DNA of 64,000 bases from Salinibacter altiplanensis. GTDB lineage: Bacteria > Bacteroidota > Rhodothermia > Rhodothermales > Salinibacteraceae. Below the pieces are notes generated by a model, which ran no database searches, had not been told where the DNA came from, and was given only the letters and a program-made list of their open reading frames with translations. This document shows positions 1 to 64,000 of the stretch, one piece after another. A program made the position numbers and the translations under genes. The stretch lies in contig NZ_NCQY01000030.1 in NCBI RefSeq assembly GCF_002894645.1, positions 557,968 to 621,967 on the forward strand, in the 5' to 3' direction. Numbering within the stretch: position 1 is the stretch's first letter; every line of letters begins with the position of its first letter.

Positions 1-60
1 GCAGCGCTCCCATTTTCAAATCGAATGACGGAGCAGATCGACTCTCCGTCTCTTCTTCGC

Positions 61-1338
61 CTACGTTCCCGCCGAATAGTCGGTCGCGTAGTGCTCCTGC
101 TCCTCAGTGAGATTGTCAATCTGAATGTCCATGGTGCGCAGCTTCACCTCCGCAATCTCATTGTCCATCGCCTGCGGAATGTCGTACACCTTGTCCTCCA
201 GCATCTCGTCGGACTCGTGGCGCTGGACGAGGTCGAGGTGGGCGCGGAACTGGTTGGCGAAGCTCATGTCCATGACCTCGCTCGGGTGCCCTTCCGCCGC
301 GGCCAGGTTCACGAGGCGGCCGTCGCCGAGGACGTACACGCGCTTTCCGTTCTCCATCGTGTACTCGCGGTTGTTCTCGCGGACCTCCCGGGCGTCGGTA
401 GAGAGCTCGGCGAGCTCTTCAAGGTTGAGCTCCACGTCGTAGTGGCCCGTGTTGGCCACGATCGCGCCCTCCTTCATCTGCAGGAAGTGGCGGCCTCGAA
501 TCACGTCCTTCATGCCGGTGGCCGTGACAAAGATGTCGCCCTTCTCGGCGGCCTCGTCCATGCTCATCACCTGGTGGCCGTCGAGGGTGGCCTTTAGCGC
601 CTTCGCCGGCTTCACCTCCGTCACGATCGTGTTGGCCCCCATGCCCTTCGCGCGGGTGGCAACGCCGCGGCCGCAGTGGCCGTAGCCGGCGACCACGAAG
701 TTTTTGCCCGCAATCAGGGTACTGGTCGCGCGCAGGATGCCGTCGATCGTAGACTGGCCGGTGCCGTAGACGTTGTCGAAGTCCCACTTCGTTTCCGCGT
801 CGTTGACGGCGTACACCGGGTACTGCAGCTCTCCGTCGTTGTCCATCGCGCGCAGTCGGTGCACCCCCGTCGTGGTCTCTTCGGAGCCGCCAATGATGTG
901 CTCAGACATCTCCGGGTGGTCGGAGTGAACGGTAAAGATGAGATCCGCTCCGTCGTCGAGCGTCAGGTGCGGCGGGGTGTCGATCGTCCGCTCGATGCAC
1001 CAGTAGAAGTCCTCGGTGTCGAGGCCGTGCCAGGCATAAATCTCAGTGCCGCCGTTGGCGAGGGCGGCGGCGATGTCGTCCTGGGTCGAGAGCGGGTTGC
1101 AGCCGCTCCAGGCCACCTCGGCGCCGCAGGCCTGCAGCGTCTCGACGAGTACGGCCGTCTCCTTCGTGACGTGCAGACAGCCGCTAATTTTGTAGCCGTC
1201 GAACGGCTTCTCGTCGGCAAATTCGTCGCGGAGCTCCATGAGCACGGGCATCCGACTCTCGGCCCATTCGATGCGCTTGCGGCCCTCATCGGCCAGGCCC
1301 AAGTCGCGTACTTTGTATTGTCCTTCTTTGTGGTCCAT
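61..1338 (-). CDS. ahcY: S-adenosyl-L-homocysteine hydrolase
   Basis: Cytosolic NAD-dependent enzyme that splits S-adenosylhomocysteine into adenosine and homocysteine, clearing the product of SAM-dependent methylation. The 425-residue product has the LDDGADL substrate-loop motif and the Rossmann motif VAGYGHCGRGVA, both diagnostic. Its length fits the shorter archaeal/thermophile-type enzymes rather than the longer forms carrying an insertion. I chose the ATG at 1338 (MDHKEGQYKVRD) because family homology begins there; an upstream in-frame ATG at 1380 would only add an unlikely 14-residue leader. The C-terminus ends SAGT rather than the common YRY, which I note without interpretation. The gene stands alone, reading away from ppsA, behind a 5' leader with nested inverted repeats. 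Confidence 0.95.
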   Translation of the reverse strand: MDHKEGQYKVRDLGLADEGRKRIEWAESRMPVLMELRDEFADEKPFDGYKISGCLHVTKETAVLVETLQACGAEVAWSGCNPLSTQDDIAAALANGGTEIYAWHGLDTEDFYWCIERTIDTPPHLTLDDGADLIFTVHSDHPEMSEHIIGGSEETTTGVHRLRAMDNDGELQYPVYAVNDAETKWDFDNVYGTGQSTIDGILRATSTLIAGKNFVVAGYGHCGRGVATRAKGMGANTIVTEVKPAKALKATLDGHQVMSMDEAAEKGDIFVTATGMKDVIRGRHFLQMKEGAIVANTGHYDVELNLEELAELSTDAREVRENNREYTMENGKRVYVLGDGRLVNLAAAEGHPSEVMDMSFANQFRAHLDLVQRHESDEMLEDKVYDIPQAMDNEIAEVKLRTMDIQIDNLTEEQEHYATDYSAGT

Positions 1339-1388
1339 GTGGCTTGATGTGATTGTTGTGTGGTAGACGTGCAGATACAAGTGATTTT

Positions 1389-1447
1389 AGGCCGTGACGA
1401 GATGTGCCCCACGCCCTCGAGAGTTCGGGGCACGTACGTAATGGCCT
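1389..1447 (-). promoter_or_regulatory. Nested inverted repeats in the ahcY 5' leader, possible structured RNA
   Basis: About 50 nt upstream of the ahcY start the - strand has an inner hairpin, GTGCCCC (1427-1433) pairing with GGGGCAC (1404-1410). Outside it a second pair, AGGCC with GGCCT (1443-1447 and 1389-1393), encloses the hairpin. No U-tract follows, so a terminator is unlikely. A cis-regulatory RNA in front of a methyl-cycle gene is plausible, but I do not recognise the SAH-riboswitch consensus here. The pairing is seen in the sequence; the function is inferred. Confidence 0.35.
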
Positions 1448-1944
1448 GACGGAAGATTTTAGTGGTTGGGAAGTGCTACCGGGCCGCGGAACAACAGTTT
1501 GTAAGTTTGGCGGAAATCTCCCCTCAATTCATGAATGGGAGCTCTCGTTCTGCTTCTTTTGTTCTAGGCGTCCGGCTCACCGGAGTGCCCGGTCGAGAAG
1601 CTCCACGCAAGCGGCGAATCGTGCCTGAGAAAAGAGCGGTGCGCTCATGTGTGCATCGCTCCGTGCTCGGCCACAGGACACGGCCCCGCTGCCCACAGCC
1701 TCGGCGTCTTTATCGAATTCCAATCAACTCGACGATCCTGTCACGCGTTGTGGAAGCGCTTTCAAAATTGACGTACGTACCTCATTATGGTTACACTATA
1801 ACCTGTTGCGTAAGACCTTTTGTCAACATCTTGCAAGCGGAAATCCGCTCGTCTCTGTACCAGTAGGGGATCTTCCTCAGTAGGGAGTCTTCCCCAACCG
1901 TTTTCCCCTCTTCTCCTTTTTGCAACTCGCTTTCTCGGACCCGC
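1448..1944. other. Intergenic region between divergent ahcY and ppsA
   Basis: About 500 bases without a convincing gene; the short open frames here lack family resemblance and ribosome-binding sites. It should hold the promoters of both flanking genes. The only strong signal is the sigma70-like promoter listed separately at 1768-1797. Confidence 0.6.
1768..1797 (+). promoter_or_regulatory. Candidate sigma70-type promoter for ppsA
   Basis: TTGACG at 1768-1773 and TACACT at 1792-1797 are separated by 18 bases, and the stretch is AT-rich compared with its surroundings. It lies about 150 bases upstream of the PEP synthase ATG. Both hexamers are near the consensus of the housekeeping sigma factor. 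The assignment rests on sequence only. Confidence 0.45.
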
Positions 1945-4341
1945 ATGCCCGATACTACGACATCCTCTCAGACAACGTCCGCAATTCGTTGGTTTGAAAC
2001 CCTGAATGCCGAGGACGTCTCGCGTGTCGGGGGGAAGAATGCCTCCCTGGGCGAAATGATCGGCGCCCTGAAGAGCTCCGGCATCCGCGTGCCCGACGGG
2101 TTTGCCACGACCGCCGATACCTACCGGCGCTTCCTTCGTGCCAACAACCTTACGGAGCGGATCGAGACGGAACTCGAAGCGTGGGCCGCGGGCGAGCAGC
2201 CCCTGAACGAGACGGGCACGGCCATCCGCACTCGAATCCGGCAGGGCTCTTTTCCCGAGGGCGTGGCGGAGGAGATCCAGGAGGCCTACCGCTCCCTCAG
2301 TGCCGCCTACGACGCCGACGCCGTCGATGTAGCCGTGCGAAGCAGTGCAACGGCCGAGGACCTGCCCGACGCCAGCTTCGCGGGGCAGCAGGAGAGCTAC
2401 CTGGACGTGCGTGGGGTGACGGCCGTCCTCACAGCCTGCAAACGGTGCTTCGCCTCCCTCTTCACCGACCGTGCCCTCGGCTACCGCGAGAAACAGGGCT
2501 TCAACCACCTCGACGTGGCCCTGTCGGTGGGCATCCAGAAGATGGTGCGGGCGGACAAGTCCGGCGTTCTCTTCACGATTGACACCGAGACCGGCTTCCC
2601 CGACACGACCGTCATCAACGCCGCCTATGGGCTCGGCGAGAGCGTCGTGAAGGGCATCGTCAACCCGGACCAGTACACCGTCTACACTCCCTTCGTGGAG
2701 GACGCGTCCCTGTCCCCCATTCTGGAGAAGACGCAGGGCGATCAGGCCCAGAAAATCGTATCCACGGGCGAGGGCGGCACGGCCACGATGCCCACCACCG
2801 AGGACGAGCAGTCCGGCTTCGTGCTGTCCGAAGAGGAGATCTTGGCGTTGACCCGGTGGGGAAAAATCATCGAAGAGCACTACGATCGTCCGATGGACGT
2901 GGAGTGGGCCCGCGACCGAGACACTGGCGATCTGTTTGTGGTCCAGGCGCGCCCCGAGACGGTACAGTCTCGGCAGGCCGCCGGCACGCTCCGGACGTAC
3001 CGGCTGACGGAGGACAGTCCCCGGCTGGTCACGGGCGTCGGCATCGGAAAATCCATTGTGTCGGGAACGACCCGCGTGCTCGACAGCGTCGATGAGGGCG
3101 AGCGGTTCGAGGACGGCGACATCTTGGTCACCGAAATGACGGACCCCGACTGGGGCCCCATCCTGGAGCGGGCCGGCGGGGTGGTGACGAACCGGGGAGG
3201 ACGCACCTCCCACGCCGCGATCGTCAGCCGCGAGCTCGGCATTCCGGCCGTCATCGGCTCAGAAACCGCCACGGAGGCGCTCCGAGACGACCAGACGGTG
3301 ACCCTGTCGTGTGCCCACAGCGACGCCGGGCACGTCTACGATGGACAGCTCGACTACGAGAGCGCGGAGATCGACCTCGACGCGCTCCCGGCCCCCGACA
3401 CCCGGGTGATGCTGAATCTGGCGAGCCCGTCCGCGGCGCTCGATTGGTGGAAGCTTCCCGTAGAGGGAGTGGGCCTCGCCCGCATGGAGTACGTCATCAA
3501 CAACATCATCAAGGTGCACCCGCTGGCGCTGGTGGCGTTCGACGAGGTGGAGGACAAGACCGCGCAGCGTCGCATCGAAGAGCTCACCCAAGGGTATACC
3601 GACAAGGAAGAGTACTTCGTCGACCACCTCTCACGGGGCATCGCCACGATTGCCGCCGCCCAGCATCCCCACCCCGTCATCGTGCGCCTCAGCGACTTCA
3701 AGACCAACGAGTACGCCGACCTCATCGGCGGGCGCGGCTTTGAGCCCGAGGAGGCAAACCCGATGCTCGGCTGGCGTGGCGCCTCCCGCTACTACAGCGA
3801 CGCCTACGAGAAGGGCTTCGCGCTGGAGTGCCGGGCCCTCAAGCGCGTCCGCGACGAGATGGGCTTTACGAACGTGGTGGCCATGGTGCCCTTCTGCCGC
3901 ACGCCGGAGGAGGCCGACCGGGTGCTCGACGTGATGGCCGACCACGGCCTGAAGCGCGGCACGAATGGGCTGGAGGTGTACGTGATGGCCGAGATTCCGG
4001 CCAACATCGCCCTGGCCGACAAGTTTGCGGAGCGGTTCGACGGCTTCTCCATCGGCACGAACGACCTGACGCAGCTCACGCTCGGCGTGGGTCGGGACGC
4101 GGAGCGCCTCACCCACCTGTTCGACGAACGCAACGCGGCGGTGAAGCGGCGGATTGCGGAGCTGATCGAGGAGGCCCACGCCGCCGGGTGCCCGGTCGGC
4201 ATCTGCGGGCAGGCCCCCAGCGACTATCCCGAGTTTGCGGAGTTTCTGGTCGAGGCAGGGATCGACTCCATCTCCGTCACCCCCGACAGCGTCCCCAACG
4301 TGCTCCGGCACGTCGCCCAGGCGGAGGCCCGAATCGCCTAG
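1945..4341 (+). CDS. ppsA: Phosphoenolpyruvate synthase
   Basis: Makes phosphoenolpyruvate from pyruvate, ATP and water through a phospho-histidine intermediate, feeding gluconeogenesis. The 798-residue protein has the family order: an N-terminal ATP-grasp nucleotide-binding domain starting at GGKNASLGEM (about residue 29); a central swivelling domain with the histidine motif GGRTSHAAIVSRELGIP (about residue 420); and a C-terminal PEP-utilising barrel ending with GICGQAPSDYPEF, whose cysteine near residue 752 is the usual catalytic residue. Length is normal for the family. The start ATG follows a plausible leader and candidate promoter. It stands alone, convergent with the NhaC-type antiporter gene downstream. 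Confidence 0.95.
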   Translation: MPDTTTSSQTTSAIRWFETLNAEDVSRVGGKNASLGEMIGALKSSGIRVPDGFATTADTYRRFLRANNLTERIETELEAWAAGEQPLNETGTAIRTRIRQGSFPEGVAEEIQEAYRSLSAAYDADAVDVAVRSSATAEDLPDASFAGQQESYLDVRGVTAVLTACKRCFASLFTDRALGYREKQGFNHLDVALSVGIQKMVRADKSGVLFTIDTETGFPDTTVINAAYGLGESVVKGIVNPDQYTVYTPFVEDASLSPILEKTQGDQAQKIVSTGEGGTATMPTTEDEQSGFVLSEEEILALTRWGKIIEEHYDRPMDVEWARDRDTGDLFVVQARPETVQSRQAAGTLRTYRLTEDSPRLVTGVGIGKSIVSGTTRVLDSVDEGERFEDGDILVTEMTDPDWGPILERAGGVVTNRGGRTSHAAIVSRELGIPAVIGSETATEALRDDQTVTLSCAHSDAGHVYDGQLDYESAEIDLDALPAPDTRVMLNLASPSAALDWWKLPVEGVGLARMEYVINNIIKVHPLALVAFDEVEDKTAQRRIEELTQGYTDKEEYFVDHLSRGIATIAAAQHPHPVIVRLSDFKTNEYADLIGGRGFEPEEANPMLGWRGASRYYSDAYEKGFALECRALKRVRDEMGFTNVVAMVPFCRTPEEADRVLDVMADHGLKRGTNGLEVYVMAEIPANIALADKFAERFDGFSIGTNDLTQLTLGVGRDAERLTHLFDERNAAVKRRIAELIEEAHAAGCPVGICGQAPSDYPEFAEFLVEAGIDSISVTPDSVPNVLRHVAQAEARIA

Positions 4342-4375
4342 CCGGGGGCCCCTCGTGTGCGCCTCGCTTGCACGG

Positions 4376-5989
4376 CTACACGAAGAGCACGACCAGGACC
4401 GTGTAGAGGACAATTGACAGCCCGCCCGCCACCGACGCAAGGGGAAGCTGCGTGTTCACGTGGTCCATCAGGTCCGCCCCGGTGGCCAAGGACGAGAGGA
4501 CCGTGGTGTCCGAGATGGGCGAGCACTGATCCCCGTAGACGCTGCCCCCCACGACCGCCCCGAAGCAGAGCGTGATGAAGAGCGGATCCTGCGAGACGCT
4601 CCACGCCAGCGGCAGGGCCACCGGAAAGACGACCGCGTAGGTGCCCCACGACGTGCCGGTCGAGAAGGCGATAACGAGACAAAGCACCACCAGCAGGCCC
4701 GGGAGCACGGCGGGCGGGATGGCTTCGCCGACGGTGGCCACCACGTACTCGGCGGTGCCCACGGCGTCGGCCACTTCCTTCAGCGACACGGCCAGCGCAA
4801 GAATGATGGCGCCGATGGTGACCCCCTTGCAGCCGTCGATAAACCCGTCGATTGCCTCCTGGAACTCCATCCCCTTGAACAGCGCAAGGCCCAATCCCAC
4901 CAGCACCGCCAGCACAAACGCCTCCGCAATGAGCAGGGTCGGGTCCTCCGTGTTGCCGAGGTAGAAGTAGGTGTAGAGGTACGGCAGGATGGCGACCGCC
5001 AGCAGCGTCCCGATGGGCCCGACGAAGTCAGCGAGGCTGGGGGCATAGCCGTCCGGCACGTTCATCTCCGTGAGCTCGCGGGAGGTGAGGGGCGTAGCCT
5101 CCTCCCGGTCGAGCCTGCCGGTCGTGCGGGCCCGTTCAGTCGCTTCTCGCATCTTTTTGCTGGGCACCCAGGGCAGCACCTCCCAGGCGAAGAGGAGCGT
5201 CAGGGCGACCGCAAAGAAGGCGTAGAAGTTGGCCCAGATCGACGAGAAGAAGAACGCAATTCCATCCTGGGACGTCTCAATGAGCGGAATGGTGCCCGCC
5301 ACTAAGCCGCCCACGTAGATCGGCCATACGTTAAACGGAATGAGGGTAGCGGCGGGCGAGGCCGTCGAGTCGACCACGTACGAAAGCTCCTCGTGCGATA
5401 CGTCGTGCTGATCCCCGATGGGACGGGCCGTCGCCCCGGTAAGCACCGTGGAGATGGTGCCGCCCTGGTGGAAAAGGAGCCCCATGAGCCAGGTAAAAAA
5501 CTTGGCCGTCCGCGGGCCGCGCACCATCTTCTCGCCCGCCCATTCCGCAAACCGAACGGCCCCGCCCGTTCGGGTCCAGAGCCCAATGAGTCCCCCCAAC
5601 GCCCACAAGTACACCAGGAGGATGAGCGCAAAGTCTTCGGTGCCGATGGCCGGCAGCAGAAAGGCATCGATGATGTTGACCTGCCCCGCGATGAGGCCCC
5701 CGGCCGCAATCCCGATGAAGAGGGCGCTGACCACTTCCTGCAGCCAAAAGGCCAGCACGATGGCGATGAGCGGGGGCAGCACCGACCAGAAGCCGTAGTG
5801 GCCGTCGGTCTTGGGAATGTCACCGGCCACGTAGACCGCCGCCGCGAGGCCGCCCAGGACCAACGCCGCGACCATCCATCGCCGCCACCACGGCCCCTCG
5901 TCGTTCGTCTCGTCCGGGGCATCCGGGGGGACGGATCCCGAATCCTGAACGTCAGGGATCGAAGCATTGGAGTCGGCGGGGTCGGACAT
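4376..5989 (-). CDS. NhaC-family Na+/H+ antiporter
   Basis: Polytopic inner-membrane protein of 537 residues, probably exchanging sodium for protons, an obvious need in a salt-loving organism. It has about a dozen hydrophobic segments and the family motifs GTSWGTYAVVFPVALP and GDQCSPISDTTVLSS in the C-terminal half. The N-terminus before the first membrane span is acidic and low-complexity. I took the ATG at 5989 (MSDPADSNAS); an upstream in-frame start would add 38 residues unlike the family. Related family members transport malate-lactate or other organic anions, so the cation-only assignment is not certain. Confidence 0.85.
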   Translation of the reverse strand: MSDPADSNASIPDVQDSGSVPPDAPDETNDEGPWWRRWMVAALVLGGLAAAVYVAGDIPKTDGHYGFWSVLPPLIAIVLAFWLQEVVSALFIGIAAGGLIAGQVNIIDAFLLPAIGTEDFALILLVYLWALGGLIGLWTRTGGAVRFAEWAGEKMVRGPRTAKFFTWLMGLLFHQGGTISTVLTGATARPIGDQHDVSHEELSYVVDSTASPAATLIPFNVWPIYVGGLVAGTIPLIETSQDGIAFFFSSIWANFYAFFAVALTLLFAWEVLPWVPSKKMREATERARTTGRLDREEATPLTSRELTEMNVPDGYAPSLADFVGPIGTLLAVAILPYLYTYFYLGNTEDPTLLIAEAFVLAVLVGLGLALFKGMEFQEAIDGFIDGCKGVTIGAIILALAVSLKEVADAVGTAEYVVATVGEAIPPAVLPGLLVVLCLVIAFSTGTSWGTYAVVFPVALPLAWSVSQDPLFITLCFGAVVGGSVYGDQCSPISDTTVLSSLATGADLMDHVNTQLPLASVAGGLSIVLYTVLVVLFV

Positions 5990-6274
5990 AAACAGTGGCA
6001 GGGTGATTGGCGTCGCATCGCAGCCCCCAAATAAGGCATCGACGGACACGGACGCCAACTGCCCGACACAACGGAGGGGGCGGCCCTGAGTAGTCAGGCT
6101 CAACGGAACAGTTCATTCGGGGGCTCGGTCCCGTTGCCGTCGGTCGGGCGGTTGCTTCCAACATTGCGGGCACGAAGCGAACACGGTAGGTCGTGCGGTT
6201 GGTGGGGGTTTATTTCGTAGTGCGCAGTGCGTAGAGTGCGTAGGCCTGAGAGTACACAATACGAGATACGCACC

Positions 6275-7276
6275 ATGGACATTGGTCTCCTCTACGACAC
6301 CTTCGACGCCTATCCGTGGACCGACGACGACCCGCCGGACGCCGACGCCGAGTACGAACCCGCAGAGACGGTCGACACCCTCGCGGCCGCCGTGGAGCAC
6401 CTCGGGCACACCCCCGTCCGCATTGGGACTGCGGTCGACCTGCGCGACCAGATCGGTAAGCAACTGTCGCTCGACGCCGCGATCAACATCACGGAAGGGG
6501 CCCATAGCCGTAACCGGGAGGCCTACGCCCCGATTCTGTTGGAGATGGCCGGCATCCCCTACCTTGGCTCCGACGCCCTCACCCTCTCGCTGACGCTGGA
6601 CAAAGCCTGGACGAAGGACCTCGTGGCGGCCGCCGAGATCCCCACCCCTCCACATCGGGTCTATAACACGCCCGAAGCGGTCGATGCGGAGGCCCTCCCG
6701 GGCGCCTTTCCCCTATTCGTGAAGCCGCGCTACGAGGGGACCTCGAAGGGCATCACGCCCGAAAGCAAGGTCGAAGACGTCGCGGCCCTGCGGCGTGCCG
6801 TCGAGCGCGTGACCTCCACGTACGACCAGGACGCGATCGCGGAGGCATTCGTGGCGGGCGGCGGCGAGTTTACCGTGGCCGTCGTGGGGCACGACCCGCC
6901 CGAGGCGCTGCCCGTCCTCCAGCGCGGGGTGGAGCCCACGACGGGCCTCGGCCTGCACGCCCTCGAGCACCGCGGCGCCCCCACCGCCGATCGGGACTGG
7001 GAGTATGAGCTCCGAGGCACCCTGGACTCTGCCCTCGAAGACCGACTGCACACCCTCAGCCTGCAGGCCTTCGAGGCCCTCGACTGCCGCGACTTTGCGC
7101 GGGCCGACTTCCGGGTCGACACCAATGGGCAGCCCTGGTTTCTCGAAATCAATCCGCTGCCCACGTTCAAGCCCGACGACACCTTCGCCATCGTCGCCGA
7201 GCTCATGGGCCGTGACTACGTAGACTACCTGGCCGAGGTGTTCGGGCGGGGCCTTCGGCGACTGGGACTTGAGTAG
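6275..7276 (+). CDS. ATP-grasp ligase, D-alanine--D-alanine ligase-like
   Basis: A 333-residue ATP-grasp enzyme resembling D-Ala-D-Ala ligase. Visible features are the N-terminal substrate domain, the lid region LFVKPRYEGTSKGI, the EFTVAVVG strand, and the C-terminal metal-binding segment FRVDTNGQPWFLEINPLPTF with the Glu and Asn that bind magnesium. The ATG at 6275 (MDIGLLYDTFDAYP) fits the family start. It sits 94 bases upstream of a KamA-type aminomutase in the same direction, and no cell-wall gene is nearby. I suspect a specialised ligase acting on a beta- or D-amino acid rather than the housekeeping cell-wall enzyme; that is inference. Confidence 0.75.
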   Translation: MDIGLLYDTFDAYPWTDDDPPDADAEYEPAETVDTLAAAVEHLGHTPVRIGTAVDLRDQIGKQLSLDAAINITEGAHSRNREAYAPILLEMAGIPYLGSDALTLSLTLDKAWTKDLVAAAEIPTPPHRVYNTPEAVDAEALPGAFPLFVKPRYEGTSKGITPESKVEDVAALRRAVERVTSTYDQDAIAEAFVAGGGEFTVAVVGHDPPEALPVLQRGVEPTTGLGLHALEHRGAPTADRDWEYELRGTLDSALEDRLHTLSLQAFEALDCRDFARADFRVDTNGQPWFLEINPLPTFKPDDTFAIVAELMGRDYVDYLAEVFGRGLRRLGLE

Positions 7277-7370
7277 TTCCGCCTGCCCCTACGCAAGACC
7301 TCCTCCCTCCCACAGGCGCAACGTTCCGTCTGTGCCCCCCGTGTAAGTTCCCTGCAGAGTGTTTCTCACC

Positions 7371-8591
7371 ATGAACACACGCCCCTCGATGGCATCCTTC
7401 AATTCGCGGCCCGGCCCCGACCATCCCAAGTGGACCGACTGGCGCTGGCAGATGCAGAACCGCATCCACAGCGCCGAGGCGCTTCGGGAGTGGATCCATC
7501 CGACCGACGACGAGCGGGCGGCCATCGAGCGGGCCGGGGACGCGTTTCGCTGGAATGTGACCCCGTACTACGCCCACCTGATGGCCCCCGACGACCCGTC
7601 GTGCCCGGTGCGGCGCCAAGCAGTGCCCACGATGGACGAGTTCGGCCCCGACATCGTGGACGAGCTCGATCCCCTCGACGAAACCGGGCACGAACCGGTC
7701 AAAAACCTCATCCACAACTACGAGGATCGCGTCGCCTTCTGCGTTACCGCCGAGTGCGCCATCTACTGCCGGTACTGCCTGCGCAAGCGCATGGTCGGCG
7801 ACGCCGAATACTTCATGCGGACCGACGAGCACCAGGCGGCCATCGACTACATCGCCGCCCACGACGAGATTCGCGACGTGCTGCTCACAGGCGGCGATCC
7901 GCTGACCTTCAACGAGGCCAACCTGGAGTGGCTCCTCAGCAGGCTTCGGGCCATCGATCACGTGGAGCTGATCCGGTTCGGCTCGCGCATGCCAGTGAAG
8001 CTTCCGTACCGCATCACCGAGGAGCTCTGCGACCTTCTCGCCCAGTATCACCCGCTCTGGATCAACACCCATTTCAACCACCCGAAGGAGCTTACCGACG
8101 ACGCCGCCGCGGCCATTGCCCGGCTCAAAGACGCCGGCGTTCCCGTGGGCAACCAGACGGTGCTCCTGCGCGGCATCAACGACAGCCCGGCCACGATGAA
8201 GACCCTCAACGAGGGACTTGTCCGCATGCGAGTGCGCCCATACTACCTCTACCAGGCACAACTCATCGGCGGCACCGGCCACCTGCGCACGCCCATCGAG
8301 GTGGGCATGCACATCATGCAACAGCTCCGCGGGCGCACCTCCGGGTTTGCGATCCCGGACTACGTGCTCGATACGCCTCACGGCAAGGTCCCCCTCAATC
8401 GCAGCTACGTGAAGGGCCGCGCGGGCGACCATGTGCTGATGGAGAGCTACGACGGCACGCTCTGGGCTGAACCGAACCCGGTCCCCGAAGGCCATGCCCT
8501 GCCGTTCCGTCTGCCGCCGGTTGACCTGCCGCCGGACCTCAACACCATTCCGACGAACGCCTCCGGGGAGACACGCCCCGCGAGCGCATAG
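7371..8591 (+). CDS. KamA-family radical SAM aminomutase
   Basis: Radical-SAM protein of 406 residues related to lysine 2,3-aminomutase, which interconverts alpha- and beta-lysine using a 4Fe-4S cluster, SAM and PLP. The cluster cysteines are in CAIYCRYC (about residues 128, 132, 135), followed by GGDPLTF and HFNHPKEL, typical of this family. The C-terminal part keeps the PLP region LDTPHGKVPL. I prefer the ATG at 7371; a GTG four codons upstream is the alternative. It follows the ATP-grasp ligase gene, suggesting a two-gene unit. Beta-lysine derivatives are known osmolytes in other salt-adapted microbes, but the acetyltransferase of that pathway is not seen here. Confidence 0.85.
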   Translation: MNTRPSMASFNSRPGPDHPKWTDWRWQMQNRIHSAEALREWIHPTDDERAAIERAGDAFRWNVTPYYAHLMAPDDPSCPVRRQAVPTMDEFGPDIVDELDPLDETGHEPVKNLIHNYEDRVAFCVTAECAIYCRYCLRKRMVGDAEYFMRTDEHQAAIDYIAAHDEIRDVLLTGGDPLTFNEANLEWLLSRLRAIDHVELIRFGSRMPVKLPYRITEELCDLLAQYHPLWINTHFNHPKELTDDAAAAIARLKDAGVPVGNQTVLLRGINDSPATMKTLNEGLVRMRVRPYYLYQAQLIGGTGHLRTPIEVGMHIMQQLRGRTSGFAIPDYVLDTPHGKVPLNRSYVKGRAGDHVLMESYDGTLWAEPNPVPEGHALPFRLPPVDLPPDLNTIPTNASGETRPASA

Positions 8592-8690
8592 TTCGAAGCG
8601 GCGTTCATTCTGTTGACATTACCGGCGGGTCGAGATACCTTTCATTATCCATCTTTTTTCACCCGCACCGGAAATCTTTCTTCCCCTCGA

Positions 8691-10133
8691 ATGGTCCGCT
8701 TCTTGCTCGTGCTTTTGGCCGTCCTCGTCGTCGGTCTTGCCGCCCTATTCGGGCGCCCCTGGCTGTACGTTGCCACGGGTCTGATTCTCGTCGGCGGCCT
8801 CGGGGGACTGGGCTGGTGGCTCTGGACCACCTACCGGCAGGCCCCACAGGCCCCGGAGCGCCCCCGTCCCGGGCCAGACTCGGACGATCCATCGCTCGAC
8901 GAGCTCGGCATCATGGACATTCAGCCTCAAGGGAGGCCCCCGAGCGCCTCGGACGCTCCGCCCGACGAGACGACCGCTCCCCACCCACAGGATGCCCCCT
9001 CAGACACGTCTCCTCATCCGGACGCAAGCACGCCCGCCAAGAACCCGCCCGCCGGGGACGCATCCACCGAGGACGCCCCGGCCCCCACGAGTGCATCACA
9101 GCCCCCGCGCCCAACGGCCCAGTCGACCCAAGAGCCGGCGGACACAGAGGAGAAGTCGGTGTTTGTGCCCCTGCTTGAGGCGGCTCGGGTGGCCCTCGAC
9201 GCCCAAACGGTCTGCCTTCTGGTGCAGGAAGACATGGCGCTCACGTACCGCGTTGAGGCCATCGCCAGTCCCCACCCGTCGATTCGGAGAAGCGGATCGT
9301 TCGACACGCAGACGCCCCTTCTCACCGCTACGATGTCGCGGGAATCCGTGACCTACCGCTCCCTCACCGGGACCGAGATGGCAATTGAGGACCTGGGCTA
9401 CTATGAGGACCCGCCGGTGGTGGACCACCTGTCTCTCGCCCCCGTCCCCCAACCGGACGCCTCCACCACCACCTTTCTCGTGGCGGACGCCCCCTCGGAC
9501 GTTGACCTCGGATCGTCGCGGACCCGCACCCTCCTGTCCCACTTCGCCGACACCGTGGCCCTTCTGCTCAACAAAGAGCAGTCACCGGAGGCCCCGGATC
9601 CACAGCCAGATCCAGACGTGTCCCCTGAGGTTGAGGACGCTGACATGCTGGCCCCCAACACAAATGGCACGGCCGACGCGGACGCCGTGTTGGAAGGGGA
9701 CTCGGACGAGCCCCGCCCTCGCCGCGAACTCATCGCGGAGGAGATGGACGCTGCCCAGTCGGCGTCGGAGCCCCTTGCCCTTGCCCTGGTGCATCTCAAC
9801 CGGGCCGAGTCCATTGCCCGTCAGGGCAAGGAGGCGGTTGCCTCCGCCGAGCGTCTGTTTCAGGCCCGCCTCGAACAGAAGGCCCCCAACCGGCGAGTCG
9901 AACGCTTCGGCGAGCTCACGTACGGCATCTTCTTCCGCGCCAAGCCCGACACTGTCGAGCCCTGGATTTCAGACTTTGAGGCGGCGATGCGGCAGGAAGA
10001 GGGGCAGCTCGAAGGCGGGGCGAGTGTCGGCGTCGCGATGTGGACCGACGAGACTCCGGAGGCCCTCCGAACCGCCGCCACCGAAGCCCTGCGGGAGGCG
10101 TACAAGACGGGCACCTGTACGATCGTGACGTAG
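8691..10133 (+). CDS. Membrane protein with GAF-like and degenerate GGDEF-like domains
   Basis: A 480-residue protein with two adjacent transmembrane segments at residues 3-45, a long Pro/Asp/Thr-rich linker (about 55-155), a GAF-like domain (about 160-300), a second acidic linker, and a C-terminal region (about 340-480) shaped like a diguanylate cyclase domain. Where an active enzyme carries GGDEF, this one reads ERFGELTYGIFF, so the catalytic motif is lost. It is therefore more likely a sensor or scaffold than a cyclase. The ATG at 8691 starts directly with the membrane segment. The domain calls are from residue pattern only and the GAF assignment is moderate. Confidence 0.55.
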   Translation: MVRFLLVLLAVLVVGLAALFGRPWLYVATGLILVGGLGGLGWWLWTTYRQAPQAPERPRPGPDSDDPSLDELGIMDIQPQGRPPSASDAPPDETTAPHPQDAPSDTSPHPDASTPAKNPPAGDASTEDAPAPTSASQPPRPTAQSTQEPADTEEKSVFVPLLEAARVALDAQTVCLLVQEDMALTYRVEAIASPHPSIRRSGSFDTQTPLLTATMSRESVTYRSLTGTEMAIEDLGYYEDPPVVDHLSLAPVPQPDASTTTFLVADAPSDVDLGSSRTRTLLSHFADTVALLLNKEQSPEAPDPQPDPDVSPEVEDADMLAPNTNGTADADAVLEGDSDEPRPRRELIAEEMDAAQSASEPLALALVHLNRAESIARQGKEAVASAERLFQARLEQKAPNRRVERFGELTYGIFFRAKPDTVEPWISDFEAAMRQEEGQLEGGASVGVAMWTDETPEALRTAATEALREAYKTGTCTIVT

Positions 10134-10219
10134 CCTGTCGTGAACCTGCCGCCTCACGCTGGCGTTTCAAAATCGGATGCGCACCCATCGCTTTCGTCCC
10201 GTAGCCTCTCATTGTTGCC

Positions 10220-10612
10220 ATGCCGACGACCGACTCGTCGCCACGCATCACGCATGTGTCTTGGGGCCGCTTGGGGATTGAGCCCTCCTCTCAGGACGGG
10301 ACCCAGTCGTTCAAGGACGCCAAGCTGTATCCGGGCGGGGCGCGCACGTGGGACTGGAACGAGACCGGCACGTCGCACACGCCGGGCATTCAGCCCGCCG
10401 ACGTAGAGGAGCTGTTGGAGCACGGCGCCTCGGTCGTGGTGCTCTCCCGCGGCATGAACAAGCGACTCCAGGTGATGCCCGAGACCCTCGACCGACTCGA
10501 CGCCGCAGGCGTGGAGGCACACGTTCTCCCGACCGAGCAGGCGGTCGAGCAGTACAACGAGCTCCAGGCCGCCGACGAAGCCGTTGCGGGCCTCTTTCAC
10601 TCCACCTGCTAG
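10220..10612 (+). CDS. Mth938-like (DUF498/AAMDC family) protein
   Basis: Small 130-residue protein of the Mth938-like family, whose members have a compact beta/alpha fold and no settled biochemical role. Recognisable segments are ITHVSWGRLGIE, the KLYPGGARTWDWNETGTSH segment, and GASVVVLSRGMNKRLQV followed by a helix and VEAHVLPTEQAVEQYNEL. Length is normal. It is followed after 18 bases by the phosphopantetheinyl transferase gene and may be co-transcribed with it. Confidence 0.8.
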   Translation: MPTTDSSPRITHVSWGRLGIEPSSQDGTQSFKDAKLYPGGARTWDWNETGTSHTPGIQPADVEELLEHGASVVVLSRGMNKRLQVMPETLDRLDAAGVEAHVLPTEQAVEQYNELQAADEAVAGLFHSTC

Positions 10613-10630
10613 TTACCCCCAGCACTTGTC

Positions 10631-11419
10631 ATGGAGCTGCCGGTCCCTGCGTGGAGCTCGTCGTGGCCGGAGCAGCCCCAGGTCGGGGTCTGGCGGCTTC
10701 GCCTAGACGTGCTCGACGGCAATCCGGCGGAGGTGCTTCGCCCGCTCACTGTTTCGTCCGAGCACGAGCGGGCCCGTCGCTATCGGTTCGCCGCAGACCG
10801 GCACCGTCACCTCGCCGGCCGGGCCCTGGTCCGCCTCGTCGCGTCTCGCCGATACGACTGCGCCCCGGACGCGCTGTCGGTCACGAACGGCCCCCACGGC
10901 AAGCCCAAACTGCAGCCCCCCCCGGGCGACCGGCCCCCTCTTCACGTCAACATCGGGCACACGGGCAAGGTGGTCATCGTGGCCGTCAGCCAAACTCAGC
11001 CCGTGGGGATTGACGTGGAACCGCGGGCCCGGTCGGTTGAGGCTGCCGCCCTTGCGGAGCGCGTCCTGACGGCGGCGGAGCGGACGCAGTGGCGGGCCCG
11101 GGCTGCCCCCGCCCCCGACCGCCAGGATGCCTTTTTGCATATTTGGACGTGCAAGGAAGCCTTCCTGAAGGCCACGGGTGAGGGCCTACACCGGGCACCA
11201 CAGACGGTCGAGTGCACCTTCGACGGCCCTACCGTCGCGTCCCTCCGCGACGCGCCGGACCACCGAGCCTCCCCCTCCTCCCCCTGCGCGAATCAATGGT
11301 CGGTTCAGCCGTTCTCGGCGACGGACGCGGTTGTTGGGGCACTGGTTCGGAAGGACCGGATGCCCTCTTCGGTCGCCTGGGTCGACGCGACGGAGATCGT
11401 GACGCGCAGGGTCGGGTAG
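10631..11419 (+). CDS. 4'-phosphopantetheinyl transferase (Sfp type)
   Basis: Transfers 4'-phosphopantetheine from coenzyme A to a serine of carrier proteins in fatty-acid, polyketide or peptide synthesis. The 262-residue length is typical of the Sfp/Gsp class. Diagnostic motifs are VGIDVEPRARS, with the magnesium-binding Asp and Glu, and WTCKEAFLKATGEGL, with the conserved W-KEA-K pattern. HVNIGHTGKVVIVAVS is the upstream family motif, with GHTG in place of the usual SHSG. It overlaps no neighbour, starts 18 bases after the Mth938-like gene and ends facing the amidohydrolase gene. Confidence 0.85.
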   Translation: MELPVPAWSSSWPEQPQVGVWRLRLDVLDGNPAEVLRPLTVSSEHERARRYRFAADRHRHLAGRALVRLVASRRYDCAPDALSVTNGPHGKPKLQPPPGDRPPLHVNIGHTGKVVIVAVSQTQPVGIDVEPRARSVEAAALAERVLTAAERTQWRARAAPAPDRQDAFLHIWTCKEAFLKATGEGLHRAPQTVECTFDGPTVASLRDAPDHRASPSSPCANQWSVQPFSATDAVVGALVRKDRMPSSVAWVDATEIVTRRVG

Positions 11420-11425
11420 CGCGGC

Positions 11426-12643
11426 CTAGTTGCACTCGTCGCTCACGACCTTGCCCCCGCTCAGAACGGTGCAGACGTGCGTGGTGTACTCGAACGGGTC
11501 GCCGTCGAACAGGGCCAGGTCGGCGCGCTGCCCCGGGACCAGGGTTCCGACATTTTCCAGGCCGAGAATCTGCGCCGCCTCACGGGTGATGCTGGCCAGG
11601 GCCGCGGGGCGGGGCAGGCCGTGGGCCATCGCGATGGCCGCCTCGTAGAGCGCAACGCGGGTCTTGGGCACGTAGGGCTCCCAGCCGGTCTGGATGGCGA
11701 CGGAAATGCCCGCCTCGTGCAGGGTCGCCGCCGTCGTGAAGGCCGCGTTCTGCGTGGTGCCGGACGGACGAACCATGGTGGGATGGAGGATCACCGGGAC
11801 GCCCGCTTCTTTGATCTCGTCGACCACGAGGTAGGCCTCCGCCGCGCCGTCCAAGATCATTTCAAATCCAAACTCGTCCTGGAGTCGGAGGGCCGTCTGA
11901 ATGTCGTGGGCCCGGTGGGCCGTAATCAGGGCCGGCACCTCGCCCCGGAGCACGTCTTGCAGAACGTTCTGACCCAGATCCCCTCCACCCTCCTCCCCCT
12001 CCATCGCGGCCTGGGCGTCGAGCAGGGCCTGCCGCAGCATCGACACGCCCTTGGCCCGGGTCCCCGGACGCTCGAAGCGGGCCTGGGCGTCGGGGCCCAG
12101 CGTGAAGGCGACCGTGGTGACCGAATCGCGCAGCGCCGCCTCCACCGTCTCGCCGGCCGTCGAGAACGTGGCCGTCTGCCCGCTGATGAGCGCGCCCGGG
12201 GCGTGGCCGGTGTGCACCGTGGTGACCCCCAACTGCTGGACGAAGGACACGAGCTGCTCCCGCGGGTTGTACGCGTCGAGGGCCCGGAGCGCGGGCTGCA
12301 TCGGCGCGGAGGTGTCGAGCTGGTCCTGGTCGGCGGACACGTTGTAAATTCCCGACAGGCCCACCGTCCCTCGGGGATCGATCAGGCCCGGCGTGACGAC
12401 AGACGCCTCGTGGACCTTGGCGGACGCCGGCACGTCGACTTCCGAGGCGGGCCCGACGGCCGCAATCGTTTCGTTCTCAATGAGCACCACCCCGTCCTGA
12501 ATGGGCCCGCCCGTCATGGTGTAGAGGGTATCCGCCCGCACGGCCCGCAACGACTGGGCCGGGGCCAGCGACAGCCCGCCCCACAGCAGGAGCGCGGCAA
12601 GAAGAAACGAGAGACAGCGGGGGCGAAGAAGCGAGGTCGACAT
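11426..12643 (-). CDS. Secreted amidohydrolase-like protein lacking the HxH metal motif
   Basis: A 405-residue protein with a signal peptide (MSTSLLRPRCLSFLLAALLL region ending near APAQS) and an amidohydrolase-type frame. Where the family normally has PG..D.H.H, this protein reads PGLIDPRGTVG, so the first two metal ligands are missing, although later segments (VILHPTMVRP, AALASITREAAQILGLE, GQRADLALFDGDPFE) are conserved. It is a likely paralogue of the gene next to it at 12705-13997, 61 bases upstream in the same orientation, which keeps HSH. I expect a non-catalytic partner or an enzyme with altered chemistry. The start at 12643 was chosen because the signal peptide begins there. Confidence 0.75.
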   Translation of the reverse strand: MSTSLLRPRCLSFLLAALLLWGGLSLAPAQSLRAVRADTLYTMTGGPIQDGVVLIENETIAAVGPASEVDVPASAKVHEASVVTPGLIDPRGTVGLSGIYNVSADQDQLDTSAPMQPALRALDAYNPREQLVSFVQQLGVTTVHTGHAPGALISGQTATFSTAGETVEAALRDSVTTVAFTLGPDAQARFERPGTRAKGVSMLRQALLDAQAAMEGEEGGGDLGQNVLQDVLRGEVPALITAHRAHDIQTALRLQDEFGFEMILDGAAEAYLVVDEIKEAGVPVILHPTMVRPSGTTQNAAFTTAATLHEAGISVAIQTGWEPYVPKTRVALYEAAIAMAHGLPRPAALASITREAAQILGLENVGTLVPGQRADLALFDGDPFEYTTHVCTVLSGGKVVSDECN

Positions 12644-12704
12644 GGGAGAACATGCAGTTGAGAGACGGAAGCAGACGGACAGGGGGAAGGGGAGGGAGTG
12701 GGCG

Positions 12705-13997
12705 TTACTCGTGGACGTGCTGGGCCGCCCCGTCGTAGACCCGGTATCCGCCCGTGGCGAACTTGCGGTCGTCGGGGTCGGACCGGTCGAAGACCGGCGT
12801 GCCCTCCACCCAGGTCTGTTCAATCTTGGTGTACACGCTGAGCGGGTCGCCGGACAAGACAATGAAATCCGCATCCTTCCCCGTCTCAAGCGACCCCGCC
12901 TCATCCTCCAGCCCCAGCATGCGCGCCCCCGCCAGCGTCACCGATTCGAGGGCCGCCGCCCGCGACATTCCCGCCCGCACCCCGAAGGCCGGGGACCGCA
13001 GGAACAGCCGGGAGTCCGTGATGGGATCGTCGGTATGATAGGCCACGTCCACGCCCGCGTCCTCGAACACCCGCCCCGTACGGTAGACCAATTCGTCGGC
13101 CTCGTACTTGCCGCCCGGCGAGTCGAGCACGATGATAGAAGCCGGCACCTCGGCCTCGGCAATTTCGTCGGCCACCTTCCACCCTTCGCTCACGTGGTGA
13201 AGCACAAGGTCAAAGCCAAACTCTTCGCTGAGCCGGATCGCCGTGAGAATGTCGTCGTGACGATGCGTGTGGAAGTGCACCGTCCGCCGCCCCTCCAGTA
13301 CGTCGATCAGGCCCTCCATGCGGAGATCGCGGTCCGGAGCCTCCGACGGATCGTCGGCCTGTTCCTTCTTGCGTTGGTATTTCTGCGCCGCCACGAATTG
13401 CTCGCGGGCCATGGCCGCGGCCCGGGCACGGGTGCCTGGGAAGGACCCGCTCGCCCGCTGGGGATTTGTGCCGTTGGCCATCTTCATGCCCCCACACGCC
13501 TCCACGGGACGATCCTCGCAGGCCCCGAGGGCGCTGATGGTGCCTCCCTCCCGCAGCTTGAGGTAGGTCGTCTGCCCACTCATCAAATGCCCCGAGCCAG
13601 ACAACACCTGCACCGTCGTGATCCCGCCCGCTCGCGCCCGGTTGATCGACGGGTGCCGCACGTTGATGCCGTCTATGGTGCGCACGTCCGGGTGCAGGGC
13701 CGCCGATCCGTCGCCGCCGCTCGCCGCCCCAATGTGGGAATGGGTGTCCACAAGACCCGGCATGATCTCCTTCCCCGCCATGTCGTGCTCCACCGCGTTC
13801 GCCGGCACGTCGACCGACCCGGCTGGCCCGAGGGCCTGGATGGTGCCTCCCTCCACTACCAAAACACCCTGCTCAATGGGCTCGGCGCTGATGGGGTAGA
13901 GCGTGGCATTTCGGAAGACGTGCGGCCGGTCTTGGGCCTGGGCGGGCGCGCACAGACACAGGCCCGCAAGGGTCAGGAGAAGAAGCGCTGTTCGCAT
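12705..13997 (-). CDS. Secreted metal-dependent amidohydrolase
   Basis: A 430-residue amidohydrolase superfamily protein with an N-terminal signal peptide (MRTALLLLTLAGLCLCAPAQAQ) and the intact metal site IMPGLVDTHSHIG. Downstream are the further expected ligand regions VHFHTHRHDD and LVLHHVSEGWK, and the C-terminal signature GARMLGLEDEAGSLETGKDADFIVLSGDPL. Members hydrolyse cyclic amides or peptide-like substrates; the substrate here is unknown. It is first in a probable two-gene operon with the degenerate paralogue. The ATG at 13997 fits the signal peptide; the frame is open further upstream without family similarity. Confidence 0.85.
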   Translation of the reverse strand: MRTALLLLTLAGLCLCAPAQAQDRPHVFRNATLYPISAEPIEQGVLVVEGGTIQALGPAGSVDVPANAVEHDMAGKEIMPGLVDTHSHIGAASGGDGSAALHPDVRTIDGINVRHPSINRARAGGITTVQVLSGSGHLMSGQTTYLKLREGGTISALGACEDRPVEACGGMKMANGTNPQRASGSFPGTRARAAAMAREQFVAAQKYQRKKEQADDPSEAPDRDLRMEGLIDVLEGRRTVHFHTHRHDDILTAIRLSEEFGFDLVLHHVSEGWKVADEIAEAEVPASIIVLDSPGGKYEADELVYRTGRVFEDAGVDVAYHTDDPITDSRLFLRSPAFGVRAGMSRAAALESVTLAGARMLGLEDEAGSLETGKDADFIVLSGDPLSVYTKIEQTWVEGTPVFDRSDPDDRKFATGGYRVYDGAAQHVHE

Positions 13998-15995
13998 GGG
14001 ACGCAGAAGGCGGTTCAAGAAAGCAAATGGACCTGGGCCTTTTGAACGTAGGATGTACCCCTCACACTCGCAAGCCCCCTGAGAACAGGGCAAGGAAGCC
14101 GAGCACAGAGCAGTGATGGGAGCCCCTCACCCCATTTTTTGAAAAAGTTAACTGGTGTTATTAGACAATTTATTTTGTGAAAGTAAGCGCTAAATTTATC
14201 TTCGAATTGCCAGGAGAAACGACCGTAGAGACTGCAGAAATTCCTGTGCGCTACGCCCCCACTCAGTATTTACATAACATATAGTGAGCGACTTACTATA
14301 TGGTGTTTTTTTGAGATAGATCTGCCTCAATTGTCTCGAAATCCTTGCTACGCGACATCAGAGAAATCCCTCCCGGATGCTCGGGGCGGCCCGTCATGCG
14401 ATTTGGGTCGTGCAGCGTGGGCCTCCTCTCTTTTGCGCCACACGGGCTCCCCTTCAGGAGCATACCGCCGCGCGTAAAACTGCCCATCAGGCGGGCCTGA
14501 CGGCGTCCCGCTCGGATCATCTGCGGTCCCGTCGTGTCGCTTACAGTCCCTTCTGACCCCACAAGCGCGACCCGCATGCCCATGAATGTCGCCCCCCCAG
14601 AGACCGTGCTCACACAGCTGCCCCAAGACGCAGTACACGCCTGGAAGAACGGAGCGACCTGGAGGAAGGAGCATCCCGAGGCGGGCTCTTGGAGGAAAGA
14701 CGCCGCAGCGCCACTGTGCCGTGAGGCTACGGGCACCTGGGAGCGCCGGGCCATTGAAAGCCGAATTACAGTGACGAAAGGCGCCCTCGTCGAACGATTT
14801 TATTCGGTAGGCCCACGCGGATCACAGGCCTTAAGGCGCGCCCCGAAGTGGGGAAGCAGCCGCCACAGAAGTGTCCGGGAGAGGTTCTCCCCCGACAGAA
14901 GACGACAACGATGGATGGGATACTGGAAATGGGTTGCGGAAACGGGCCGCGACCCGATCGGGGAGTTTTCCATTCCAGACATGGCCCGTTGCGACTGGCG
15001 TCTCTTTTGCCAAGAGAGGAGCGAGGGCGTCTTGGTGCGCTACGCTCGCCGCCTGGACAGCGCTCGTCCGTTGAGAAAGAGCACCGACTATCGTCCCAGC
15101 GAGGAGATGCCCTGTGGACTCCAGGAGTATTGCCTCTTGGAAGATGGTCTCATTCACCCGGGGGCAATAAACAGTCGGTCGGACCTGGCACGTCGCTTCC
15201 GGAGACGAAACACCGGGCGAATCGCAGGGCGGCAGATCCTGGATTCGGAACGAAGACGGATGCCCGGTGCCCCCGGGCCGCTGGAGACATTCTCGGGTGC
15301 GTTTTTCGTAGACGTGGCGATCGAGGAGCGGATCCCGCGGGAGCGCCAGCAGGAAGCGCTCCGAGCGAAGGCGAAAGAGAAAATTGGGTAGGACGTTGCC
15401 ACTCGGGGCAGGACCGACGACTTGGCTTCCCCTCTTCGGGCCGTGTCTGATCAGTCCGCACCCGGTCGCCACGAGCGGTTGGGGACGACCGCCCCGCACA
15501 AAAACTTACGCAAAGCTACGTATTCTCCTTCTTTCTTTTGTCGTCGTTGTCGGTACGGTATGCACTGCGGGTTTTGCACTGCGGGTTTTTCTGCTCCCTC
15601 TCCCTGCTCGCCATGACACAGCCTGTCTTCGTACTCGTGGTTCCTCTTCTTCTGGCCGTGTGCGCCGAGGCAGGGCGTCCCGCCGCTGACGCGCCGCGGT
15701 TGGAGGGCAGCCCTCAAGAAATCCAGCGCGTGCTCCCACATGAGGAAGCCGCCGTGGGCAGCCGTACGCACGATTTTTTGAAGGGACCGGCCAGCGGGGC
15801 ATCCCCCCGTTCGTAGAGGGTATCTCCAGGATCGACCTGGGGAGAGGGCACCACTCCGTACCGACCGCACGCTCGTTGGTCGTCTGCTCTCCCGGTTGGG
15901 GCAGTTGATCGGTTTTCTCTTCGTTTATTTGCACCAATATAAGGATCTGTATCATTCGACAAATTACTCGTCCCCGCCGCACGTCGGAGTCTCGG
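13998..15995. other. Two-kilobase stretch without a convincing gene
   Basis: Several open frames exist on both strands (the longest on + at 14534-15391 and on - at 14831-15499), but they overlap one another and are rich in Arg, Ser, Cys and Trp, unlike the acidic host proteins. None shows a domain I recognise. The first 300 bases are AT-rich and probably contain the amidohydrolase promoter. A short tandem duplication of GCACTGCGGGTTTT lies near 15567-15595. The stretch could be decayed mobile DNA. Confidence 0.5.
14278..14312 (+). terminator. AT-rich hairpin followed by a T-tract
   Basis: CATATAGT at 14278-14285 is perfectly complementary to ACTATATG at 14295-14302 across a 9-base loop, and seven T follow at 14306-14312. 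The shape is that of a weak intrinsic terminator on the + strand. No + strand gene precedes it, so it could equally be an operator or the remnant of a lost transcription unit. Confidence 0.35.
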
Positions 15996-17189
15996 TTGCA
16001 GCGTAGTCTCCTGATTCTCGGCATCCTACTGATTTCGCTCAACCTGCGCCCGGCACTTGCAAGCGTGGGGCCGCTCGTGGAGAGCATTCGCGCGGCCGCA
16101 GGCCTCTCCAACACGGCGCTTGGTCTGCTTACGACGCTTCCACTTCTGGCCTTCGGGGTCGTCTCCGCACTCACGCCACTGGTGACGCGACAGCTGGGCA
16201 CCGAGGGTGCGCTGGCCGCGGCGCTCTCACTCATTGCGGCCGGGGCACTTGGGCGAGTGGCCCCGTCGACGGCGCTCCTCTTTGGGGGCACGGTGGTGTT
16301 TGGGGTGGGCATCGCACTGGGCAACGTGCTCTTGCCCTCGCTCGTCAAGCGGGACTTTCCCGAGCACTCCGGCGTGATGACCAGCCTCTATTCGAGCGGA
16401 ATTGGGATAGGGGCGGCAGTTGGAGCCGGGGCGACCGTTCCGCTGGCCGGCACGCTCGGCTGGCGGGGCGCACTGGCGGCGTGGGCCGTGCCGGCGGCCG
16501 TGGCACTGTTGGTGTGGCTGCCGCAGTTGCGGAGGGATGCGCCCGCTCGTGCCGCATACAGCGTGAGCGCCTCGCTGCGAGCATTGGGGCGCTCGGCATT
16601 GGCGTGGCAGGTTGCCCTCTTCATGGGGTTTCAGTCGCTCACGTTCTACGTCGCGCTGGCCTGGCTGCCCGCCTTTCTGCAGACGCGCGGCTTCGACCCA
16701 GCGGCGGCGGGCGGGCTGCTCGCGCTTTCGCAGGTGATGGGGGTGGTCGGTTCGGCGATTGTACCGGCGTGGGCCGCGCGGCAGGCGGACCAACGGCGCA
16801 CCATCTGCCTGCTCGCACTCATGGAGGGGATCGCGCTGGCCGGGCTGGCGTGGCCGGGGGCCCCCATGGCAACCGTATGGGTCTCGGTCCTCGGCGTCGT
16901 TCTGGGCGGTACGTTCGGGCTCGCGCTGCTTCTGCTCGTCCTGCGGGCCGCCGACGCCGAGACGGCGACCGAGCTGTCGGGCATGGCGCAGTCGGTGGGC
17001 TATCTTGTCGCGGCAGCCGGGCCAGCCGTCTTTGGCTTTCTGCACGACCTCACAGGCGGGTGGGCGGCACCGCTGGTGCTGCTGGTGCTCGCTCTCGCGG
17101 CGAAGACGGCCGTGGGCCTGCGTGCGGGACGGCCCAGCCAGATTCATCCGGACAGGCAACCACGAACGAACGCGGACCGCGCTTCGTGA
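15996..17189 (+). CDS. MFS transporter of the CynX/NimT (cyanate permease) type
   Basis: A 397-residue inner-membrane transporter with twelve predicted hydrophobic spans. The N-terminal LISLNLRPALASVGPLVESIR is the typical opening of the CynX/NimT subgroup, whose members include cyanate and 2-nitroimidazole transporters. The substrate cannot be told from the sequence. I use the TTG at 15996 because no in-frame ATG lies nearby upstream and family similarity starts immediately after it. The tail HPDRQPRTNADRAS is hydrophilic and cytoplasmic. No partner enzyme is adjacent. Confidence 0.8.
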   Translation: MQRSLLILGILLISLNLRPALASVGPLVESIRAAAGLSNTALGLLTTLPLLAFGVVSALTPLVTRQLGTEGALAAALSLIAAGALGRVAPSTALLFGGTVVFGVGIALGNVLLPSLVKRDFPEHSGVMTSLYSSGIGIGAAVGAGATVPLAGTLGWRGALAAWAVPAAVALLVWLPQLRRDAPARAAYSVSASLRALGRSALAWQVALFMGFQSLTFYVALAWLPAFLQTRGFDPAAAGGLLALSQVMGVVGSAIVPAWAARQADQRRTICLLALMEGIALAGLAWPGAPMATVWVSVLGVVLGGTFGLALLLLVLRAADAETATELSGMAQSVGYLVAAAGPAVFGFLHDLTGGWAAPLVLLVLALAAKTAVGLRAGRPSQIHPDRQPRTNADRAS

Positions 17190-17610
17190 GCCCTGTGCGT
17201 GCGCACCCTTCGTGGAGTCGACGTCCCGACGATCCCTGCACGGGCGACAGGAACCCATCGGCAGGCCTCTCGCGGGACCACACAGATGCATCGAGGCATT
17301 CCAGAAGCAGCTCTGGTGCGTCCTGTCTCAAAGCTGATCGCAGGCTCTCGCCTGGACGTGCGCAAGTCACGTTGCGGGTCCGTGCGGGGCGGGTTGCCCC
17401 ACCAGGCATCTTCTGGCTTCGTCCCGAAAGAGAAGTCCTCAAGCAGACCGGGGAGTGTCCACAGAAAGAGTGCGAAAGGCTCAGTCCCACGCGGTATCAA
17501 AAGGCCCGTGAGGCTCAACGCAGCGAATCACGGTCAAGCCGGAAGGGCTCGCAAACCGCTCGGGGACGAAGCAGGTCCCCTGCCAAAATGGCTCACACAC
17601 ACCTTGTCTC
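17190..17610. other. Gene-free stretch upstream of CRISPR array 1
   Basis: About 420 bases between the MFS gene and the array leader. Open frames here run on into the CRISPR repeats and are rich in Arg, Ser and Cys; I see no domain and no ribosome-binding site. Confidence 0.5.
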
Positions 17611-17660
17611 GTACCGCAATTTGCATTATTCCCTACCCAGTTGCGACATATTGTAGCAGG
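17611..17660 (+). promoter_or_regulatory. Leader of CRISPR array 1
   Basis: AT-rich 50-base block directly before the first perfect repeat. It contains CAATTTGCATTATTCC (17618-17633), nearly identical to a block at the same relative position before the pseudo-repeat element at 22354. It ends with GCGACATATTGTAGCAGG, similar to the end of the array 2 leader (TGACAAACTGTAGCGG). Transcription from here would read the array on the + strand. Confidence 0.7.
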
Positions 17661-18238
17661 GGTAACTCCGCACACGCGGAGATAGACCTCCCTGCACTCG
17701 CTCCCAGTCCTCGCTGCTTTCGGTAACTCCGCACACGCGGAGATAGACCGAGATTATGGACACAAACCAGTCCGTTGACCAAGGTAACTCCGCACACGCG
17801 GAGATAGACCCCGTTCCAGATGAAGCCCTCGAAAGCCCGAGATGGTAACTCCGCACACGCGGAGATAGACCCAACACACACACACGGGAGGCAACCCCCC
17901 ATGAGGTAACTCCGCACACGCGGAGATAGACCTCGACTGGCAAAGCCTCGGCAACGCCTCGGGGCGGTAACTCCGCACACGCGGAGATAGACCCCCTTTC
18001 CGTCGGCGACCTTCCGCGCGGCTTTTGGGTAACTCCGCACACGCGGAGATAGACCTTAAGGATCTTATCGAGCAGTCCGGAAAGAAACGGTAACTCCGCA
18101 CACGCGGAGATAGACCCGCGAGGGTAAAGGAGGCTGGCCCGGTCTCTCCGGTAACTCCGCACACGCGGAGATAGACCCTCAAGGCCAGTGGCGCCACGCT
18201 ACGCGGGTTCGGTAACTCCGCACACGCGGAGATCGATC
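17661..18238 (+). CRISPR. CRISPR array 1, type I-E, 10 repeats
   Basis: Ten 28-base repeats start at 17661, 17722, 17783, 17844, 17905, 17966, 18028, 18089, 18150 and 18211. The repeat opens GGTAACTCCGC, has the loop ACAC, closes the 6-bp stem with GCGGAG and ends ATAGACC. Spacers are 33 bases, except the sixth, which is 34. The last repeat loses its final bases (GATCGATC instead of GATAGACC), which with the AT-rich leader on the left sets the polarity as left to right. Repeat length, stem and neighbouring genes all fit subtype I-E. Confidence 0.97.
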
Positions 18239-18321
18239 AATCGAAAAAGAACGGCGTTTTGCTCCGAACCAATCCCCAATGATCCTCGCCAATCTCCGAT
18301 GGGCCTGCCAATTCCTCGCCA

Positions 18322-18852
18322 ATGAGCCAGTGGACGGACCGTCCCCTCCGCACAGCGTCGCTGGTCTTCTTCGACCTGGAGACGACCGCCCTGCGCCCGG
18401 ACCGCGGCGGGCGCATCTGCGAGATGGCCGTGGTGGACCCGCAGGGCGTCCGGTTCGACTGGTGCAGCGACGAGGCCCCGCCCCGCGACGACGTCGTAGC
18501 AGCGCAGCTGCCCCGTCTCCTCAATCACCTCGAAGTGGGCATCGTCGTGGGGCACAACCTGGAGTTCGATTTCCGCTTCCTCACCTACGAGGCCGAGCGC
18601 CTCGGCTGTGGCGGCCTCGATCTCCGCTTCGCCGACACACTGGGGTTGGCCCGGGCGCTCCTCAACGCCCCGGACGACTACCAGCTCGGAACCCTGCTCG
18701 GCCATTTCGACGCGGCCCCGGACGAGGAGCTGCACACGGCGGTGGGGGATGCCCTGGCCACCCGTGCCCTGTTCTGGAGACTGGTCGAGACGGGGGGGCT
18801 GGAGACGCCCACAGACGCCAACGTGCGGCGGCTGCAGTGGGGCGCGGGGTAG
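18322..18852 (+). CDS. DnaQ-like DEDDh 3'-5' exonuclease
   Basis: A 176-residue stand-alone exonuclease. The catalytic acids are visible as VFFDLETT (Asp18, Glu20), GHNLEFDFRFL and HTAVGDALAT, matching the Exo I, II and III motifs of the DEDDh family. It starts about 90 bases after the last repeat of array 1 and reads the same way. DnaQ-type exonucleases are known to trim prespacers and are fused to Cas2 in some type I-E systems, so a role in spacer acquisition is plausible here. A proofreading or general repair exonuclease is the alternative. Confidence 0.8.
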   Translation: MSQWTDRPLRTASLVFFDLETTALRPDRGGRICEMAVVDPQGVRFDWCSDEAPPRDDVVAAQLPRLLNHLEVGIVVGHNLEFDFRFLTYEAERLGCGGLDLRFADTLGLARALLNAPDDYQLGTLLGHFDAAPDEELHTAVGDALATRALFWRLVETGGLETPTDANVRRLQWGAG

Positions 18853-18925
18853 CACCGAGAAACCGAACAATAGAGAACTTGTGCGTCAATGCTGAATCGT
18901 CTCTACGTACAATCCGAATCGGCCG

Positions 18926-19239
18926 ATGAAGTCCACGCTTAATCTTCGCGCATGGACGAGGACGCGAAGGAGCGGGCCAAGAAGATCACCCGGCGGCGCG
19001 GCACGTCCCCATCAGCCCTCGTGGAACACTGCTTCCGGATTCTGAGCGGCGAGGCCTCCGCCGAGCGGAGCGGCGATGCGGAGACCCGGCTTACCCCTCG
19101 GCTGAAAGAGGTCCACGAGCAGATTGGGCCTCCCCCAGAAGAGGCGCCTTTCGACGACCCGAGAGGAGACCCCACGGAAGATAAGCAGGCATTTGTCAAG
19201 GCCGTCGGGGCGCGCAGGCCGGGGCCGACGTTGTTGTGA
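18926..19239 (+). pseudogene. Frameshifted DUF6364-like antitoxin
   Basis: The ATG at 18926 reads MKSTLNLR, the usual opening of ribbon-helix-helix antitoxins of the DUF6364 type. Two bases later the continuation MDEDAKERAKKITRRRGTS with SALVEHCFRIL appears in another frame from 18952. Removing one GC pair at about 18949-18951 would restore a single frame, so a dinucleotide slip in CGCGC seems to have broken the gene. The 95-residue frame from 18952 could still be made. The C-terminus runs into non-homologous residues where the toxin remnant begins. The motif match is from memory of the family. Confidence 0.6.
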
Positions 19240-19313
19240 CGCGAGCCCCGAGGGATTTTCGAGACGGTCCACTGGTGCCCGACTCCCCGGAGGACGTGCT
19301 CGACGCACTGGGG
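19203..19313 (+). pseudogene. C-terminal remnant of a PIN-domain (VapC-like) toxin
   Basis: Read in the frame of the GTG at 19236, the sequence gives QAGADVVVTRAPRDF then RDGPLVPDSPEDVLDAL. This is the characteristic last strand and helix of VapC-type PIN ribonucleases. The rest of the toxin, including all catalytic acids, is missing: the frame is closed by a stop at 19182-19184. The fragment abuts and overlaps the end of the antitoxin remnant, as expected if a deletion joined the two genes of a former toxin-antitoxin operon. Confidence 0.55.
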
Positions 19314-19434
19314 GGAGACCGGAAAGGCCACGCGGCGGACGGGGCCCAGAGTGCGGCGGCGAACGGTGCACCAGGGATCGCTCCCCGAAAGCGGCACGGT
19401 GCCTCCCTCCGCCAACTTGCTTTTATTTCTTTCC

Positions 19435-19462
19435 AAGCATCCATACGTTGCGTCGGATGCTT
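19435..19462. promoter_or_regulatory. Inverted repeat upstream of cas3
   Basis: AAGCATCC (19435-19442) and GGATGCTT (19455-19462) form perfect 8-base arms around 12 bases, in a pyrimidine-rich stretch about 90 bases before the cas3 start. It could be an operator or an RNA hairpin in the cas3 leader. No T-tract follows. Confidence 0.35.
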
Positions 19463-19551
19463 CTGTGTCGGCCGCTTCTCTTTCGCTCCCCCGCGCCGGC
19501 GGTGCGCACTGAGGCGCTGCCTCCTCCCTCTCATCGATCGCCTCACTCCTC

Positions 19552-22278
19552 ATGGACGGTTCTCCCGCCCCCGACCAGTTCTGGGCCAAGCTCAAGTACA
19601 AGAACGACGACCGCTCGACCGGGAAAATTGTCGAGTGGCATCCCCTTCTCGCCCACTCGGCGGACGTGGCGGCGGTAACGGAGGCGCTCTTGCAGCGGAC
19701 GATCCTGCGCGATCGGCTCGCGGCGCTGATCGGGTGGGACGAACTGTCCGACGTGCACGTGGCGCGGTTGTCGGCCCTGGCGGCGTTGCACGACGCGGGG
19801 AAGGTGAACCATGGGTTCCAGAATCGAGGACACTCGACACGACCGCAGGCTGGACACGTGCGGCCGATCGTTGACGTTCTGAGCACTCCGTCACTACAGG
19901 AGAAGCTCCTTCTTCCACTCGGATTGGGAGAAATGATGAGCTGGTTTGACGGCCGGAAGGATCCGGATCATTTTCTTCGGGCCACCTGGGCTCATCACGG
20001 CGAACCAGTGGACAGCACACGCGATCAGGATACCTCTCTCTGGGAGCCGGACTCCAGAAATCCACTCGACGAGCTCAAACGTCTTGGAGAGCACGTTCGG
20101 AGTTGGTTCCCAGACGCCTTCCGCGAGGGCACGCCGTTCCCGGAAGGCCAATCTGACTTCCAGCACGCCTTCAACGGCGTCCTCACGCTCGCGGATTGGA
20201 TTGGATCGGGCTTTCCCTATGCCGATGATCGAGAGCAGAATTTTTTGAAACGTGCTCAAGAGATCGCCGAGGAGCGACTGACAAAGCAGGCGATGTTGGC
20301 CAAGTCGTACCAGGAATCGCTGGAGACATCCGTCGGTTTTTCAGGCATTCTCAAGAAGGAAGAGTGGACACCGCATCCGGTTCAAGAGATTGGGCTCTCA
20401 CATCCGGTGTACGAAAAGGGCGGGCTCACCGTGCTGGAGTCCGACACAGGCTCTGGGAAGACCGAAGCCGCTATCGCCCGGTTCTTTCGCCTGTACCAGG
20501 AGAAAACGGTCGATGGGATGTACTTCGCCGTCCCCACCCGAACGGCCGCCAAACAGCTCTACATGCGTGTGTACGAGACCGTCCAGCGGGTGTACGAGCG
20601 GCAGGACGCCGATCCGCCGCCCGTCGTTCAGGCGGTGCCAAGCTATTACAAAATCGACGGCGTCGAAGGAACGCCCGTTGCTCCGTTCACGGTGCGTTGG
20701 CACGACGAGGAAGAAGAAGACGAAGCCCGCGAACGACGATGGGCAGCCGAGGGACCCAAGCGGTATCTGGCAGGGGCCATCGTCGTTGGGACCATCGATC
20801 AGGTTCTGTTGTCGGCCCTGCAGGTTCGTCATGCCCACATGCGGGGCGCTGCGCTCCTGCGCCACTTCCTGGTCGTCGACGAAGTTCACGCCTCCGACGT
20901 GTACATGACACGCCTCCTTTCGGCGGTGCTCGACCATCACCTGGCTGCAGGTGGGCATGCGATGTTGATGTCGGCGACGCTCGGTACGGAGTCCCGCCTC
21001 CGATTGACGAAAAAAACCGTCCGGGACGACGACATTCCGCCCCCCGACGAGGCCACCCAAATCGGGTATCCGCTCGTCACGCATGTCAGCGCCGAACGGG
21101 ACGACCCGACACCGAAAGTCACAGAACCATCCGGCTACCGGAAAGATGTGTTGATGACGGCCGAGCGCAGGGCCGACGACCCCGAAGCAATTGCCCGCCG
21201 TGCCATCGACGCAGCACGAGAGGGAGCGCGCGTGCTCATCATTCGCAACTTGGTAGAGGATTGCCGGCGCGTTCAGGAGGCAATCGAGAATCAGTTGGGG
21301 GCGGAGGCGTCGGATCTGCTTCTTTCGATTGGGGACACACCGGCGCCCCATCACTCGCGCTACGCCGACGGCGATCGAAAACGGCTCGATGCGGCCATCG
21401 AGCAGGCATTTGGAGAGGAAGACGATGATGGAAATCCGATCCCAATTCAAGGCGCCATTGCCGTCGCCACGCAAACGGTGCAAATGTCCCTCGACATCTC
21501 GGCCTCGCTGATGATGACGGATCTCTGTCCCGTGGACGTGCTCCTGCAACGGATCGGACGCCTGCACCGACACGACCGCTCGCATCCATCTGGATTCGAA
21601 GACCCCGAATGCATTGTCTTGACTCCGGAGGAGCGCAATCTGAGTTCGGCCATCGTTCGGGGAGGCGAAAAGGACGGTCAGGGACTCAAAGGCGGTCACG
21701 GGCTGGGGACAGTGTATTCGGATCTCCGGGTGCTCGATGCGACGTGGACTCTCCTGGAAGATGAGGACCTGGAGACGTGGACGATTCCGGACGACAACCG
21801 GCGCCTGGTTGAGCGAGGGACGCACCCGCACGTCCTTCGCGATCTCGTGACGGAAAAAATGAAGAACGAGCCGGACGATGTCGCTGAGGCCTGGGACCAG
21901 CATCAGAACTGGGTGGTGGGCGAACGAACCGCCGACGCCGTGAGCGCGAAGCACGTCTTGCTCCAGCGCCACAAATCGTTCGGCCATCAGCAATTCGGGG
22001 AAGACCTGGAGAAGGTAAAGACGCGGCTTGGTCAGGACAACGTGCGCGTGGAATTTTCGGAACCAATGCCGAGCCCCCTCCCCCCCAACGAGGGACCGTC
22101 CATTTCTGCCCTCTCGATTCCCGAACACCTGCTCCGAGATCGCGGGGAGGAGACCGTTTCTCTCGAAGACCTGGAGGCCGACGACGTGCAGGAGACTGAT
22201 GAAGGGTTTTGCTTCATAGCTAACGAGAAGCGATTTCGATACGTTCATCTGGGGCTCTCGCGGATCGAGGGGAAGTAA
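19552..22278 (+). CDS. cas3: CRISPR-associated helicase-nuclease Cas3
   Basis: The 908-residue effector nuclease of the type I-E system, recruited by Cascade to unwind and shred target DNA. An N-terminal HD nuclease domain shows LLAHSADVA, ALHDAGKVNHGF (about residues 78-89) and WAHHGEPV (about 146). The helicase part has Walker A SDTGSGKTEAA (about 297), the box VVDEVHASD (about 440), MLMSATLGT, and motif VI QRIGRLHRHDR. Length is typical for a fused HD-helicase Cas3. It precedes the Cascade genes but is separated from them by a 273-base intergenic region and an extra gene, so it may be transcribed on its own. Confidence 0.96.
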   Translation: MDGSPAPDQFWAKLKYKNDDRSTGKIVEWHPLLAHSADVAAVTEALLQRTILRDRLAALIGWDELSDVHVARLSALAALHDAGKVNHGFQNRGHSTRPQAGHVRPIVDVLSTPSLQEKLLLPLGLGEMMSWFDGRKDPDHFLRATWAHHGEPVDSTRDQDTSLWEPDSRNPLDELKRLGEHVRSWFPDAFREGTPFPEGQSDFQHAFNGVLTLADWIGSGFPYADDREQNFLKRAQEIAEERLTKQAMLAKSYQESLETSVGFSGILKKEEWTPHPVQEIGLSHPVYEKGGLTVLESDTGSGKTEAAIARFFRLYQEKTVDGMYFAVPTRTAAKQLYMRVYETVQRVYERQDADPPPVVQAVPSYYKIDGVEGTPVAPFTVRWHDEEEEDEARERRWAAEGPKRYLAGAIVVGTIDQVLLSALQVRHAHMRGAALLRHFLVVDEVHASDVYMTRLLSAVLDHHLAAGGHAMLMSATLGTESRLRLTKKTVRDDDIPPPDEATQIGYPLVTHVSAERDDPTPKVTEPSGYRKDVLMTAERRADDPEAIARRAIDAAREGARVLIIRNLVEDCRRVQEAIENQLGAEASDLLLSIGDTPAPHHSRYADGDRKRLDAAIEQAFGEEDDDGNPIPIQGAIAVATQTVQMSLDISASLMMTDLCPVDVLLQRIGRLHRHDRSHPSGFEDPECIVLTPEERNLSSAIVRGGEKDGQGLKGGHGLGTVYSDLRVLDATWTLLEDEDLETWTIPDDNRRLVERGTHPHVLRDLVTEKMKNEPDDVAEAWDQHQNWVVGERTADAVSAKHVLLQRHKSFGHQQFGEDLEKVKTRLGQDNVRVEFSEPMPSPLPPNEGPSISALSIPEHLLRDRGEETVSLEDLEADDVQETDEGFCFIANEKRFRYVHLGLSRIEGK

Positions 22279-22299
22279 TACTCCTGACCTTTATATCGG

Positions 22300-22320
22300 T
22301 CTAGACTTACATCTACCCAA
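22300..22320 (-). promoter_or_regulatory. Predicted target site of the pseudo-crRNA
   Basis: Read on the - strand, this 21-base site agrees with the pseudo-spacer at 22382-22402 at 15 of 21 positions: 1-6, 8, 9, 12, 13, 15 and 18-21. The three bases on its PAM side (22321-22323) read AAA. It lies immediately upstream of the TTGCAA box at 22322 that probably forms the -35 element of the pseudo-array promoter, so Cascade bound here would block transcription. The match is counted directly from the sequence; the function is inferred. Confidence 0.5.
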
Positions 22321-22321
22321 T

Positions 22322-22351
22322 TTGCAATTATTCGGGCAGAGTCATTTATTA
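22322..22351 (+). promoter_or_regulatory. Candidate promoter of the pseudo-CRISPR RNA and cas8e operon
   Basis: TTGCAA at 22322-22327 and TTATTA at 22346-22351, 18 bases apart, lie in the most AT-rich part of the intergenic region. Start of transcription would fall at about the first base of the first pseudo-repeat (22354). The block AATTTGCAATTATTC recurs almost exactly in the leader of CRISPR array 1, which supports a shared promoter element. Confidence 0.5.
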
Positions 22352-22353
22352 GA

Positions 22354-22430
22354 ACTGTCGCCGAGTAATCGGCGATGGACCTTGGGTTGAAATAGGGTTA
22401 GAAGTGACTCCGCGTCAGTGGAGACTTTCA
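22354..22430 (+). ncRNA. Degenerate two-repeat mini-CRISPR, CreR/CreA-like guide RNA
   Basis: Two pseudo-repeats (22354-22381 and 22403-22430) flank a 21-base pseudo-spacer. Each agrees with the 28-base repeat of array 1 at 16 of 28 positions. The first keeps the 6-bp stem and 4-base loop through two compensatory changes (T-A to G-C and C-G to A-T) and retains the crRNA handle as GATGGACC. The second keeps the 5' arm CTCCGC exactly and the 3' arm as GTGGAG, but has lost the handle. This is the known shape of Cas-regulating pseudo-crRNAs, which Cas6 processes and Cascade uses for repression rather than cleavage. Transcription has not been shown. Confidence 0.6.
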
Positions 22431-22442
22431 TAAAGAAAGCCC

Positions 22443-22495
22443 CGCTGACCGCGAGATCAGCGAGGCCAAACCACCGAGTTGCAGCTCGGAGGCCT
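22443..22495 (+). other. Two consecutive hairpins after the pseudo-array
   Basis: CGCTGA (22443-22448) pairs with TCAGCG (22457-22462). Just after it, AGGCC (22463-22467) pairs with GGCCT (22491-22495) around an inner stem CCGAG/CTCGG (22474-22478 and 22485-22489). No T-tract follows, so they look like a structured 5' leader of the downstream gene rather than a terminator. They may also be further decayed repeats, since both 3' arms are followed by AGGCC. Confidence 0.35.
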
Positions 22496-22551
22496 TGCTG
22501 GTACGTCCTCTATTCGCTAGAACGTTGAACATACAGCATTCAATTGTAGCT

Positions 22552-22995
22552 ATGATTACGCAAACTGACAAGATCCTCGGGGCCGTCTTACGGCGATCTA
22601 TACGAGATGGTGTTATCGAGGAGGTATCTGAAGCCGACGACCATCCGGGACACTTTATCGTCGACGAGGAAAAGCATGTCCTGGTGAAGCACGCTCAGAG
22701 TTCAAGCTCAACTTGGCGATTTACCTTCTCCCCGAAGGTCGTTGAGACGCTCGTCTCATTACAAAACGCGGTCGGTCTTTTCGGGGCAACATATCTCTGG
22801 CTGGTGTGCGACAACGACGCCGTCTGCGAACTCGGAGTCGATGAATGGGGCTCTCTTCTCAACATGGAGGCTCCAACGTCCCAACAGACGATCCAGATTT
22901 CGCGTCCTCCTGGTCATTCATTCTCCGTAGCAGGGACCGATGGAATGCTTCCGCACAGCGTTCCAGTCAGCCGCTTCCCTTCCCTGGACACGTAG
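22552..22995 (+). CDS. Unknown protein encoded between cas3 and cas8e
   Basis: A 147-residue protein that I do not recognise. The N-terminal half is charged (KILGAVLRRSIRDGVIEEV, then an acidic, His-containing segment). The middle has a strongly strand-like block, GATYLWLVCDNDAVCELGV, followed by DEWGSLLN. No transmembrane segment or known nuclease motif is evident. The ATG at 22552 was preferred to an upstream in-frame CTG/TTG region because it starts the coherent sequence. It lies 37 bases before cas8e in the same direction, and so is probably the first gene of the Cascade operon. A regulator or accessory factor of the CRISPR system is possible. Confidence 0.65.
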   Translation: MITQTDKILGAVLRRSIRDGVIEEVSEADDHPGHFIVDEEKHVLVKHAQSSSSTWRFTFSPKVVETLVSLQNAVGLFGATYLWLVCDNDAVCELGVDEWGSLLNMEAPTSQQTIQISRPPGHSFSVAGTDGMLPHSVPVSRFPSLDT

Positions 22996-23032
22996 TGTAT
23001 TTTTCGCTCTCGCTCATCTCACATAAGTGTTC

Positions 23033-24562
23033 ATGTCTGATCTGTCTTTGTTGAACGATGAGCTGTTTCGAGTGCAGACTCGCGACCACATGGCGCAGAT
23101 GACCCTTCCTGCGATTCTGCGTGCTCTCAGTCGGGACGTCATTCTTAGCTTCAATGCCCTCCAGCCCCATCAGGAGCAGGCCTGGTACTCGTTTCTGGTG
23201 CAGTTGGCCGCGATGACTGTGGTCCGTGCGAACGACGGGACCACTCCAGACACCGCCGAGGAATGGCGCGGCGCCCTGCTCAGCCTGACCGACGGCAACG
23301 AGAATGCGTGGCGTCTCGTCGTTCCGGATGTGGAAAAAGAGCCTGCGTTCCTCCAGCCCCCAGTGCCGGAGGGATCCCTTGATGACGCCAACTTCAAAAG
23401 CGACATCCCGTCGCCGTCCAATCTCGACGTACTGGTGACGTCGAAGAACCACGACGTAAAACAGCGGCGCATTTCATACCCGGAGCCGGCGCACTGGATC
23501 TACGCCCTCGTCACGCTGCAGACGATGGAGGGCTACATGGGCCGTGGGAATTATGGAATTGTGAGAATCAATTCCGGCTACGGTTCGAGGCCATTTCTAG
23601 GCTTATCTCCAGAGCTTTCGTTTGGGGCTCGCTTCTGCCGCGATCTGGACGTTCTCATTAACCAGCACGATGACCTCACTACGCTCTACGATGTCGAGGA
23701 CGGGCACACGCTGATCTGGACGGTGCCGTGGAATGGTGAAAAGTCGAGCGCACTCCCGCTCCGCAAGTGCGACCCGTATTTCATTGAGGCCTGTCGTCGA
23801 ATCCGATTCATAGAAGAAGGAGGAGACATCGTCTGCTGGCGTGCCACCTCGAAAGGCCAGCGCATTGATGCCCCCTCCTCGCTCAACGGGCGCACGGAAG
23901 ATCCCTGGACCCCGATCGACTCCGAGGGGGAAAAATCGCTGACCCTCAGCGGAGAGGGGTTCACCTACGAAAAGCTACAGGAAATTGTCTTCGGGAAATA
24001 CGTCCGACCGGCCTCCCTGGAGAGACAAAACGGGGATGACGGTGCGATGTATCTGACTGCCCGGGCAATGGTGCGCGGTCAGGGAAAAACAGAAGGACTT
24101 CACCATCGCATCATCCCCATTCCAGAAAAGGTGTATGGCTTGTTTCCGGACAAAGAGGCGATGGATGAGCTTGCCGACCGGGCGAAGCAGCGCGTGAAAT
24201 TGGTCTCGAAGGTTGAGTCCAACGTGCTTCGTCCCGCCGTAGCCGCTCTTCTCAGCGCCGGAAAAGACGAGGACGTGGACTGGGAGCAGGTCCAGCCCTG
24301 GATCGATGCCTTCGACGACGCGGTGGACGATCACTTCTTCGACTACCTGTGGGCGTCGGTTGAAGCCGAGGACGAAGCGGAGGCCGAGGACAAATGGGAA
24401 GCATTCCTCCGAGACGAGGCGGAACAGCAGTTCGACGAGGCCCAGGACAGCGTTCCCCTCCCCGACATCCGCCGCTGGGAAGCACTCAGCGCCGCCCGGT
24501 CCGTCTTCCACTCCCGCATCGACGACGTTTTGGGATCAACTGCCAACGCCCCCGCTGCTTGA
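23033..24562 (+). CDS. cas8e: Cascade large subunit Cas8e (Cse1/CasA)
   Basis: Large subunit of the type I-E Cascade complex, which reads the PAM and recruits Cas3. The 509-residue protein shows the family pattern: an N-terminal L-x-x-A-L-S-R-D segment, RANDGTTPDTAEEWR, the core YPEPAHWIYALVTLQTMEGY followed by GRGNYGIVRINSGYGSRPF, and a helical acidic C-terminal domain of about 150 residues. The ATG at 23033 is preferred to a GTG two codons earlier. It is followed after 22 bases by cse2. Confidence 0.93.
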   Translation: MSDLSLLNDELFRVQTRDHMAQMTLPAILRALSRDVILSFNALQPHQEQAWYSFLVQLAAMTVVRANDGTTPDTAEEWRGALLSLTDGNENAWRLVVPDVEKEPAFLQPPVPEGSLDDANFKSDIPSPSNLDVLVTSKNHDVKQRRISYPEPAHWIYALVTLQTMEGYMGRGNYGIVRINSGYGSRPFLGLSPELSFGARFCRDLDVLINQHDDLTTLYDVEDGHTLIWTVPWNGEKSSALPLRKCDPYFIEACRRIRFIEEGGDIVCWRATSKGQRIDAPSSLNGRTEDPWTPIDSEGEKSLTLSGEGFTYEKLQEIVFGKYVRPASLERQNGDDGAMYLTARAMVRGQGKTEGLHHRIIPIPEKVYGLFPDKEAMDELADRAKQRVKLVSKVESNVLRPAVAALLSAGKDEDVDWEQVQPWIDAFDDAVDDHFFDYLWASVEAEDEAEAEDKWEAFLRDEAEQQFDEAQDSVPLPDIRRWEALSAARSVFHSRIDDVLGSTANAPAA

Positions 24563-24584
24563 ATCAGATCAGAGGTGACCACTC

Positions 24585-25211
24585 ATGAATGACCAACCCG
24601 CATTCGATCGTTCCGGATCGCCCCCCGACGATTCGCAAGATTCTTCCGAGCCACCTCCCTCCGAACGGATTGCAATCACCGACGACGTGGCGGACGACGA
24701 TCGTCCGAAGCAATTTGCCAGTTCCATCGGCAAGATCGCGAAGATGATGGCGACGGAGGGGGCCCTCGGCACGGGCACGCTTGCCGAGCTTCGGCGCATT
24801 TCCCCCGAAAAACCGTTCACCCCCGCCCTCTGGAATTTGCTGCTGGACCTCGACGAGGCAGAGCCCTGGGGCGGACTGGATCGCGACGTGTACGAGCGGC
24901 GCATGGCCACGCTGGCGATGGGAATGGCCATTTGTGCCGGCCTCCACAACTACCGGGAGCCGCTCGGACGGGCTCTCGCCGAAGCAGGCTGGTCGAAGCT
25001 CCGGTTCGTGCGCCTTATGGAGGCCCGCGGCGAAACGCTTGTGAAGCACGTCCGCCGCATGGCACAGTACCTCGCCAGCAAATCGCAGGCGGCCAACTGG
25101 GTGGATGTAGGGTGGCTCCTCATCGGCCAGGATTGGACCACCGCGGAAGAAACCCGCCTGCGCATCTCTCGCAGCTACTACGGCACCCTGCACGCGCAGG
25201 AGCAGGAGTAG
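24585..25211 (+). CDS. cse2: Cascade small subunit Cse2 (CasB)
   Basis: Small helical subunit that lines the belly of the type I-E Cascade and stabilises the R-loop. The 208-residue protein is nearly all helical, with the family segments TGTLAELRRISPEKPF, PALWNLLLDL and the C-terminal RLRISRSYYG. The first 30 residues are acidic, Pro/Ser-rich and likely disordered, longer than in most relatives. It lies between cas8e and cas7e in the canonical order. Confidence 0.9.
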   Translation: MNDQPAFDRSGSPPDDSQDSSEPPPSERIAITDDVADDDRPKQFASSIGKIAKMMATEGALGTGTLAELRRISPEKPFTPALWNLLLDLDEAEPWGGLDRDVYERRMATLAMGMAICAGLHNYREPLGRALAEAGWSKLRFVRLMEARGETLVKHVRRMAQYLASKSQAANWVDVGWLLIGQDWTTAEETRLRISRSYYGTLHAQEQE

Positions 25212-25266
25212 TCCCCTCTCGGATACACGTGCGTTTGAGTCTCATCCATTCACCCTCCAGCTGACC

Positions 25267-26550
25267 ATGTTTTTGCAATTTCACACCCTCACCTCTTATC
25301 CCGGAACGCTTCTGAATCGCGACGATGCCGGGTTTGCGAAGCGATTGCCCTTTGGCGGGGCTACCCGGACACGCGTCTCGTCGCAGTGCCTCAAGTACCA
25401 TTGGCGCAACTTCGACGGCGAGCACGCACTCTACGGCATCGACGACGTGGAGGAATCGCTCCGCTCGCGGGAAACCTTTCGCCGCAGAGTTGCCCAACCG
25501 CTGGTGAACGACGGACATCCAGCGCCGCTTGTCCGTGCCGCAACGGTGTCCCTGAAAGAGCTAATCGTGTCCGGTGGCACCGCGAACAAGACGACCGTCA
25601 AAGACGCCATCACGGCGGAGTCAGACGATGAAATCAGCGATGTACTGGACACCAATCAGGTCACCATCTTCGGTGCCCCGGAGATGCAGTACCTGCGATC
25701 GCTCGCGGGGGAGGTCATCGAGAGCGTCAGGAATGACTTTCCGGTCTTCTGGGAGAGCGATGGCGTGCCTGACAGTGACGCCGTCGGCGACGTGGCCGAT
25801 GCGATTCGAAAGTCCGACCTGATCAAGAGTCGCAAGGTCAAGAAGAACCTGAAGGGGCTGGATCTAGCGTCCGGCCTCGATGCTGCCCTCTTCGGTCGCA
25901 TGGCCACGAGCGACGTGCTGGCCCGGGGCGATGCTGCCATTCACGTGGCTCACGCCTTTACGACGCACAAGGAGGAAAGCGAGAGCGACTACTTTTCTGC
26001 TGTCGACGAGTTGCGCCGGGATCAGCCCGAGGAAAGTGGCGAAATGGGCGCCGGGCACATTAACAGCCAGGAACTTACGAGCGGGCTCTTCTACAGCTAC
26101 GTCGTGATCGACGTGCCCCTCCTCGTCTCGAACCTCGAAGGATGCGAGCGAGACGACTGGTCCGACGCCGACCGGACGCTGGCCTCGGACGTCGTGCACC
26201 GCTTCGTCCACCTCATGACGCGCGTTTCCCCGGGGGCGAAGCTGGGATCGACGGCGCCGTACGCCTACGCCCAGTGCCTGATCGCAGAAGCGGGCACAGC
26301 CCAGCCCCGCACAATGGCCAATGCCTTCCAGGAGCCTGTTTCGAAGGAGGGCGACGTGCTCAAAAACAGCTACGACGCCCTCGCATCGTACGTTGACGAC
26401 CTCAACGGCATGTACGGACGCACCACAGAGGCAAAGCTTTCCGCAACGAACGATTCGAGTGCCCTGCAAGACACACTTGGCCTCGATGACACGACGCCAG
26501 TGCCCAAGATTGCCGAGTGGGCCGCCGATACGGTCACCGAAGCTGGATGA
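25267..26550 (+). CDS. cas7e: Cascade backbone subunit Cas7e (Cse4/CasC)
   Basis: Forms the six-copy backbone that coats the crRNA spacer. The 427-residue sequence opens with FLQFHTLTSYPGTLLNRDDAGFAKRLPFGG then TRTRVSSQCLKYHWR, the signature of this family. GHINSQELTSGLFYSYVVID and the SPGAKLGSTAPYAYA segment mark the later half. It is somewhat longer than the E. coli protein because of acidic insertions (for example SDDEISDVLDTNQV and SDYFSAVDELRRDQPEE), which fits a halophile. It is followed after 48 bases by cas5e. Confidence 0.95.
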   Translation: MFLQFHTLTSYPGTLLNRDDAGFAKRLPFGGATRTRVSSQCLKYHWRNFDGEHALYGIDDVEESLRSRETFRRRVAQPLVNDGHPAPLVRAATVSLKELIVSGGTANKTTVKDAITAESDDEISDVLDTNQVTIFGAPEMQYLRSLAGEVIESVRNDFPVFWESDGVPDSDAVGDVADAIRKSDLIKSRKVKKNLKGLDLASGLDAALFGRMATSDVLARGDAAIHVAHAFTTHKEESESDYFSAVDELRRDQPEESGEMGAGHINSQELTSGLFYSYVVIDVPLLVSNLEGCERDDWSDADRTLASDVVHRFVHLMTRVSPGAKLGSTAPYAYAQCLIAEAGTAQPRTMANAFQEPVSKEGDVLKNSYDALASYVDDLNGMYGRTTEAKLSATNDSSALQDTLGLDDTTPVPKIAEWAADTVTEAG

Positions 26551-26598
26551 CCCCGATTCCTTGATTGCACGTGCCCCACAACGAATGAGAAGCCCGAA

Positions 26599-27363
26599 AT
26601 GAACATTCTTCTTTTGCGCTTTGACGCGCCGCTAATGAGTTTCGGGGCCCCGATCGTAGACAATCGGGGAGAGATTCAGCCCTACCCGGCCCTGTCCATG
26701 ATGACGGGCCTCTTGGGGAACGCCCTCGGCTTCGATCACGCCGAGACGGAGGCCCTCGAACGGCTCCAGCACCGCCTTCTGTATGCCGTCCGTCAGGACC
26801 GGGCGGGCGAGCAGATTCAAGACTATCAGACCGTCGACTTGTCGAAGCCCTACATGGACGATGCCCGGGCCTGGACCACACGGGGCGAGCTCGAAACACG
26901 CAAAGGGGGCTCCGCCAGCAGCGGCACGCACATTCGCCAGCGCGACTACTGGGCCGACGCCGCATACACGGTCGCACTCACACTCAACCCTGCTGGACAA
27001 ACCCCCACACTCGACGACATCGCGGGAGCAGTTCGGAAGCCCGAGCGGCCTCTTTTTATCGGTCGAAAACCATGTCTTCCGGCTTCCTTCCTCTTTCTAA
27101 AGCAGACGGAAGCGCCTCGCCTCGTCGATGCCCTGTCGAATTTGGACAAAGCACCGCTTGCCCCAGAGCCCGACGACCGTTCATCACTCCGGGCCTGGTG
27201 GCCAATTCATCCGGACGACGATAAGCCGGCCGAATCGGACCCGATCCAGGAAAATATGCGCAAGCCCGTCACTGACCAGCGCGATTGGGAAAATCAAATC
27301 CACGCTGGGCAACGCTGGATTGCATATGGTCCTCTTTCCATCTCTGAATCCTCAACCTCATGA
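26599..27363 (+). CDS. cas5e: Cascade subunit Cas5e (CasD)
   Basis: Caps the 5' handle of the crRNA in Cascade. The 254-residue protein starts MNILLLRFDAPLMSFG and contains the family motif PYPALSMMTGLLGNALGF. It also has the conserved QDYQTVDLSKPY segment and the strand RQRDYWADAAYTVALTL, and ends near GRKPCLPASFLFL with a C-terminal extension. Its stop overlaps the start of cas6e by four bases (ATGA), showing translational coupling. Confidence 0.94.
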   Translation: MNILLLRFDAPLMSFGAPIVDNRGEIQPYPALSMMTGLLGNALGFDHAETEALERLQHRLLYAVRQDRAGEQIQDYQTVDLSKPYMDDARAWTTRGELETRKGGSASSGTHIRQRDYWADAAYTVALTLNPAGQTPTLDDIAGAVRKPERPLFIGRKPCLPASFLFLKQTEAPRLVDALSNLDKAPLAPEPDDRSSLRAWWPIHPDDDKPAESDPIQENMRKPVTDQRDWENQIHAGQRWIAYGPLSISESSTS

Positions 27364-28172
27364 TTGACACCCAGACCGACACCTTCCACATGGTCCAGCT
27401 CTACCTGGACCCCCGCCGCCTCGTCCAGCTGGGGAAGATGCAGGGCCTGCCCCTTGCCCGCACGGACACGAATTACTTGGTGCACTGTGCATTGGGCGAG
27501 CTCTTCGGCGACGATGCCCCCAAGCCCTTTTTTGTTGACGACGATCCACGCACCGTGGAAGAAACGGCTGAATACCACGACGATCGTCACGTCCGTGTGC
27601 TCGGCTACGCCGACGCGGACGACGACATGCTGCAGCAGGAGGCGAAGCTCAGCCCGAATCCCACGATCGGCAATCTGTACGATAAGGACCGTCTTGATTC
27701 CCACGAAATGCTGTCGTCGTTTCGGAAGGGACGCCGCCTTCAGTTCGAACTCCGCGCCTGCCCGGTCATCCGCAAGGCCTCCGCGGGCGAGGGCGTGAAC
27801 CAGAACGGCGAGACGCGCACCTGGGACGAGGGCGACGAGCTCGACGCCTTCCTCGCGAAGGCCTGGTCGCAGCCGGAGAAGGACTTGAACCGCGAGAAGG
27901 TATATCGCAAATGGCTGAGTGATCAGTTCGATCACCGGGGCGGAGCAACGTCCGATCCTGACCAGATTGCCATGACCCGCTTCTCCATCGAGCGCATGAC
28001 GCGCCGCACGCACGGGGCCGACCGCTCGGTCGAGACCATCAAGCGCCCCGACGTGACCCTCACCGGCACGCTCCAGGTCACCGACTCGGACGCCTTCGTC
28101 AACCTCCTCCGCTCCGGCCTCGGGCGGCACAAGAGCTTCGGGTACGGGATGCTGAAGGTGCGCCGCGCCTGA
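27360..28172 (+). CDS. cas6e: crRNA endoribonuclease Cas6e (Cse3/CasE)
   Basis: Cleaves the precursor crRNA at the base of the repeat hairpin and stays bound to the 3' stem. The 270-residue protein has a ferredoxin-like start (HMVQLYLDPRRLVQL), a candidate catalytic histidine in YLVHCALGELFG, and the C-terminal glycine-rich loop SGLGRHKSFGYGMLKVR typical of the family. It must accept at least the two repeat types of the two arrays, which differ in stem sequence but not in shape, and possibly the pseudo-repeats upstream. Confidence 0.94.
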   Translation: MIDTQTDTFHMVQLYLDPRRLVQLGKMQGLPLARTDTNYLVHCALGELFGDDAPKPFFVDDDPRTVEETAEYHDDRHVRVLGYADADDDMLQQEAKLSPNPTIGNLYDKDRLDSHEMLSSFRKGRRLQFELRACPVIRKASAGEGVNQNGETRTWDEGDELDAFLAKAWSQPEKDLNREKVYRKWLSDQFDHRGGATSDPDQIAMTRFSIERMTRRTHGADRSVETIKRPDVTLTGTLQVTDSDAFVNLLRSGLGRHKSFGYGMLKVRRA

Positions 28173-28175
28173 TGG

Positions 28176-28349
28176 TCAGCTCTTGTTGCGATGCCCGTCC
28201 CGAAACACGTTTTCTTCTCTGATTACGGCGAGCGTCGCCGGCAACAGCTCGGCGTCCGAGAACCGCACATTGGGGTGGCCCTTCGGTAGGGAGAGATCAG
28301 CGAGCCCCACCCAGACACGGGTCGCGGCCCCAACGATCTGCTGCTGCAT
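28176..28349 (-). CDS. Doubtful small gene opposite the cas6e-cas1 gap
   Basis: A - strand frame reads MQQQIVGAATRVWVGLADL followed by SLPKGHPNVRFSDAELLPAT and LAVIREENVFRDGHRNKS, 57 residues from the ATG at 28349. The same frame stays protein-like further upstream (CFLEVVHHYDQGNPVFVRR) to about 28440, so the real start could be a TTG or GTG there, or this may be the tail of a longer lost gene. I recognise no family. The 346-base gap between cas6e and cas1 is unusual for type I-E, where the genes normally abut, so something was inserted or kept here. Confidence 0.3.
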   Translation of the reverse strand: MQQQIVGAATRVWVGLADLSLPKGHPNVRFSDAELLPATLAVIREENVFRDGHRNKS

Positions 28350-28518
28350 TGAATCGGCAAGGTCCCTATTCACGCTACAGCGGCGAACAAAGACGGGGTT
28401 CCCCTGATCGTAATGGTGTACGACCTCAAGGAAGCAACGGTGTGAGCGCAGATTCGTCCAGCCCCGGCGCCAGGTTCCCCCTCCCCCATTCTCTCTTCTC
28501 CCTTTTCCCGCAGACGCC

Positions 28519-29412
28519 ATGCCGCTGAAAGGACGCCTCGGCCTCGAAACCGCCCGCGTGCCCCACGCCGACCGCCACGGGCTGATGTGGCTGGAGCGGG
28601 GCCGCCTCGCCGTGGAAGACGGCAACCTCGTCTTTACCACCGCCGGGTTCGACGACCTGGAGGCCGGCGCGTACGACATTCCCTACCAGCAGGTCTCCAA
28701 CATCCTGCTCGGCCCCGGCGGGGTGGTGAGCCACGATGCCCTCCGCATCCTCGCCCGCCGCGACACGGGCCTGCTCGCCGTCGGCTCCAAGGGCGTGCGG
28801 CTCTACGCCACGAGCATGCCCTTCGGCCCCGACAGTGCCGACCGCGCCCGCCGTCACGCCACGCTGTGGGCCGACGAGGAGACGCGGGTGGACGTCGCCC
28901 GCACGATGTACCGCATTCGTCTTGGGGGCGAGCTGCCGCCGCACCAGCGCGATCTCAACTCACTTCGCGGCATTGAGGGGCAGCGGGTCAAGAAGGTGTA
29001 CCGGAACCTCGCCGACCAGCACGGGGTGGCGTGGAACGGGCGCCGCTACGACCGCAACGACCCGGACGCCAACGACACCGTCAACCACGCCATCAACCAC
29101 GCCGTGACGGCCGTCTACGCCGCGGCCCGCATCGCCGTGGCCATCACCGGGACCGTGCCCGAACTCGGCTTCATCCACGAGTCCTCGGGCCACGCCTTCG
29201 CGCTGGACATTGCCGACCTCTTCCGAAGTTCTACGACGCTCCCCATCGCGTTCCGGGCCGCGAAGAAGGTACAGCGCCAGCCGGGGCGCGACATTGAGCC
29301 GACCGCCCGCAAGATGGCCGGCTCCACGCTCCGGGACGAGGATGTCATTCCCGACATGATCGACCAAATCAAAGAGGTTCTCGATGTCGATGACGATCGC
29401 CGTGACGCGTAA
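28519..29412 (+). CDS. cas1: CRISPR integrase Cas1 (type I-E)
   Basis: With Cas2, integrates new spacers at the leader end of the arrays. The 297-residue protein aligns by eye with E. coli Cas1. It shares RGIEGQRVKKVYR (the metal-binding Glu), WNGRRYDRNDPDANDTVNHA, GFIHESSGHAFALDIADLF (catalytic His and Asp) and LPIAFRAAKK. The start at 28519 follows an AG-rich leader. It overlaps cas2 by 29 bases. Confidence 0.96.
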   Translation: MPLKGRLGLETARVPHADRHGLMWLERGRLAVEDGNLVFTTAGFDDLEAGAYDIPYQQVSNILLGPGGVVSHDALRILARRDTGLLAVGSKGVRLYATSMPFGPDSADRARRHATLWADEETRVDVARTMYRIRLGGELPPHQRDLNSLRGIEGQRVKKVYRNLADQHGVAWNGRRYDRNDPDANDTVNHAINHAVTAVYAAARIAVAITGTVPELGFIHESSGHAFALDIADLFRSSTTLPIAFRAAKKVQRQPGRDIEPTARKMAGSTLRDEDVIPDMIDQIKEVLDVDDDRRDA

Positions 29413-29791
29413 CACGCCGAGCCGGTTCAACGGCTTTCTCGCCTCGTGCATGCAGGAGATTGCACCGGGCGTGTACGTCGCCCCCACCATGAAGAAGTCC
29501 GTCCGCGAGCGGGTGTGGCGCGTGATGATGGACTGGAACGAGCTGCTGCCCGACGACGCGGGCGTGGTCTTCTTCTGGCGCAACCCCGACGCCCCGTCCA
29601 AGCTGAGCATTCGCCTCTTGGGCTGGCCGAAGAAGGAATTTGTGGAGCACGAGGGCCTGTGGCTCACGCACCGCGACCTGACGGAGGCGCACGACGTGGA
29701 AGAGCTGCTGGAGCAGGGCGAGGTGGAGGAGCCATCCATCGACGAGGACGACCCGACGCTGCCGATGCTGGAGGCGGTCGAGGCTCCGTGA
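29384..29791 (+). CDS. cas2: CRISPR adaptation protein Cas2 (type I-E)
   Basis: Scaffold of the Cas1-Cas2 spacer-integration complex. The 135-residue protein has the Cas2e pattern TIAVTRNTPSRFNGFLASCM, then GVYVAPTMKKSVRERVW and a C-terminal acidic tail (VEEPSIDEDDPTLPMLEAVE) longer than in E. coli. Two ATG codons, at 29384 and 29390, are possible starts, both inside the end of cas1. Array 2 begins 181 bases downstream. Confidence 0.93.
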   Translation: MSMTIAVTRNTPSRFNGFLASCMQEIAPGVYVAPTMKKSVRERVWRVMMDWNELLPDDAGVVFFWRNPDAPSKLSIRLLGWPKKEFVEHEGLWLTHRDLTEAHDVEELLEQGEVEEPSIDEDDPTLPMLEAVEAP

Positions 29792-29972
29792 CGACCCCCG
29801 ATTCGTTCCTTGACATTGCGATTCTTGAGAATGCCGCCTATGCTTGCCCCACGGCGGGCAAGGCCGTAGCACAGCGCAGTTTTGATTCCTCCTGCGACAG
29901 ACTGTCGCCTTTTTGGCGCGATACACGGAGCGAAGGGCCCGTAGCGCCCTGGTCCTGACAAACTGTAGCGGC
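29792..29972 (+). promoter_or_regulatory. Leader of CRISPR array 2
   Basis: The 181 bases between cas2 and the first repeat of array 2. It has an inverted repeat TGCGACAGACTGTCGCC near 29894, and ends with TGACAAACTGTAGCGG, which resembles the end of the array 1 leader. Because it adjoins cas1-cas2, this is probably the more active insertion site. Confidence 0.65.
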
Positions 29973-30849
29973 GGTAGCCCCGCACTCGCGGGGATAGACC
30001 TACGTGGCTAGACAATGCGCGGCGCGTCGGGGCGGTAGCCCCGCACTCGCGGGGATAGACCCGTCGCCGCGAGGCAGGCTCCGACGAGGACAGCGGTAGC
30101 CCCGCACTCGCGGGGATAGACCTGTGGGCGACACTCAGCGCCCGTGGCCCCAATCGGTAGCCCCGCACTCGCGGGGATAGACCGTGCGCCGGAAGCTCGT
30201 TGGGAGCCTGAACAACGGTAGCCCCGCACTCGCGGGGATAGACCCTCTCAGGCGCCCTCGCCGCCGCCCGTAGTGAGGGTAGCCCCGCACTCGCGGGGAT
30301 AGACCCTCCCGTGCGGTCATTTGTCCTTGCTGGACCAGGGTAGCCCCGCACTCGCGGGGATAGACCCATTGCTTACATCGCCCCTGCTACCGTATCCCCG
30401 GTAGCCCCGCACTCGCGGGGATAGACCCTGGCAGAAGAGGCCGGGGCACAGGAGGGCATCGGTAGCCCCGCACTCGCGGGGATAGACCCAGATCCTCGAC
30501 GCGCTTCATTACTGATGCCAAGGTAGCCCCGCACTCGCGGGGATAGACCCCGGCAGCGCGGGCGCGTCGCTCGTGATCCACGGGTAGCCCCGCACTCGCG
30601 GGGATAGACCCGGCGGGCGTGACTGGCTCAACGGCGGGCGTGAGGTAGCCCCGCACTCGCGGGGATAGACCGTGTGTACGTGAGGAGTCATGGGGGAGAC
30701 GTAGGGTAGCCCCGCACTCGCGGGGATAGACCTGTGGGCAAACGGAGACGTTCGTTTCTATTCCGGGTAGCCCCGCACTCGCGGGGATAGACCTTTCGAG
30801 TCAAGTCCTGAGTTGTCCCAGATAAAGGTAGCCCCGCACTCGCGGGGGT
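29973..30849 (+). CRISPR. CRISPR array 2, type I-E, 15 repeats
   Basis: Fifteen 28-base repeats at a strict 61-base period from 29973 to the last at 30827, with fourteen 33-base spacers. The repeat opens GGTAGCCCCGC, has loop ACTC, closes with GCGGGG and ends ATAGACC. Compared with array 1, the stem pair T-A is C-G, a compensatory change. The last repeat decays after GCGGGG, so the array reads from the cas2 side. No spacer looks duplicated. Confidence 0.97.
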
Positions 30850-30988
30850 ATTGATGCGAGCACGCCCATTCTCGGGGCGGGTGCGGGCACCGGCATTTCC
30901 GCCAAGTTTGCCGAGCGAGGGGGCATCGTCCGGGACGGCCGACGACGGCAGCGAGCACAGACGGTGTGTCTACGCTCCGGCGTCCGGA

Positions 30989-32167
30989 CTATGCCTCGCC
31001 CAGCGCCGCGGTCACCTCATCGGCCGCCTCCTTCAGTACCACCGCCGACCGGAGCGACAGGTCGCTCTCGTCGAGGAGCCGCTTCCCCTCCACGGCGTTG
31101 GTGCCCTGCAGCCGCACGATCAGGGGCACGCTGATGTCAATGTTCTTGGCCGCCTCGAGGACGCCCTGGGCCACGCGGTCGCAGCGCACAATGCCGCCGA
31201 AGATGTTGAGGAGGACAGCGTCCACGTTTGGGTCCTCCAGGATAATGCGGAAGCCCGCCTCCACCGTCTCGGCGCTCGCCGCCCCGCCCACGTCGAGAAA
31301 GTTGGCAGGCTCCCCACCGGCCAGTTTGATGATGTCCATCGTCGCCATGGCCAGGCCGGCGCCGTTGACCATGCACCCTACGTTGCCATCGAGCTTAATG
31401 TAACTCAGGCCGTGCTCCCCGGCCTTCACCTCCATGGGGTCCTCCTCATGGAGGTCCCGCATCTCCTCCAGGTCCGGATGACGGAAGAGCGCGTTGTCGT
31501 CGAGGTTGACCTTCGCGTCGACGGCCTCAATCTCTCCATCCGGCGTCTGCACGAGCGGATTGATCTCGGCCAGCGTGCTGTCGGTTTCCTCAAACGCCTG
31601 GTACAGGCTCCGGATCGACGAGACGGCCTGCTTGAACGCATCCCCCTCAAGCCCCATCGCGAACGCGAGCTGGCGCGCCTGGAACGGCTGCAAACCAATC
31701 GACGGATCCACCCACACCCGCTGAATCTTTTCCGGGGACTCCTCCGCGACCGTTTCGATGTCGACACCGCCTTCGGTCGACACCATGATGGCATTCATGC
31801 TCTTCTCGCGGTCGAGGGTCACGCCCAGGTAATATTCCTGCTCGATGTCGACGCCCTCGGTCACCAGAATCGTGCGTACCGTCTGGCCCTCCGCCCCAGT
31901 CTGGTGCGTCACCAGGTCCATCCCCAAGATGTCGTCGGCGTGCTCCCGGACCTCCTCCACGCTGTGGGCCAGCTTCACACCGCCGCCCTTCCCACGCCCG
32001 CCGGCGTGAATCTGCGCCTTCACGATAAATAGGGTGGCGTCGTTCTCGTCCTCCAGCCGGCGCGCCGCGTCGACGGCCTCGTCGACCGTCTCGGCCACGA
32101 TGCCGTCCGGAACCGATACGCCGCAGTCGCGAAAGAGACCTTTTGCCTGATATTCGTGGAGCTTCAT
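30989..32167 (-). CDS. sucC: Succinyl-CoA synthetase beta subunit
   Basis: TCA-cycle enzyme subunit that, with SucD, converts succinyl-CoA to succinate with formation of ATP or GTP. The 392-residue length is standard. It starts [17 protein letters not shown] and has the ATP-grasp segment [19 protein letters not shown]. It also shows IEINPLV-like [31 protein letters not shown] and the family signature [17 protein letters not shown], then [16 protein letters not shown]. sucD is not adjacent. It is transcribed toward array 2. Confidence 0.96.
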
Positions 32168-32311
32168 GGGGTAGGGCGGATTGGATGAACGTCAATTTTG
32201 CCCGCAAGTAAAGAGTCGGGAGGGACAAGGTCTAGCACGCACTCCATTTTTGCGGGGTGTTCGCAAGCGCCCCCTTTCGCCCGCCTCTCTCCCCAAGCAC
32301 GCCCCACCGGC

Positions 32312-33397
32312 ATGACGACCTTCGAGCGGCACATCATCGCGCGGCTGCTGAAGGGCTTCGTGCTGTTCGTCGGGGCCCTCCTTGTCTTCTTTATCGTACT
32401 GCACTGGGTCGAATACAGCGATGACTTTCTCGACGGCGGAGCCACCATCTGGGAGGTTTTTACGGTCTTCTACCCCAGCTACGTCCCGGAAATTGTCCGT
32501 CTCACCTCTCCGCTGGCGCTGTTTCTCTCCTGCATCTACCTGACCGGCACCCTTGCCCAGGAGCTCCAACTCACCGCCCTCCAGACCGCCGGGGTCTCCC
32601 TCTACCAGCTCCTGCGGCCGTACGTGGGGGTGGGGCTGCTCGTGACCGCCTTCATGTTTGGGTTCAACGGGTGGGTGGTGCCCAGGACGAACGAGGTCGT
32701 GGTGCGCTACGAGAATGAATACCTGCCGGGCAACCAGACGAGCGTTCAAACGAGCGAGATTCACCGCCGGAACGGCCCCAACAGCCTCCTGTCTGTCGGC
32801 TACTACGACTCGGACCGGCAGCGCGCCCACACCGTCTCGCTCCAGCACCTCGACGGCGACGCCCGCCTGGCCCGCCGCGTCGACGCCCGCCGGATGGAGT
32901 GGATCGACTCCCTCGAGGTCTGGGAGTTGGACGACGTGACGCGCCGTACGTTCGTGGAGGGGGGGATGCACCACAAGCGAACCATCGCCTCCCTGGACAC
33001 AACCCTCCAAATTTACCCCCGCGACCTCGCCCGGTCCAAGAATGACGTGGCGGCCATGACCATTCCGGCGGCCTCGGAGTATCTCGCGGCCCTGCGCCGC
33101 TCCGGCGTCGGGGGGCTCACGCGACCGCTGATCGCCTACTACAACAAGTTTGCGTATCCGTTTGCCAACCTGCTCCTGATTTTGATTGGGGTACCGATCG
33201 CCTCCACGCGCCGTCGCGGCGGGCAGGCCGTCCGGTTTGCCATCGGCCTGTTGATCGCATTCGTCTACCTCTCCGTCCAGAAGCTCGCGGAGCCGCTCGG
33301 GTATGCCGGCACCCTCAGCCCGGAATGGACCGCCTGGCTCCCACACCTCACGTTCGCCGCGGTGGCCCTGTTCGTGCTCTGGTGGACCCGCAAATAG
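32312..33397 (+). CDS. LptF/LptG-family lipopolysaccharide export permease
   Basis: A 361-residue YjgP/YjgQ-type membrane protein, the permease half of the ABC machine that pulls lipopolysaccharide from the inner membrane. Three hydrophobic spans lie in residues 1-110 (GFVLFVGALLVFFIVLHW, RLTSPLALFLSCIYLTG and one more), then a periplasmic beta-jellyroll region (about 125-255) and three C-terminal spans (YPFANLLLILIGVPIAS onward). Which of F or G it is cannot be told. The ATG at 32312 follows a GC-rich leader and is divergent from sucC. Confidence 0.85.
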   Translation: MTTFERHIIARLLKGFVLFVGALLVFFIVLHWVEYSDDFLDGGATIWEVFTVFYPSYVPEIVRLTSPLALFLSCIYLTGTLAQELQLTALQTAGVSLYQLLRPYVGVGLLVTAFMFGFNGWVVPRTNEVVVRYENEYLPGNQTSVQTSEIHRRNGPNSLLSVGYYDSDRQRAHTVSLQHLDGDARLARRVDARRMEWIDSLEVWELDDVTRRTFVEGGMHHKRTIASLDTTLQIYPRDLARSKNDVAAMTIPAASEYLAALRRSGVGGLTRPLIAYYNKFAYPFANLLLILIGVPIASTRRRGGQAVRFAIGLLIAFVYLSVQKLAEPLGYAGTLSPEWTAWLPHLTFAAVALFVLWWTRK

Positions 33398-33539
33398 TCG
33401 TCGCCCTCCGGGGACGTTCTGTCCGCCCCGAAACCGTTCCCCGTCAAATTATTTTTACAGGTGCAGGCGGATTCCTCCCGTTTGCACCCTGGTTCGCCCC
33501 TCCTCCTCACGTCACGTCCGCTCACCCGGCCTCCCCTTT

Positions 33540-34961
33540 ATGTGGCACGACAGCGTCCTCGGCACGATTGGAAACACCCCCCTGGTTCAACTGAACGACA
33601 TTGGCAGTGACCTCCCCCCCACAATCCTCGCGAAGGTCGAGTTCTTCAACCCTGGCGGCTCGGTCAAGGACCGGATTGGGCGGGCCCTGATCGAGGCCGC
33701 CGAGGAGGAGGGACGCATCGAGCCGGGCGGGACCATTATCGAGGGCACCAGCGGCAACACGGGCGCGGGGCTTGCCATCACCGCCATCGCCAAAGGATAC
33801 CGGTGCATCTTCACCACCACCGACAAGCAGAGCCCGGAGAAAGTGGACGTGCTCCGGGGCCTGGGGGCGGAGGTGCTGGTGTGCCCCACCAACGTGGAGC
33901 CGGACGACCCCCGCAGCTACTACTCGGTCGCCCGTCGCCTGTCGGAGGAAATCCCCAATTCGGTCTACCTGAACCAGTACGACAATCCCGCCAACGCGAA
34001 GGCCCACTACGAGACCACCGGGCCGGAGCTGTGGGAACAGACGGAGGGCGACATTACGCACTTTGTGGCGGGGGCCGGCACGGGCGGCACCATCAGTGGC
34101 ACGGCACGCTACCTGAAGGAGCAGGACGAGGACGTCAACGTGATCGGCGTGGACCCCGGCGGGTCAGTTTTCCACAAGTACTTCCACGAGGGCGTCTTCG
34201 ACGAGGACGAGATCTACCCCTACTTCACCGAGGGCGTGGGCGAGGACATTCTGCCGGAGAACATGGACTTTGACGTCGTGGACGATTTCGTGGAGGTCAA
34301 CGACAAGGCCGCCATGCAGATGACACGCCGATTGGCCCAGGAGGAAGGCCTCTTCATCGGACAATCCTGCGGGATGGCCGTCGCCGGCACCCTTCAATGG
34401 GTTGAGGCCCACCGCGAGGCCCTCTCCCCGGACGACGTGGTGGTCGTCCTGCTCCCGGACTCCGGCTTCCGATACCTCTCGAAGACCTACAACGACGACT
34501 GGATGCAGGACCACGGCTTCCTCGAGAAAAGCCCCGACGTCACAGCCGACAAGGTGCTAAACGGCCAGCCGGGCGAGGCCGACGTGATCGCCGCCGCGCC
34601 GGACGATAATCTCGGCGACGTGATCGAAACCATGACCGACCAGAGCATCTCCCAAATGCCCGTTCTGGACGAGGAGCAGGAGGTCGTCGGCAGCATCACC
34701 GAAACACGCATCCTCAACGAGCTCATCGAGGACGCGGAGTCCCGCGAGGCCCCTGTGCGCGAAATTATGGGCACCCCGTTTCCGGTGGTCCCCGCCTCCC
34801 TGCACCTCGAACACCTTTCCGCCTACCTGGAGGAAGAAGCGGGCGCCGTCCTCGTCGACCACGGCCCGGAGCGCCAGGGCGACTACTCGATCCTGACGAA
34901 AAGCGACCTGATCAGTGCGCTCGCCGATGTCGGGCAGAGCAACGGCAACGGGGCGGCGTAG
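33540..34961 (+). CDS. Cystathionine beta-synthase / cysteine synthase with CBS domain pair
   Basis: A 473-residue PLP enzyme of the cysteine synthase fold joined to a C-terminal pair of CBS regulatory domains. It begins MWHDSVLGTIGNTPLVQLND; the PLP lysine is in NPGGSVKDRIG and the phosphate loop is EGTSGNTGAGLAI. GAGTGGTISGTARYLKE is also typical. The CBS pair spans about residues 345-470 and may sense adenylates or SAM. This arrangement is that of cystathionine beta-synthase, which uses the homocysteine produced by enzymes such as AhcY; O-acetylserine as the alternative substrate cannot be excluded. Confidence 0.88.
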   Translation: MWHDSVLGTIGNTPLVQLNDIGSDLPPTILAKVEFFNPGGSVKDRIGRALIEAAEEEGRIEPGGTIIEGTSGNTGAGLAITAIAKGYRCIFTTTDKQSPEKVDVLRGLGAEVLVCPTNVEPDDPRSYYSVARRLSEEIPNSVYLNQYDNPANAKAHYETTGPELWEQTEGDITHFVAGAGTGGTISGTARYLKEQDEDVNVIGVDPGGSVFHKYFHEGVFDEDEIYPYFTEGVGEDILPENMDFDVVDDFVEVNDKAAMQMTRRLAQEEGLFIGQSCGMAVAGTLQWVEAHREALSPDDVVVVLLPDSGFRYLSKTYNDDWMQDHGFLEKSPDVTADKVLNGQPGEADVIAAAPDDNLGDVIETMTDQSISQMPVLDEEQEVVGSITETRILNELIEDAESREAPVREIMGTPFPVVPASLHLEHLSAYLEEEAGAVLVDHGPERQGDYSILTKSDLISALADVGQSNGNGAA

Positions 34962-35015
34962 CAAGGCCCGGCTCGACCGCTTTTCTTTCCTCCCCCGCAA
35001 CGTCATCCCCCGTCG

Positions 35016-36971
35016 ATGTCCAACGCTGAGCCGCCGCCTCCCTCCTCCAGGGAGGTTGCCAAAGTGTTTTCTTCTCTCCTCCCTGGAGAGGCGCCCAATC
35101 AGACGGTCCGCACCGGTCACCTCCGGATGCCGGACTTCGACGGCCTGCACGAGGTCCCCGACGAGCTTCCTCTCGAGGTGGACGAGGACACAGGCGAGGG
35201 AACCTACGCAAATTCGGTCCTGGTCCGCTCCTCTCCGGAGGAGGTCGTGCTGGACTTCATTCGGATCGTGCCCGGGACGATGCGGGCCCGTCTCAAGAGT
35301 CGGGTAATCGTGTCCCCCCAGAACGCCGAACGCCTGCTCGACGCCCTGGAGGAACGCCTTGCCCCCCACCCGAGCCCGACGGACGACCCGGACGAACCAC
35401 ACTCCTCGTCCACGGCCCCTCCGATGGCAGAACGCGATTTCGACCCGGGCTCTCTTCCCCCGGAAAACGGCCACGCCTCGTCGGAGGCGGGCGCTTCCGA
35501 CTCAGTGCCCACCGTAGAGCCCGAACTGCTTACGGCCACCTTTTCCCTGTCGGGCGACGCGCTGCACTGCAATTCCCCGTGGACCTCAATCCTCGGCCCC
35601 CCCGACCAGCCGTGGGCCCGCCTGTCCGAGGAGGATCGGGACACGGCCGAGTCCGCGGTGCTTCGGGCCCGAAAGGGAGCCCTCGTTACCAACCGACTCG
35701 TCTCCGCCCAGACCCACCACCGGGAGGAGCCCTTCCCGGTCCTGCTGGACTTTATTCCCGTTCGCGACGACACCTCCGGGGAGAGCGGTCCCCGTGCCGT
35801 CACGGCAAGCGGCGAAGTGCTCGCCGAACCGCCGTCCTGGATGCTGAGCCAGACCCAGCGGCACCGCATGGAGACCCTCGGCCGCATGACCATGGGCGTG
35901 GCCCACGACCTGAACAACTTGCTGAGCGGCCTGATCGGTCACATCGAGCTCCTCAAGGACCAGGCGGACCGGGCCTCGTTGACCGACTCGATCCGCCCCT
36001 CCATCGAGACGATCGAAACGACGGCGGAGGACGGCGCAGCCCTCATCGAGAAGCTCCAACGCTACATCCGCCACGACACGCAGCAGCACTTCGAGCCCCT
36101 CAGCCTGACGGACCTGATCGAGGAGTGTATTACCCTCACGGAGCCCTACTGGTACAACGAGCCCCGCCGCCAGGGCATCGAAATTTCGGTCGAGACCGAC
36201 CTGGAAGACGTACCAAACATTTTGGGGGCCGCGTCCGAGCTGCGCGAGGTGTTCGTCAACCTCGTCCTGAATGCCGTCCAGGCCATGCCGGAGGGCGGCA
36301 CGCTCCGCTTCGACACGTATACGGACCGGGCCGAGCAGGTCTCCGTGACGGTTAGCGACACGGGCATCGGGATGAGCGACGAGGTGCAGCAAAACATCTT
36401 CGAGCCGCTGTTCACCACCAAGGGCGACGACGGCACCGGCATGGGCCTCGCGGCCAGCTACGGCATCGTGCAGGAGCACGAAGGAACCATCGACGTCTCC
36501 TCCGAGCCCGGCGAGGGCACCCAGTTCACCCTCACCTTCCCCCCCGCGGAGGGAAACCCAGCCCCGGTCGCGGACGACCCGGGGGAGGATGCCTCCGACG
36601 ACACGACGACGCCCGAAGGGGTCTCCATCCTCGTGGTGGACGACGAAGAAATGGTCCGTTCGACCGTCACCCGTCTCCTCACGCTCAGCGGACACGAGGT
36701 GGACCGGGCCGCGTCGGGCGCCGAGGCCCTGGACCTGTTTTCCGCTGACAAATACGACATCGTATTTACCGACTTCGGCATGCCCGAGATGACGGGCGCA
36801 GAGCTGGCCCACGCCCTCAAGGACGAGGCCCCGGATCTTCCCATTGTCCTGCTGACCGGCTACACCGAGACCGAGTCCGCGCACGACCGGGTCGATGGCA
36901 TTCTTTCCAAGCCCTTTAAGCGCGACGAGCTCGACACCGCCATCCAGAAGCACGTCGTCTCGTCGTCCTAA
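35016..36971 (+). CDS. Hybrid histidine kinase with N-terminal DUF3467-like domain and C-terminal receiver
   Basis: A 651-residue soluble signalling protein. Residues about 28-110 resemble DUF3467 (YANSVLVRSSPEEVVLDFIRIVPG; VIVSPQNAERLLDALEE), a domain normally found as a small free-standing protein. A PAS-like region (about 170-265), a dimerisation domain with the phospho-acceptor His in GVAHDLNNLLSG (about 296), and an ATPase domain (NLVLNAVQAM, DTGIGM, GTGMGLAASYG) follow. A receiver (ILVVDDEEMVRSTV; acceptor Asp in FTDFGMPEM, about 587) ends it. No transmembrane segment is seen. Such kinases signal by intramolecular phosphotransfer; the output partner is unknown. Confidence 0.85.
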   Translation: MSNAEPPPPSSREVAKVFSSLLPGEAPNQTVRTGHLRMPDFDGLHEVPDELPLEVDEDTGEGTYANSVLVRSSPEEVVLDFIRIVPGTMRARLKSRVIVSPQNAERLLDALEERLAPHPSPTDDPDEPHSSSTAPPMAERDFDPGSLPPENGHASSEAGASDSVPTVEPELLTATFSLSGDALHCNSPWTSILGPPDQPWARLSEEDRDTAESAVLRARKGALVTNRLVSAQTHHREEPFPVLLDFIPVRDDTSGESGPRAVTASGEVLAEPPSWMLSQTQRHRMETLGRMTMGVAHDLNNLLSGLIGHIELLKDQADRASLTDSIRPSIETIETTAEDGAALIEKLQRYIRHDTQQHFEPLSLTDLIEECITLTEPYWYNEPRRQGIEISVETDLEDVPNILGAASELREVFVNLVLNAVQAMPEGGTLRFDTYTDRAEQVSVTVSDTGIGMSDEVQQNIFEPLFTTKGDDGTGMGLAASYGIVQEHEGTIDVSSEPGEGTQFTLTFPPAEGNPAPVADDPGEDASDDTTTPEGVSILVVDDEEMVRSTVTRLLTLSGHEVDRAASGAEALDLFSADKYDIVFTDFGMPEMTGAELAHALKDEAPDLPIVLLTGYTETESAHDRVDGILSKPFKRDELDTAIQKHVVSSS

Positions 36972-37060
36972 CCTTTCTTTTTCCCGCCCCCGAGGAACGC
37001 CTCCTTCGGAAGCGCGGGCGCAAGAGGCGTGGCCATCGGCAGGACATGCGGCCAGGTTTC

Positions 37061-37303
37061 CTACGCGTCCGACTCAGGGTCCTGGCGGGGAGTTTCTTCG
37101 ATTACCTGAGCCTCTTCAATGTTCGGGTCGAGCTCGCGGTCGAACGCCTTCTTGGACTCGGCGGCGATGGTCGAGACCCGATCGGCAGTCGCGTCGACCA
37201 GGTTGGCCGTCACGCGGAGTAGGGCTCCGCCCGCATAGACCGTCTTCCCGAACCAGTTCAGGTTGTGGGGGACGTGGCACTCCGAGGGACGCTCGTGGGA
37301 CAT
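37061..37303 (-). CDS. Small hypothetical protein
   Basis: An 80-residue protein starting MSHERPSECHVPHNLNWFGK, with an amphipathic Ala/Val-rich middle (GGALLRVTANLVDATADRV) and an acidic tail ending ETPRQDPESDA. No family recognised. It follows the 88-residue gene by 65 bases in the same direction; the two may be an operon. The ATG at 37303 was chosen over one 21 codons upstream because the upstream part is not acidic. Confidence 0.5.
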   Translation of the reverse strand: MSHERPSECHVPHNLNWFGKTVYAGGALLRVTANLVDATADRVSTIAAESKKAFDRELDPNIEEAQVIEETPRQDPESDA

Positions 37304-37368
37304 GCAGCGGGGCGGGTCGGTTGGAAAGGGGATTGTGGGCACCATAGACCGCGAGATCGCACGCAAGG

Positions 37369-37635
37369 CTACGTGTCGGAGGCTCCTCCTTCCTGTGGGG
37401 CCTGCCGCTGGGCCGTCTCCGGTTCTGCGGCGCCCGGCCCGGGGTCCCGGGGCGTCCCGGACGGTCGGTGCGAACGACGAATCACGTCCTGAAGCCCATC
37501 GGCAAGCACCGCCCCCATCTGCTCGATGCCCCTCGCGAGGGCCGAGGCGGAGGCCTCAATAAGGAACTGGGCCTGCTGCTCGGTCTCCAGCTCGTCGAAA
37601 CGGCGGCGTGTCTGTTCGTAGTTGTCGGATGACAT
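37369..37635 (-). CDS. Small hypothetical helical protein
   Basis: An 88-residue protein, MSSDNYEQTRRRFDELETEQ onward, with a helical first half (ASASALARGIEQMGAVLADG) and a Pro/Gly-rich disordered tail. No family recognised. It is divergent from rsgA, with 117 bases between the starts, and probably heads a two-gene unit. Confidence 0.55.
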   Translation of the reverse strand: MSSDNYEQTRRRFDELETEQQAQFLIEASASALARGIEQMGAVLADGLQDVIRRSHRPSGTPRDPGPGAAEPETAQRQAPQEGGASDT

Positions 37636-37752
37636 GGAAACGAACTGTTTGGCGGGAAGCCTCGTTCGAGGGATGCTGTCTCAATGGGTATGGTACTGAG
37701 GCGCACTGAGCAGACGCACAGCAAGAGCAGATGGTTTCTCGATCAGGCAGTT

Positions 37753-38727
37753 ATGGCTTCTTCCCCCCCGGCGGACACGTCCGAAGGCCCTTTCCTCAAG
37801 GGAATCGTGACCAGCTCAACCGGCAGTTGGTACGACGTGCAGGTCGGGGACCGGACCATTCCCTCCCGAATGCGGGGCAAGTTCCGGCTGACCCGACAGG
37901 ACGTCACCAACCCGATTGCCGTCGGGGATCGGGTGACGCTCCGCGTGGCGGACGAGGACCAGACGGGGTTCATCACAGAGATCCACGACCGCACGAACAA
38001 GCTGAGCCGGCGCGCCGCGGGGCCCCGAGAGGGGCAGGAGCACATTCTCGTGGCCAATGTCGACCGCATCTGGAGCGTACAGGCCGTGCGGCGGCCCGTC
38101 CTCAACCCACGGTTTCTCGACCGCCTGCTCGTGGGGGCGGCCGCGCAGGACGTCCCGGCGGGCCTGATCATCAACAAGATTGATCTCATGACGCGGGACG
38201 ACCTGCCGGACGTCATGGACCTCCACCTTCGGTACGCCGACCTCGATTTTCCAGTGCTTGCGACGAGTGCCACGGAGGAGTGTGGGCTCGACCGACTCCG
38301 CAACGCCTTCGAGGGGCAAATCAATGCGGTTACCGGCCCCTCCGGTGCCGGCAAGTCGACCCTCCTCAATGCCCTGGAGCCGGACCTCAACCTTCGGACG
38401 GGGAACGTGAGCGCATCGACCGAGAAGGGCACGCACACCACGACCCACGCTGAACTGCACGCCCTCTCGGGCGACAGCTACGTGGTGGACACGCCCGGCG
38501 TCCGGGAATTCGGGGTGCGCGACGTGCACCCGAAGGACCTGGCCTACTACTTTCCCGATCTCGCCCCCTACGTCAACGCCTGCCAGTTTCCGGACTGTAC
38601 ACACGACCATGAGCCCGGCTGCGCCGTGAAGGCCGCCGTGGAGCGGGGCGACATTCACACGGAGCGGCACGAGAGCTATCTGGCCATTCTGGAGTCACTG
38701 CGAGAGGAACACACCCCGGAGTATTGA
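37753..38727 (+). CDS. rsgA: Ribosome small-subunit GTPase RsgA (YjeQ)
   Basis: A 324-residue circularly permuted GTPase that helps late maturation of the 30S subunit. An N-terminal OB-fold (GIVTSSTGSWYDVQVGDRTI) precedes the permuted G motifs: NKIDL (about residue 140) comes before the P-loop GPSGAGKSTLLNAL (about 195) and DTPGVREFG. The C-terminal zinc site is CQFPDCTHDHEPGC. The ATG at 37753 (MASSPPADTSEG) is preferred; an upstream frame extension has no homology. Confidence 0.95.
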   Translation: MASSPPADTSEGPFLKGIVTSSTGSWYDVQVGDRTIPSRMRGKFRLTRQDVTNPIAVGDRVTLRVADEDQTGFITEIHDRTNKLSRRAAGPREGQEHILVANVDRIWSVQAVRRPVLNPRFLDRLLVGAAAQDVPAGLIINKIDLMTRDDLPDVMDLHLRYADLDFPVLATSATEECGLDRLRNAFEGQINAVTGPSGAGKSTLLNALEPDLNLRTGNVSASTEKGTHTTTHAELHALSGDSYVVDTPGVREFGVRDVHPKDLAYYFPDLAPYVNACQFPDCTHDHEPGCAVKAAVERGDIHTERHESYLAILESLREEHTPEY

Positions 38728-38796
38728 CGCAGGGCCCGTGGCGCGGGACTGTGGCGGCTCGCGCCTCACGTCTCACGGTTCGAGAATCACTCCCCC

Positions 38797-41385
38797 TTAC
38801 TCCCGCACCTTCTGGGTCGCTGTGTCCCCCTTCTCCGCCAGCAGGTCGAGGGCGTCGTCCATCGTTACGTCGTCGATCGACTGGTCGTCCTTGAGGGAGG
38901 CGTTGGTGCCGTCGTGCTTCACGTACGGCCCGTAGCGCCCATTCCAGACCTCGACCGGCTCGTCCGACCCCGGGTGCGGGCCGAGGACCCGGTCCGGCTT
39001 GTTGCGATTCTCCTTGCGCCGGATCAGTTCGAGGGCACGCTCCTGCTCCACCTCCAGCACATCATCGCCCGTCTGCAGCGAGGCGAAGGTCCCCTCATGC
39101 CGCACGTAGGGACCGTAGCGGCCAATGTTGGCCTCCACCTCCTTCCCAGTGTCCGGATGCTCTCCGAGCGTACGGGGCAGGTCAACGATCCGGACGCCAA
39201 GGTCGAAATCGACCTCTTCGGGCTCCACGTCCGGCGGGAGCGACACACGCTTCGGATCGTCCTCCTCCTCGTCGTCACCGAGCTGGATGTACGGGCCGTA
39301 GGGGCCCGACTTAAGCAAGACTGGCAGATTGGCCTCCGGGTGAATGCCAAGCACACGGTCCCCGCGGTTCGCCTCCTCCAGAATCTCGCGCAGGCGCTCT
39401 TCCGTCGTGTCTCCGGGCGCCAGGTCGTCGGGAATCGAGGCCGTGACGGTCGTTCCGTCCATCTCGCCTTCCACGTAGGGGCCGTACTTGCCCACACGCA
39501 CCACGCACTCGCCCCACTGATCCGGAAACGACATTTCGCTGATCTCCTTGGGGTCGATCTCGTCGAGCCCCTCTTCCACCCGGGTCTCTACGCCCTCGTC
39601 GCCCTCGTAAAAGTCCTGCAGGTAGGGGGTCGGGTCCTTCTGGCCCCGAGCAATGTCGTCGAGCACTTCTTCCATCTCGGCCGTAAAGTGCACGTCGACC
39701 AGTGGCTCAAACTGGGCCTCCATCAGGTTATTCGTGGCGAAGGCCGTAAATGTAGGCACCAGCGCGGTGCCCTTTTTCCGCACGTAGCCGCGCTGCTGGA
39801 TGGTGCCGATGATGGAGGCATACGTGGACGGACGGCCGATGCCCTCCTCCTCGAGGGTCTCGACGAGAGAGGCCTCCGTGTAGCGGGACGGCGGTTTCGT
39901 TTCGTGCCCGAGTGGCTCCACCGATCGGACCTGGAAGCCTGGGTCGTCAACCGACTGCGCAGACGTTTCCCCCACGTCAAGCGACGGGAGGGGACGCTCC
40001 TGGTCCCGCAAGGCCGCTTCCGGGTCGTCGCTCCCCTCCACCAGCACGCGGAAGAAGCCGGGAAAGTCGAGCCGCTTGCCAGAGGCCCGGAAGCGGGCCA
40101 CGTCGCCGTCCGCTTCGGCGTCGAAGTACACGTTCGTGTACCGGACCTTGGCGTCCGCCGTCTGGGTGGCCAGCATGCGCTTCCAGATGAGGTCGTAGAG
40201 CGCCGCCTCGATGCCGCTGAGGCCGAGTTCGTCCTTGGTTTTCATTTCCGAGCCGGCCGGCCGGATGGCCTCGTGGGCCTCCTGCGCGCTGTCCGAGGAG
40301 CTGTACTGGCGCACCCCGTCGCTCAGGTACTCGTCGCCGTACCGCTGGGCCACGGTGCGCCGGGCCCCCTTCACCGCCTCGGACGAGAGGTTCGTCGAGT
40401 CGGTCCGCATGTAGGTGATGTAGCCGTTCTCGTAGAGCGACTGCGCGACGCTCATCGTGCGGCTCGACGAAAGGTTGAGCTTGCGGTTCGCCTCCTGTTG
40501 AAGGGTGGACGTGATGAACGGCGGGAACGGCGACTTCGTGCGGGTTCGCTCTTTGATGTCGTCGATGCGCCAGGTGGTGTCGGGGAGCTGCTCCGCGAGG
40601 CCAGTGGCCTGCTCCTCGTCGAGCAACACCACGTCCTCCCCTTCGGTCAGCGACTCTTTGAGCCGCCCGGTGTCTTCGTCGAAGTCCTTCCCCGACGCAA
40701 GCCGCACCTCGTTCAGGTGCGTCATCTCGGCCTCCACCCCGATGCCCTGCTTGGCCACCTGTGCGTCGAGGTCCCAATAGGTCGCCGGCACGAACGTAAT
40801 GCGCTCCCGCTCTTTTTGCACGAGCACCCGCACCGCTACGCTCTGCACACGGCCCGCCGAGAGCTTCGGCTTGATCTTGCGCCAGAGCAGCGGCGAGATC
40901 GAGTACCCCACGAGCCGGTCCAGAATGCGGCGCGTCTGCTGCGCCTCCACGAGGTGCTGGTCGATGTCCCGCGTGTCGTCGAGCGCCTGCTGGATGGCAT
41001 CCTCCGTAATCTCGTGGAAGACCATCCGCTCGATCGGCACGTCCGGATCCAGGGTGTGGATGAGGTGCCAGCCGATCGATTCGCCCTCCCGGTCTTCGTC
41101 CGTCGCGATGTAGAGCCTGTCCGCGTCCGACATGGCCTGTTTCAGGTCACGGACGACTTCTTTCTTGTCCGGCGGCACCACGTACAACGGCTCAAATCCG
41201 TTGGTCACCTTCACGCCGAGCCGGGACCAGTCTTCGTCCTTGTGCTCCGGTGGAATCTGATCCGCCGACGCAGGGAGGTCTCGGATGTGCCCCATGCTTG
41301 CCTCGACCCGATACCCGTTCTCCGGCAGGAATTCCCGGATGGTGCGGGCCTTGGTCGGAGACTCAACGACAACCAAACGTTTCAT
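38797..41385 (-). CDS. topA: DNA topoisomerase I
   Basis: Type IA topoisomerase of 862 residues that relaxes negative supercoils by cutting one strand. It starts with the Toprim domain MKRLVVVESPTKARTIREFL; the acidic triad region reads YIATDEDREGESIGWHL, and the catalytic tyrosine lies in YENGYITYMRTDSTNLS. Instead of zinc-finger cysteines, the C-terminus carries at least four repeats of the G-x-Y-G-P-Y type (GKYGPYVEGEMDG, SGPYGPYIQLGDD, GRYGPYVRHEG, GRYGPYVKHDG). The start at 41385 is the normal family start. Confidence 0.96.
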   Translation of the reverse strand: MKRLVVVESPTKARTIREFLPENGYRVEASMGHIRDLPASADQIPPEHKDEDWSRLGVKVTNGFEPLYVVPPDKKEVVRDLKQAMSDADRLYIATDEDREGESIGWHLIHTLDPDVPIERMVFHEITEDAIQQALDDTRDIDQHLVEAQQTRRILDRLVGYSISPLLWRKIKPKLSAGRVQSVAVRVLVQKERERITFVPATYWDLDAQVAKQGIGVEAEMTHLNEVRLASGKDFDEDTGRLKESLTEGEDVVLLDEEQATGLAEQLPDTTWRIDDIKERTRTKSPFPPFITSTLQQEANRKLNLSSSRTMSVAQSLYENGYITYMRTDSTNLSSEAVKGARRTVAQRYGDEYLSDGVRQYSSSDSAQEAHEAIRPAGSEMKTKDELGLSGIEAALYDLIWKRMLATQTADAKVRYTNVYFDAEADGDVARFRASGKRLDFPGFFRVLVEGSDDPEAALRDQERPLPSLDVGETSAQSVDDPGFQVRSVEPLGHETKPPSRYTEASLVETLEEEGIGRPSTYASIIGTIQQRGYVRKKGTALVPTFTAFATNNLMEAQFEPLVDVHFTAEMEEVLDDIARGQKDPTPYLQDFYEGDEGVETRVEEGLDEIDPKEISEMSFPDQWGECVVRVGKYGPYVEGEMDGTTVTASIPDDLAPGDTTEERLREILEEANRGDRVLGIHPEANLPVLLKSGPYGPYIQLGDDEEEDDPKRVSLPPDVEPEEVDFDLGVRIVDLPRTLGEHPDTGKEVEANIGRYGPYVRHEGTFASLQTGDDVLEVEQERALELIRRKENRNKPDRVLGPHPGSDEPVEVWNGRYGPYVKHDGTNASLKDDQSIDDVTMDDALDLLAEKGDTATQKVRE

Positions 41386-41590
41386 AGAGACTGGAGGGGG
41401 GAAGGTGATGAAGAGACAGCCGGACGGCAGCCGGGCCACACAATGGCTCGTCGAAAAAAGAGGGCCGGTAGATCACGCTCGCTACGGGACGGTCGTTCCG
41501 AGGTGACTTGTGACCGATGTGTTTTGAACCGGGCACGACGTTCGCGCACCCTCTTTCGAACTGGCCCATCGCGCCCACAGAGGCCTACAA

Positions 41591-41625
41591 TAAAAAAGAG
41601 CCCGGCACCGGACGAGCCGGCACCG
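41591..41625 (-). terminator. Probable intrinsic terminator of the dps gene
   Basis: On the - strand, CCGGC and GCCGG (41602-41620) form a stem with further outer GC pairing, followed by CTCTTTTTTATT. It begins about 50 bases past the stop of the Dps gene, as expected for its terminator. The stem sequence includes a direct repeat of CGGCACCG that may allow alternative pairing. Confidence 0.6.
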
Positions 41626-41674
41626 AGCTCCGGGGCGTGTCCGTTCTCGGGAACGCCAGGACGTCGGAGACAAA

Positions 41675-42256
41675 CTAGGCAACCTCCCCGTTGGGCCGTC
41701 CGTGCTCCAGGCTGTCCTCGCCCAGAAAGTGATCGAGGTGGTGCGCGCGATCTTCAACCTTGGTCAGCACCTTCTTGAGCGTGCGCTCGGTGCCCGGGTC
41801 GCCAAGGTCTTGCGCCTCCGCGATGACCTCCCGAAGGGTTTCCGCAAGGGTCCGCTCCCCGTCGAGGTCATGCCGAAGCATTTGCCGGATGCGGTAGGTG
41901 CCCTCCGGCTCGTGCTCCACGTGAGAAAGCTCGGCCTGGGCGTCCGGGGCGCTGGTCGGGATGCCGCCGAGGGCCGTAATGCGTTCCGCCACGCGGTCGA
42001 GGTACTTGTGGACCTCCTCGTAGTTTTCTTCGAGGAACATGTGGAGGTCGTTGAACTGCGGTCCCTCTACGAGCCAGTGGTGCTTCTGGTACTGATGGTA
42101 CAGGGTCCAGAGCGTGCACTGAATCTCGTCAAGCTTCGGAATCAACTGCTCGGCAACCTCCTGGTCCAGCCCGATCGGGTTGTCCTCGATCATCTGTTGC
42201 GGGCGCCAGGGCTCCTTGTGTGCGGTGTCGGTGGTTTCGGTCTTGGTCGTGGGCAT
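41675..42256 (-). CDS. dps: Dps-family ferritin-like DNA-protection protein
   Basis: Dodecameric iron-storing, DNA-protecting protein of 193 residues. The ferroxidase site of Dps proteins is visible: LYHQYQKHHWLVEGPQFNDL (His ligands), then HMFLEENYEEVHKYLDRVAERI (acid ligands from the neighbouring subunit) and ALGGIPTS. The N-terminal 25 residues are hydrophilic and could bind DNA. It is a single gene with its own terminator. Expression in stationary phase or oxidative stress is expected from the family, not shown here. Confidence 0.92.
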   Translation of the reverse strand: MPTTKTETTDTAHKEPWRPQQMIEDNPIGLDQEVAEQLIPKLDEIQCTLWTLYHQYQKHHWLVEGPQFNDLHMFLEENYEEVHKYLDRVAERITALGGIPTSAPDAQAELSHVEHEPEGTYRIRQMLRHDLDGERTLAETLREVIAEAQDLGDPGTERTLKKVLTKVEDRAHHLDHFLGEDSLEHGRPNGEVA

Positions 42257-42510
42257 ATTGGTTGAGGTACTGGGTTATTCAGGGGATGCGGTGTCGGAGT
42301 GTCGCGTCGGGCGTGTCAGCTCGCCTTAAGCCCTAGTGACACACTGACGGTGTTCTTTCGGTTGGAGGGTCGAAGCGGCCCGCCAGATGGCACTAATACA
42401 TTGCACAAATCCAGTGCCACACTGGGCCCGTTCGTTTTCTGTTGCGTCGTCGTAACGGGCCCCGTCATGGCGCAGGAGTTCGTTCCCGCTCGCGGGCGTC
42501 CTGTCGGCCC

Positions 42511-43758
42511 TCACGTAAACGCGTTCAGCCCGGTCACGTCCTCTCCCACCACAAGCGTGTGCACCTCGTGGGTCCCCTCGTAGGTCACCACGCTCTCCAG
42601 GTTGTTCATGTGGCGCATCACCGGATACATGCTGGTAACCCCGTTCCCCCCGAGCATCTGCCGGGCCGACCGGGCGACCTCCAGGGCCGTCTGGCAGTTG
42701 TTGCGCTTCGCGAGAGAAACCTGTTGCGGGCGCATGGTGCCAGCTTCCTTGAGGGTGCCAAGGCGCCAGTTCAAGAGCTGCGCCTTTGTAATCTCTTGAA
42801 CCATGTCGACGAGGCGCTCCTGCATGAGCTGAAACCGACCAATGGGCCCGCCGAATTGCTCCCGGTTTTGCGCGTGTTGCCGGGCCGTGTCGTAGCAGGC
42901 CATGGCCGCGCCAATGGTGCCCCAGCAGATGCCGTACCGGGCCTGCGTGAGGCACGACAGCGGTCCTTTTAGGCCCGACACCTCCGGGAGAGGTGCCGTG
43001 TCCGGAACGCGAACGCCATCGAGCACCACCTCACTCGTCACCGCCGCCCGCAGCGACCACGAATCGTCGATGGGCGGTGTCTCGACGCCATCGCGGTCCG
43101 TCTCCACCAGAAAGCCCCGAACCGTATCGTTCTCGTCTTTTGCCCAGATCACGGCCACGTCGGCAATGGTGGCATTCGTCGACCACCGCTTGTGGCCGTC
43201 GAGCACCCATCCGTCCCCGTCGCGACGGGCCCGGGTCTGCATCTCGGCGGGATTGGACCCGACGTCGGGCTCCGTCAGCCCGAAGCAGCCAATGGCGTCC
43301 CCATCTGCCAGGGCCGGCAGCCACCGCTCCTTCTGCGCGTCGCTGCCGTACTGCCAGATGGGGTACATCACCAGGGCGCCCGTGACCGAGCAGAACGACC
43401 GGAGGCCGGAGTCGCCCCGTTCGAGCTCCTGCATGATGAGGCCGTAGGCAATGTCGCTGCGCCCCTCGCCGCCGTATTCGGGCGGCAGCGTGGAGCCCAG
43501 CAGGCCGTGCTCGGCAAACTCGGGAATCAACTGACGGGGAAACTCGCCGCGCTGGGCGTACTTCTCAATGATGGGCATCACCGCCTCCGTGACAAGGGTT
43601 CGCACATCGTCCCGGATCTGCTTGGCCTCCTCGGACAGAAGCGCTTCGAGGTCGTAAAAGTCGGGCGGATCGAAGGCAGTCGGGTCCCACGTCTCGGAGG
43701 TGGACACGTCGGGGGCGGACGACGCCGTCTTGAGATCGGGCGGGGCGGGCTGAGGCAT
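42511..43758 (-). CDS. Acyl-CoA dehydrogenase, glutaryl-CoA dehydrogenase-like
   Basis: A 415-residue FAD enzyme that oxidises acyl-CoA thioesters. Family segments are GLLGSTLPPEYGGEGRSDIAYGL, the FAD-binding GCFGLTEPDVGSNPAEMQT, WVLDGHKRWSTNATIADV, the RYGICWGTIGAAMACYDTA helix and, near the end, the catalytic Glu in SVVTYEGTHEVHTLVVGED, placed as in glutaryl-CoA dehydrogenase. The gene is isolated from other fatty-acid or lysine-degradation genes. A start at 43767 is also possible. Confidence 0.9.
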   Translation of the reverse strand: MPQPAPPDLKTASSAPDVSTSETWDPTAFDPPDFYDLEALLSEEAKQIRDDVRTLVTEAVMPIIEKYAQRGEFPRQLIPEFAEHGLLGSTLPPEYGGEGRSDIAYGLIMQELERGDSGLRSFCSVTGALVMYPIWQYGSDAQKERWLPALADGDAIGCFGLTEPDVGSNPAEMQTRARRDGDGWVLDGHKRWSTNATIADVAVIWAKDENDTVRGFLVETDRDGVETPPIDDSWSLRAAVTSEVVLDGVRVPDTAPLPEVSGLKGPLSCLTQARYGICWGTIGAAMACYDTARQHAQNREQFGGPIGRFQLMQERLVDMVQEITKAQLLNWRLGTLKEAGTMRPQQVSLAKRNNCQTALEVARSARQMLGGNGVTSMYPVMRHMNNLESVVTYEGTHEVHTLVVGEDVTGLNAFT

Positions 43759-43965
43759 GACTGTCACGTCGAAAGATGAGAGAAAGGCGAATACACACGG
43801 AGGGAAGGCGGCACGCGGCCGGCCGAGTGCCGTTCCTATTGATCATCGCCCTACGGAAACGTACGTTCCGAGAGGCAGTCGAGAGGATCTCGGCCGTCTC
43901 TGCTCCTTCAAACTGGTACGTGCTACGACGCACCCTTCTCCTTGATTCCACCCCCTCGTTCTTCC

Positions 43966-44469
43966 ATGCGACGCCTCTCGTGTCTCCTGCTCGTTCTCGG
44001 GCTCACGCTTTCTCTGTCTCCCGCCCAGGCCCAAGACGACCGCCCATCCCGCTTCGGGCTCGGCATCCAGATGCTCGGCAGTACGGCCAGCGGCAATGTG
44101 GGGCCCGGCCTCCATTTCCGAGCGTCCACGCCCCTGAATCCCGACGTGTCCCTGGCAATGGGCTCCGGCCTAACCGGCTTCATCTTTCAGGGGCGCGACG
44201 AGGCTGCCTTTGCCATCGATCCAAAAGTGTCGGCCATCGTCTCGTTCTCGACCGCCCGCGCCCAGAACATGTATGTACTCGCCGGCGCAGGTGCCTACGT
44301 CCCCTTCGGCGACACCGATGCCGAGAGCGGCCCGACCTTCAACCTGGGCCTCGGCCGGGCGTGGCTCCTCAACGAAAGCTCGCTGTTCGTCGAGTTCAAC
44401 CCCGGGTTTCTGGTCGGGGAGGAGTCGACCACTCTGGTTCTCCCCCTTCGCGTCGGGGTCATCTTTTAG
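43966..44469 (+). CDS. Small outer-membrane beta-barrel protein
   Basis: A 167-residue exported protein: signal peptide MRRLSCLLLVLGLTLSLSPA ending AQAQ, then alternating hydrophobic strands (FGLGIQMLGS, GLHFRAST, NMYVLAGAGAYVPFG, FNLGLGRAWLL, LVLPLRVGVIF). The final phenylalanine is the outer-membrane insertion signal. About eight strands are expected, as in OmpA/OmpX-like barrels. No function can be given. The ATG at 43966 opens the signal peptide. Confidence 0.75.
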   Translation: MRRLSCLLLVLGLTLSLSPAQAQDDRPSRFGLGIQMLGSTASGNVGPGLHFRASTPLNPDVSLAMGSGLTGFIFQGRDEAAFAIDPKVSAIVSFSTARAQNMYVLAGAGAYVPFGDTDAESGPTFNLGLGRAWLLNESSLFVEFNPGFLVGEESTTLVLPLRVGVIF

Positions 44470-44541
44470 CTCGTCGGTGCGCCTCGCTTAGCCCGTCGAT
44501 GCGCCTCGCTCTCAGCTCCGCCTGCCACTCGGGCCTTGTGC

Positions 44542-44952
44542 TCAACCGCCCGAGCCGGAGCCGGGGTCGCGGGCTGCTGTGGGGCTGTCGTCGGACGCCG
44601 GCCGAGGGTCGGTCGCCGCCTTCGGCCCCAACGCCTGATCCTCGATCCCATCCGCGGCCTCGTTCAGAAGGTGATCCAGCGACCGCAGGTCCTCCCCCGG
44701 TCCTTCATTTGCGGCCTCGCCCCCCAGCGCACCGTACAGGTGGACCCACTGTTCAAAACGGTCGCCAAGCTTCATCACGGCGTAGAGCATGGAGCTTCCG
44801 AAGACAAAGTCGAGAACGGCCGCACCGAACGACAGGGGCACCAGGAGTACATCTTTGAACCCTTCGAGCCACAACTTGGCCTGGAAAATGACTGCGTCCC
44901 GAATGATTTTGGAGCGGGACGGCGTGTCCGGCGAGGCGGCGGGCTCGGGCAT
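44542..44952 (-). CDS. Hypothetical membrane-associated protein
   Basis: A 136-residue protein with a hydrophobic block FKDVLLVPLSFGAAVLDFVFG (about residues 32-52) and a longer C-terminal half that is acidic and then Pro/Ser-rich. The segment AKLWLEGFKDVLLVPLS looks conserved, and similar small proteins are known from other phyla without a function. It is followed, reading away, by no partner gene. Confidence 0.6.
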   Translation of the reverse strand: MPEPAASPDTPSRSKIIRDAVIFQAKLWLEGFKDVLLVPLSFGAAVLDFVFGSSMLYAVMKLGDRFEQWVHLYGALGGEAANEGPGEDLRSLDHLLNEAADGIEDQALGPKAATDPRPASDDSPTAARDPGSGSGG

Positions 44953-45039
44953 GTGAGCAACGGGAAAAGCAGTGCCTTTGCGGGAATATGAGTCAACGGA
45001 CCGTCTCTCAAAAAGTTACAATTCCGCGACGCCTGTTTT

Positions 45040-45642
45040 TTAAAGTACCCGGCGGAGGATGGATTGCAGGCGCTCGTGGTCGTCGTCGAGCAGCCGGCTC
45101 AAGGCGCGCCCGGCCTGCACGAGCGACGCGCGGCCGCCTTCGCGTCCCCCGTGGGCCCCATGAATTCCCCGGAGCACCGCCACGAGGAGGTCGTCGACGG
45201 GCACGTCCGGGTCCGGGTGTTCAACAAGGGTCCGGAGGAAGTCGTAGGGCGCCCCGAAGGCTCGGACGTCTTCCTCGGTACAGGGCGCAACGAAGTCGTG
45301 GATGTCCGGCGGCTGCGGCGGGAGGGTCTGCCGGATGTCTCCGTCGGGCCCCCGGCACGCCAGCATCTGAACACGGACGGTGGTGCGGAGCAGTTCGTCG
45401 ACCATCGGCATCTCCTGCGCGCGCTCTTCGGGCGAGAGGCCGAGCGCCACGGCCTGCCGATTCGTGTCGTAGCTTCCGGTCTCCACGTGACTCACGAGCC
45501 CGTAGAGCGTCGGCGCCGCGCCCGGCGCCACCCGCACCCAGGTTCCGAAGTCCGGCGCCTCGTTCTCCTCGTATACCTCGGCCACAAATTGTCGGGTCGT
45601 GGCCTCAATGACTTCCCCGACCGCAGTGGTCTCGTCGGCCAT
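45040..45642 (-). CDS. HAS-barrel-like conserved protein
   Basis: A 200-residue protein starting MADETTAVGEVIEATTRQFV. The N-terminal half looks like a HerA/ATP-synthase (HAS) beta-barrel (FGTWVRVAPGAAPTLYGLVS, then a helical insert). The rest (PPQPPDIHDFVAPCTEEDVR, FLRTLVE, VQAGRALSRLLDDDHERLQS, ILRRVL) recalls a conserved cyanobacterial protein of similar size. Those are often near DNA-end-processing ATPases, but no HerA or NurA gene is here. The family call is from memory and moderate. The ATG at 45642 was taken because the upstream frame is basic and unrelated. Confidence 0.5.
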   Translation of the reverse strand: MADETTAVGEVIEATTRQFVAEVYEENEAPDFGTWVRVAPGAAPTLYGLVSHVETGSYDTNRQAVALGLSPEERAQEMPMVDELLRTTVRVQMLACRGPDGDIRQTLPPQPPDIHDFVAPCTEEDVRAFGAPYDFLRTLVEHPDPDVPVDDLLVAVLRGIHGAHGGREGGRASLVQAGRALSRLLDDDHERLQSILRRVL

Positions 45643-45727
45643 CGCTTGTGTACATTCATCCAAGAGAAGCTCACGCCCCAGGGGTATGGGTGTTTTGGGG
45701 CAGAGTTGCGGGCCCATCCCACGCGAG

Positions 45728-46573
45728 TTACTCCGCCCGCACCTTCGCCTCTTCCCAAAGCCGACGGACCGCCGACAGATCTGCCTCGTCGATGGAGGCC
45801 CCCTCCGCCGACAGTCGCGCCTCCACATGCTGAAACCGTCGGGTGAATCGACCGGTGGTCTCCCGCAGTGCATTTTCCGGCGTCACGTCCACGTACCGCG
45901 CGTAGTTCACCAGTGCGAACAGGAGGTCGCCAAACTCTTGCTGCCGCTGCTCCGAAGACTGATCGTCCTCCACGCTGTCCTGAAACTCTTCCAGCTCCTC
46001 CTGGACCTTGTTCCAGGCTTCGTCTCGATCCGGAAATTCGAAGCCAACCCCCGCCGCCTTCTCCTGCACCCGTTGGGCCCGCAGCAGGGCCGGCAACTGC
46101 GCCGGCACGCCGTCGAGCACCGAGGAAGGATTCGCCCCCCCGTTCTCCTCCTGTTGTTTGATTTCTTCCCAGGAGGCCGCCACCGCGTCCGCGTCGTCGG
46201 TGGCCGCGTCCCCAAAGACGTGCGGGTGCCGCCGAACGAGCTTGTCCGTTTCCGCCTCAATCACGTCGGTGAGGGTAAATCGGCCGTCTTCCGCTGCGAT
46301 AACGGCGTGGAAGAGCACGTGCAGGAACACGTCCCCCAGCTCCTCTGCCAGTTCGTCCCAGTCGCCGTCGTCAATGGCCGCGACCACCTCGTAGGCCTCC
46401 TCGATGAGCAGGTGCTTCACCGACTCGTGGGTCTGGTCCCGGTCCCACGGACAGTCGCGCCGGAGCTGCTTGACGATGGCCGCCAGATCCGCGTATGCCT
46501 CCAGCCGCTCGGCAGGCTCGGCGAATTGGGACTCGTAGATCTTGTCGGCGCAGGACGCGTCTGGCTCAGGCAT
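45728..46573 (-). CDS. mazG: Nucleoside triphosphate pyrophosphohydrolase MazG
   Basis: A 281-residue all-helical hydrolase that breaks non-canonical or excess NTPs to NMP and pyrophosphate. It has the tandem MazG layout. The first domain has CPWDRDQTHESVKHLLIEEA, then the metal-binding EEAYEVVAAIDDGDWDELAEELGD; the second has VQEELEEFQDSVEDD and EFGDLLFALVNYARY. Length is that of full MazG. The ATG at 46573 (MPEPDASCADK) is preferred to one six codons upstream. Confidence 0.93.
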   Translation of the reverse strand: MPEPDASCADKIYESQFAEPAERLEAYADLAAIVKQLRRDCPWDRDQTHESVKHLLIEEAYEVVAAIDDGDWDELAEELGDVFLHVLFHAVIAAEDGRFTLTDVIEAETDKLVRRHPHVFGDAATDDADAVAASWEEIKQQEENGGANPSSVLDGVPAQLPALLRAQRVQEKAAGVGFEFPDRDEAWNKVQEELEEFQDSVEDDQSSEQRQQEFGDLLFALVNYARYVDVTPENALRETTGRFTRRFQHVEARLSAEGASIDEADLSAVRRLWEEAKVRAE

Positions 46574-46775
46574 AGACTCAAGTAGCGTCAAGGAAATACT
46601 ACGGCAAATGGTCTCCGGTGTGAATTTACAGGCGGGAGCGTCATGTGTTTGTGTGTCGGGTCGGTGGCCCCCTCCTCGCCCGCGGGAACATCACAGGGAA
46701 TGTTGCGTCGAAATTGGTGCCTTGACACGCAGCCCAAAGCGCTCGAACCGCTCAGGGCACCGCTCTTTCACATAT

Positions 46776-47142
46776 GGGGATGACACGGCTTCGACGTGTA
46801 GTAAACGTGCAGCGGACTGACCTGCCGAGCAGCCTGATTCGCTCTGTAAAACCTGTCAGGAATTGTAACTGCGGACGATTATTCGTACGCGATGGCGGCG
46901 TAACAGCCCCCATCTGTCTCGCGTCGCTCCTGGCCCTTGGGGAGCGTGAGACATCGACAAAAAGGGTGTAGCCGCCGCGTTCTCCGACTGCGGATGCGCC
47001 GGTGAAACTTAACCAGTCTCAGCGCCGCCCTGGCCTCGTGGATGGGCAGACGGCCGGCGTGAATCGCCAATGCGTCCACTATGCAGGTAGAGGTTTGCCT
47101 GTGCGGCTACACGGACCCGGGTTCGACTCCCGGCATCTCCAC
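46776..47142 (+). ncRNA. ssrA: Transfer-messenger RNA (ssrA)
   Basis: Rescues stalled ribosomes and tags their products for proteolysis. The 5' end GGGGATGACACGGCTTCGAC pairs with the 3' end GCATCTCCAC, and the tRNA-like T arm reads GGGTTCGACTCCCGG near the 3' end. The tag reading frame GCG GAC GAT TAT TCG TAC GCG ATG GCG GCG TAA gives ADDYSYAMAA. The terminal CCA is not encoded. A strong terminator follows at once, and prophage late genes begin just beyond. Confidence 0.97.
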
Positions 47143-47149
47143 TTTGGAT

Positions 47150-47195
47150 CGCCCTAAGGTGTTGTCTTCCAGCACCTTAGGGCGTTTCTATTTTG
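47150..47195 (+). terminator. Intrinsic terminator after ssrA
   Basis: Perfect 12-base-pair stem, CGCCCTAAGGTG (47150-47161) with CACCTTAGGGCG (47173-47184), an 11-base loop, then TTTCTATTTTG. It starts eight bases after the tmRNA end. It may also stop leftward prophage late transcription. Confidence 0.85.
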
Positions 47196-47286
47196 TCCGG
47201 TGACGCGAGAGGTGACGGTTCTTCCCGATTTACCCGGTCTTACGCTCTTCGTGACGTAGAGCTGAGCGAGCGGCACGTCGCACTCT

Positions 47287-47880
47287 TTAGTTGAAGACGT
47301 GCCACCGGAGGCCGGTCGTGGCCACGACCTGCCGGCCGGCCCGCACCTCCCCGAACGGCTCGATCGCGCCGGGGAGCCACTCAGGCCTCAGCGTCGCCTC
47401 CACACCGAGCCCGGCCTGGATCGTCGGCCGCGGCTGCCACCGGCGGAGCCCGACTGCGTACACGGACGCCTGGTAGCGGTCGACGGGGACCCGCCACTCC
47501 CGCTGCTCGTAGCGGCGGTCCGAGGGGTCCCAGTACGTCCACGTGGCCCGGTCGGGCGTCACTTCGATCGGCGTGCGGTCGGACACGACGCCTTCCGTGA
47601 GCTCAGAGGGCACCGGCACGCGGAGCGTGTCCCGAAGCGTATCCCGCACCCGAGTCGTTTCTGTACGAGTGCGGTATCGGATCTCGACGTCAGGTTCGCG
47701 CTGACCGGTCGTATCGGTTGGCTGGAGGAAGCGGCCCGGCTCGAAAATCGTAGTGCGGCCGCTGATAGGCTCAGAGTTTCTGTCTCCCCCGGTCCACCAG
47801 TAGCACACTCCCCCGCCAAGTACTGCCCCAAGCATCAAGGCCAGCGCGGCTGTCGTCGCGCTCTCTGGTAGCTGGATCAC
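47287..47880 (-). CDS. Phage protein with N-terminal membrane anchor, lysis-cassette neighbour
   Basis: A 197-residue protein with one hydrophobic segment (ATTAALALMLGAVLGGGVCY) at its N-terminus and a hydrophilic remainder with Arg/Thr-rich repeats (YRTRTETTRVRDTLRDTLRV). The predicted start is a GTG at 47880; an upstream frame extension is basic and spurious. It comes 10 bases after the holin-endolysin gene. Position and topology suggest a spanin-like or accessory lysis protein, but I see no defining motif. Confidence 0.5.
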   Translation of the reverse strand: MIQLPESATTAALALMLGAVLGGGVCYWWTGGDRNSEPISGRTTIFEPGRFLQPTDTTGQREPDVEIRYRTRTETTRVRDTLRDTLRVPVPSELTEGVVSDRTPIEVTPDRATWTYWDPSDRRYEQREWRVPVDRYQASVYAVGLRRWQPRPTIQAGLGVEATLRPEWLPGAIEPFGEVRAGRQVVATTGLRWHVFN

Positions 47881-47890
47881 GGCGTGTCGG

Positions 47891-48691
47891 TTATGACGTG
47901 GGCGTAAACGCGACGATGCGGAAGTACGAGCCCGGCCGGATGCAGCGGCGCCGGTTCCACACGCCGTCTCCGTCCCGCTGCGGGCCCGCCTCGCCGGGAG
48001 AGGTGTTGCCCTCCACCGTGCGGCCGCACTGCTTCCGCCACCGCTGCACAACGCCGATGTGGCCCTTCCACGTGTCCCCTCGGCGCCAGATGGCCAGCGC
48101 CCCGGCCGGCACCGGCTCGGCCCCGCGGAGCACGTCGGTGGCCTCGATCGAGGCGCCGGTGACGTAGTCGGTGGCCCCGGCACTGCGAACAGTGGGGCGA
48201 TCGGTCTCCGCTTGGTCCATCATCCACCGCACTGCGCCCGCGCACCACGGGTAACCGTCGGGGAGGCCCACCGCCTCCATGTACGCCTCGATGCGCGGGC
48301 CCTCATTGGTCCCCGGTGGGGTCTCCGTTACGCCGACCTCCTGCAGGGCCACGTCCACCACGGCCGGCCGATCGGGCGAGTCTCCCCCAGGATCGGCCCG
48401 GGGACAGGGCTGGCCGGTGGCCACGGCCGGCGCCAAGAGGAGCGCCAGCGCCAGCAGGGCCACCGCGACGGCGACGTTTCCCTCCTTCAGCTCACGGGTT
48501 GTGTCGACGCCCTCGAGGAGGTACCGGTCGAGCCCCTCAAAGAGCAGAAGGATGATGGCCACCTTCAGCACCGCGGCCGCAAAGGCGCTGTAGGCCACGG
48601 CCTGCGTGAAGGTGAAGGCCACCGCTCCGGCCGCCAGGGCCGCCAGGGCGGAGATGAACAGGACGCGCTTCGAGATCAGGCGATCAAGCAT
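47891..48691 (-). CDS. Holin-like / CHAP-domain endolysin fusion
   Basis: A 266-residue protein combining an N-terminal membrane region with about three hydrophobic spans (residues 11-30, 35-51 and 72-91) and a C-terminal CHAP amidase/peptidase domain. Candidate catalytic residues are Cys150 in GYPWCAGAVRW, His211 in GHIGVVQ and Glu227 in VEGNTS. CHAP enzymes cut peptidoglycan cross-links or amide bonds. A membrane-tethered endolysin would need no separate holin for export, which would make lysis a single-gene step. The fusion is seen directly in one uninterrupted frame; the mode of action is inferred. Confidence 0.75.
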   Translation of the reverse strand: MLDRLISKRVLFISALAALAAGAVAFTFTQAVAYSAFAAAVLKVAIILLLFEGLDRYLLEGVDTTRELKEGNVAVAVALLALALLLAPAVATGQPCPRADPGGDSPDRPAVVDVALQEVGVTETPPGTNEGPRIEAYMEAVGLPDGYPWCAGAVRWMMDQAETDRPTVRSAGATDYVTGASIEATDVLRGAEPVPAGALAIWRRGDTWKGHIGVVQRWRKQCGRTVEGNTSPGEAGPQRDGDGVWNRRRCIRPGSYFRIVAFTPTS

Positions 48692-48713
48692 GAAGCGATC
48701 AGGTATGGAGCGG

Positions 48714-49001
48714 TCAGTTGTCGAGGTGCTGGAGGATCTGGTCTACCTTTTCGCCGAGCCGCTCCACCTGGTCGTGGGCGTTGATGTCGCCCCGTGTGAT
48801 TTCGTGCTTCAGGTCCCGAACTTCGCGACGGAGCTCTTTCTGGCCCTTGCGGAGGTCGCTGATGGCCGCGTCCCGCTCGGCGGCCGACTCGTCGTACTGC
48901 CGGACGACCCGCCGGCCGAGCCATCCCGTGAGGGCGAAAAAGAGCGTCGCGATGCCCACGCCGATATACAGCGCGAGCTGAAAGCCAGGGGCGTCGGTCA
49001 T
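48714..49001 (-). CDS. Small membrane-anchored coiled-coil phage protein
   Basis: A 95-residue protein: an N-terminal hydrophobic segment (FQLALYIGVGIATLFFALTG), then a charged coiled coil (AAISDLRKGQKELRREVRDL onward) ending VDQILQHLDN. Such proteins in lysis cassettes are often holins or Rz-like factors. Start at the ATG 49001 (MTDAPGFQ); a GTG at 49037 is possible. A 23-base motif shared with another prophage gap lies just upstream. Confidence 0.6.
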   Translation of the reverse strand: MTDAPGFQLALYIGVGIATLFFALTGWLGRRVVRQYDESAAERDAAISDLRKGQKELRREVRDLKHEITRGDINAHDQVERLGEKVDQILQHLDN

Positions 49002-49180
49002 CAGGTGGGCGGCGTGTGGCGGGGGCGGATGCTTCACTCACTGCGGGGGGTTACCAGTGGTCAGGCATGCAGGCAGGGGCAAGCGGCCCGCTCACAGTAC
49101 CCATATCGCCGCCGTTCCCGCAGGTGCACCCAGGACGTGGACCCTGGCCTCTTAGTACCCTCGTAAAAGAAGACCGAAAT

Positions 49181-49732
49181 TTATTCGGCGGCCGAGCCGG
49201 CCGGTTTGCGCTCTATGATCCACCCGGCCACCTCCTGGAGGTCTCCCATGGGGACGCCGGAGGTTACCGCCTCCCGGAGGGGGACGGTCTCCACGTCCAG
49301 GGCCACCGTTTCCTCCAGGATGTCCTCCATGGCCTCCCGGAACGCCTCGGTGTCCTCCACCAGGATCGTGGTCTCCTCCCGGACCTGAACCTGGAGGTAC
49401 TCGGCCGTGAGTTCTCGAACTCGTTCCTGGACCGCCTCCTGGCCGGCCTCCTGGACCTCTCCCTCGGAGCGGCCGGTGGTCTCTCCAACTTCGGAGCCCA
49501 TGTTCTCCTGGACACGCCGGCGTACGGACTGGAGGGTTTGGGCCTGGCCGTCTTTGGTCCAGGCGTACTTTTTGGCCAGGGAGGCCCGTGTCCCGTCCAC
49601 GGCCCGATCCAGGGGCTTAATCTTCTCCACGGCGTCCCACAGGGCCGAAATCAAAACGTCCGGGAGCACCCCGTAATCCAGTTGGTCAATTGTGCGGAGG
49701 CGCTGGACCCACTCTCGTTTGGTTGCTTTCAT
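49181..49732 (-). CDS. Hypothetical phage protein
   Basis: A 183-residue, mostly helical acidic protein (MKATKREWVQRLRTIDQLDY onward, with a Glu/Gln-rich middle such as EGEVQEAGQEAVQERVREL). No family recognised. Placed between the fiber gene and the lysis cassette, so possibly a fiber chaperone or tail accessory; that is inference from position only. Confidence 0.55.
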   Translation of the reverse strand: MKATKREWVQRLRTIDQLDYGVLPDVLISALWDAVEKIKPLDRAVDGTRASLAKKYAWTKDGQAQTLQSVRRRVQENMGSEVGETTGRSEGEVQEAGQEAVQERVRELTAEYLQVQVREETTILVEDTEAFREAMEDILEETVALDVETVPLREAVTSGVPMGDLQEVAGWIIERKPAGSAAE

Positions 49733-49814
49733 CTTATTAAAGGGTTTTATGGTTGTATGGTAAGGGTTTTGTGAGATACCGGATTCTTAGCCGAACGGTC
49801 ATTGTTCGCCGGGC

Positions 49815-51032
49815 CTATGTAAATGCAATCAGGTTATTTCGCGCTTCTGGCCCCAACTTTGTCGGGTAGAGCCGTAGATCGAACAGGCGTAAACCCACGC
49901 CCTGTTTCGCACTTCCGTGCAATTGCAATTTCGTATTGAACCCGTTCGAATTTCCGGACCAACTTGTAAAGTCCCCACGGTCTGTTCTGCCCGATGCCCC
50001 AAACGAGTTCTGATCCCAAGCAACCGCCACCCGTGCCCGTCTGAGGGGCCCAAAAATAGAGCTGGAGACTGAAAATCCTCCATCGCCTATTTCTACAATA
50101 ATGTTGTTATCATTATGTATCTGTATCTGGTTGCTAAAATTTGCACCAATTAGCCGCCCTTTTACTGCCTCTACCCCTGTAAAATAATCAAAGAAAAAAG
50201 TACCCTGTTGAAGTTCATCAACAGGTACATCGAAGTTATTGGTGGCGTCTTTATTTACCTGCTTACTGGAGTTGCCAGTTACGATTGGTTGCCGTAGCTG
50301 CCGTGTATTGGTAATTTGCCCGTGGTGAAGAATGTGGGTGTTACTTTCTGGTCGAACCCTAAGTTGTCGCTCCCCACCAGTCGTCTTATTGTCTGTTTGG
50401 CTTGTCCCCCCCACAGTGGCCACTGCCCGTATTAATCTCCCCCCGTTTGGGCCCTCGTACGGCAAAACCTCTACATTTGACTTTCTAATATCGCCCGATT
50501 GGTTTAACGAGTTACCATTTTTATCAAACCTTATACTGACAACTTTAAGGAAGCCACTAAGTGACTTATTCCGCACCTCCATTTCTGCCGCCCCGCCAGT
50601 CATTTCTAAAATGACAGAAAATGACTCAAACGTATTGTCAAAAAATCCCGCATTATTACCCTGGGTCTTTATATAATTTGAACCAGTGAATTCGGCAGCA
50701 TTTACTCTACCATTCGAGTCTCGATCTGCAAACACCGAGTCAGCAGCAGAGGGGGTAATCGTTACGTCATTCGTTGTCCATTTGGATATGTCTGAAGAGT
50801 GCTTGACTTGATTTGTGGCCGCAGCCTCGACCACGAGTGCCTGTTCGGGGCCCCATATCCGAGGCTGATCTTCACCCACTTTTTTGTAAAGTCCACTACG
50901 GGGGGCAAGAGTGCGACCTGGCGTGGACCTTCTGAAATTCATGCGCGAAGAAAGGGGGGAGCCCGCTCCTGCCCCCATCGAAAGCGTAGGATCGGAGGTG
51001 TCAGCATTAAGGATTGCAGCTACGGAAGGCAT
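49815..51032 (-). CDS. Lectin-like tail fiber or receptor-binding protein
   Basis: A 405-residue protein of mostly beta character, with the sequence pattern of concanavalin A-like jellyroll domains (FESFSVILEMTGGAAEMEV, HILHHGQITNTRQLRQPIV, FFFDYFTGVEA). N-terminal FRRSTPGRTLAPRSGLYKKV looks like a particle-attachment segment. The coding DNA is visibly richer in A and T than the flanking phage genes, which suggests separate acquisition. It follows the big tail-tip gene, the usual place for a host-range determinant. Confidence 0.6.
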   Translation of the reverse strand: MPSVAAILNADTSDPTLSMGAGAGSPLSSRMNFRRSTPGRTLAPRSGLYKKVGEDQPRIWGPEQALVVEAAATNQVKHSSDISKWTTNDVTITPSAADSVFADRDSNGRVNAAEFTGSNYIKTQGNNAGFFDNTFESFSVILEMTGGAAEMEVRNKSLSGFLKVVSIRFDKNGNSLNQSGDIRKSNVEVLPYEGPNGGRLIRAVATVGGTSQTDNKTTGGERQLRVRPESNTHILHHGQITNTRQLRQPIVTGNSSKQVNKDATNNFDVPVDELQQGTFFFDYFTGVEAVKGRLIGANFSNQIQIHNDNNIIVEIGDGGFSVSSSIFGPLRRARVAVAWDQNSFGASGRTDRGDFTSWSGNSNGFNTKLQLHGSAKQGVGLRLFDLRLYPTKLGPEARNNLIAFT

Positions 51033-51113
51033 ATAATTACTTTACTTCGGTGAAGCAATTGTGAGGATGTTCGTTTTCACCTTCAAAGGTCCGGATGTCC
51101 TGTTTGTGGTCGT

Positions 51114-54100
51114 TCAGAAATTGGTCACTCGCTCAATACGGTTGTTATCTGCCTTGACGTAAAGTTGTGTTTGGCCCCCTCCATCTTTTCTAAAATAAAG
51201 TTTGGCTCCAGCCGTTGAAAAATCATCCGGGTCCCCTCCTGCCGCCCTCATCCAAAGCCATGGTTTTCCCACTTTTGTACTGCCAGAAGCTACCCGAAAG
51301 GTATTAAGAAAACGCCCAATTGTTAGGTCGTATCGGTCGTCAATTCGGACTTCCTCTTGGCTAGAAAGACAGTCAAGGATAACACCCACCCCATCAATTC
51401 GCATCCGGACCCGGTTTTTGCCTACGAGGTCAAGGAGTCCACTGGCAGTTGTAAACACAGAACCAACACTGGTTTGCCCGTCCTTCCACACAATTGAACT
51501 CGGAACAAACACATCATCATCGGCGGCCAGTATAATCCCGTCGTCGTCAATTACGTAATCCTCCGAGGTGTTTTTTATCTTTCCCCCGTCGAAAGTCAAT
51601 CCCCCGATAACCTTCCCTTGTACCTCAAAATTTTCCGTAACGGTGGTGTCCCCGTCCAACAGGATGGAATTTCCGACGATTGTGGCTTTGCTCCCGTCCG
51701 GTCCAGCAAAAAGCTCAATGGCGGCCTCGGAGGTATTGCCGTTGGCCACCTGGTCGTATTGAACGCTGGCCGTGAGGGTAGCCGCATTTTCGGAGACGTT
51801 CAGCTCAATGGCCGAGCGGCTTTCGGTCTCCTGGGCCACCCGCCGGGCCAAAAGCTCCACGTCTGCCGAGTTTTGGTCCGCCTGGGCCCGTAGGTCCACC
51901 TCGGTCCGAGCCCAATCTGTGCCGTTGTACGTGTACGCCTCCTCGCCCCCGTCCGTGTCGATCCAGGTGTCCCCTTTTCGGAGCGACCGCCCACTCACAT
52001 CCGAGTCCACAGGCTCGTCCGGTTGGCGGAGTGTCACGCCGTAATCCGCCTCAATGTTGGCGTCCGCCACCTCGAAACTCCCGGCCACCTCGGTGTCCCC
52101 GTCCAGGAGGATGTTTTCCCCGGCTAGGATTGCGGCCGAGCCGCCGGGGCCGGCCAGGAGGGAGACGGACGCCCGGTTGTCCACCTGGTTGTTGTTGTCC
52201 GTAAACTGGACCGAGGACTCGAACCGAGTCTCCGTCTCGGAGGCGTGGAGGGAGAGGGTGGCCTGGGAGAACAGGGAGTTGTCCCCGATTACCGTGGCGT
52301 TGGCCTGAATACTGGCCGTGTTCTCTCCCACGTTCACCTCCAACCCGGCCCGGCTTTCGGTCTCTTGTGTGACCCTCCGGGCCAGGAGTTCAATGTCCGA
52401 GGCGTTTTGTGTGATCTGCGCCTCCACGTCTCCGGAGCCCACCACGATCTCCAGGCCCTCGGCCTCGGTAAATTTCAGGTATGTCCCCTCCGTGGCCGAG
52501 GTGGCCGCCTCCAGGTCTCCCACAATCACGTCCGAGGTGAACCGGCCCTGTTCGGTATAGACGCCGGGCCCGGAGCCGTTGGCTTTGGCCAGGCCCGAGA
52601 GATTGCCCCGGAGGTTCAAGACCTCGAACGAATCGGGTACCTGGTTTCCGCTCGTGTCCTCCCACTTCAAAATCCGGTCGTACGGCGCAATGTCGCCGGT
52701 GTCCCCCGGCTCCAGGACGGACCGTTCAATGAGAAAGTCCCCCGACACCCCATAATCCAGGGCCACGGCGCCCTCCAGTATGTCCTCCCCACTGGCCGGC
52801 GTGGACTCCAGGAGTTCGGCCGTCCAGGTTTGCGTTCCGTCCCCCTGGTCGCTGTACCCGGTCACAGACACCCACACGTCCGCCACAGTGAGGCCCCCAC
52901 CGGAACGGTCCACGTACCTCATTCGGATCGTGTCTCCCCCCTCGAACACCTGTGTGGCCCCGAGGCCGGCTAGGTCCTGGACGTGGAGCGTGGCCGTGTT
53001 GCCCACGCTCCCCGGCACAGTGAACGGCGCCTCCAGGGTGGCGAAACTTTTAGTCAGAAAGTCCTCCCCGGCCAAGGCCTCGTTCACCTCGGCCACAAAC
53101 GCCTCCACCCGCAGTTCGTCGGCCAGGAGAGTCCGAAAATCCCCGAGGCCGGCGGCCGTGATCCTCCAGTGTTCAAGTTCGGCCGTGTAATCGGGGTGGC
53201 CAATAAAGCCGGTGAGGTGGGCGGAGCCGTCTTTGGTTGGCGTGTTGGCCACCCCCAGGCGGAGTTTGTTTACCCGGAAATCCGCGCCTGTGTGAAGGTT
53301 TTGGGGCGCCTGGAGCTTTACGGACACGTCCGAGGTGAGGGCGCCCTGTGTAGTGTTGCCGGCGTTCACCACCACTTGGTTGGGTGTGCCGTTCACCTCA
53401 ACGGTCCGGTCCGCCCGAACCGCCTCATCATTTTCGTCCGCCTGGTTCCTCAAAATCACGTCGTTGAACGTGGGGCGGTTTACGGTCGATATAACAGGGT
53501 CCGGGAGGCCCGTTACTTCAATATTTTGCCCTCCCTCCGGCAATATGTTCTCCAGAAACGATTTGATGGAGGTCTGTGTGGCCAGGTGGGTGGCCGAATC
53601 GCTCGCCATATCGTCCTCGTCTTTGACCCTGGCCACCAGGCTGTCTGGGCTCGTGTCGCTGTTGACCTCCAGAAACGTGGAGCCGGAGAGATTCAGGGCA
53701 CCGGTGACATCCTCGGACCCCAGGGCCACGGTGGTGGCGAACCCATCCGAATCTCCATTCCGGGCCAGAAGGGAGTTGGGCTTGCCGGTGAGCTCGTCCC
53801 AGGAGCCAGCCCCCTCAATGATCTGGTCGCCCGCGTTGACGATCGTCCCACCACTTCCTCCACTAGCCGCCTCTTGATTGTCCATCACGTAGGCCCGGGT
53901 GAGGCCCGCGATGCCTGCGTCTTTCTTCTCTGTGACCTCGATCGTGCCCCCGTTCCCGGAGCTGCTTTTCGAGTACGTGAGATAGGTGACGGTGTAGGGC
54001 GTCCCCTCCAGCCCGTAGATGTGTTGCGGACCGATCTGGGTGCCCCGCTCCTCGAACTGGAACGTCCGGCGGTCTAAGGCCTCCCGTTGCTGCCGCATCC

Positions 54101-56015
54101 ACTGTTGGGCTAGCAGCTGCTCTAGCCCAAGGCCGGTCTGCCCTTGCCCAGACGTCCAGTCAGTCAAGAGCTCCCCAGAATCATCCGTAAGCTCGCGCGG
54201 GTGGCCTTTGACGGGCCCGCTACCGATGCGGTGGGTGAGCTTTACCTCACGCCCATAATGGTCGTCGAACGCGATGTAGTCGGTCTCCTCGATCGGCTCG
54301 CCGCTGCGCTGCAGCTTTGCACTGACGTTGTCGATGTAGACGTCGAAAGCCGCATTGGACTCGAAAGAGACCTGGAGGTCACGGCCTGTAAGATCGATCC
54401 CTTCAGCCGTCTGCAAGGCAATCGTAACCTGCTGTGGTTGAAGCGCCATTGCAGGGTCCCTCGGCACCACCGGGTAGTCGCCGTTCGCATTGAGAAGCCC
54501 AAAATGGTCGTACGAGGTGCTTTGACCGAAGCTGGTGGTCTGCTGCGTATCGGACCACACCCAGTAGATAATGCCGTCTCCACTCTCTACATCTTGTTCG
54601 AGCTCACCGATCAGTCTCTCATCTCCTGCTTGCAGCGGCTCGGACAGGGTGATTTGGGTGTCGGTCGATCCTCCGCGCACCGGAATCTCTGCTCCAGCGG
54701 GCATAAGGATCGTCCCGTCCAGCCCTGACACCGAGCCAGCGAGGTATATAACGGCATCCTCCCCCTGATTCGTGGCCTGGGTGACCTCCTTGTTGCGCGC
54801 CTGCACGTAGTGGCTGCCGAGCTGCCACTGCGTCTCACAGGCAAATGCTCCACCTCCCTCGTCGACCTGATTCCACGTCAGCTTCAGCGAGCCTCTCGGC
54901 CCTAAGTCGAAGATCGGCGCAGGCACATCTTGGGTAATCTTTGCCTGCTGGGAAGGGTCGGTCAAGGCGCGGGAGAGGTGCAGCGCCCACGTTTCCTCCT
55001 GGGTCTGTGCGGCCGGGAGAGGCGTGTCGTCGTACTGCTCGCGGACTGCATTTGGATCGTTAGCTGGTACCCACGTAGAGAGTGAGTCTTCAAAAGACCC
55101 GTTCCGGGCAAGCTCTCCGAGGTCGTCGTACTGAAACGCAGACTCCACAGAGCGAAGCCGATGCACGCGGCGCTGTGGCCGGTCCGTGCGCTTGAGCTGA
55201 TGCGGGAGGGCCGCCGTGACGTCGCTTGTGGTGGGCGAGTCGTTGAACGACAGCTGGCCGGCCGGCATCTTCCAGCGCTTCAGGGCTGTCCCGTCCTCGA
55301 TCTGGTCGCGCTGGCGGAGGTGCCAGGCGCCACCGGCCTGAAACAGACGAAGGCCAAACCGCTCGCATACGTCTTCGAGGTTCGTCCGTGCGTCAAGCGT
55401 CCCCTCTGGCTCCCGGTCCTCGTCGAGCTGTTTATAGGCCTTGTCCTGGAAGCTGAGCTCATCAAGTGGGCACTTCCCGTCAGGCACGCTGCCCGATGGC
55501 CGCCAGTCCATTGAGGTGTAGACCGGCAGGTCGTGCAGTCCAACATAGCCGATTCCACCCCGCAGCAGGCGGCTGATGGCTGTGCTGATGACCCCGCCGT
55601 CGTCGTAGGCGTCGTGATTCTCGAGCAAGGCGAGCCCGTCGATCGCCTCGACCTCGATGGTTTCGCGAGGACTGTTCGGGTTCGCCCCCGAGAGGTCCCC
55701 GGCAATAAATCCCTGCCAGAAGAGCTGCCCGTCTTCGCTGTACTTCAGCCGCCACTCTTGGTCGGGCGTGTCGGCGATGTCGGCGAGCATCGCTTCTGCG
55801 TCTGGGGTGCCCACGACGCCGAGCTGTAGGCTGGAGACCATGAAGGGAACCGTCAGGTCCTGCTGGCCCTGCTGTCCCCACTCAATGTCGACGGCCGTCT
55901 CTGCCGCGAGAAGGCTAGTAGCGGCCCCGCTGTATCCTTGCTGCTGAACATCGGCGACACACTCCCGCCCCACGATGTCCTTCCAGCGGACTTTGTATTT
56001 GGTACCGTAGCTCAT
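51114..56015 (-). CDS. Large tail-tip / central fiber protein
   Basis: A 1633-residue structural protein. The N-terminal 150 residues (YKVRWKDIVGRECVADVQQQ onward) resemble the hub proteins at the tip of siphophage tails; the middle (about 270-640) is beta-rich with carbohydrate-binding-like segments. The C-terminal third has two related modules built on ELLARRV.QETESR, N..EN.A and ILLDGDT. Its start overlaps the tape-measure stop by four bases, so the two are coupled. It probably combines hub, spike and fiber functions. Confidence 0.75.
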   Translation of the reverse strand: MSYGTKYKVRWKDIVGRECVADVQQQGYSGAATSLLAAETAVDIEWGQQGQQDLTVPFMVSSLQLGVVGTPDAEAMLADIADTPDQEWRLKYSEDGQLFWQGFIAGDLSGANPNSPRETIEVEAIDGLALLENHDAYDDGGVISTAISRLLRGGIGYVGLHDLPVYTSMDWRPSGSVPDGKCPLDELSFQDKAYKQLDEDREPEGTLDARTNLEDVCERFGLRLFQAGGAWHLRQRDQIEDGTALKRWKMPAGQLSFNDSPTTSDVTAALPHQLKRTDRPQRRVHRLRSVESAFQYDDLGELARNGSFEDSLSTWVPANDPNAVREQYDDTPLPAAQTQEETWALHLSRALTDPSQQAKITQDVPAPIFDLGPRGSLKLTWNQVDEGGGAFACETQWQLGSHYVQARNKEVTQATNQGEDAVIYLAGSVSGLDGTILMPAGAEIPVRGGSTDTQITLSEPLQAGDERLIGELEQDVESGDGIIYWVWSDTQQTTSFGQSTSYDHFGLLNANGDYPVVPRDPAMALQPQQVTIALQTAEGIDLTGRDLQVSFESNAAFDVYIDNVSAKLQRSGEPIEETDYIAFDDHYGREVKLTHRIGSGPVKGHPRELTDDSGELLTDWTSGQGQTGLGLEQLLAQQWMRQQREALDRRTFQFEERGTQIGPQHIYGLEGTPYTVTYLTYSKSSSGNGGTIEVTEKKDAGIAGLTRAYVMDNQEAASGGSGGTIVNAGDQIIEGAGSWDELTGKPNSLLARNGDSDGFATTVALGSEDVTGALNLSGSTFLEVNSDTSPDSLVARVKDEDDMASDSATHLATQTSIKSFLENILPEGGQNIEVTGLPDPVISTVNRPTFNDVILRNQADENDEAVRADRTVEVNGTPNQVVVNAGNTTQGALTSDVSVKLQAPQNLHTGADFRVNKLRLGVANTPTKDGSAHLTGFIGHPDYTAELEHWRITAAGLGDFRTLLADELRVEAFVAEVNEALAGEDFLTKSFATLEAPFTVPGSVGNTATLHVQDLAGLGATQVFEGGDTIRMRYVDRSGGGLTVADVWVSVTGYSDQGDGTQTWTAELLESTPASGEDILEGAVALDYGVSGDFLIERSVLEPGDTGDIAPYDRILKWEDTSGNQVPDSFEVLNLRGNLSGLAKANGSGPGVYTEQGRFTSDVIVGDLEAATSATEGTYLKFTEAEGLEIVVGSGDVEAQITQNASDIELLARRVTQETESRAGLEVNVGENTASIQANATVIGDNSLFSQATLSLHASETETRFESSVQFTDNNNQVDNRASVSLLAGPGGSAAILAGENILLDGDTEVAGSFEVADANIEADYGVTLRQPDEPVDSDVSGRSLRKGDTWIDTDGGEEAYTYNGTDWARTEVDLRAQADQNSADVELLARRVAQETESRSAIELNVSENAATLTASVQYDQVANGNTSEAAIELFAGPDGSKATIVGNSILLDGDTTVTENFEVQGKVIGGLTFDGGKIKNTSEDYVIDDDGIILAADDDVFVPSSIVWKDGQTSVGSVFTTASGLLDLVGKNRVRMRIDGVGVILDCLSSQEEVRIDDRYDLTIGRFLNTFRVASGSTKVGKPWLWMRAAGGDPDDFSTAGAKLYFRKDGGGQTQLYVKADNNRIERVTNF

Positions 56016-57874
56016 CGGCCTTTGCGCTTCTGTATGCGGGTCGTGGTGTCGTAGGCGGTCTTGAGGTCGCGGCCGTCCGTGCGGCGGTCACCCTCGACGT
56101 TTACCGTGACGTTCATGCCGCCCGCTGCAGAGCGTCCGGCGAGAGCCGCAGCGTTTAGCTGTGCGGTTTGTCGCACAAGCCCCTGTATGCGGCTCACCAT
56201 ACCCTCTGGCACGACCTGTTCGCCTTTGTGGACTCGGGCGATGCCACTCTCCTCAATCCGGCCCCCAACGGCGAGACCTGGGATTCCCCCACCTCCGATC
56301 AATGAGCTGAAAACCGACCCAAACCCAGCCGAACTCACGCCGAGAATCGGGCCCAGAATCGCCGCGATGGCTGCGGCGCTGGCGAGCTTCGTGATGACCT
56401 GCTGGAGCACCCCGATCGCCGCGCGGCCAAGGGACTTGAACGCTTCTGCGATCGACCCAATCTTATTTTCGAAGCCAACTGCATTTCGGATGAGGTCGGT
56501 GAATGCCTGCCCGACCGTCGATCCCATCACGCTGCCGAGCTGAGCGAATGCCTGCACGCCGACGCGGGCGAGGCTCGACATCTGGGTGATGGAGGCGCGG
56601 ATCTGCTGGCGGATCTTGAAAAATGCCCGCCGTGTCATGCGGGCCTGCCGCAGCAGCGGCTCGGCACCACCTGTCCCGCCCATCGGCACCGGTGAGGTCT
56701 CAGCGATGTTTTCAGACAGGCTGTCGCCACTGGATTCTCGTGGGGCTGTGTCCACCTGCTCCGCGTCGGCCGGCTGCGGAGCTACGCCTTCCAGCGAGAC
56801 GCTGCTCACCTCCTCAAGGCGCTTTCGCACCTGCTTCAGCTTCGCCACAAAGGCATCAAGCGTGGACTCAGGGAAGGCGTCGGGAAACTTTTGCTGGAGC
56901 TTCTGGAGGTTCTTGACCGCATCGAGCCGGAAGTCCTTGACCTGGGACAGCATTTCCTTCTTCGGGATGAGGTCTCGCTCGAAGCGGTCTCGTACGCGCT
57001 CGACTTGGTTGATAAGTGTCCGCTCGATTTCCCGAAGCCCAGTCACGTTGCCGACGCCCTGAAGCACACCTGCTCGCCCGCTATCGCCTGCCCGGCCTGC
57101 ATTGACGAGCGCTCCGAACGCCGGCCCAGCGCCAGGAAGCTGCTTCAAAAACTCTATGGTTCCGGAGCTGAAGACGGCAAGGGCGTCGTCTGCACCGCGA
57201 ACGGCCGCGGCAAGCCCACGGGCCGCCGGCAGCACTTCACTTCGAATCACCCCGCTGAAGGCTTCTGCAAAGTCGCGACCGGTTTCCTTGAATGTGGCAC
57301 CCGCTGCCTTCACATCGTTCTGGAGTCCGGCCGGTCCGAACTCGGCCGCCAGCTTTGTCGCGACACCTGCCAGTCCAGCCCCGGCCCCAATCGCGGCCGC
57401 CGCCGTCGCCGCTGCTGCGCCCACAGCCTTCAATTGAGGCGGAACCGCAGAAAGGGCCGCGAAGCCCTCTTGCACCTCGTCTAGCTCGCCCGGCAAACGG
57501 TTACCCCCGAAGATGCCCTCTTTGCTTGATGACCCGCCCCTACCGGAAAGCCTGCGGGCGATTCGGTTTCGCCCCTCATCAAACTTGAGATCAACGGCCA
57601 CGTCACGGCCATCCAGGGCCTGAAGACGGCGTTGGAGCTGCGATACTTCCCCGTCGTCGACGTCCACATCCACGTCTTCTCGGCTTGCCTTGTCTAGCTT
57701 ATCAGACAAGTCGTCGGCCGCCTCCGCGGCATCGTCCAGTTCGTCTTGGGCGTCTTCAGTCGACTGGTTGTCCAGCCGCTGAAACTTGTCGACCGCCTCC
57801 TCGAGTTCATCCTCTAGCTCCTCAAGGTCCAAGCTGAGCAGTACCTCCAGCTCGTCAATCGGGTCATCGGCCAT
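56012..57874 (-). CDS. Tail tape-measure protein
   Basis: Sets tail length and crosses into the host during injection. The 620-residue protein has an acidic coiled-coil N-terminus (LEELEDELEEAVDKFQRL; AADDLSDKLDK), a hydrophobic Ala/Gly segment (AAAATAAAAIGAGAGLAGVA), a second hydrophobic region (about 480-530) and the typical C-terminal motif AVGGRIEESGIARVHKGEQVVPEG. It is short for a siphophage tape measure, so a short tail is expected. It follows the two chaperone frames, the standard order. Confidence 0.85.
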   Translation of the reverse strand: MADDPIDELEVLLSLDLEELEDELEEAVDKFQRLDNQSTEDAQDELDDAAEAADDLSDKLDKASREDVDVDVDDGEVSQLQRRLQALDGRDVAVDLKFDEGRNRIARRLSGRGGSSSKEGIFGGNRLPGELDEVQEGFAALSAVPPQLKAVGAAAATAAAAIGAGAGLAGVATKLAAEFGPAGLQNDVKAAGATFKETGRDFAEAFSGVIRSEVLPAARGLAAAVRGADDALAVFSSGTIEFLKQLPGAGPAFGALVNAGRAGDSGRAGVLQGVGNVTGLREIERTLINQVERVRDRFERDLIPKKEMLSQVKDFRLDAVKNLQKLQQKFPDAFPESTLDAFVAKLKQVRKRLEEVSSVSLEGVAPQPADAEQVDTAPRESSGDSLSENIAETSPVPMGGTGGAEPLLRQARMTRRAFFKIRQQIRASITQMSSLARVGVQAFAQLGSVMGSTVGQAFTDLIRNAVGFENKIGSIAEAFKSLGRAAIGVLQQVITKLASAAAIAAILGPILGVSSAGFGSVFSSLIGGGGIPGLAVGGRIEESGIARVHKGEQVVPEGMVSRIQGLVRQTAQLNAAALAGRSAAGGMNVTVNVEGDRRTDGRDLKTAYDTTTRIQKRKGR

Positions 57875-57906
57875 TGGGACGAGAAGCTGTTGCTCCGGAG
57901 ATCAAG

Positions 57907-58188
57907 TTAAGGAATCCAGTCTGCGTTGCGCCCCAGAAGCGCCTCGTACTCTTGCTGAGAGCTGCGTCGCCGGCCGGCACCCGCTTCCAGCTCGCTCAGG
58001 TCTACCGGGTCGCCCCCGGCAAACCCGATCACTGTGTTCACGATCGCCAAGGCGCGCCGCCACTCAGCCCGCTCTTGCCGCTGGTGGCCACGCCGCCAGG
58101 CGAACCACTCTCGTAGGCCAGTCCGGTCGGCCGCCCGAGGCGAGAGCCCCATCCGAGAGCACTCGGCAAAAAAGTCACTCGTGGTCAA
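57907..58188 (-). CDS. Tail-assembly chaperone, downstream frame (gpT-like)
   Basis: A 93-residue frame with no ATG start; its first possible initiator is a TTG that overlaps the stop of the preceding gene. The frame is open further upstream through the stop region, so it is probably translated as a -1 frameshift extension of the 170-residue protein, like the lambda G-GT pair. The sequence (TTSDFFAECSRMGLSPRAAD, GLREWFAWRRGHQRQERAEW) fits a small, helical second chaperone. Confidence 0.65.
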   Translation of the reverse strand: MTTSDFFAECSRMGLSPRAADRTGLREWFAWRRGHQRQERAEWRRALAIVNTVIGFAGGDPVDLSELEAGAGRRRSSQQEYEALLGRNADWIP

Positions 58189-58697
58189 GAGGTCTCCTTT
58201 TTCGGGGACGCTTTTCCCGCTGTGTCGTCTTCCTCGTCGGGGTTTCCCTCATCGGGGAAGGCACGGGCAATCATCGGCCCGAGCGGAAGGCCGCGAATGT
58301 TGTCCGGCCCAACGAGCCCGCACACCTCTTCCTCGCCTAGCTCCGGCTCGAACCGGACCGCCCCCGCCCAGAGAAGCCGGCCGACTGCCTCGTACATGTC
58401 GGTGAGCTCCATCACATCTGCCCCGTCGGCCTCAGCGGCGAGGGCTTCGACCTGCTTCTCCGAGAGGCCCTCAAGCTCTTCTTCGCTTAGCTCTGACCCT
58501 TGCACGGCCGCGCCTTGCAGGGCAAGGTCGTAGGCCGCCGAAAGAATGTCCTTCAAGTCCGTGCCGTGCCGGGTCTTCATCACACGGATCGCCTTCCCGT
58601 CGATGAGCCACGGCAACTTCTTGCCGCGGACCTCGATCGAAAGGGCGCGGTCCTCGGCCGTGTCGGTGTCGGTAAGGTCACTCCAGGTATCTCCCAT
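58185..58697 (-). CDS. Tail-assembly chaperone, upstream frame (gpG-like)
   Basis: A 170-residue protein located between tail tube and tape measure, where siphophages encode the chaperone that coats the tape measure. N-terminal beta segment (ALSIEVRGKKLPWLIDGKAI) and helical, acidic remainder. Ends with a charged tail (DEEDDTAGKASPKKETS) that contains a run of A at the codon level near the stop. Confidence 0.65.
   Translation of the reverse strand: MGDTWSDLTDTDTAEDRALSIEVRGKKLPWLIDGKAIRVMKTRHGTDLKDILSAAYDLALQGAAVQGSELSEEELEGLSEKQVEALAAEADGADVMELTDMYEAVGRLLWAGAVRFEPELGEEEVCGLVGPDNIRGLPLGPMIARAFPDEGNPDEEDDTAGKASPKKETS
58197..58203 (-). other. Candidate -1 ribosomal frameshift site
   Basis: On the - strand the heptamer GAAAAAG is placed in the zero frame as G AAA AAG, ten bases before the stop codon. 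Slipping back one base joins the upstream frame to GGA GAC CTC TTG ACC, exactly the frame of the downstream 93-residue chaperone. Position and context match the programmed frameshift of lambdoid tail chaperones; the heptamer itself is not the strongest known slip sequence. Confidence 0.5.
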
Positions 58698-58721
58698 AGG
58701 GCTCTAGCGTATCAGTTCAAG

Positions 58722-59576
58722 TTAGGCTTGCAAGGCGCGGGTGAGGCCGCCGGTCACCTGCAGCTCATAGTTGAGGTCCAGAGGCTCCCCCTGCGTGCCG
58801 GACAGCTCGAGGCTCGACACAAACCCATCCCCCTCGTACTTCGTCGCCCCGCTGACGGCCGTCCCGACTTCCTGGTACTCCAGCAGCGCCGCGACGGTAT
58901 TTCGGTTGAACCACGCGTCGATCACGGCATCGAGCCCACCGTCAACAGTGCCATTGTGGTTGATGACGCCCTCATGCCGAAAGGTCGAGTCGAACGTTGC
59001 GGTGTCGTTTCCAGCCGGCGCCGAAAGCGACCAGTCCTCCGGGCGAATGTCCCCGCTGATGGTCAAGGCGCCGAAGGTGAGCGAAAGCGAAAGGTATTCG
59101 TCGGCTTCCTCCGCGGAGAGAATCAGGTCATGCCCCGCCCCATCGGTGGCAGCCGGGTCGAAGTACTGTCCCGACAGCGACAGGTCGAGCGACTGGCCCG
59201 CGACCCGGTACTCTTTTGCGCCGGAGCTCTGGAAGGTTTGTACCTCCACAAGTTCACTTTCGAGCGTGCACGTCAGCTCTTGGAGGCCCTGCACCACCTC
59301 CGTCGCGCTCCCATCCTGGCTCGTGAGCTGGGCCTCGACGTTGTCGTCCTCCCCGAGGATGTGCTCTCCACCGTCGCCGGTGTACGCGTTGTCGGCGGTG
59401 ATACTCGACTCCTCAAAGCCGGGGATGCTTTTCCCAAAGAAGCCGGCGTTTTTGTCCTCTACCTCCTGGAGGTTCAGCGTCTTGTCGAGCGTCAGGTCAG
59501 TCTGGCCGCCGATAAGCGTGCCGTTTGCCTTGGTGAGCAGGTTGACGCCGACGATTTCGGTTTCTGGTGCGGCCAT
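58722..59576 (-). CDS. Major tail tube protein
   Basis: A 284-residue structural protein, rich in beta strands, between the tail terminator and the chaperones, the standard place for the tube protein. Starts MAAPETEIVGVNLLTKANGT; the segment GSATEVVQGLQELTCTLESE and the C-terminal DGFVSSLELSGTQGEPLDLN then YELQVTGGLTRA are of the kind seen in TP901-type tube proteins. The middle may be an Ig-like or duplicated tube domain. Confidence 0.75.
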   Translation of the reverse strand: MAAPETEIVGVNLLTKANGTLIGGQTDLTLDKTLNLQEVEDKNAGFFGKSIPGFEESSITADNAYTGDGGEHILGEDDNVEAQLTSQDGSATEVVQGLQELTCTLESELVEVQTFQSSGAKEYRVAGQSLDLSLSGQYFDPAATDGAGHDLILSAEEADEYLSLSLTFGALTISGDIRPEDWSLSAPAGNDTATFDSTFRHEGVINHNGTVDGGLDAVIDAWFNRNTVAALLEYQEVGTAVSGATKYEGDGFVSSLELSGTQGEPLDLNYELQVTGGLTRALQA

Positions 59577-59601
59577 GGGTCTGTGTCGCTATGCAAAGCA
59601 G

Positions 59602-60036
59602 CTACGGGGTGTGTTGGGTGTGCAGGTCGTACCGAAGGATCACGTCCATCGCCCGCGTGCCGCCGTCCATGTCGTACCCGTTGGGGCGCACGTCTTGGGG
59701 CTCGGGGAAGTAGAGCAACGCGTGGTCCAAGCCGAGGGAGAGCTCCTGGCTCTCAAGACTCTCGTGGGCGCTTTCAGCGAGGTCGAATGCCGTGAGGGGC
59801 TCGGCATTGCCGTCTGGGGCTTCGGTGTGGCAGCGGAGCGCGATGATTGAGGTGCGGCCGTCTGTCGTTTTTGTGACCCGCCGGCTCGACGTCGGAATCT
59901 GGATTGCCACGTACTCGGTCGTCGCCTCTTTGGAACCGGCGTAGAAGACATCTACGGGGAGCTCCAGCCCGGCGCCGTCCTCGCCGGTGAGGCGCTCGTA
60001 GATGGCTGTGGTAAGCGGTCGAAGTGGGAGGCTCAT
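59602..60036 (-). CDS. Tail terminator protein (DUF3168-like)
   Basis: A 144-residue protein beginning MSLPLRPLTTAIYERLTGED, followed by strands (YVAIQIPTSSRRVTKTTDGR, IIALRCHTEA) and a C-terminal YDMDGGTRAMDVILRYDLHT. This pattern is typical of the ring protein that closes the tail tube. It is followed by the tail tube gene after 25 bases. Confidence 0.7.
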   Translation of the reverse strand: MSLPLRPLTTAIYERLTGEDGAGLELPVDVFYAGSKEATTEYVAIQIPTSSRRVTKTTDGRTSIIALRCHTEAPDGNAEPLTAFDLAESAHESLESQELSLGLDHALLYFPEPQDVRPNGYDMDGGTRAMDVILRYDLHTQHTP

Positions 60037-60050
60037 TCAAGGCGTACCGA

Positions 60051-60515
60051 TTACTGTGCGCGCTGAATCGCGTCTCCGATGCGTTTCGAGTAGGTCTGCT
60101 TCGCGGTCTGAGCCGCCTTCGTCAGGTAGAAGTTGCCCTCGATGTCCATGCGGCGCGTGTGAGCGGGGATCGTGACGGTCATCGGGTAGTTGCTTGAGTC
60201 GCCGAAGCCTTGCTTCATCGTCCGCTTGTGGGCATCCACTGAGACAGTGCCCGTGAACCCAAACTCCTGCACGGCGGCATACTCAGTGTTTGCAGTTACG
60301 CGTCCGGTCAGCTCGTCTGCATCTACGACCCGGGGAGATGGCTGAATCGACCCTTCCAGTTGGCCCGTCTCAAACGGCGCCATCTCCCGGGCCGCGTCCT
60401 GGATCTCCTCCATCACGGCCGTCATTTCGAGGGCGACCTCTACCCGCACGTCTCTCGCGTACGACCGCAGCGAGCGGCGCAGCGAGCGAAGTCCCTTCAC
60501 GCGGAGGCGGGCCAT
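60051..60515 (-). CDS. HK97 gp10-like tail-completion protein
   Basis: A 154-residue protein with the family outline: N-terminal basic helix (LRSLRRSLRSYARDVRVEVA), ARE MAPFETGQLEGSI, and TANTEYAAVQEFGFTG, the motif of HK97 gp10-type minor tail proteins. Helps link head and tail. Gene order agrees. Confidence 0.75.
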   Translation of the reverse strand: MARLRVKGLRSLRRSLRSYARDVRVEVALEMTAVMEEIQDAAREMAPFETGQLEGSIQPSPRVVDADELTGRVTANTEYAAVQEFGFTGTVSVDAHKRTMKQGFGDSSNYPMTVTIPAHTRRMDIEGNFYLTKAAQTAKQTYSKRIGDAIQRAQ

Positions 60516-60533
60516 TGTAGAGGCGCCTTTCGG

Positions 60534-60848
60534 CTACCGATCTTTCGAAAGAACGAAGCTCTGGTCCAGCCGAGTCACCGACGCCACCGTCGCCGCGAAG
60601 GTCGTCCCGTCGGGGCGCGTCACGGTGGCCACGTCCGACGCCTGCAGATCGAAGGGCTCATCGTCGGGGATGAAGCCTGTCGCGTCGCCAACGCGGACCA
60701 CCTGCCCGCTTTGCCCACGCTTCTTGACGGCCTGCTCTTGGATCTCGGCCGGCCCGTCGTAGACCGTTGTCGCGGTGCCGCTCTCGCGGCCGAGGCCGTC
60801 GCGATCGGGCGGGCGGGTGACCTCAATGTGATGGGCGAAAAAGTCCAT
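60534..60848 (-). CDS. Head closure / head-tail joining protein
   Basis: A 104-residue, mostly beta protein (MDFFAHHIEVTRPPDRDGLG; YDGPAEIQEQAVKKRG; FVLSKDR at the end), like the small SH3-type head-closure proteins of siphophages. The ATG at 60848 leaves a 16-base gap to the previous gene; another ATG at 60896 would overlap it by 32 bases. Confidence 0.6.
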   Translation of the reverse strand: MDFFAHHIEVTRPPDRDGLGRESGTATTVYDGPAEIQEQAVKKRGQSGQVVRVGDATGFIPDDEPFDLQASDVATVTRPDGTTFAATVASVTRLDQSFVLSKDR

Positions 60849-60864
60849 CTGCTCAGCGGGTGCT

Positions 60865-61299
60865 TTATACCCCAGGGCTGTAGGGCGTGCGGTCATCGTA
60901 AGGGCGCAGCGGGGCGTACACGCTGTGGGGCAGGGCATCGGCATCCTTGTCGTAGGTCACCGACCGAGAGCCGACACTCTTGCTCCGGACGTCTCCGCCT
61001 GGGGACTCGACCCAGCGGGTCACGATGCGGGCGATGCAGTCGCGGAGCCGCTCGACCAGGTCACCCGGCATTGCGCCGATGTCCGGCGTGCCGTCGGCTG
61101 TCTCCTCCCAACCCACCAGCTGCACCGTCACCTCCTGTGTGGTCTCCCGCAGGGCGTGGGCGGACCCACGCTCCCGTTCCCGGTAGCGACCGATCACCTT
61201 CTGCTCGGCCCGGTCGACCGTTCGCTCGAGGCCTGCCTCCGACTGGACATCGTCATCCAGCCACTCATCGAACGTGTCACTCGTGAGGATGTCGGGCAT
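60865..61299 (-). CDS. Head-tail connector (gp6-like adaptor)
   Basis: A 144-residue protein beginning MPDILTSDTFDEWLDDDVQS; helical first half with GLERTVDRAEQKVIGRYRER and the later RSKSVGSRSVTYDKDADALP segment, ending YAPLRPYDDRTPYSPGV. This is the usual form of the adaptor ring below the portal. Its ATG overlaps the stop of the preceding gene (TGATG). Confidence 0.65.
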   Translation of the reverse strand: MPDILTSDTFDEWLDDDVQSEAGLERTVDRAEQKVIGRYRERERGSAHALRETTQEVTVQLVGWEETADGTPDIGAMPGDLVERLRDCIARIVTRWVESPGGDVRSKSVGSRSVTYDKDADALPHSVYAPLRPYDDRTPYSPGV

Positions 61300-61553
61300 C
61301 AGGTCGCGCTTTTGACGTCAGCTTTGGTGATGCGGCCGTCCTTGCCGCTGCCCTCGATGGACGTGAGGTCAACGTCCTCCTCACCGGCGAGGGCGCGGGC
61401 CCCGTCGGTCGCATCGACCTCAGTGGAGGATGAGCCTCCGTCAGGGTCGTACCGCTCGTGCTTTTCGGGGTCGAACTCCTCGGCCGGGATGCGGACGAAC
61501 TCCGTTGAGAAGTCCGCGTCGGGGACGATTTTGATCGTGTCGCGTCGAGCCAT
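61299..61553 (-). CDS. Small capsid-associated protein with E3-binding-like domain
   Basis: An 84-residue protein. The C-terminal part, GARALAGEEDVDLTSIEGSG then KDGRITKADVKSA, closely resembles the peripheral-subunit-binding (E3-binding) domain of 2-oxoacid dehydrogenases, a three-helix fold. The N-terminal half (TIKIVPDADFSTEFVRIPAE) is a short strand-rich piece. Encoded between coat and connector, so probably a head decoration or completion factor. An upstream ATG at 61568 is possible. Confidence 0.6.
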   Translation of the reverse strand: MARRDTIKIVPDADFSTEFVRIPAEEFDPEKHERYDPDGGSSSTEVDATDGARALAGEEDVDLTSIEGSGKDGRITKADVKSAT

Positions 61554-61628
61554 AACTGCAATGAGCAAAATGGGAAAGAAGCCCGGCGAAGCCCGCCGGG
61601 CACGAGAGCCCCCCCCATTGGGGAGGCG

Positions 61629-62822
61629 TTATCCGAGCAGCAGGGCCATGAACTCCTCTTTCGTGACCGCCTGCCCCCAGGCGAGCCCGATCTCCCAGTG
61701 GCGCTGGTGGTACCCGTCGTACTGGGCGACGTCGAACGTGAGGCCGGTCTGTGGGTCAGTCACTTGGGTCCGGTCGGTCGCCATGTCTCCACCGTCCGGC
61801 AGCGCCGGCGCACGGGTCGCGAGTTGGATCGCGCTCTGGTGAAAGGCCGCGTTGGCCGTGTAGTTGCTCTCGGCCGACACGCTGTCTCCGTCGGTGGTGG
61901 CCACGCGGAGGCCCGGCTCCCGGATCGGAATGGTCGTCGAGGCCACGCCGGCCCCGGCCGAGGTGTCCGCGGCAACCACGTAGAGGTTGTCGTCGCCGGC
62001 AAAGGAGATCACGTCACCCTCGTTCAGCGAGATGTCGCCGGTCGAGCCGGCCGTCTCTACGTCGACCTGGGTGGTGCCCGCCCCGTTCGCATTGGCCGTG
62101 ACGTCGGTGAGGGAGCCGTGCGAGTGGGACTGAACCTGCGCGGAGTTGCGTAGCGTCATGTCGTGTACCTCCCCGAACTCGCCGCTGCGAAGCGCCTCGT
62201 CGGTGCCAGCTTCGTTGGCCCGCTGCAGGATGCCGGTCTGCACGCCCCTCAGGTTCTTCCAGGCCGCCGAGCCGGCGACCAGTTGCCGGTCGATCGACGG
62301 CGCCCCGAGGTCGTCGAGAATCTCCTCCACGCCTGCAAAGTCCGAGAAATCGTCCTTCGTGCCGAAGGGCGTGGTGCCGGGCGCCCCGTACGCCTGAGCC
62401 GCTCCGGTGTAGAGGCCGGCCAGGTCGGTCTCCACCTCGTTTACCAGCGTGCGCATCGCCTGCACGATGCGGTTCTGCCGGATCTCCACGTAGTTGTTGT
62501 CCGCACCCGTGGTGTCGGAGTTCTGCAAAGACCGGATCTCTTCCCCGGTGAACTGGATCTCCACCGCCCGGCTCTTTGAGATGGTGATCTTGCGGGTGTT
62601 CACCGCAGTGCCGCCGCTGTCCGGGGGCACGTTGGACGGGGTGATGTCCTTGGCCGTCTCGCCAGTGGTAACCGGCACGCTAACGGTGTCGCCCTTGCCG
62701 GCCCGCTCGGCGCGAGAGTCGCGACTGACGGCCGGAATGAAGCCGGTAAGCTCCCGCCGCACGCGGTCGATTGCCGCGTAGAGGTCGGGAATCAGGTTGT
62801 TGAGTGTGTTTTGGTCCGCCAT
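61629..62822 (-). CDS. Major capsid protein, P22 coat-like
   Basis: A 397-residue coat protein: MADQNTLNNLIPDLYAAIDR, VSRDSRAERAGKGDTVSVPV, AVEIQFTGEEIRSL, the helix-rich MRTLVNEVETDLAGLYTGAA, and the long insertion with repeated beta strands (about 235-330) resembling the P22 gp5 telokin-like insertion. C-terminal WEIGLAWGQAVTKEEFMALL. HK97 fold expected. Follows the scaffold gene by 28 bases. Confidence 0.82.
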   Translation of the reverse strand: MADQNTLNNLIPDLYAAIDRVRRELTGFIPAVSRDSRAERAGKGDTVSVPVTTGETAKDITPSNVPPDSGGTAVNTRKITISKSRAVEIQFTGEEIRSLQNSDTTGADNNYVEIRQNRIVQAMRTLVNEVETDLAGLYTGAAQAYGAPGTTPFGTKDDFSDFAGVEEILDDLGAPSIDRQLVAGSAAWKNLRGVQTGILQRANEAGTDEALRSGEFGEVHDMTLRNSAQVQSHSHGSLTDVTANANGAGTTQVDVETAGSTGDISLNEGDVISFAGDDNLYVVAADTSAGAGVASTTIPIREPGLRVATTDGDSVSAESNYTANAAFHQSAIQLATRAPALPDGGDMATDRTQVTDPQTGLTFDVAQYDGYHQRHWEIGLAWGQAVTKEEFMALLLG

Positions 62823-62850
62823 GAGTCTTGTAGCTCAGTGATGAAGGAGG

Positions 62851-63552
62851 TTACTCGCTTACGACCTGCCCCCCCTCATCCACGAAGGACTTCTGCTTCT
62901 CCGGCGACATCGACTCGAACTCTTCCCGGGGCATCGTCTCCTGGGAGCCGCCCTCGTCGGTCGGCGTCGAGCTGGGGCCCTCCTGCATCGAGGACTCTCG
63001 AAACATCGACGGCCGCTCCTCCCGGGTCTCCTCCACGAAGTCGCTCGGCCGCACCGGCTCGCCGCCCTCGAATTGGACCTCGCCCTCGTCGTTAGTCGCG
63101 ACCCAGCCGTACTCGTCGTCGTAGGTGAAGGTGCTTTTGGCGTAGGACATGAAGACGTCCTGCATGTCCTCCTTGACGCCGTCAGCACTGGAGAGCAGCT
63201 CGTTCTCCAGCTCGGTCTTTCTGGCGCTGTCGATGCGCTCGCGAAGCCGCTCGGCCTCCTCGGCCTCCGACTCGAGCTCGGAGATGCGCTGCCGCATCTC
63301 CTGCACCTCGTCGTCCGAGGGGGCGCCTTTCGGCCGGCCGTCCTCCCGGAGCTCGACCCCGAAGGTCTCCTGCATCGCCTCCTGCAGAAACTCCTCGTCG
63401 GAGCGGAGGTCTTGGCGCACGTTGCTCCGCTCGCGATTCAGGCGCGTCTGGACGATGTTGTCGACCTCCTCCTGCCTGAGCAGGTCGTCGCGCTCTTCTG
63501 CGCCGTCCGGCAGGTCGACGTCCGCGTCGTCGGGGATCTCGTAGATCGGCAT
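62851..63552 (-). CDS. Capsid scaffolding protein
   Basis: A 233-residue, highly charged coiled-coil protein (MPIYEIPDDADVDLPDGAEE; MRQRISELESEAEEAERLRE) with a disordered acidic C-terminus, directly before the coat gene, as in most tailed phages. It helps the coat form a shell and leaves the mature head. The ATG at 63552 is right after a GC-rich gap; an upstream frame extension is basic and not genuine. Confidence 0.7.
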   Translation of the reverse strand: MPIYEIPDDADVDLPDGAEERDDLLRQEEVDNIVQTRLNRERSNVRQDLRSDEEFLQEAMQETFGVELREDGRPKGAPSDDEVQEMRQRISELESEAEEAERLRERIDSARKTELENELLSSADGVKEDMQDVFMSYAKSTFTYDDEYGWVATNDEGEVQFEGGEPVRPSDFVEETREERPSMFRESSMQEGPSSTPTDEGGSQETMPREEFESMSPEKQKSFVDEGGQVVSE

Positions 63553-63754
63553 GAATAAAAAGGGGACAGTAAGTCCGGGGAGCTTGTGTGGGCGCGGGCC
63601 GTCCGCGCTGTGCCGCCGTTCGGCGTTTGCCTCGTGGCGTACCCGCCCGCAGTTCACCGCCCGCGGGAGGCGTAGAAACGGCTTTAGAATCGCCGTTCGC
63701 CTACTACGGGGGGTTACCGGCCGGAAGGGGGTACTCGGGCCGCCCGGACTTTCC
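63553..63754. other. Intergenic gap in the prophage head module
   Basis: About 200 bases between the scaffold and head-morphogenesis genes. Contains inverted GC-rich segments (GCGGGCGGTGAACTGCGGGC on the - strand) and, at 63707-63718, a 12-base block CGGGGGGTTACC that recurs at 49044 upstream of the lysis cassette. No gene seen. Confidence 0.5.
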
Positions 63755-64000
63755 CTACTGCATAATGTCTCGGCCGGCCTCAAAGGCCGTGGAGAGGTGT
63801 TCGTTAAGGGCTTCGGCCTGCCGCTGGGCATACGTTTCAGTGACCGTGCGATCCCCCTCTATCTCCCGCAGGGCGTCTTCCACGGTCGTCTCCGAGAGCT
63901 CCCGCTCCTCGGGCAGGGCCCGGTTGGGCGTGCCATACTCCTCCGGCGGCTTCAGCACGGTCTCGACCCTACACTGGCAATGCGGGTGCACCAGAGCCGG
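63755..64000 (-). CDS. Phage head morphogenesis protein, C-terminal part (cut by window)
   Basis: C-terminal 81 or so residues of a protein whose start lies beyond the window: HPHCQCRVETVLKPPEEYGT, a cysteine/histidine motif typical of Mu gpF/SPP1 gp7-like minor head proteins (HPxCxC). A helical tail ends EAGRDIMQ. It occupies the place between portal and scaffold. No upstream part can be judged. Confidence 0.65.
   Translation of the reverse strand, partial: PALVHPHCQCRVETVLKPPEEYGTPNRALPEERELSETTVEDALREIEGDRTVTETYAQRQAEALNEHLSTAFEAGRDIMQ

Follow-up and report, generated by a model that had tools for sequence, protein, structure and literature searches.

The question raised by this locus is what two strongly diverged CRISPR repeats are doing between cas3 and the Cascade genes of a complete type I-E system. 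The window analyzed, 64,000 nucleotides of Salinibacter altiplanensis DNA, carries the full type I-E gene set on its plus strand (cas3, cas8e, cse2, cas7, cas5e, cas6e, cas1e and cas2e), with cas3 at 19552-22278, the Cascade genes cas8e-cse2-cas7-cas5-cas6e, presumed to be the regulated operon, at 23027-28172, and cas1-cas2 downstream of these, up to 29791. Two plus-strand arrays flank the system, array 1 at 17661-18237 (repeat GGTAACTCCGCACACGCGGAGATAGACC) and array 2 at 29973-30853 (repeat GGTAGCCCCGCACTCGCGGGGATAGACC), and their repeats differ from each other. A preliminary description had placed a mini-array between cas3 and the Cascade operon, and that position holds, except that the element does not adjoin cas8e; a reading frame of 147 amino acids, here termed orfX (22552-22995, plus strand), intervenes. 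The host had also been thought halophilic, which is plausible because one homologous orfX locus comes from the metagenome-assembled Bacteroidetes bin GSL.Bin8, in which "GSL" presumably denotes Great Salt Lake. A scan against Rfam returned a tmRNA gene at 46776-47144 (RF00023), and nothing else matched.

Recomputation confirmed that both pseudo-repeats, psiR1 (22354-22381) and psiR2 (22403-22430) on the plus strand, are identical to the array 1 repeat at 16 of 28 positions. Repeat identity by itself was rejected as evidence, since the 64-kb window contains, arrays excluded, 64 segments of 28 nt that reach at least 16/28. Such identity is common by chance; the architecture and the relatives are decisive. 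As first described, psiR1 retains a 6-bp stem with a 4-nt loop, CGCCGA-GTAA-TCGGCG (22359-22374), followed by the crRNA 5' handle ATGGACC (22375-22381), two compensatory changes having turned CTCCGC/GCGGAG into CGCCGA/TCGGCG, and psiR2 retains a stem-loop, CTCCGC-GTCA-GTGGAG (22408-22423), with its 3' tail, and hence the handle, gone. A search of both strands of the window for a 6-bp stem with an ATxxxCC handle, followed 14-39 nt on by another 6-bp stem, gave a single occurrence outside the arrays. Two compensatory changes in a single sequence, taken alone, did not imply the selection that had further been claimed.

At the DNA level no similarity was found between the intergenic region and relatives, because the spacer and its flanks turn over, and protein-anchored retrieval was needed. 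The host genus has 12 other genomes in the collection. Searches of the order anchored on orfX and on cas8e yielded 16 close loci having cas8e identity of at least 52%. Seven of these have an intact orfX (G000, which is this genome, and G008, G010, G013, G016, G028 and G045), and a pseudo-array is present in all seven, its handle 158-191 nt before the orfX start, the mini-array thus being shared at the equivalent place by six related genomes. None was found in the available stretches of the nine loci without intact orfX (G005, G006, G012, G015, G021, G024, G042, G052 and G077), among which the G005 contig ends near the site and the G012 and G024 loci are incomplete. The chance of a split of 7/7 versus 0/9 is about 1 in 11,000 (1/C(16,7)) if shared ancestry is ignored. 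G005 has a truncated orfX and G001 a frameshifted one, and no array adjoins either. Between G000 and G008, DNA identity is 82-85% at the cas3 end and the cas8e start and about 49-50% from the cas3 stop through orfX; because the flanks are this much more alike than the module, the guide and orfX moved together and were swapped as a unit between the two.

Paired stems in the orthologous intergenic regions, which had been proposed as a check on the element, are present wherever orfX is intact. For psiR1, 36 of 36 stem cells are paired with G013 left out, and permutation of the 3' arms among genomes gives full pairing in 0.14% of cases (fraction 0.0014); for psiR2 the figures are 42 of 42 and 0.24% (0.0024). 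Stem changes on both sides number 17, 10 of them in psiR1, counting G013, and the other 7 in psiR2. The exception is G013, whose psiR1 forms no proper hairpin. With the G013 stem excepted, the seven loci keep the 5' handle in psiR1 and the hairpin in the second repeat. The psiR1 handle of G028, ATAGTCC, is that of G028's own CRISPR repeat, which has ATAGTCC in place of ATAGACC.

The surroundings of these loci vary in other respects. The cas3-cas8e intergenic region is a hotspot of toxin-antitoxin-like (TA-like) genes (G010, G045, also G006, G012 and G024), with an RHH and PIN domain pair in G010 (L058:9384-10142), a pair that looks similar by eye in G006 and partly so in G012, and DUF4160 and DUF2442 in G045 (L056). 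G006 (L067) and G015 (L068) have tandem type I-E effector operons ahead of a single cas6-cas1-cas2 set, their cas8e proteins being about 54-57% and 34-36% identical to that of G000. In the cas5-cas6 gap of G001 (L061:17011-17093) there is a two-repeat mini-array with a 33-nt spacer; its best matches within the locus include none beside an AAN, so it was discarded as a guide and taken as an array remnant, and the cas5-cas6 element of G004 was likewise set aside as a degenerate true array.

The length of the pseudo-spacers follows that of the true arrays. Array spacers of these loci measure 33 nt in 461 of 467 cases, and in a normal array the handle and the second stem are 38 nt apart, the 33-nt spacer plus 5 nt of repeat. 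The corresponding distance in the pseudo-arrays is 38 nt for five loci and 26 nt for the other two (G000 and G045), that is, a spacer of 33 or of 33 minus 12. Here the psi-spacer is 21 nt (22382-22402, plus strand; T followed by TGGGTTGAAATAGGGTTAGA). Twelve nucleotides correspond to two Cas7 footprints of 6 nt each. Altered-length Cascade in 6-nt steps has been made for type I-F, and, by the titles cited in the same paper, for type I-E too; the shortened type I-F complexes kept binding and degraded DNA less (PMC7296934). By analogy, a shortened complex that binds and degrades less would suit a repressor.

What the guide would recognize became apparent when each psi-spacer was matched against both strands of the 240 nt preceding its psiR1. 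With no PAM imposed, the best match lies on the minus strand beside AAT or AAC in all seven loci (in G045 another site ties). In this genome the protospacer is a 20-nt minus-strand sequence at 22300-22319 (TGGGTaGAtgTAaGtcTAGA), matched at 14 of 20 positions and at 7 of 8 in the seed, with the PAM AAT at 22320-22322; the sole seed mismatch is at the flipped position 6. From genome to genome the spacers are entirely different and so are the targets, yet each spacer matches upstream of itself, and when spacers were swapped among genomes with the PAM required, the diagonal was the row and column maximum in 7/7. With the PAM (AAN) required, shuffled spacers reached the observed score in 1.4% of cases for G008, 0.4% for G045 and 0 of 1000 for each of the others; without it, the match is not significant on its own in G008 (p 0.16) or G045 (p 0.25). 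Five targets lie 54-61 nt upstream of the handle, that of G028 31 nt and that of G013 92 nt. No second psi-spacer target was consistently found in the seven loci downstream or at the minus-strand promoter described below, and the genome itself holds no other site within 3 mismatches of 22 nt.

The pattern of mismatches is itself informative. Over the seven loci, matches number 34/35 at positions 1-5, 3/7 at position 6, 29/35 at positions 7-11 and 4/7 at position 12, and decay after about position 15; positions 1-11 other than 6 are matched in 63 of 70 cases, against 7 of 14 at positions 6 and 12 (Fisher p 0.0014). In type I-E Cascade, bases 6 and 12 are flipped out, and the fewer matches there agree with such a complex for that reason. 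The weighted score ignored positions 6 and 12, a possible source of bias, and unweighted re-scoring picks identical target sites, with one tie in G000. Of 467 array spacers, 393 have C or T directly behind the 28-nt repeat and 10 have A; since the first nucleotide after a type I-E repeat can be PAM-derived (PMC8482600), this possible AAY preference agrees with the seven targets. Type I-E PAMs elsewhere are mostly of the AAN type (PMC8482600). Phage matches of the array 2 spacers provided no usable match for deriving a PAM.

In most loci the targets fall in what reads as the mini-array's own promoter. By sequence inspection this is predicted on the plus strand at 22322-22350 (TTGCAA at 22322-22327, 17 nt, TTTATT at 22345-22350), with a transcript start expected near 22357, at psiR1, and the PAM overlaps its -33-like box. 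It was called by analogy with the clearer promoter of G045; aligned on the PAM, the boxes, again by inspection, read TTGACA-17-TACGTTTTG in G045, TTGACA-17-TTACCC in G010, TTGATT in G016, TTGGAA in G008 and TTGCAA-17-TTTATT in G000, and in most loci the PAM is on such a box or at most 2 bases from it. In most loci no more than tens of bases separate orfX from cas8e, the gap in G010 being about 100 nt, and these short gaps argue for orfX and cas8e being in one operon; from the gap lengths it is inferred that the mini-array promoter would drive both. Two hairpins lie between the mini-array and orfX, and read-through into orfX and cas8e is assumed. Loci without the array have palindromes before cas8e, CGGACA-5-TGTCCG in G005 (L065) and G012 (L074), TGGACA-5-TGTCCA in G015 (L068) and GTGACA-6-TGTCAC in G042, G052 and G077 (L076-L078), at which protein repressors probably act in place of the guide.

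Hairpins between psiR2 and orfX occur in all seven loci. In this genome they are the GC-rich HP3 (22438-22467) and HP4 (22474-22489; CCGAGTTGCAGCTCGG). HP3 has a T-tract on the minus strand only, which makes it terminator-like for a minus-strand RNA (the tract is weak in G008 and G045); as a plus-strand terminator it was rejected because that strand has no T-tract. A candidate sigma-70-like promoter, TTGTCA-17-TACAAT, overlies the orfX start on the minus strand at 22543-22571. Its scores in the seven loci are 10, 7, 10, 9, 8, 8 and 8 of 12 (G008 being weak), and their sum of 60, against 47.7 +/- 2.3 for shuffled sequences, was equalled in none of 2000 shuffles, although the -35 similarity may partly stem from conserved orfX codons. 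A convergent minus-strand RNA of about 100 nt, ending at HP3 and antisense to the orfX leader (22430-22571), is thus a candidate.

Together these findings favor, with a probability of about 0.8, the reading that the mini-array is a CreR-like guide gene acting as autorepressor of its own promoter, and so of orfX and Cascade. In this scheme, whose steps of transcription, processing, loading and repression are predictions, the promoter at about 22322-22350 would transcribe the mini-array and Cas6e would cut the RNA within psiR1 and psiR2, psiR1 giving the 5' handle and psiR2 the 3' hairpin of the guide RNA. The guide, with its psi-spacer 12 nt short, would load into a type I-E Cascade having two Cas7 units fewer and direct it to the minus strand at 22300-22322, where seed-only pairing would allow binding without productive Cas3 recruitment. 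Cascade would then cover the -33 region and block its own promoter, which may also read into orfX and the Cascade operon, and this negative feedback would ease once crRNAs or anti-CRISPRs tie up Cascade. Against the reading are the hairpin defect and distant target (-92) of G013, the weaker matches of G008 and G045, the two hairpins ahead of orfX, and the failure of phage matches to yield a PAM.

Simple autoregulation of cas genes does not account for the strict tie to orfX. This tie leaves room for a guard function like that of CrePA, in which the guide mainly represses orfX, a toxic or abortive-infection protein freed by anti-CRISPRs, and control of cas genes is a side effect or absent. As the main role of the guide this is possible but on the unlikely side. 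In its favor are the joint occurrence of intact orfX and pseudo-array in all seven loci and the lack of both in the nine related type I-E loci, the damage to orfX in G005 and G001 where no array adjoins, the swapping of the module as a unit between G000 and G008, and the TA-like genes in the equivalent intergenic region of other genomes. On the other hand, orfX showed neither a KilA-N domain nor any other known toxin match in family searches, homologues without a pseudo-array exist (G014, G032 and G033), and orfX is so closely coupled to cas8e that both would be co-regulated.

The remaining explanations fare far worse. Control of creT, a gene for an RNA toxin that would lie upstream of psiR1, would draw on the two-repeat architecture shared with creA (PMC8501985), but is very unlikely because in six of the seven loci the PAM is only about 13-43 nt from the psiR1 stem, and this interval, which is where the mini-array has its own promoter, has no room for creT. 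A functionless remnant of a decaying array is slightly less credible still; degenerate arrays do occur near these cas genes, as between cas5 and cas6 in G001 and G004, but decay does not fit a spacer of 33 or 33 minus 12, stems kept by compensation, a handle kept in psiR1 only and AAY targets that differ from genome to genome yet match the local spacer each time, and the G001 remnant lacks a comparable AAN target among its best matches. Least probable is that the guide is aimed at a foreign element or at a host gene located elsewhere and matches upstream by coincidence. In five loci the psi-spacers are otherwise like normal spacers, but all seven self-match beside a PAM on one strand, the distance from the handle being -54 to -61 in five; the spacer swap contradicts coincidence, and no alternative site exists in the genome at the threshold given above.

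As to orfX itself, comparison with Pfam, NCBIfam, PADLOC and PDB sequences gave no convincing match, a single family member matching PADLOC PDC-M01B at E 0.0014. An AlphaFold model built from two sequences (mean pLDDT 74) resembles Hjc/PvuII-type PD-(D/E)XK folds, the best match (Z 8.5, rmsd 3.3, 110 residues) being close to the range in which chance resemblance is frequent, and a PD-(D/E)XK/Hjc-like fold is proposed with moderate confidence. The alignment contains no conserved D-(D/E)xK catalytic residues, and for want of this triad orfX is not claimed as a nuclease. Of the homologues without a pseudo-array, that of G014 (L062:7903-9490) lies divergently beside an integron integrase (NCBIfam TIGR02249, E 8e-135), placed as if it were the first gene cassette, and those of G032 and G033 adjoin genes that read by eye like nitrite/siroheme genes. 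The G032 stretch, in which no cas gene turned up, has one stem-handle-stem match on its minus strand, and this was taken as chance. The protein could be either a Cascade-guarded toxin, like that of CrePA, or an accessory protein.

The preliminary description had assigned the element to the CreA/CreR-type pseudo-crRNA genes of type I-E. That assignment is supported, and is strengthened because there are six relatives, a spacer of 33 or 33 minus 12 nt, AAY-PAM self-targets in 7/7 and covarying stems. The target, the 12-nt shortening and the partner orfX had no place in that description. The element would not be the first type I-E member, since CreR (Liu et al. 2023 Cell Host Microbe) is reported in review accounts for types I-B, I-E and V-A (PMC13131331, PMC12737573). 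As CreR is portrayed in these reviews, both are degenerate mini-CRISPRs beside a cas operon with limited complementarity to a cas promoter; unlike it, here orfX always lies between guide and Cascade genes, the target lies at the guide's own putative promoter and the psi-spacer is 12 nt shorter in two loci. Judged against the same accounts, the kind is already known (type I-E CreR, PMC13131331), and the present loci are a variant by their fixed orfX partner, exchangeable module and 12-nt shortening. CrePA (Shu et al. 2025 Nat Chem Biol) likewise pairs a crRNA-like guide with a co-selected protein gene, the promoter of which the guide may repress, but CreP, as reviewed, typically has a KilA-N domain (PMC12737573), for which orfX gave no match. 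With CreTA (PMC8501985, PMC9458426) the element shares two divergent pseudo-repeats, a handle better kept in psiR1 than in psiR2, and repeat degeneration; it differs in that target and guide are too close together for a creT RNA gene in 6/7 loci. From the type I-E arrays of its own locus it retains the 6-bp stem, 4-nt loop, ATxGACC handle, 33-nt spacer rule and AAY PAM, and it departs from them in consisting of two strongly diverged repeats only, in targeting itself and in its shortened spacer.

A more elaborate arrangement is conceivable, though rather doubtful: a three-part exchangeable switch in which a self-targeting guide (33 or 33 minus 12), an orfX released upon disabling of Cascade and the convergent RNA of about 100 nt would set the level of Cascade and punish carriers of anti-CRISPRs. 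Seven co-evolving pairs of guide and target within one bacterial order constitute a natural set, and they indicate that type I-E Cascade may act on its own operon as a transcription factor, the PAM overlapping or flanking the -33 box, and that spacer length would change in steps of Cas7 units. The guide model also makes sense of the guide-less loci, with their palindromic operators at the equivalent promoter. Finally, orfX, a protein kept intact only together with the guide, offers a lead to the possible guarding of CRISPR systems against anti-CRISPRs.

Follow-up and report, generated by a model that had tools for sequence, protein, structure and literature searches.

A predicted CRISPR-controlled module joining a degenerate mini-CRISPR, a probable antisense RNA and a 147-residue protein between cas3 and cas8e in Salinibacter altiplanensis

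The window, that is the whole stretch of 64,000 nucleotides of Salinibacter altiplanensis DNA that was analysed, carries a type I-E CRISPR-Cas operon which is complete as judged by NCBIfam and Pfam profiles. Between cas3 and cas8e lies a gene for a protein of 147 amino acids, present as a single copy in its own genome. The genes and arrays of the locus are as follows.

17661-18236, plus strand: CRISPR array 1
19552-22278, plus strand: cas3 of type I-E (PADLOC Cas3e, E 3.5e-150)
22552-22995, plus strand: 147-residue protein of the phrog_28860 family with a resolvase-like predicted fold (homologue alignment, profile, model)
23027-24562, plus strand: cas8e (cse1; profile matches including PADLOC)
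24585-28172, plus strand: cse2, cas7, cas5 and cas6e (NCBIfam and Pfam)
28519-29791, plus strand: cas1 and cas2 (NCBIfam and Pfam)
29972-30852, plus strand: CRISPR array 2

The two arrays flank one cas operon, yet their repeats differ. Judged by eye, a gene for a DnaQ-like exonuclease lies upstream of cas3 at 18322-18852, and a similar one upstream of the cas3 remnant of locus L024.

A longer reading frame starting from TTG at 22495 is also contained in the program-made list of open reading frames, but the ATG at 22552 is favoured because the homologue alignments begin there. In six other genomes an intact homologue, 26-43% identical, is found in this position between cas3 and cas8e, and the reading frame is therefore not a chance one. 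At all seven intact loci (the window, L014, L015, L016, L017, L018 and L023) the gene ends 14-104 nt ahead of cas8e, which leaves little room for another promoter; with this close spacing one promoter could serve both genes.

The protein has no match in Pfam, NCBIfam or PADLOC, and its only family is one PHROG of unknown function, phrog_28860, which bears out the original prediction that it belongs to no recognised family. In Pfam the window protein gave nothing at E up to 1; eight of nine homologues gave nothing either and the ninth an unrelated hit below threshold, and nothing on the homologues exceeded the cut-off in Pfam or NCBIfam. The phrog_28860 profile is matched by all 17 aligned members with E no higher than 1; the window protein reaches 2.3e-15, the best member 5.4e-50 and L044 only 0.0027. 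Although the family equals a PHROG, a phage origin was set aside after scans of IMG/VR gave no relatives; in tblastn against phage records two queries had no matches and a third only matches at E 0.1-0.2.

The profile search and structure prediction proposed at the outset thus yielded a family of unknown function together with a predicted fold. The AlphaFold2 model, built from 16 sequences, has a pLDDT of 91.3 and a pTM of 0.87. Among known folds it comes closest to the Holliday junction resolvases of archaea, a VIA comparison with 1gef (Hjc) giving Z 9.3 and an rmsd of 3.2 over 110 residues, and the predicted core fits the PD-(D/E)XK nuclease superfamily. Foldseek found its best match at E 3.5e-3 with TM 0.42 (about 0.4-0.46 among its matches), none reaching E 0.001 in the PDB, and one nameless viral model at E 7.1e-4; a PDB sequence search returned only values of E 0.44 and above. 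While the topology is shared with Hjc and PD-(D/E)XK proteins, the D...(E/Q)xK active-site columns are not conserved in the 16 aligned sequences, and nuclease activity is therefore not claimed. Conserved polar residues occupy columns 6, 38, 98, 104 and 112 of the same alignment. Catalysis as in tRNA-splicing endonucleases, considered from the list of folds, was rejected because the residues are not recognisable.

A search of the order found the family in 12 of 114 genomes. In nine of these 12 the gene lies beside type I-E cas genes, seven times intact and twice as a fragment (L020, L024), so that the proposed linkage to the Cascade operon is recurrent; in the remaining three it lies elsewhere. 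Of these 114 genomes, 22 contain TIGR02547 (cas8e), as against seven with an intact gene, and most cas8e-bearing genomes are therefore without an intact copy. The family is rare outside the order: a phylum sample of 394 genomes contained three family-bearing genomes and the Parachitinimonas class sample (369 genomes) one further. Three new family loci came from a wider search of genome contigs, one copy lies on a Calothrix plasmid, and a Salimicrobium plasmid gave a partial match.

At the 11 family loci away from CRISPR, searches gave no cas hits and no arrays. Several of these relatives adjoin defence genes: a Z1 helicase and a DNA methylase (L087), a Z1 and an SNF2 protein (L035), OLD-TOPRIM and Abi_2 (L037), HNH_5 (L038) and a sub-threshold nSTAND3 (L036). 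Judged by eye from translated reading frames, L019 lies beside an apparent integron integrase and L021 and L022 lie beside nitrate-assimilation genes; no clear defence neighbour was seen by eye at L042-L044. The original prediction had named homologues lying mostly away from CRISPR loci with a defined unrelated role as the finding that would speak against it; none of the 11 off-CRISPR relatives has a defined role.

The original prediction placed a regulatory element upstream of the gene. This element is real and consists of a degenerate mini-CRISPR of two repeats at 22354-22430, between cas3 and the gene; that mini-CRISPR and gene form a unit had been overlooked.

22354-22381, plus strand: degenerate repeat psiR1, with a 5' handle identical in 6 of 7 positions to the ATAGACC of the array repeats
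22382-22402, plus strand: 21-nt spacer-like segment (the array spacers are 12 nt longer)
22403-22430, plus strand: degenerate repeat psiR2, with the hairpin kept and the handle lost (2 of 7 positions)

The mini-CRISPR is present at all seven intact loci. Single degenerate repeats are indistinct from shuffled sequence at most loci, but the pair of repeats is distinct: leave-one-out profiles of the pair found the right place in each of the seven, scoring 20-35 bits where shuffled sequences did not exceed 17.9. At the 11 off-CRISPR loci no repeat pair scored higher than 16.0 bits, and a search of Rfam gave only weak matches below threshold. The handle is better kept in psiR1 (6-7 of 7 positions) than in psiR2 (2-5 of 7) at every intact locus. 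The distance from repeat to repeat equals that of the arrays, 61 nt, at five loci; in the window and L017 it is 49 nt, the spacer there being shortened by exactly 12 nt. Another mini-CRISPR-like repeat pair was observed at L024:16012-16100, between cas5 and cas6, with no convincing target nearby.

A predicted target of the mini-CRISPR RNA lies upstream of psiR1 and thus ahead of both mini-CRISPR and gene.

22300-22319, minus strand: predicted target (protospacer); its PAM reads AAT on the minus strand (plus-strand positions 22320-22322)
22322-22351, plus strand: possible promoter P1, TTGCAA and TTTATT/TTATTA spaced by 17/18 nt, seen by eye; the matrix test was not significant in the window

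Targets were searched on the minus strand within 150 nt upstream of psiR1, with the spacer counted from the second base after psiR1 (taken as a 29-nt repeat) and with the seed defined as positions 1-5 and 7-11. At all seven intact loci the best upstream seed match has a PAM of AAC or AAT. The number of seed matches out of ten, with the permutation p in brackets, is 8 in the window (0.094), 9 in L014 (0.008), 10 in L015 (0.0002), 10 in L016 (0.0002), 9 in L017 (0.004), 7 in L018 (0.29) and 10 in L023 (0.001). The combined permutation p for the seed matches is about 2e-10 if the loci are treated as independent, which is only partly true. Taken alone, the targets of the window and of L018 are weak; that of the window matches at 14 of 20 positions overall, with a p of 0.09 alone and 0.02 among sites with an AA PAM. 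Besides the spacer itself, the 64-kb window contains three sites that match at 14 of 20 positions and at 8 or more of the seed, and of these only 22300-22319 has an AA PAM; sites with 13 of 20 matches are found at 25098 (PAM AAC) and 28943 (PAM AAG). The PAM-proximal end of the target is 34-41 nt from psiR1 at five loci, 11 nt in L016 and 72 nt in L015.

Just two loci, L014 and L017, have a promoter upstream of psiR1 that is significant by the matrix test (p 0.01 and <1/300), and there the PAM abuts a TTGACA hexamer; at the other five loci, the window included, the test was not significant. As the target precedes the mini-CRISPR and this in turn the gene, we infer read-through from the targeted promoter into the gene. 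Two further candidates were rejected. A CreT-like RNA toxin ahead of the mini-CRISPR finds no room at six of the seven loci, where the target ends 11-41 nt from psiR1. The antisense promoter described below was considered as the one repressed by CRISPR, but within 150 nt downstream of psiR2 the best seeds reach only 6-7 of 10 and no PAM starts with AA.

Between psiR2 and the ATG lies a leader of 117-155 nt whose hairpins are more stable than those of shuffled sequences at all seven loci (z -3.5 to -5.9).

22438-22467, minus strand: hairpin 1, terminator-like, 13 pairs with a T-rich tail
22474-22489, strand not assigned: hairpin 2 in the leader, from folding
22424-22536, minus strand: predicted antisense RNA of about 113 nt, from promoter and terminator
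22543-22571, minus strand: promoter TTGTCA-17-TACAAT, overlapping the start codon of the gene

A minus-strand promoter at the start codon is found at all seven CRISPR-linked loci. Its -10 element falls at positions -10 to 0 relative to the ATG, and its two elements are 17 nt apart, or 16 nt in L023. The proportion of shuffled sequences reaching its score was 0, 0, 0.3, 1.3, 0.3, 7 and 3.7% at the seven loci, with a combined p of about 8e-9. None of the 11 off-CRISPR relatives has such a promoter at its start codon with p <0.05; a strong minus-strand promoter in L036 lies at +17..+22. The -35 element falls in codons where off-CRISPR members have a conserved ELYxGA-like motif, and this motif is largely lost from the CRISPR-linked members. 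Antisense RNAs of 85-119 nt are predicted across the loci. Their terminators are less uniform: the script found terminators at five of the seven loci, that of L016 inside psiR2, and none in L014 and L017. A T-rich tail following hairpin 1 on the minus strand was recorded by the script in the window, L015 and L023 and weakly in L018; in L014 and L016 it is visible in the sequence, though missed or misplaced by the script, and in L017 it is essentially absent. The antisense terminators are weak in L017 and L018.

Gene and mini-CRISPR are gained and lost together. The mini-CRISPR accompanies seven of seven intact CRISPR-linked genes and is absent from that slot at all eight comparable loci without an intact gene (L020, L069, L070, L071, L072, L081, L082 and L083), which gives a Fisher p of 1.6e-4 with the loci taken as unrelated; at L069 no cas3 adjoins cas8e. 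Loci L073-L080 were excluded as belonging to other I-E lineages, having no gap between cas3 and cas8e, or being cut by contig ends. In genome G038 the module occupies the very place at which cas3 and cas8e of the congeners G037, G039 and G040 are separated by a gap of only about 90-106 bp, and at L081-L083 the module is absent while a full Cascade is kept behind such a gap. At L020 the mini-CRISPR, the leader and the first half of the gene are missing together. L024 (G064) was left out of the count, having a broken gene fragment, a slot without mini-CRISPR and the other repeat pair between cas5 and cas6; with its gene lost and that pair in the cas operon, it complicates a simple picture of joint loss. 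An inverted repeat GTGACA...TGTCAC followed by T's, possibly a terminator of cas3, was seen by eye between cas3 and cas8e at L081:7275-7364 and in L082 and L083.

Between the window and L018 identity is 83% for cas3, 89% for cas8e and 96% for cas7, whereas the 147-residue protein gene shares only 34%; the module is apparently swapped or divergent against a conserved Cascade. The L018 operon is a mosaic relative to the window, with cas3, cas8e, cse2 and cas7 83-96% identical and cas5 and cas6 only about 65%, which suggests an exchange of blocks. Toxin-antitoxin-like genes also gather between cas3 and cas8e (families assigned by eye). A CopG and PIN pair is present at L014 5280-6150 and at L070 3930-4720, in L070 without the module, and DUF4160/DUF2442-like genes in L017 and a DUF2442-like gene in L020 lie upstream of the module slot. 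Extra copies of cas3 occur in L018, L070 and L072, and L070 and L072 contain a second cas3-cas8e set in tandem to the first type I-E operon.

Small crRNA-like RNAs that guide Cascade to promoters are known from several systems, which are compared here. In CreTA a psiR1-spacer-psiR2 unit has a seed at positions 1-5 and 7-11, a PAM inside the promoter, autorepression of a shared promoter and a psiR1 handle better kept than that of psiR2 (PMC8501985); the present module is alike in its psiR1-spacer-psiR2 unit, seed positions, PAM and better-kept psiR1 handle. The Acinetobacter creTA sits between cas3 and csy1 (PMC10097628), and here too the module adjoins cas3 on one side and a Cascade gene on the other. 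It departs from CreTA in that at six of the seven loci the stretch from promoter to psiR1 is too short for an RNA toxin; a protein gene follows downstream of the mini-CRISPR instead, whereas creT lies upstream of it. CrePA combines a protein toxin repressed by CRISPR, CreP, typically with a KilA-N domain, with a CreA RNA (PMC12737573). The resemblance lies in a crRNA-like RNA apparently placed so that the effector would repress a promoter next to a CRISPR-tied protein gene; unlike CreP, the module protein has no KilA-N match, a resolvase-like predicted fold and only a putative toxicity. Two further departures from CrePA are the position of the gene, downstream of the RNA, and the predicted antisense RNA. 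CreR is an autorepressor of cas genes generally uncoupled from a toxin gene (PMC12737573), and its autorepression has been reported for type I-E hosts (PMC13131331). The module shares with it a crRNA-like RNA in a type I-E setting, but this RNA was seen in this slot only together with the present gene family. The comparison literature also includes PMC9458426.

Type I toxin-antitoxin pairs combine a terminator in the leader with a strong antisense promoter directed against the beginning of the protein gene. The predicted antisense promoter and terminator-like leader hairpin of the module would be similar, while its product is a predicted alpha/beta fold of 147 residues and not a small peptide, and a CRISPR-guided lock would be added. 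In the literature searched, no publication joined Salinibacter, CRISPR and type I-E, and no type I-E CreTA system with an antisense RNA appeared among the ten of 24 matches listed; overlap with the lists of Liu 2023 and Shu 2025 is possible. We know of no earlier tie of this protein family to CRISPR. The module, real and conserved, falls within a regulatory type already described; its protein is uncharacterised and its antisense RNA probable.

From the arrangement of these parts, a guide RNA of the mini-CRISPR appears to make the cell's own Cascade switch off the promoter ahead of the gene, and this control probably serves to guard the CRISPR system. Inserted between cas3 and cas8e, a CRISPR-controlled module would include the gene as its protein component. 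Transcription from a promoter immediately ahead of psiR1 would yield an RNA that contains first the mini-CRISPR and then the gene; Cas6e would cut this transcript into a crRNA-like (CreA-like) RNA, and Cascade loaded with it would bind the promoter through PAM and seed and turn it off, while the antisense RNA from the start codon would act as a second lock. With Cascade lost or blocked by mutation or an anti-CRISPR, the promoter would fire, and the protein then made would most likely arrest or kill the cell, as reported for the CrePA toxin. The original prediction of a regulator, antitoxin-like partner or Cascade accessory pointed in the right direction with the roles reversed: the two adjoining RNAs would regulate, with the protein most likely under their control. 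We give an even chance to a Cascade-repressed protein, probably a CrePA-like effector of growth arrest or abortive infection, with an antisense lock. Slightly short of that we place the full type I-E guard with a double RNA lock, in which the mini-crRNA with Cascade would repress a resolvase-fold protein, the antisense RNA would silence leakage and loss or inhibition of Cascade would free the effector. Off-CRISPR members beside nitrate-assimilation genes or an integron integrase lack CRISPR control, which would be odd for an unconditional toxin.

The gene may also merely share a promoter with Cascade. Under autoregulation of the CreR type the promoter upstream of psiR1 would drive the gene, cas8e and all that follows up to cas2, so that Cascade would limit itself and the protein would be a co-expressed accessory without toxicity. 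The short distance to cas8e at all seven loci and the CreR reports from type I-E (PMC13131331) favour it, and we regard it as the foremost competitor, though on balance doubtful: autoregulation of cas genes alone needs no gene, yet no locus had the mini-CRISPR in the slot without one (0 of 8 comparable loci), the start codon of the gene overlaps an antisense promoter, and L081-L083 keep their full Cascade without the module.

Improbable is a role as a positive partner of Cascade or an anti-anti-CRISPR factor, for instance as a resolvase-like protein that binds DNA without catalysis and increases upon titration of Cascade. The resolvase-like fold without catalytic signature and the fast divergence of the gene against Cascade would suit such a role, but the gene is absent from many I-E loci of the same order and has relatives in other settings with no Cascade nearby. 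That a defence or mobile-element gene landed by chance beside a pre-existing crRNA-like regulator, with no functional tie, would agree with the sporadic family (integron-like site, plasmid, scattered genomes); it is very improbable, since the three parts recur in unchanged order at seven divergent loci and disappear together.

CRISPR-repressed toxins explain the upkeep of costly CRISPR systems and the answer of the cell to anti-CRISPRs, but the number described is small and their proteins have received little study. A mini-CRISPR with a PAM-seed self-match between cas3 and cas8 would offer a search rule for more modules of this kind. The recurring module described here would provide a directly testable case in type I-E: its protein family is uncharacterised, its spacer is exactly 12 nt short at two loci and its antisense promoter is conserved.
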